From: Melioribacteraceae bacterium | Lineage (GTDB): Bacteria; Bacteroidota; Ignavibacteria; Ignavibacteriales; Melioribacteraceae | DNA length: 12,700 nucleotides | Direction of reading: 5' to 3' | Assembly: GCA_026983755.1 (NCBI GenBank) | Contig: JALSTL010000095.1 | Span: 1 to 12,700, forward strand | In this document: positions 1-12,700 of the stretch, piece by piece | Layout: every line of letters begins with the position of its first letter | Numbering within the stretch: position 1 is the stretch's first letter | Position numbers and translations under genes: made by a program | The notes under the pieces: generated by a model | Database searches by the model: none | What the model was told of the DNA's origin: nothing | The model's input: the letters and a program-made list of their open reading frames with translations, nothing else

Positions 1-75
1 TATATTTTGCGCACTTAGTGTGATGTTTGCTATTAAAAAATATATAAGAAGAAAGACGAATGTTTTTGTTTTCAT
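1..75 (-). CDS. N-terminus of an exported protein (partial, runs off left edge)
   Basis: Reading leftward from an ATG at 73-75, 25 codons stay open to the window edge. They encode a typical Sec signal peptide: Met-Lys-Thr-Lys-Thr as the charged N-region, a hydrophobic core FVFLLIYFLIA, then a polar C-region ending Leu-Ser-Ala before Gln. That is a good signal peptidase I site, with cleavage expected after Ala at about residue 22. The Ser-Ala-Gln ending is characteristic of secreted Bacteroidota/Ignavibacteriota proteins. No clear Shine-Dalgarno sequence precedes the ATG. Nothing of the mature protein is visible, so its function cannot be given. It lies on the same strand as the upstream phosphatase gene but 242 bases beyond its stop, with a candidate promoter in between. 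Confidence 0.7.
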   Translation of the reverse strand, partial: MKTKTFVFLLIYFLIANITLSAQNI

Positions 76-162
76 TTTTGCACTGAACTATTTGTTAGAA
101 TTTGTAATATTTAAATATAACCAAATAGATACATAAATATTATTTTTTTGAAAGATTTTCGG

Positions 163-190
163 TATAATAACAAGTTTATTGTTATCATCA
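163..190 (-). promoter_or_regulatory. Candidate promoter with overlapping inverted repeat, upstream of exported-protein gene
   Basis: Read on the minus strand, TTGATG (4 of 6 to the -35 consensus) is followed after 16 bases by TATTAT (5 of 6 to the -10 consensus). The spacer and -10 region are covered by a 7-bp perfect inverted repeat, ATAACAA-N5-TTGTTAT (167-185), which could be an operator. In DNA this rich in A and T such matches arise by chance fairly often, and the start codon is about 90 bases away, so this is only a candidate. Confidence 0.25.
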
Positions 191-260
191 ACTTTTATTT
201 TTTGCAATAGCAATAAAGTGTTGTTTTCCCTTCGAATTGGAAGATAGGATGGAGTTAATT

Positions 261-281
261 ATTTGTAACCGTTTTACAAAT
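261..281 (-). terminator. Weak hairpin downstream of the signalling operon
   Basis: A perfect 8-bp inverted repeat, ATTTGTAA-N5-TTACAAAT, lies 36 bases after the phosphatase stop codon. The stem is almost all A-T, and in the direction of transcription it is followed by AATTAACTCC rather than a T-run, so it is not a convincing intrinsic terminator. It may be a 3'-end stabilising hairpin, an operator-like palindrome, or chance. Confidence 0.25.
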
Positions 282-317
282 GGCAATCTTTTAGGGTTGT
301 TTTTTAGGCTTAAAAAT

Positions 318-1466
318 TTATTCCGCTTTGATTCCAATAATACTTATATCATCCTCAAATTTATTTTTTGTTGCATCTGTAAATTCGAAAATTATATTTT
401 GAAGTAATTCTTCTTCGTCGGATTTGTTTTCTATAATTTCTTTAAGTCTTTGTTCGCCAAAGAATTCACCGTCTGTACAGCGGGTTTCCGGTATTCCGTC
501 GGTAATAATATAAAACTCGTCACCGGATTTAATAGGGATTTCAATATCTTCATAATCTCCGGTTTCTTTAAAACCAATTAATATTCCGTTGGATTTAATC
601 GATGAGGTAGAATCGGACTTGTGAATTAATGGAAGGTCTCCGGCGCCGCTGTATTTTAGTATATTTTTTTGTCGGTTTATGGTTAAAACGGAAAGCGTTA
701 TAAATACATCGGAAATTCTTTCGTCTCTATAAACAGCGTTGTTTACTTTATTAAGAATATCTCCGGGAGAAAGTTCTTTGTCTTCGGAAAGCACCATTCT
801 TATTGCACTTCTTACATAGCCTGCGTAAGCAACGGCAAAATACCAAGCTCCCCATTTTTTACCCATAATATCGCCAAGTACAATAACAAGGTTATTTTCA
901 TCTGCTTTAAAATAATCTATAAAATCTCCACCGGGTATATTTTGGAAAGGAACATGCCAATGTTTTATAGTAAAACCATCGAACGCAGGAGCAAAATCCG
1001 GAACAACTTTGGTTCCCATATTATCGGCAGCTTTGTGTACTTCTTCAACGGCTTTTTCTCTTTCTTTTTGTGAAGATTTAAGTAGAGCATTTATTTTTGC
1101 AAGAACAATTTTAGAACCGGAAGTTTTAACTATGTAATCTTCAATATTTAAATCGTATCCGTTTAATATATCGCTTTCGTCTCCTTTGGCAGAAAGAAAA
1201 ACAAACGGAACCATTTTAAGGTTTTCGTCTTCCAAAAGCATTTTACGAAATTCATATCCGTCAACTTCGGGCATCATTATATCGCTAACAATAATATCCG
1301 GTTTAAAAGATTTAGCCAACAAATATCCTTCAAGTCCGTTTTCCGCCCATTCATAGGTGAATCCTGCTTTTTTTAAAGTATATAAAAACAGTTTGGCTAC
1401 CGATTCTTCGTCTTCAACAAGAAGAATTTTGTATGTATTGGTTTTTGTTTCTGTCAATGTATCCAC
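318..1466 (-). CDS. Response regulator fused to PP2C (RsbU/SpoIIE-type) serine phosphatase
   Basis: 382 residues, cytosolic. Residues 12-130 form a receiver: acidic pair Glu18/Asp19, phospho-acceptor Asp62 in SDIMMP, Ser92 and Lys114 (followed by Thr rather than the usual Pro). A short helical linker (130-150) leads to a PP2C domain of the SpoIIE/RsbU type, about 155-382. Metal-binding signatures are present: GGDFIDYF (Asp181), GDIMGKKWGAW (Asp199), TDGIPE (Asp323) and a C-terminal Asp372-Asp373 before IS. The family dephosphorylates phospho-Ser/Thr on STAS anti-sigma-factor antagonists, and the receiver probably gates it. It is last in an operon with the NtrC-type regulator (50-base gap) and the histidine kinase, the probable phosphodonor. 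The start is a GTG at 1464-1466 without an obvious Shine-Dalgarno sequence; an in-frame TAA at 1470-1472 blocks any longer start. Family assignment is firm; the target is inferred. Confidence 0.93.
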   Translation of the reverse strand: MDTLTETKTNTYKILLVEDEESVAKLFLYTLKKAGFTYEWAENGLEGYLLAKSFKPDIIVSDIMMPEVDGYEFRKMLLEDENLKMVPFVFLSAKGDESDILNGYDLNIEDYIVKTSGSKIVLAKINALLKSSQKEREKAVEEVHKAADNMGTKVVPDFAPAFDGFTIKHWHVPFQNIPGGDFIDYFKADENNLVIVLGDIMGKKWGAWYFAVAYAGYVRSAIRMVLSEDKELSPGDILNKVNNAVYRDERISDVFITLSVLTINRQKNILKYSGAGDLPLIHKSDSTSSIKSNGILIGFKETGDYEDIEIPIKSGDEFYIITDGIPETRCTDGEFFGEQRLKEIIENKSDEEELLQNIIFEFTDATKNKFEDDISIIGIKAE

Positions 1467-1469
1467 AAA

Positions 1470-1493
1470 TTAATTTAATTCTTTACTTTCCAT
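1470..1493 (-). other. Seven-codon in-frame leader ORF just before the phosphatase gene
   Basis: An ATG at 1491-1493 opens Met-Glu-Ser-Lys-Glu-Leu-Asn and ends at TAA 1470-1472, one codon before the GTG used for the phosphatase and in the same frame. It may permit termination-reinitiation onto the GTG. Alternatively, if the TAA were a sequencing error, the phosphatase would simply start at this ATG. No Shine-Dalgarno sequence precedes it. Confidence 0.2.
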
Positions 1494-1516
1494 AATCGAA
1501 TAAAATTTTATAGGAT

Positions 1517-2896
1517 TTAGTTTCGTTTCGATTTAATTTCGTATTTGTCCATTAATCTGTATAACGTTGCTCTGCCTACATTTAATTTTTTAGAAGCATC
1601 AACAATATTACCGTTGGTCATTTTTAATGCATGTTTTATTGCTTCGGCTTTAAGTTTTTCAAACGGAATAATAGGAGAATCTTCTGCAAATAACGGTCCG
1701 TGCATATCAAGATTAGATTCACCGTTTGCCGATTGAATTTGAGGCGGTAAAATATCCACATCAATTTTGTCGTCGTCTGTAAGAATAATACAGCGTTCAA
1801 TTGTATTTTCAAGTTCGCGAACATTTCCCGGCCAATCATAGTCGTACAATAATTTTAGAGCGGCTTTAGTAATGTGTTTAATTTCTTTATCGTTTTTTTT
1901 GTTAAATTCGGCAAGAAAATGGTTTATTAAAACCACTATATCTCCTCGTCTTTCTCTTAAAGGAGGAACGGATATAGGAAAGGTATTAAGCCTGTAGTAA
2001 AGGTCTTCTCTAAATTGTTTGTTCGCAACGGCTTCTTTTAGATTTACATTGGTAGCAGAAATAATTCTTACGTCGCTTTTAATTGTTTCGGTTCCACCAA
2101 CTCGTTCAAATTCTTTTTGTTGAATAACTCTAAGAATTTTTGCCTGTAAGGACATTTCCATATCGCCGATTTCGTCTAAGAAAATAGTTCCGCCGTTTGC
2201 AAGTTCAAACTTCCCTATTTTTCTTTGATGTGCACCGGTAAACGAGCCTCGTTCGTGTCCGAATAATTCACTTTCCAATAATTCTCTTGGTATAGAAGCA
2301 GAGTTAACTACAACAAAAGGTTCGTTTTTACGTATTCCGTTGTAATGGATAGCCCTTGCTATAAGTTCTTTCCCTGTACCGCTTTCTCCGCTGATTAAAA
2401 CGGTTATATCATTATTAAGTACTTTTGTAACCATTTTAAAAACCGTTTGCATTTTTTTATCTGCCGATACAATATTGTTAAAGTTATATTCGTTTTGAAG
2501 ATTTGTATTTAATTCATCAACGCGTCTTTCAAGATCGTAGCTTCTAATTGCATTTTTTATTGCCGGTTGCAGTCTGTTTTTATCTATTGGTTTTGGGAAA
2601 TAATCATAAGCTCCTTCTCTAATACATTCAAGGGCTACGTCAATATTACTTTGTGCCGAAAGCATGATAATAGGTAAATGTTTATTGCGTTTTTTAATTC
2701 GCTTAAGAATATCAACACCGCTTATATCCGGCAACATAATATCAAGAAGTATAATATCCGGATTGTCGTAGATGTTTTCCAAAAGTTCCGTTCCGTTTGA
2801 AAACGTACGAACGTTATATCCCCATTCTTTAGCCCAATGAGTAATTAGTTTTAATATCGAGGGTTCATCGTCAACAATAAAAATTGTTTTTTCCAA
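1517..2896 (-). CDS. NtrC-family sigma-54-dependent response regulator
   Basis: 459 residues, the usual length for an NtrC-type activator. The receiver (1-120) has Asp9/Asp10, phospho-acceptor Asp52 in LLDIMLP, Ser80 and Lys102-Pro. The central AAA+ domain (about 142-375) has Walker A GESGTGKE (170-177), the sigma-54-contact loop as GSFTGA (217-222, with Ser for the first Ala but the FT pair kept), Walker B GTIFLDE (236-242) and the REDLYYRLN segment (296-304). A Fis-type helix-turn-helix closes the protein (about 430-452, ending in TLYRLMDKY). It should remodel RNA polymerase-sigma-54 at -24/-12 promoters once phosphorylated. The start is TTG at 2894-2896, supported by a GGAG Shine-Dalgarno at 2904-2907 with a 7-base spacer and by alignment of the receiver to the very N-terminus. 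It begins 18 bases after the kinase stop, so the two genes are co-transcribed. Confidence 0.95.
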   Translation of the reverse strand: MEKTIFIVDDEPSILKLITHWAKEWGYNVRTFSNGTELLENIYDNPDIILLDIMLPDISGVDILKRIKKRNKHLPIIMLSAQSNIDVALECIREGAYDYFPKPIDKNRLQPAIKNAIRSYDLERRVDELNTNLQNEYNFNNIVSADKKMQTVFKMVTKVLNNDITVLISGESGTGKELIARAIHYNGIRKNEPFVVVNSASIPRELLESELFGHERGSFTGAHQRKIGKFELANGGTIFLDEIGDMEMSLQAKILRVIQQKEFERVGGTETIKSDVRIISATNVNLKEAVANKQFREDLYYRLNTFPISVPPLRERRGDIVVLINHFLAEFNKKNDKEIKHITKAALKLLYDYDWPGNVRELENTIERCIILTDDDKIDVDILPPQIQSANGESNLDMHGPLFAEDSPIIPFEKLKAEAIKHALKMTNGNIVDASKKLNVGRATLYRLMDKYEIKSKRN

Positions 2897-2907
2897 TGTC
2901 TTTCTCC
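2897..2907 (-). promoter_or_regulatory. Shine-Dalgarno supporting the TTG start of the NtrC-type gene
   Basis: Read on the minus strand, GGAGAAA is placed with a 7-base gap from the end of GGAG to TTG 2894-2896. No ATG or GTG is available at this position, and the receiver's first beta strand starts at codon 4, so this site decides the start codon. Confidence 0.7.
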
Positions 2908-2914
2908 GTGTTTG

Positions 2915-4075
2915 TTATTCAAACTTATATTTAGGTAGTTTTATAATAAAGCTGGTACCTTTATTTATTTTGCTTTTTACTCGTATCAATCCTTTGTGTA
3001 AATCTATTATTTGTTTAACCGCAAGCAAACTAAAGCCCGTGCCCGGAAGTTTATATCCTTTTTGATTTGCTTTGGAAAATTTATCGAACAAAAAAGGAAT
3101 ATGTTCTTCAGGTATTCCTATTCCCGTATCACTAATTACAATTTCAATTTCTTTTAAGAATTCTTTTACCGTTAAAGTTATTCTACCGTTTGTTTGCGTA
3201 AATTTAATTGCATTTGAGATTAGATAATTAATAGCTTTGCTTAATCTTTTTTCATCTGCATAAATGATAACTTCCGATTCCGGAAGGTTGCCGGTAAATG
3301 TAATTTTTTTTGTTTCAAATTTTTTCTCAAAATGCTTGATAATGTTTTTTAGCAAACTAATTATATTAACCGAATTTTTGGTTAGTTGTTTTTTATTGTG
3401 TTCTAATTCCGAAAAATCGAGAACGTCATTAATTAGTTTTGCCAATCTCTTGCTTTCGGTTAAAATTATTTCGTTAAATTCCTTTACTTTTTTTATTGTT
3501 AATTTTTTATCTTCGGCAATTGTTTCCGAAAATCCTATTATAGATGCCAAAGGTGTTCTAAGTTCGTGTGAAACATTAGATATAAATTCGTTTTTCAATC
3601 TGTTCAATTCATTAAGTATATTTATTTGTTCTTCCGCTCTATCCCTTTCAATTGAGTTTAGTCTGTAAGCTTCCGTTAGTTTGGCATTCAGTTCTTCTAT
3701 TTTTTTTTGATTGTTTGTTTTTGTTGTTATGTTTGTTCCAACCCCAATTATTTCATACGGTTTTTTATTTTCAATTATCGGATGCATATTAAAAGAAAAA
3801 TCGAATTCTTTTCCAAACGACGATACTAGTTGTAAGTTTACCGTTACATCGCTTTGGGTTGTTAATATTTTTTGAAATGCATTTATCGATGTTTCTTTTG
3901 AATTGTTACTTACAATTTCGAAAAAATGCTTTCCTTTTATTTCACTCGGTTCTTTATTTAAAATTTTACATCCGTAATTATTTACAAAGCGTATTATTCC
4001 TTGTTCATTTAGTATAAAAATAAACTCGTTTGTAATTTCCGCAAAAATCTTAAAATAATTTTTTTCTGCTACCAA
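2915..4075 (-). CDS. Soluble PAS-domain sensor histidine kinase
   Basis: 386 residues with no transmembrane segment, so a cytosolic sensor. One PAS domain (about 5-118) is followed by a coiled-coil linker (121-160), a HisKA domain with phospho-acceptor His170 in SNVSHELRTP, and an HATPase_c domain (about 240-383). N-box Asn288 (SNAIKF) and G1 DTGIGIP (316-322) are intact. The G2 motif reads GTGFSLL (345-351), where GTGLGL is usual, so the third glycine is replaced by Ser349. It is first in the operon with the NtrC-type regulator and the receiver-PP2C protein, both likely phosphate acceptors. The start is uncertain: the reading frame is open back to about 4124, but only TTG at 4073-4075 is a reasonable initiator, and it has no clear Shine-Dalgarno sequence. 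The PAS domain requires a start at or upstream of this point. Confidence 0.93.
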   Translation of the reverse strand: MVAEKNYFKIFAEITNEFIFILNEQGIIRFVNNYGCKILNKEPSEIKGKHFFEIVSNNSKETSINAFQKILTTQSDVTVNLQLVSSFGKEFDFSFNMHPIIENKKPYEIIGVGTNITTKTNNQKKIEELNAKLTEAYRLNSIERDRAEEQINILNELNRLKNEFISNVSHELRTPLASIIGFSETIAEDKKLTIKKVKEFNEIILTESKRLAKLINDVLDFSELEHNKKQLTKNSVNIISLLKNIIKHFEKKFETKKITFTGNLPESEVIIYADEKRLSKAINYLISNAIKFTQTNGRITLTVKEFLKEIEIVISDTGIGIPEEHIPFLFDKFSKANQKGYKLPGTGFSLLAVKQIIDLHKGLIRVKSKINKGTSFIIKLPKYKFE

Positions 4076-4152
4076 ATTATTTGTTTCAATTTGACTGATA
4101 ATAATTTTACCCTTTGGGTTTTTTTATTAATGTTAATAATTGATTTTTTTAT

Positions 4153-4180
4153 GAAACATAGTATAGGGAAAATTATCAAA
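4153..4180 (-). promoter_or_regulatory. Candidate promoter of the kinase operon
   Basis: Read on the minus strand, TTTG is followed after 16 bases by TATGTTTC. This resembles the Bacteroidota-type -33 TTTG / -7 TAnnTTTG promoter with one mismatch and a slightly short spacer. A sigma-70-like -10 element TATACT (4160-4165) overlaps it. A start near 4145 would give a leader of about 70 bases. Placement between the giant gene's terminator and the kinase start makes a promoter necessary here; the exact boxes are a guess. Confidence 0.35.
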
Positions 4181-4359
4181 TTAATACATAAAATATGTCT
4201 AATATTTGTACAATCGACAAAAAACCTTAAAAATTAAATAGAATTACTAGAAAAAAAATAGAGAAGTCAATAAAAAAATGAGAAATGTAGAAATTTAATA
4301 CATTTTACGGTAGAAATAATCAGTGAATTTTTTGCGGATAATTAAATTTTTAAAGAAAA

Positions 4360-4418
4360 GAGAGTTGTTGCATATAATCCAAATTTTTTCGTAACGGTTT
4401 TTATATTCAACAACTCTC
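4360..4418 (-). terminator. Intrinsic terminator of the giant gene
   Basis: Thirteen bases after the giant gene's TAA, a perfect 11-bp inverted repeat (GAGAGTTGTTG at 4360-4370 against CAACAACTCTC at 4408-4418) encloses 37 bases. One mismatch inward, a further 6 bp (ATATAA at 4372-4377 with TTATAT at 4401-4406) extend the stem. In the direction of transcription the stem is followed at once by TTTTCTTT. The long stem plus T-run is a good Rho-independent terminator, though with an unusually large loop. It means the kinase operon needs its own promoter. Confidence 0.8.
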
Positions 4419-4431
4419 CGTACAATTATTA

Positions 4432-7400
4432 TTAATCGGCGTAGCTTTGTATAGCGTCTTGTAGTGTGTCAAAAAGTTTGAACACTTTATCCATGCGTGT
4501 TATGTAGAACATTGAAGACTCTGTGTTATCGCCCCAAACTATTCTAAGATCGCCGCTTTTAGCCATTGATTTCTTTAACGAACTTACCATTACGCCCAAT
4601 ACCGTAGAATCAACAAATTCACATTCGGTAAGGTCTATAACTAATTTGGGAGTGGTTTCTTTCTCTATAAGTTCGGTTAAATATTTTTTGAATTCGGATG
4701 CAATTTCCATAGTTGCTCTTGGTAAACTTACTGTTATAACGTCAACATTTCCATATTGTAAATGAGAAAATTTTGAGTTACCGGCCGGTGAATCTGAATC
4801 TTGTTCGGGTTGAATTTCATTTGGTAATATTTGTTGAGAATAATCATTGTTATTTACTTCTTCGGTATCAAACTCCATATCGTTTATGTTTTGATGTTGA
4901 TCCGCTTCGTTGCTAATAGCTGCTTCTTGGTTAAATATATTTTCGTGATTGTTTTCTTCCTCTTCTGGAGATTCCGGCAAATCATAAAACGGATTCGGCA
5001 TTGTTTCCGCTTCGCTTTGCTCGTTATCTTCAACAAAATGATCTTCGGTTAATTTGTCGTTTTCGATTTCCATCTCGGGATGTAAACTATCAATATTGTC
5101 GTTTTCTTCAATCTGACTTTCCGGCGCTACAAACTCACTTGTTGCTTGATTGTCCAGAGCTTCTTTCATATTCAAATCAAGTTCTGCAATTCGAACGGCT
5201 TGGTTTTCTATAATTTCATTTAGTTTTTCTTCGTTGTAAGTTTTTTCTTCAAGTTTTTCATTTAAAGCATCGAGTTTTTTTGTTAGAATATCAATTTTAG
5301 ATTCTTTATCAATAATCTCGGACTTAAACGATTCTTTAATTTCGTTGAGTTTGTCTATTTGATTTTTATAATCTTCAACAAGCTCTTTCGTTTTTATGTA
5401 TTCAATTTCCTTCTCGGTTTTTTGCAGTTTAATATTAGAAAGATTTTCGCTTTGCTTTTCTATTATTTGATTCTTTTCTTCAATAATTGCTTCGTAGTTT
5501 TCCAATTCTTTTAATTTTTCTTCAAGTTTGGAAATTTTTTCTTCATATTCAACAGCGGCTTCTTTGGAAATTTGTTCTTCGTTATTTGTCAAGCCTTTAA
5601 CGGTTTCTTGAAAGTTGACAAGTTCAATATCTTTTCTTTCTAATTCGCCTATATATTCGGATTTAAGATTTTCGGCTTCTTCAAGCTTATTTTCCAATTC
5701 TCTGATTTTTTCTTCGAGAGCAATCCGGACTTGAGCGTGTTCTTCGTGTTCCGAAGCCGTTGATGATAATTTATCTTCCAACTCTTCTATTAGTTCTCTG
5801 TTTTGGCTAAGCTTGGTTCGATAATCTTCTGCTTCTCTTTGCAGTTCTTCAATTTGATTTTTTAACCGTTCGGATACCTCTTGATTATTATTAATTTCTT
5901 CCAATTTGGCTTTATAGTTTTCCGATTTTTCTTTTAGAGAATTATTTTCTTCGGAAAGAAGTTTATTTTCTTCAGCCACCACCGAAATTTCTAATGTTAA
6001 GCTTTGAATTTGTTCTTCGGCATCTTTAAGTTTTTCTTCGTAATCCAATCGGCTGTTGTGATTTTTTTCTACCTCGATTTTTAGTTTTTCGTGTTCTTCT
6101 GTTTTTTCTTTAAGTGCCTTGTTTTTTGTTTCCAGTTCTTCATTGATACTGTTTAATTTATGAGAGTTTTCATTTATTTGTTGTTGCAATTGTTTAATGG
6201 TATTGTTAAGTTCCCACTCTTTATTTAACAGTTCGTCTTCTCTATCTTGTAAAAACTTAACCATTTGAACTTGTTTGGATAATGTTTCGTCTTTTTCTTT
6301 CAGTACATTATTAAGATTACTTAATTCCCCATTTAATTCTTCAATTTTTGAATTTTTTTCTTTAAGTTCATTTTCTTTTTCTAAAGAAGAAGCTCTAAAA
6401 GATTCGAATTTTTCAACGGCCGAATTAAATTCGTTATTAAGTTTTTCAAAAGCGTTTGTAGTTTTTTGAAGTTTTTGAACAACCTCTTCTTTTTCTTTTT
6501 CTAATTTCGCAATTTGCGTAGATTTTTGATTTAACTCTTCAGTTTTTTCTTGGTCTTTATGGTTTAATTGCTCTTGTAATTGATTTATGTTTTCTTTGTG
6601 ATTTGCAATGGTGTTTTGCAATTCGGAAATAATGTTTGTTTTTTCCAATAAAGCTTGTTCGGAAATAGAAAGGTTCGATTTCAATTCTTGATTTAGATTG
6701 TCGATTCTATTGTTTTTTTCAGAAAGTTCTTGTTTTATTCTGGTTAATTCGTTAGATATTTCGTTATAATCAGCTTGATTTTCCGTTAATAACTCGGCTA
6801 GCCTGGCTTTTTCTTCGTTTAATTCGGAAATTTTTTGACTAAGGTTTTTAACAATTTCTTGTTGCTTGCCTTGTCCGGCTTCGTAATCGTTTATTATACG
6901 TTTTAAAGATATTATTTCTTCATTTAGGTTAGAAATTTTTAATTCTTTGTCTTCAAATGTTCTTTTGATTTCGTCTAATTGTTTGGTTCGTTCTTGTACT
7001 TCTTCTTTTGCCTCGTTGTATTTCTTTACATGTTCGTCCAGTTCAAGTTTATAATTATCTTTAATTCCCTGTAGCTCGTTTATTTCAGAGTGCAGTTCGT
7101 TAATAGTAATCGTAAGCTTTTCTATCTTTTCATGTAATTCGGCTTCACCTTCTTTTGTTCTGTTGAGTTCTTTTTCTTTTTGTATTATTTTGTTATTTAA
7201 TTCGGAAATTTCCACTTGTTGTTTTTCTAAATCAGACCTAAGGTCTGCAATAGTTGTTTCGGAATTATTTAATTCTTGAGTTAGACCGGTAATTCTTTCT
7301 GAAAGTGTTTGAATTTCATCTTCTTTATTGCTCTTTTCTTTAGCAAGATAGTTGTTTGTTTCGTTTGCCTCTAATAATTGAGTATTAAGTGATTCTATTT

Positions 7401-10400
7401 TTTCGCTTAGTGAACCGATGTTTAATTCTTTGTTATTGATTTCTTCATTTAATTCTGAAATTTTATTTTGTAGTTCTTTTAACTCAAGATATACTTTTTC
7501 TTGTTCAACTGATTTTTGTTTCAGTTGATTAGATAGGTTTTGTTCCCTTTGTGTAATTTCTTGTAAATTGGTTTTTAATGATTCTATTTCTTCCGATTTT
7601 TCCTCATATTTTGTTTTTATCTCTTCCGTGTGTTTACCAAGACTATCAATTTCTTCTTTAAGCGTAGTTATTTCATCGTTTTGTGTAGTTATTATTTCCG
7701 TTAAGTTGTTTTTTTGGTTTTTTAAATCGGCTATCATTAGTTCGTATTCGTTAACCTTGGCATTGCTTTTGTTTATTTCGTTTGCATGATTGTCTATTTT
7801 TGTTTCGAGATCTCTAAGTTGGTTTGTTAAATTGTTGATTTCCTCTGATTTATCTAACAATAAAGTTTCTTTTTCGTTTATAATATTTTCATAGTTTTTA
7901 ATTTTGTTTTCCCACTCTGTCTTTTCTTTGTTATAATTTTCCGCTTCTTGGCTTATAGCTGTATATTGTTCTTTAAGATCAAGGTATTGTGTGTTTAATA
8001 TTTCGTAATCTTTAAGTTTGGTTTGGATAGACTCTTCTTTTTCTTCTATCATATTTCTAAGTTCGGTTTCGTTTTCCCGAAGTTGTTTTATGGTTTCTTC
8101 GGTTTTTATTAATGCGTTCTTCTTTTCATCAAGAAGTTTATCTATGTTATATATTTTTGAATTTAAAGAAGATATTACATCCGTTTTGTTCTCTAATTCG
8201 CTTTCCAGGTGATTATTGTTGCTTTTTAGATTTTTTATTTCGTTCTTATATCGTTCTATTTCTTCTGTTTTGGTTTTGTTTTTGTTTGTAAGATGTTGAA
8301 TATAGTTTTGTAATTCTTTTTCTTTTTCTTGTTGATCCGATAAAACCATTTCCAAATCACTTATTTTTTGATCCAGTTCTAAAATTTTTAAACTTTGAGT
8401 TACTATAATTTCACTTTTTTCAGAATCAGCTTTTTTATATTCTGCTTTTTCTTCCGTAATTTTCTTTATTGCCAAGTCTTGATTTTCAACAATTTCATTT
8501 TTTTGAACCAAGAAATAGTTTAATTCTTCAATTTGTTTTTCAGCTTCCGAATATTTTTGATAAAGTTCTTCTTGATTTTCTTTAGACAACCTTAATTGTT
8601 CTTTTAAAGAATCTTTGGCTTCAATTTCCTTTGTAAGCTTTACGTTTGTTTGAGCAAGTTCCGTAAAAATCTGATTGTTTTCTTGTTTTAAATTGTGAAT
8701 TTGTTCCGACCTTCCGGAAAGTTCTTCTTCGTAAGAGTTTAATTTTTCTTCTAGTGTAGTTATATCGTTAGATTTTTCATTTAATAAATGTGTAAGTTCG
8801 TGTTCTTTTTCTTTATGTTGTTTTTCCAACTCTGCCAATTCTTCAATTCTTGAAGATTGCGATGAAATAATTGTGTCCTTTTCTTCTACAGACTTAATTA
8901 AATCTTCTATTCTATTTTTTAATGATGACATTTCAATATTTAATGTCTCAATAGTTTCGGTATTTTCGTTGTACTTGGATTCAAATACTTTCGCACTTTG
9001 CGTAGCATTTTCGGCCGCTGTTTTCAGTTCTACTATTTGGCTATTTAATAAGTCTATTTGATTGACGTGTTCAAGGTTTGCGTTTTTCAAATTTTCTTCG
9101 TTTTCTTCAAATTTTGATATTTTATTTTGTAATTCTTCAATTAATTCAGATTTTAATTTGTCTGCATTTATCAGAGTTTCTTCTGCCTTTACGTGCTCTT
9201 CTATTTTTTGCGTAAGTTCCGTAATAAGTTGTTCTTTTGTTTCTTTTTCATTAAAAGTAGTTTTATATTTGTTTTCCAAGTCTTTATATTTTGTTTCAAG
9301 TTCATCAAAATGTTTTATTTGTTCGGAAAGCTCACTAATAATTTTATCTTTCTCTTCCAAAGCTTGTTTTGATTCAACATTAAGATTGTATTCAAGTTCT
9401 TTTATTTTTTCTTTTAGTCGATTTACTTCCGCCTCGGAATTTTTTAACATTTCACTATATTCGTTTTCCGCTACTTTGTAATTGCTTTCCAGTTCTTTAT
9501 AATAATTTAATTGATCCGAAATTTCTTTTATTTCACTTTCCTTTTCCATTAATATTGATTTGGATTCTATTTCTAATTTTTGTTCAAGAGTTTGAATTTT
9601 TTCATTAAGATTTTTGATGGTTTCTTTTGCTGCTTGCAGCTTTTGAGAAAAATCTTCGTTAGATTGCAACAAATTATTATTTCGGTCTTTTTCAATGTTC
9701 AGTTCTTTTTCCAGTCTATTAATTTCGTTTTCATCAATATTATGGCTATTGGCTTGAAAAGATGTATCTAAAGCAACCAAGTTCTCTTCAAGTTCTTTTA
9801 TCCGGTTTTTTTGCCCCTCAACCGTTTGTTTATAATCGTTTTCCAAATTTAACAATCTTGATAGTTGCTCCTGTTGGGTTTCAACCATATTGTTGAGTTG
9901 TTTGTTAGAATTTTGATACTCCTCTATTCTATTATATAGGTCGGTAATTTGTTGTTCTTTATTTTTAAGAAATTCAGAATATTTTGCAATTTTTTCTTCA
10001 AGCGAAGAAATAACCGATTCCTTTTTTTTAAGCTCATTTAAGGCTTTCAATTCGGGTTCTTTTTCGTCATTATTTAGTTCAAATATTGGAGCCGAGGTGT
10101 TTCTATTTTCTTGGGCTTTATTGCGGATAGAATCCAAAGCAATATTTATTTGATTTTTATCATCTTCTACGGAATTTTTAAGGTTATCGGCAATTGGAGT
10201 AAAGTTTAATAATAAATAATCAATGTTTTCTTTGGAAAGAACAGCTAATTTGCTATTTTTAAGCGCAATTGCAGTTGAATTTCTTTCGGAGTTTGTAAAA
10301 AATTCGTCATGACCAAAAAATTCATTTTTAGTCAACACTTTTGTAGTGGTTTTTAAAAAACTTTGTTTTTGCATTAGGCTAATTTCGCCTTCTAAAATTA

Positions 10401-10554
10401 AGTATATAGAGTCGGATAAATCACCGTTTTTAAAAATCACTTCCCCTTCGGTTAAATCAATGGTTTTTAGGTTTAATTCTTCTAGTGTAACTTCTGAAAT
10501 GTTTGAGTTAATAAATAAATTGTTTTTTAAAGCTAAATTGGTTTCGTTTTGCAT
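4432..10554 (-). CDS. Giant cNMP-binding-like / coiled-coil / STAS protein
   Basis: 2040 residues, no signal peptide or membrane segment. Residues about 20-120 are a CRP-type beta-roll (LTEGEVIFKNGD, then IYLILEGEISLM); the phosphate-binding cassette reads FFGHDEFF...ERNSTA (79-95), keeping Arg91 but with His82 where Glu usually contacts the ribose. From about 165 to 1803 everything is heptad-like coiled coil, rich in E, K, N, L, Q and I, with no proline between Pro167 and Pro1811. Residues 1804-1930 form an acidic linker. Residues about 1934-2038 are a STAS domain with strand LVIDLTECEFVDS and Ser1983 at the position phosphorylated in SpoIIAA/RsbV. ATG 10552-10554 has a good Shine-Dalgarno (GAGGA, 10561-10565). 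The likely role is a long scaffold or rod linking a sensor to a partner-switch module, which is inferred; I know of no characterised protein of this form. Domain calls are firm, function is unknown. Confidence 0.9.
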   Translation of the reverse strand: MQNETNLALKNNLFINSNISEVTLEELNLKTIDLTEGEVIFKNGDLSDSIYLILEGEISLMQKQSFLKTTTKVLTKNEFFGHDEFFTNSERNSTAIALKNSKLAVLSKENIDYLLLNFTPIADNLKNSVEDDKNQINIALDSIRNKAQENRNTSAPIFELNNDEKEPELKALNELKKKESVISSLEEKIAKYSEFLKNKEQQITDLYNRIEEYQNSNKQLNNMVETQQEQLSRLLNLENDYKQTVEGQKNRIKELEENLVALDTSFQANSHNIDENEINRLEKELNIEKDRNNNLLQSNEDFSQKLQAAKETIKNLNEKIQTLEQKLEIESKSILMEKESEIKEISDQLNYYKELESNYKVAENEYSEMLKNSEAEVNRLKEKIKELEYNLNVESKQALEEKDKIISELSEQIKHFDELETKYKDLENKYKTTFNEKETKEQLITELTQKIEEHVKAEETLINADKLKSELIEELQNKISKFEENEENLKNANLEHVNQIDLLNSQIVELKTAAENATQSAKVFESKYNENTETIETLNIEMSSLKNRIEDLIKSVEEKDTIISSQSSRIEELAELEKQHKEKEHELTHLLNEKSNDITTLEEKLNSYEEELSGRSEQIHNLKQENNQIFTELAQTNVKLTKEIEAKDSLKEQLRLSKENQEELYQKYSEAEKQIEELNYFLVQKNEIVENQDLAIKKITEEKAEYKKADSEKSEIIVTQSLKILELDQKISDLEMVLSDQQEKEKELQNYIQHLTNKNKTKTEEIERYKNEIKNLKSNNNHLESELENKTDVISSLNSKIYNIDKLLDEKKNALIKTEETIKQLRENETELRNMIEEKEESIQTKLKDYEILNTQYLDLKEQYTAISQEAENYNKEKTEWENKIKNYENIINEKETLLLDKSEEINNLTNQLRDLETKIDNHANEINKSNAKVNEYELMIADLKNQKNNLTEIITTQNDEITTLKEEIDSLGKHTEEIKTKYEEKSEEIESLKTNLQEITQREQNLSNQLKQKSVEQEKVYLELKELQNKISELNEEINNKELNIGSLSEKIESLNTQLLEANETNNYLAKEKSNKEDEIQTLSERITGLTQELNNSETTIADLRSDLEKQQVEISELNNKIIQKEKELNRTKEGEAELHEKIEKLTITINELHSEINELQGIKDNYKLELDEHVKKYNEAKEEVQERTKQLDEIKRTFEDKELKISNLNEEIISLKRIINDYEAGQGKQQEIVKNLSQKISELNEEKARLAELLTENQADYNEISNELTRIKQELSEKNNRIDNLNQELKSNLSISEQALLEKTNIISELQNTIANHKENINQLQEQLNHKDQEKTEELNQKSTQIAKLEKEKEEVVQKLQKTTNAFEKLNNEFNSAVEKFESFRASSLEKENELKEKNSKIEELNGELSNLNNVLKEKDETLSKQVQMVKFLQDREDELLNKEWELNNTIKQLQQQINENSHKLNSINEELETKNKALKEKTEEHEKLKIEVEKNHNSRLDYEEKLKDAEEQIQSLTLEISVVAEENKLLSEENNSLKEKSENYKAKLEEINNNQEVSERLKNQIEELQREAEDYRTKLSQNRELIEELEDKLSSTASEHEEHAQVRIALEEKIRELENKLEEAENLKSEYIGELERKDIELVNFQETVKGLTNNEEQISKEAAVEYEEKISKLEEKLKELENYEAIIEEKNQIIEKQSENLSNIKLQKTEKEIEYIKTKELVEDYKNQIDKLNEIKESFKSEIIDKESKIDILTKKLDALNEKLEEKTYNEEKLNEIIENQAVRIAELDLNMKEALDNQATSEFVAPESQIEENDNIDSLHPEMEIENDKLTEDHFVEDNEQSEAETMPNPFYDLPESPEEEENNHENIFNQEAAISNEADQHQNINDMEFDTEEVNNNDYSQQILPNEIQPEQDSDSPAGNSKFSHLQYGNVDVITVSLPRATMEIASEFKKYLTELIEKETTPKLVIDLTECEFVDSTVLGVMVSSLKKSMAKSGDLRIVWGDNTESSMFYITRMDKVFKLFDTLQDAIQSYAD
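4435..4755 (-). other. STAS domain of the giant protein (residues about 1934-2040)
   Basis: The core reads beta strand LVIDLTECEFVDS, helix TVLGVMVSSLKKSMAKSG, strand DLRIVWGDN, then a last helix starting at DKVFKLFDTLQDAI. This is the anti-sigma-factor-antagonist fold. Ser1983 (codon 4606-4608) directly follows conserved Asp1982, matching Ser58 of Bacillus SpoIIAA. The usual next residues Ser-Gly are Thr-Val. Cys1978 here appears to be the only cysteine of the whole protein. Confidence 0.85.
4756..5145 (-). other. Acidic linker of the giant protein (residues about 1804-1933)
   Basis: A proline-containing, low-complexity stretch between coil and STAS. By my count it has about 37 Asp/Glu against two Lys and no Arg, with many Asn and Gln and no heptad pattern. 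It is probably disordered and would let the STAS domain move freely at the end of the rod. Confidence 0.7.
9253..9603 (-). repeat. Internal duplication in the coiled coil (64-residue period)
   Basis: Residues 318-370 (codons 9445-9603) and 382-434 (codons 9253-9411) align over 53 residues without gaps, with 24 identities by hand count. The conserved skeleton includes EKI, L-E, L, ESK, EK, I, E, S, Q, ELE, YK, EN and Y. The offset is 64 residues, nine heptads plus one. This is more specific than generic coiled-coil similarity and suggests growth by internal duplication. Confidence 0.6.
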
Positions 10555-10560
10555 TTTTGG

Positions 10561-10565
10561 TCCTC
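10561..10565 (-). promoter_or_regulatory. Shine-Dalgarno of the giant gene
   Basis: GAGGA on the minus strand with a 6-base spacer to ATG 10552-10554. This fixes the start, and the cNMP-binding-like domain begins shortly after. Confidence 0.75.
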
Positions 10566-10592
10566 ATGACGTTTTTTTACACAACATTTATT

Positions 10593-10611
10593 TTGATTTT
10601 TTATAAATCAA
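10593..10611. repeat. Inverted repeat in the giant gene's leader/promoter
   Basis: Perfect 7-bp arms TTGATTT and AAATCAA with a 5-base centre, overlapping the -12 element and expected start point of the candidate sigma-54 promoter. It could be an operator or a leader hairpin. In AT-rich DNA an arm of this length can also occur by chance. Confidence 0.3.
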
Positions 10612-10626
10612 CAAAGACTGTGCCGA
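10610..10626 (-). promoter_or_regulatory. Candidate sigma-54 (-24/-12) promoter of the giant gene
   Basis: Read on the minus strand, TCGGCACAGTCTTTGTT matches the sigma-54 consensus TTGGCACG-N4-TTGCW with correct spacing between the GG and the -12 element. Mismatches are C for the second T, A for the final G of the -24 block, and T for C in the -12 dinucleotide. A start near 10599 would give a leader of about 45 bases before a good ribosome site. The neighbouring operon encodes a sigma-54 activator, which makes the match more interesting, but the GT for GC at -12 is a real weakness. Confidence 0.3.
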
Positions 10627-10836
10627 AATGTTTTATAATCGGTAGAATTTACACTTTGAATTTTCCAATAATGAGATTATTTATAAAACCGAAGGAGATT
10701 CCTAGACAAAGATTTGGAAAACGAATAATCAAGTGTCAAAACAGTTGTGATAAACGTAAAAATACTTGTTTTAAAATGAAACACAACTTTGGAGAAGTTT
10801 CAAAAATATCATTTTGAGAAAAGTACAATTATGTGT

Positions 10837-10848
10837 TAATGGCCATTA
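10837..10848. repeat. 12-bp perfect palindrome in the divergent region
   Basis: TAATGGCCATTA has a GGCC centre that stands out in DNA this poor in G and C. It lies about 60 bases upstream of the decarboxylase -7 box and about 240 bases upstream of the giant gene's presumed start point, both workable positions for a regulator site. No regulator can be assigned. Confidence 0.3.
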
Positions 10849-10906
10849 TTGGTCATGTGGGCATTAAATATGGAGAAATTTTTAATAAAAAGATAAAAGA
10901 ATTACT

Positions 10907-10914
10907 TAAATTTG
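10907..10914 (+). promoter_or_regulatory. Candidate -7 box of the decarboxylase promoter
   Basis: TAAATTTG fits the Bacteroidota TAnnTTTG element exactly. A T-run TTTT at 10880-10883, 23 bases upstream, is a poor -33 TTTG. A start near 10920 would give a leader of about 35 bases. Confidence 0.35.
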
Positions 10915-10954
10915 GGTAAAATACAAATAATTTAAATTAACTAGAGAATGTATT

Positions 10955-12391
10955 ATGAAAAAAAATTTTGATATGCCGACGGAAGAATTTAAAAAATATG
11001 GACATGAATTAATCGATTGGATAGCGGATTATTTGAAAAATATTGACAAGTATCCGGTACTTTCAAAAGTTTCGCCAAATTCAATAATAAATAATTTACC
11101 TAAGAAACCGCCGGAAATACAAGAAGAGATGTCCAATATTATAAATGATTTTAAAAAAATTATTATTCCTGGTATAACACATTGGAATCATCCGGGTTTT
11201 ATGGCATATTTTAATTCAACAGCTTCTTCACCGGGAATATTGGGAGAATTATTAAGTGCCGCACTGAATATTAATGGAATGTTATGGAAAACCTCACCGG
11301 CTTCAACTGAACTGGAGATAGTTACCATAAATTGGATTAGACAAATGCTTAATCTTCCTTCAAATTTTTTTGGTGTTATTTATGATCTGGCATCAATTAG
11401 TTCCTTACATGCAATTGCAACGGCGAGAGAGGCGGCAAAAGAATTATACAATAATTACGATATTAAAAAATTAAGGATATACGGGTCCGAAGAAGCACAT
11501 TCCTCAATTGAAAAAGGTATAAAAACATTAGGTCTGGAAAGTTCGGCATTTGTTAAAATAAAAGTAGATAAAAATTTTTCAATGAAAAGCAACGACCTTA
11601 AAAAGGAAATAATTAAAGATTTTAAAAACGGGTTACAACCATTTTGTGTTGTTGGAACATTTGGAACAACTTCAACTGCGAGTATAGACCCAATTAAAAA
11701 TATTTCTAAAATATGCAAAGAATATAACCTCTGGTTTCATATAGATGCTGCTTACGGAGGGAGTGCCGCTATAATTAAAGATATAAGGTCTTATTTAGAT
11801 GGTGTTGAATATGCACAGTCGATTGTAATTAATCCACATAAGTGGATGTTTGTTCCAATAGATTTAAGTATTTTATTCACCACAAAGGCAGATTTACTAA
11901 AAAGGGCTTTCTCAATTGTACCGCATTATTTAAAAACGAATGAGGATAATGAAGTAATAAATTTTATGGATTACGGAATACAACTGGGAAGGAGATTTCG
12001 TTCATTGAAGTTATGGTTTGTAATTAGATATTTCGGTTCAAAAGGATTGCAAAATATAATAGGATACCATATCCAATTAGCCAAGATTTTTGCGAAACAT
12101 ATTGATAATGACAAAATTTTTATAAGATTGGCTCCTGTTTATTTTAGTACGGTTACTTTTAGAGCGATTCCGTCAACGATTATAGATGAAAAAGAACTTG
12201 ACAACTTTAATAAAAATCTAATTGAGGAAGTAAATAATACTGGAAAAATTTTTCTGAGCCATACAAAAGTAAATAACATATTCGCCATAAGATTGGTAAT
12301 TTCCGGAATTAGGACTACACAAAAAGAAATGGAAAACGCTTGGAAATTATTAAAGAAAAAATGTAAAATATTGGAAAAAGAATTTTTATAA
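10955..12391 (+). CDS. PLP-dependent group II (aromatic-L-amino-acid type) decarboxylase
   Basis: 478 residues, close to the usual 470-490 of the aromatic-L-amino-acid decarboxylase family, which removes the alpha-carboxylate of an amino acid to give an amine. PLP-binding and catalytic residues are all visible: HWNHPGFMAYF (76-86), DLASISS (144-150) for the cofactor phosphate, stacking His182 in EEAHSSIEK, GTFGTTSTAS (234-243), Asp264 in HIDAAYGG for the pyridine nitrogen, Schiff-base Lys296 in NPHKW, and loop Tyr325 in PHYLKT, the position needed for decarboxylation rather than oxidative chemistry. The LGRRFRSLKLWF signature (344-355) is intact. The substrate (Phe, Tyr, Trp or another amino acid) cannot be read from sequence. 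ATG 10955 has only a weak AGAGAA Shine-Dalgarno (10943-10948). It is divergent from the signalling genes, with no evident functional tie. Confidence 0.93.
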   Translation: MKKNFDMPTEEFKKYGHELIDWIADYLKNIDKYPVLSKVSPNSIINNLPKKPPEIQEEMSNIINDFKKIIIPGITHWNHPGFMAYFNSTASSPGILGELLSAALNINGMLWKTSPASTELEIVTINWIRQMLNLPSNFFGVIYDLASISSLHAIATAREAAKELYNNYDIKKLRIYGSEEAHSSIEKGIKTLGLESSAFVKIKVDKNFSMKSNDLKKEIIKDFKNGLQPFCVVGTFGTTSTASIDPIKNISKICKEYNLWFHIDAAYGGSAAIIKDIRSYLDGVEYAQSIVINPHKWMFVPIDLSILFTTKADLLKRAFSIVPHYLKTNEDNEVINFMDYGIQLGRRFRSLKLWFVIRYFGSKGLQNIIGYHIQLAKIFAKHIDNDKIFIRLAPVYFSTVTFRAIPSTIIDEKELDNFNKNLIEEVNNTGKIFLSHTKVNNIFAIRLVISGIRTTQKEMENAWKLLKKKCKILEKEFL

Positions 12392-12700
12392 AGTTAAAAA
12401 GATTGTATAACCATTGATGAAAAATCTTTTCAAAAAAAGGTAAAGTAAAATATTATTCGATTCAAAAAATTACAAAACATTGTTTTTCCAAAAAACAAAT
12501 TTAGTAGTTTATTAAATAAGACGAAGAATATACGCTAAAAACGTAATGAAAATGCATGTTCATTTACTCAATTTTTTATATAAAAAAACGATTGAAGATA
12601 TTACGCAATATACGTAATCCGATTTTGGTTTGTATTTTGGTATAAAAATAACTTTACAGTAAAAAAAATTAAAGATTATTTCAAAATGCTGTGTTAATGT
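12392..12700. other. Non-coding right end of the window
   Basis: 309 AT-rich bases after the decarboxylase. Just past the stop, AAAAGATT (12397-12404) can pair with AATCTTTT (12423-12430) across an 18-base loop, but no T-run follows, so it is at best a weak terminator. ATTACG-N7-CGTAAT (12600-12618) is a small inverted repeat. I see no convincing gene. Confidence 0.5.
12397..12430 (+). terminator. Weak hairpin after the decarboxylase
   Basis: 8-bp stem AAAAGATT/AATCTTTT with an 18-base loop, starting 5 bases after the stop codon. The stem is A-T rich; the arm itself ends in TTTT but is followed by CAAAAAAA, so termination efficiency would be doubtful. Confidence 0.3.

Follow-up and report, generated by a model that had tools for sequence, protein, structure and literature searches.

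A 2040-residue protein joining a CNB-like domain to an RsbV-like STAS domain through a long coiled coil: an apparent signalling scaffold in Melioribacteraceae

Partner switching of the RsbU-V-W and SpoIIE-AA-AB kind is usually pictured as the work of small diffusing proteins. The anti-sigma factor antagonists RsbV and SpoIIAA are single-domain proteins of the STAS fold with an acceptor loop of the type D-S-T/S; the giant protein described here shares with them the fold, the loop, an adjacent SpoIIE-type phosphatase and the presence of RsbW-like proteins in the genomes of its relatives, but its STAS domain forms the tip of a predicted rod in a chain of 2040 residues. In the RsbR proteins of the stressosome, as in the giant, a sensor-like domain is N-terminal and the STAS domain C-terminal, whereas the giant inserts a coil of 1660 residues between the two. 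SulP transporters carry both STAS and CNB domains in one protein, and differ from the giant in domain order, in their membrane part and in the absence of a coil; the CNB-GAF-histidine kinases of the same bacteria share with the giant a related N-terminal domain and the segment leading into it, and their spacer also varies in length, but their output is a GAF domain with a histidine kinase and not a STAS domain. In FrzS and AglZ of Myxococcus, the latter localised in the cell, a receiver-like domain is joined to a long coil; the giant resembles them in joining a signalling-domain fold to a long coil and differs in that the fold is CNB-like and in that the far end of the coil bears an output domain. 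To our knowledge, crescentin, FilP, Scy and their kin have neither CNB nor STAS ends. These and other bacterial coiled-coil cytoskeleton proteins are, like the giant, cytoplasmic coiled-coil proteins, and FrzS is localised in the cell and has a signalling-domain fold lacking its phosphorylation site. No CNB-coil-STAS layout was found in the open-licence literature, judged by titles and abstract openings.

The window, i.e., the whole stretch of 12,700 nucleotides that was analysed, is taken from a Melioribacteraceae bacterium (assembly GCA_026983755.1, contig JALSTL010000095.1) and contains the following features:

318..1466, minus strand: receiver-SpoIIE (PP2C/PPM) phosphatase (PF00072 and PF07228), candidate phosphatase for the STAS domain
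1517..2896, minus strand: NtrC-type response regulator (receiver, sigma-54 AAA+, Fis HTH; Pfam)
2915..4075, minus strand: PAS-HisKA-HATPase histidine kinase (Pfam), separated by 356 nt from the giant gene, which lies upstream of it
4432..10554, minus strand: giant 2040-aa protein with ATG start (CNB-like domain, coiled coil, acidic linker, STAS)
10153..10554, minus strand: residues 1-134, N-terminal CNB (cNMP-binding-like) domain and the segment leading into it (PF00027; family profile 147 bits; AF2)
10072..10089, minus strand: conserved short motif PIFELN, residues 156-161, at the junction of CNB domain and coil (pattern search)
5170..10149, minus strand: heptad coiled coil, about residues 136-1795 (periodicity; Ile-rich a, Leu-rich d)
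4780..5169, minus strand: acidic Asn/Pro-containing linker, residues 1796-1925 (composition; similar stretches in relatives)
4435..4779, minus strand: C-terminal STAS domain, residues 1926-2040 (PF01740; family profile 157 bits; AF2)
4603..4611, minus strand: D1982-S1983-T1984, position of the phospho-acceptor loop (invariant in fused STAS domains)

Both end domains proposed in the initial annotation lie above their Pfam cut-offs, PF00027 at residues 34-115 (E 2.5e-14, 53.5 bits vs a cut-off of 27.5) and PF01740 at residues 1952-2034 (E 1.4e-10, 41.3 bits vs 22.6). The AF2 model of residues 1-170 has a mean pLDDT of 79.0, with block values of 88-97 over the strand-rich core at residues 31-110, and that of the STAS end a mean of 89.3. 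The start codon is supported by the agreement of the N-termini, since MQN...LALKSN opens the protein in three of the other four long homologues that are complete (G378 differs); a piece of a further homologue in G407, cut by the contig end, starts MANQFNLALKSN. The phosphate-binding cassette of CNB domains, which we take to be FGE...R with its Glu and Arg, retains the arginine in 16 of 16 fused members, while the FGE glutamate is replaced by Y, Q or H in every one of them; the initial annotation was right as to the domain, but the loss of the pocket glutamate makes nucleotide binding doubtful.

At the other end, D, S and T are invariant in all 16 fused STAS domains as well as in the four coil-less ones (4/4). 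With the STAS profile, ten PDB sequences reach E<=0.01, including TM1081, TM1442, SpoIIAA, RsbV and RsfB, with no RsbR- or RsbS-named chain among the ten; by sequence, the STAS end is RsbV/SpoIIAA-like, not RsbR-like, although NCBIfam TIGR00377 scores 51.8, slightly below its cut-off of 53.45. Being part of a 2040-aa protein and no stand-alone domain, it is named RsbV-like and not an RsbV. Protein database searches limited to the STAS end gave 62 candidates for the window protein, none at E<=0.01, and 108 for the L147 protein, none at E<=1e-6; as they recovered neither the window's own protein nor known relatives, these negative outcomes carry no weight.

The long coil between the ends, first put at about 1640 residues, is real and extends over about 1660 within limits that we set ourselves (about residues 136-1795). 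Its hydrophobic period is exactly 3.50 residues (power 85.1, where the best of 200 residue shuffles reaches 9.2), the heptad register is constant within one residue over residues 387-1332 (945 residues), with slips near residues 250-380 and 1260-1345, and the stretch from residue 131 to 1800 contains only two prolines, at 156 and 167. With a rise of 0.1485 nm for each residue, the rod would be about 246 nm long, in line with the 240 nm originally estimated. A pattern of the PIFELN type, [PS]I[FY][DE][ILV][NDE], composed post hoc with the sequences already in view, is present at residues 156-163 in six of six long-coil members, in none of ten other members (first 260 residues searched) and nowhere else in the long-coil members, whose remaining sequence amounts to 10,691 residues. 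The linker at 1796-1925 is probably disordered, to judge from its composition, and separates the coil from the STAS domain, so that the two do not abut; similar acidic stretches precede the STAS domain in G378, G282, G398 and G363.

Long-range charge periods are known to stagger myosin. A myosin-like charge period of 28 or 28/3 residues, suspected from self-identity lags, was rejected for the window, in whose coil the strongest charge power at periods 8-60 (6.3) equals the mean of 60 heptad-preserving shuffles (6.3); the signal in G282 is marginal (11.6 at 9.85 vs a maximum of 9.5 in 60 such shuffles). A recent duplication within the window's coil is not supported, the best lag (0.155) lying below the block-shuffle maximum (0.158); DNA repeats reach at most 72% identity over about 50-60 nt.

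The layout recurs in homologues: 14 other genomes, all of one family, carry a complete gene in which the two ends flank a long helical middle, and four further genes have nearly no middle between CNB and STAS. Among the 19 two-ended homologues, window included, the between-domain length ranges from 19 to 2255 residues; the five long members that are complete have 1518-2255, and the ten others with a long middle 440-956. All five long coils have a period of 3.50, their longest register-constant stretches spanning 693-1631 residues. Identity per 150-residue block between G398 and G363 is 80% and 71% at the ends and 28-40% in the coil; between the window and G378 it is 46% and 75% at the ends and 22-39% in the coil. 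In G398 the coil contains two in-frame tandem duplications of 336 nt each (112 residues, 16 heptads), 82% and 85% identical. The lower conservation of the coil than of the ends in long members, these duplications and the range of lengths together indicate a rod of variable length, for which the role of a precise ruler is unlikely. Free drift in length fits less well with the medium members G227, G285, G396 and G397, in which the between-domain length is nearly constant (639-646 residues, a spread of at most 7) and coil and CNB end are conserved to a similar degree (coil blocks of 41-77% identity vs 56-69% for the first block).

Self-identity above block shuffles is found at lags of 56 and 28 in G282 and 140 and 56 in G363, all whole-heptad, at 112 in G398, 33 in G208, 31 in G414 and 32 in G399, and barely at 187 in G071 and 192 in G396, while the medium members other than G208, G414 and G399 show nothing above block shuffles at lags of 31-33. 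Growth by one repeat common to the family was rejected, given that the lags differ among members and that the G282 gene has no DNA repeat of at least 60 nt. Gap lengths in multiples of a heptad (12 of the 33 gaps between G398 and G363, 7 of the 56 between the window and G378) were dropped as evidence because alignment itself tends to open gaps of whole heptads and because no excess is seen in the second pair.

Of 40 informative loci in relatives, 34 have a free STAS gene immediately upstream of the receiver-SpoIIE gene; the window lacks it at this place, as do the four other genomes with a complete long giant (G378, G363, G282 and G398). It is missing too in the draft genomes G342 and G216, where a two-ended giant was not found among the matches listed, and hence loss of the free gene and presence of a giant do not coincide in every genome. 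The giant of G378 (1769 aa) occupies the same position in the same gene cluster; only in this genome and the window does the giant adjoin the kinase-regulator-phosphatase cluster, being located elsewhere in G282, G398, G363 and G407. Free-standing RsbW-like HATPase_c_2 frames occur in 8 of 8 genomes searched. The window has no tRNA or Rfam match, and a plasmid tblastn with the receiver-SpoIIE query returned only identities below 60% among the 5000 matches listed. PPM phosphatases act on STAS proteins, removing phosphate, according to PMC11418112 and PMC8256260.

That the gene is an assembly artefact or a one-off fusion of adjacent genes has a negligible probability: relatives often have free STAS genes and, separately, a CNB-histidine kinase family, so that the ends do occur apart as such an origin would have it, but 14 other genomes each contain a complete long gene with both ends, that of G378 in the same cluster position, which shows the fused form to be neither artefactual nor private to the window. 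The initial annotation's analogy with RsbR, under which the CNB-like domain would be the sensor of a stressosome-type stress protein and the coil an oversized linker, does not hold well; the order of sensor and STAS and the existence of coil-less CNB-STAS proteins (258-335 aa, in three genomes) agree with it, but the STAS profile points to SpoIIAA and RsbV, and no RsbS- or RsbT-like protein is recognised by Pfam among the window's five main ORFs, which leaves this reading very improbable.

The suggestion that the coil measures distance, setting the STAS output at a fixed separation from an anchored N-terminus, could draw on the conserved ends of a rod of some 250 nm, on its 945 residues of constant register and on the four medium members of nearly equal length, and yet is improbable: lengths vary widely among both the long and the other members, G398 and G363 differ by 290 residues despite 80% identity at the N end, the coil of G398 has been lengthened by duplication, and spacer coils are said in PMC5082667 to keep their length, which the homologues of the giant do not. 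A mainly structural role, as an intermediate-filament-like or bundling cytoskeletal element whose CNB-like and STAS domains would be contacts without phospho-switching, is the most probable of these alternatives, although we hold it to be unlikely. The coil is very long and uniform, the CNB pocket glutamate is gone throughout, and the crescentin rod profile PF19220 matches G282 (E 2e-14, 53.9 bits) and, weakly, the window (E 0.066, 12.7 bits), both below the cut-off of 100 bits and the window's far below it; but the D-S-T acceptor kept in all 16 fused domains would be unneeded for passive contact, two members adjoin the phosphatase cluster, and the window's coil has no long-range charge period.

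The explanation that we favour, at about even confidence, is that the giant is a long rod-shaped signalling scaffold with a phospho-switchable STAS end. The prevalence of Ile in position a and of Leu in position d suggests that the heptad coil would bring two chains together as a parallel pair, giving a rod of about 250 nm; the CNB-like domain and the short conserved motif may sense or anchor at one end, and the RsbV/SpoIIAA-type STAS domain, with its intact D-S-T loop, would be held at the other on a flexible acidic tether. By analogy with the family, an RsbW-like kinase would phosphorylate the STAS end and a phosphatase of the SpoIIE type would dephosphorylate it, its phosphorylation state changing its binding partners, while the rod would place or multiply STAS ends in the cell. 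The phosphatase is most probably the receiver-SpoIIE protein encoded nearby, which the histidine kinase would drive. The location of the giant away from the cluster in four genomes, and the 356 nt between it and the kinase gene in the window, count against this explanation. A more specific form of this scaffold is put forward tentatively: a STAS phospho-acceptor carried on a parallel coiled-coil rod of 200-320 nm with a ligand-blind CNB-like anchor may have replaced the free STAS protein of the receiver-SpoIIE cluster, displaying STAS domains far off or in arrays for a spatial partner switching, with a length kept elastic by in-register duplications of 16 heptads.

Both ends are retained among the relatives, and rod length, which differs many-fold, drifts between species and in G398 has grown by in-register duplication; the giant therefore looks like a real and undescribed signalling scaffold and no sequencing accident. 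The 16-heptad duplications show one route by which a coil can lengthen with its register kept; the natural series of lengths between the same two domains (near zero, 440-956 and 1518-2255 residues) constitutes a ready experiment on the effect of rod length, and a STAS switch tied to the end of a rod of about 250 nm would make the spatial control of partner switching testable.

The two ends of the 2040-residue protein are both recognised by Pfam over the cut-off, PF00027 at residues 34-115 (E 2.5e-14) and PF01740 at residues 1952-2034 (E 1.4e-10), which bears out the initial annotation in its placing of a cyclic-nucleotide-binding-like (CNB) domain and a STAS domain at opposite ends of one chain. 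In the AlphaFold models, the former is predicted as a strand-rich CNB-like core (mean pLDDT 79.0, with block means of 88-97 over residues 31-110) and the latter with the alpha/beta order of elements of a STAS-like fold (mean pLDDT 89.3). The gene layout of the window is as follows:

10554-4432, minus strand: 2040-residue frame (the giant), first in transcription order
4075-2915, minus strand: PAS-histidine kinase, second in transcription order
2896-1517, minus strand: NtrC-type regulator, third in transcription order
1466-318, minus strand: receiver-SpoIIE phosphatase, fourth in transcription order
10955-12391, plus strand: divergent PLP-dependent decarboxylase (PF00282, E 4.1e-97)

No terminator-like site was found in the 356-nt gap between giant and kinase, the scan for promoters and terminators giving little above shuffles. 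The relatives of the phosphatase with an organism given, among the 120 matches listed, belong to Ignavibacteriae, Ignavibacteriaceae, Ignavibacteriales or Melioribacteraceae. In locus L198, a gene whose start resembles that of the decarboxylase is found some 10 kb away from the N-terminal piece of the giant.

Homologues keeping both ends, a check proposed at the outset, were sought in 79 genomes of one family (including G004, Melioribacteraceae bacterium isolate GH35, locus L004), each end domain being used as a separate query and the loci then read for frames carrying both; at least 19 such frames, window included, were found. They comprise four coil-less frames (258, 260, 310 and 335 aa; interdomain length 19-91 residues), nine medium frames of 692-925 aa (440-669 residues), the 1205-aa frame of genome G208 (956 residues) and five long frames of 1769, 2040, 2214, 2389 and 2504 aa (1518, 1791, 1965, 2139 and 2255 residues, respectively), while two more genes are cut by contig ends, one in G407 (two pieces on two contigs) and one in G004 (C-terminal part only). 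The 310-aa coil-less protein, in G200, follows a free STAS gene (L188:893-2203) and is a natural minimal version of the assembly.

Among sampled genomes, 391 from the class and 395 from the phylum, the strongest matches to the N-terminal domain came again from the same family. Fourteen frames without STAS, a subset of the N-domain matches listed, were followed to their ends (seven outside the family, L174-L180, and seven inside, L158-L161 and L181-L183; the L157 frame is cut by the fetched edge); all 14 are histidine kinase-like there by eye, and Pfam, run on three of them, gives the architecture CNB-GAF-HATPase. These kinases, whose N-terminal domain is common with the giant, adjoin an apparent miaA in many of the loci (by eye), and their spacer varies too, the distance from CNB to GAF spanning roughly 300-1170 residues in the three with Pfam annotation. 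The CNB cassette Arg is retained in 16/16 fused proteins, in all of which the residue after F-G is Tyr, Gln or His; canonical CNB domains have Glu at this place, and nine of 12 aligned kinases from the related CNB-GAF group keep it. The motif [PS]I[FY][DE][ILV][NDE], a pattern composed after the sequences had been inspected, follows the CNB domain in all six long members and in none of the ten others.

Within the coil of the window protein (bounds 136-1795, set by us), a single dominant hydrophobic period of 3.50 has a power of 85.1, against a maximum of 9.2 over 200 residue shuffles; the register holds to within one residue across residues 387-1332, with local slips near 250-380 and 1260-1345 and smaller ones near 1470-1640. 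With the register assigned locally, position a holds 35% Ile and 25% Leu and position d 40% Leu, the other four complete long members having 30-35% Ile at a and 31-43% Leu at d; this combination of Ile and Leu is a signature of parallel dimers. The stretch after the coil, residues 1796-1925, is acidic and has nine prolines. The 3.50 period is present in all five complete long members (power 50-159, register-constant stretches of 693-1631 residues), and no 3.50 line dominates in the medium members; among their coils, at L147 and L149-L156, several have hydrophobic periodicities close to 6.25 and 3.48 residues and a charge periodicity close to 7.85, consistent with a superperiod of some 31 residues, self-identity at lag 31-32 exceeding block shuffles in G414 and G399 only. 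The G208 coil (L148:3061-6678) has self-identity lags of 33 and 66 (0.321 and 0.316) and a period of 3.68; such a period and a 33-residue lag are typical of hendecad coils, suggesting an 11-residue rather than a heptad repeat.

The ends are better conserved than the coil, less clearly so in the medium clade than in the long pairs: identity is 80% over the first 150 residues, 71% in the last block (STAS end) and 28-40% in coil blocks between G398 and G363, and 46, 75 and 22-39%, respectively (first block, STAS end, coil), between the window and G378, while three pairs among G227, G285, G396 and G397 (639-646 residues between domains) give 56-69, 76-93 and 41-77%. The G398 coil gene carries two separate tandem duplications, each spaced 336 nt (112 residues, 16 heptads), at L143:4259-4773 and 7511-8146, their identities being 82% over 300 nt in one and 85% over 179 nt in the other, with a self-identity at lag 112 of 0.256 versus a maximum of 0.160 in 100 heptad-block shuffles; no duplication lag is seen in the window coil (0.155 versus 0.158 in shuffles). 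The family thus conserves a helical rod joining one and the same pair of ends, but neither a single coil sequence nor a single length. Since the interdomain length is not conserved (19-2255 residues), the earlier idea that the coil could measure distance loses ground, and scaffolding or display is favoured over a ruler; PMC5082667 describes spacer coils as conserved in length.

As to the STAS end, an RsbR-type logic had been proposed; a STAS profile of 24 sequences matched ten PDB sequences at E<=0.01, headed by TM1081, TM1442 and SpoIIAA and including RsbV and RsfB, none of the ten being named RsbR or RsbS, so that the resemblance is to SpoIIAA and RsbV instead. D-S-T is invariant in 16/16 fused STAS domains, as well as in the four coil-less ones, and on alignment we take it to be the same loop as that of SpoIIAA S58 and RsbV S56. 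These serines are the phospho-sites named in PMC11418112. By resemblance, the giant would be classed with RsbV-like signalling; RsbV, however, is a stand-alone protein and the giant is not, for which reason it is not called an RsbV. In a tree of 65 STAS domains, one group (support 94/81, slightly under the star limit of the tool) takes in all five complete long members and nine medium ones, together with the G407 and G004 pieces; G208 lies outside it, alongside a STAS protein from G375 (487 aa) for which the Pfam search gave no CNB domain. Because the four coil-less proteins fall in two other places, the CNB-STAS pairing may have had more than one origin, in a tree of few columns (115) in which several of the branches concerned are long.

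The receiver-SpoIIE phosphatase has matches in 95 of 391 class genomes and 66 of the 79 family genomes, and the best 41 loci (L081-L121, 41 genomes) were read for a STAS gene directly upstream. G407 being uninformative, such a gene is present in 34/40 loci (L113 and L114, both missed by the overlap limit of the automated count, being scored on the more extended loci L130 and L131) and not found directly upstream in six (G378, G363, G342, G282, G398 and G216), nor in the window. It is thus missing in the window and in all four genomes whose long giant is complete, and retained in G071 and G360, which have medium giants; the match is imperfect, because the gene is also missing in G342 and G216, in neither of which a giant was found. 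The giant's STAS domain is a candidate replacement substrate for this phosphatase, the free gene having presumably been lost; against this reading counts the location of the giant, which is next to the receiver-SpoIIE cluster in two cases only, the window (356-nt gap) and G378 (492-nt gap), and lies away from it in G282, G398, G363 and G407. G378 also holds a possible canonical partner-switch locus (L184:4141-9334), in the order ECF-type sigma factor, SpoIIE-ended protein, STAS, RsbW-like protein and a second SpoIIE-ended protein, the RsbW-like and STAS genes resting on search matches and the order and other genes on inspection by eye.

In partner switching, as outlined in PMC8256260, an RsbW kinase binds and phosphorylates a STAS protein, which a SpoIIE phosphatase resets. 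Free-standing RsbW-like frames occur in 8/8 family genomes searched and, by analogy, the giant's STAS domain would be phosphorylated by an RsbW-type kinase, a SpoIIE phosphatase reversing this. A literature search over titles and abstract starts of open-licence papers found no description of a CNB-coil-STAS assembly. The component parts are already known; in our reading, the giant would be a partner-switch STAS domain mounted on a rod.
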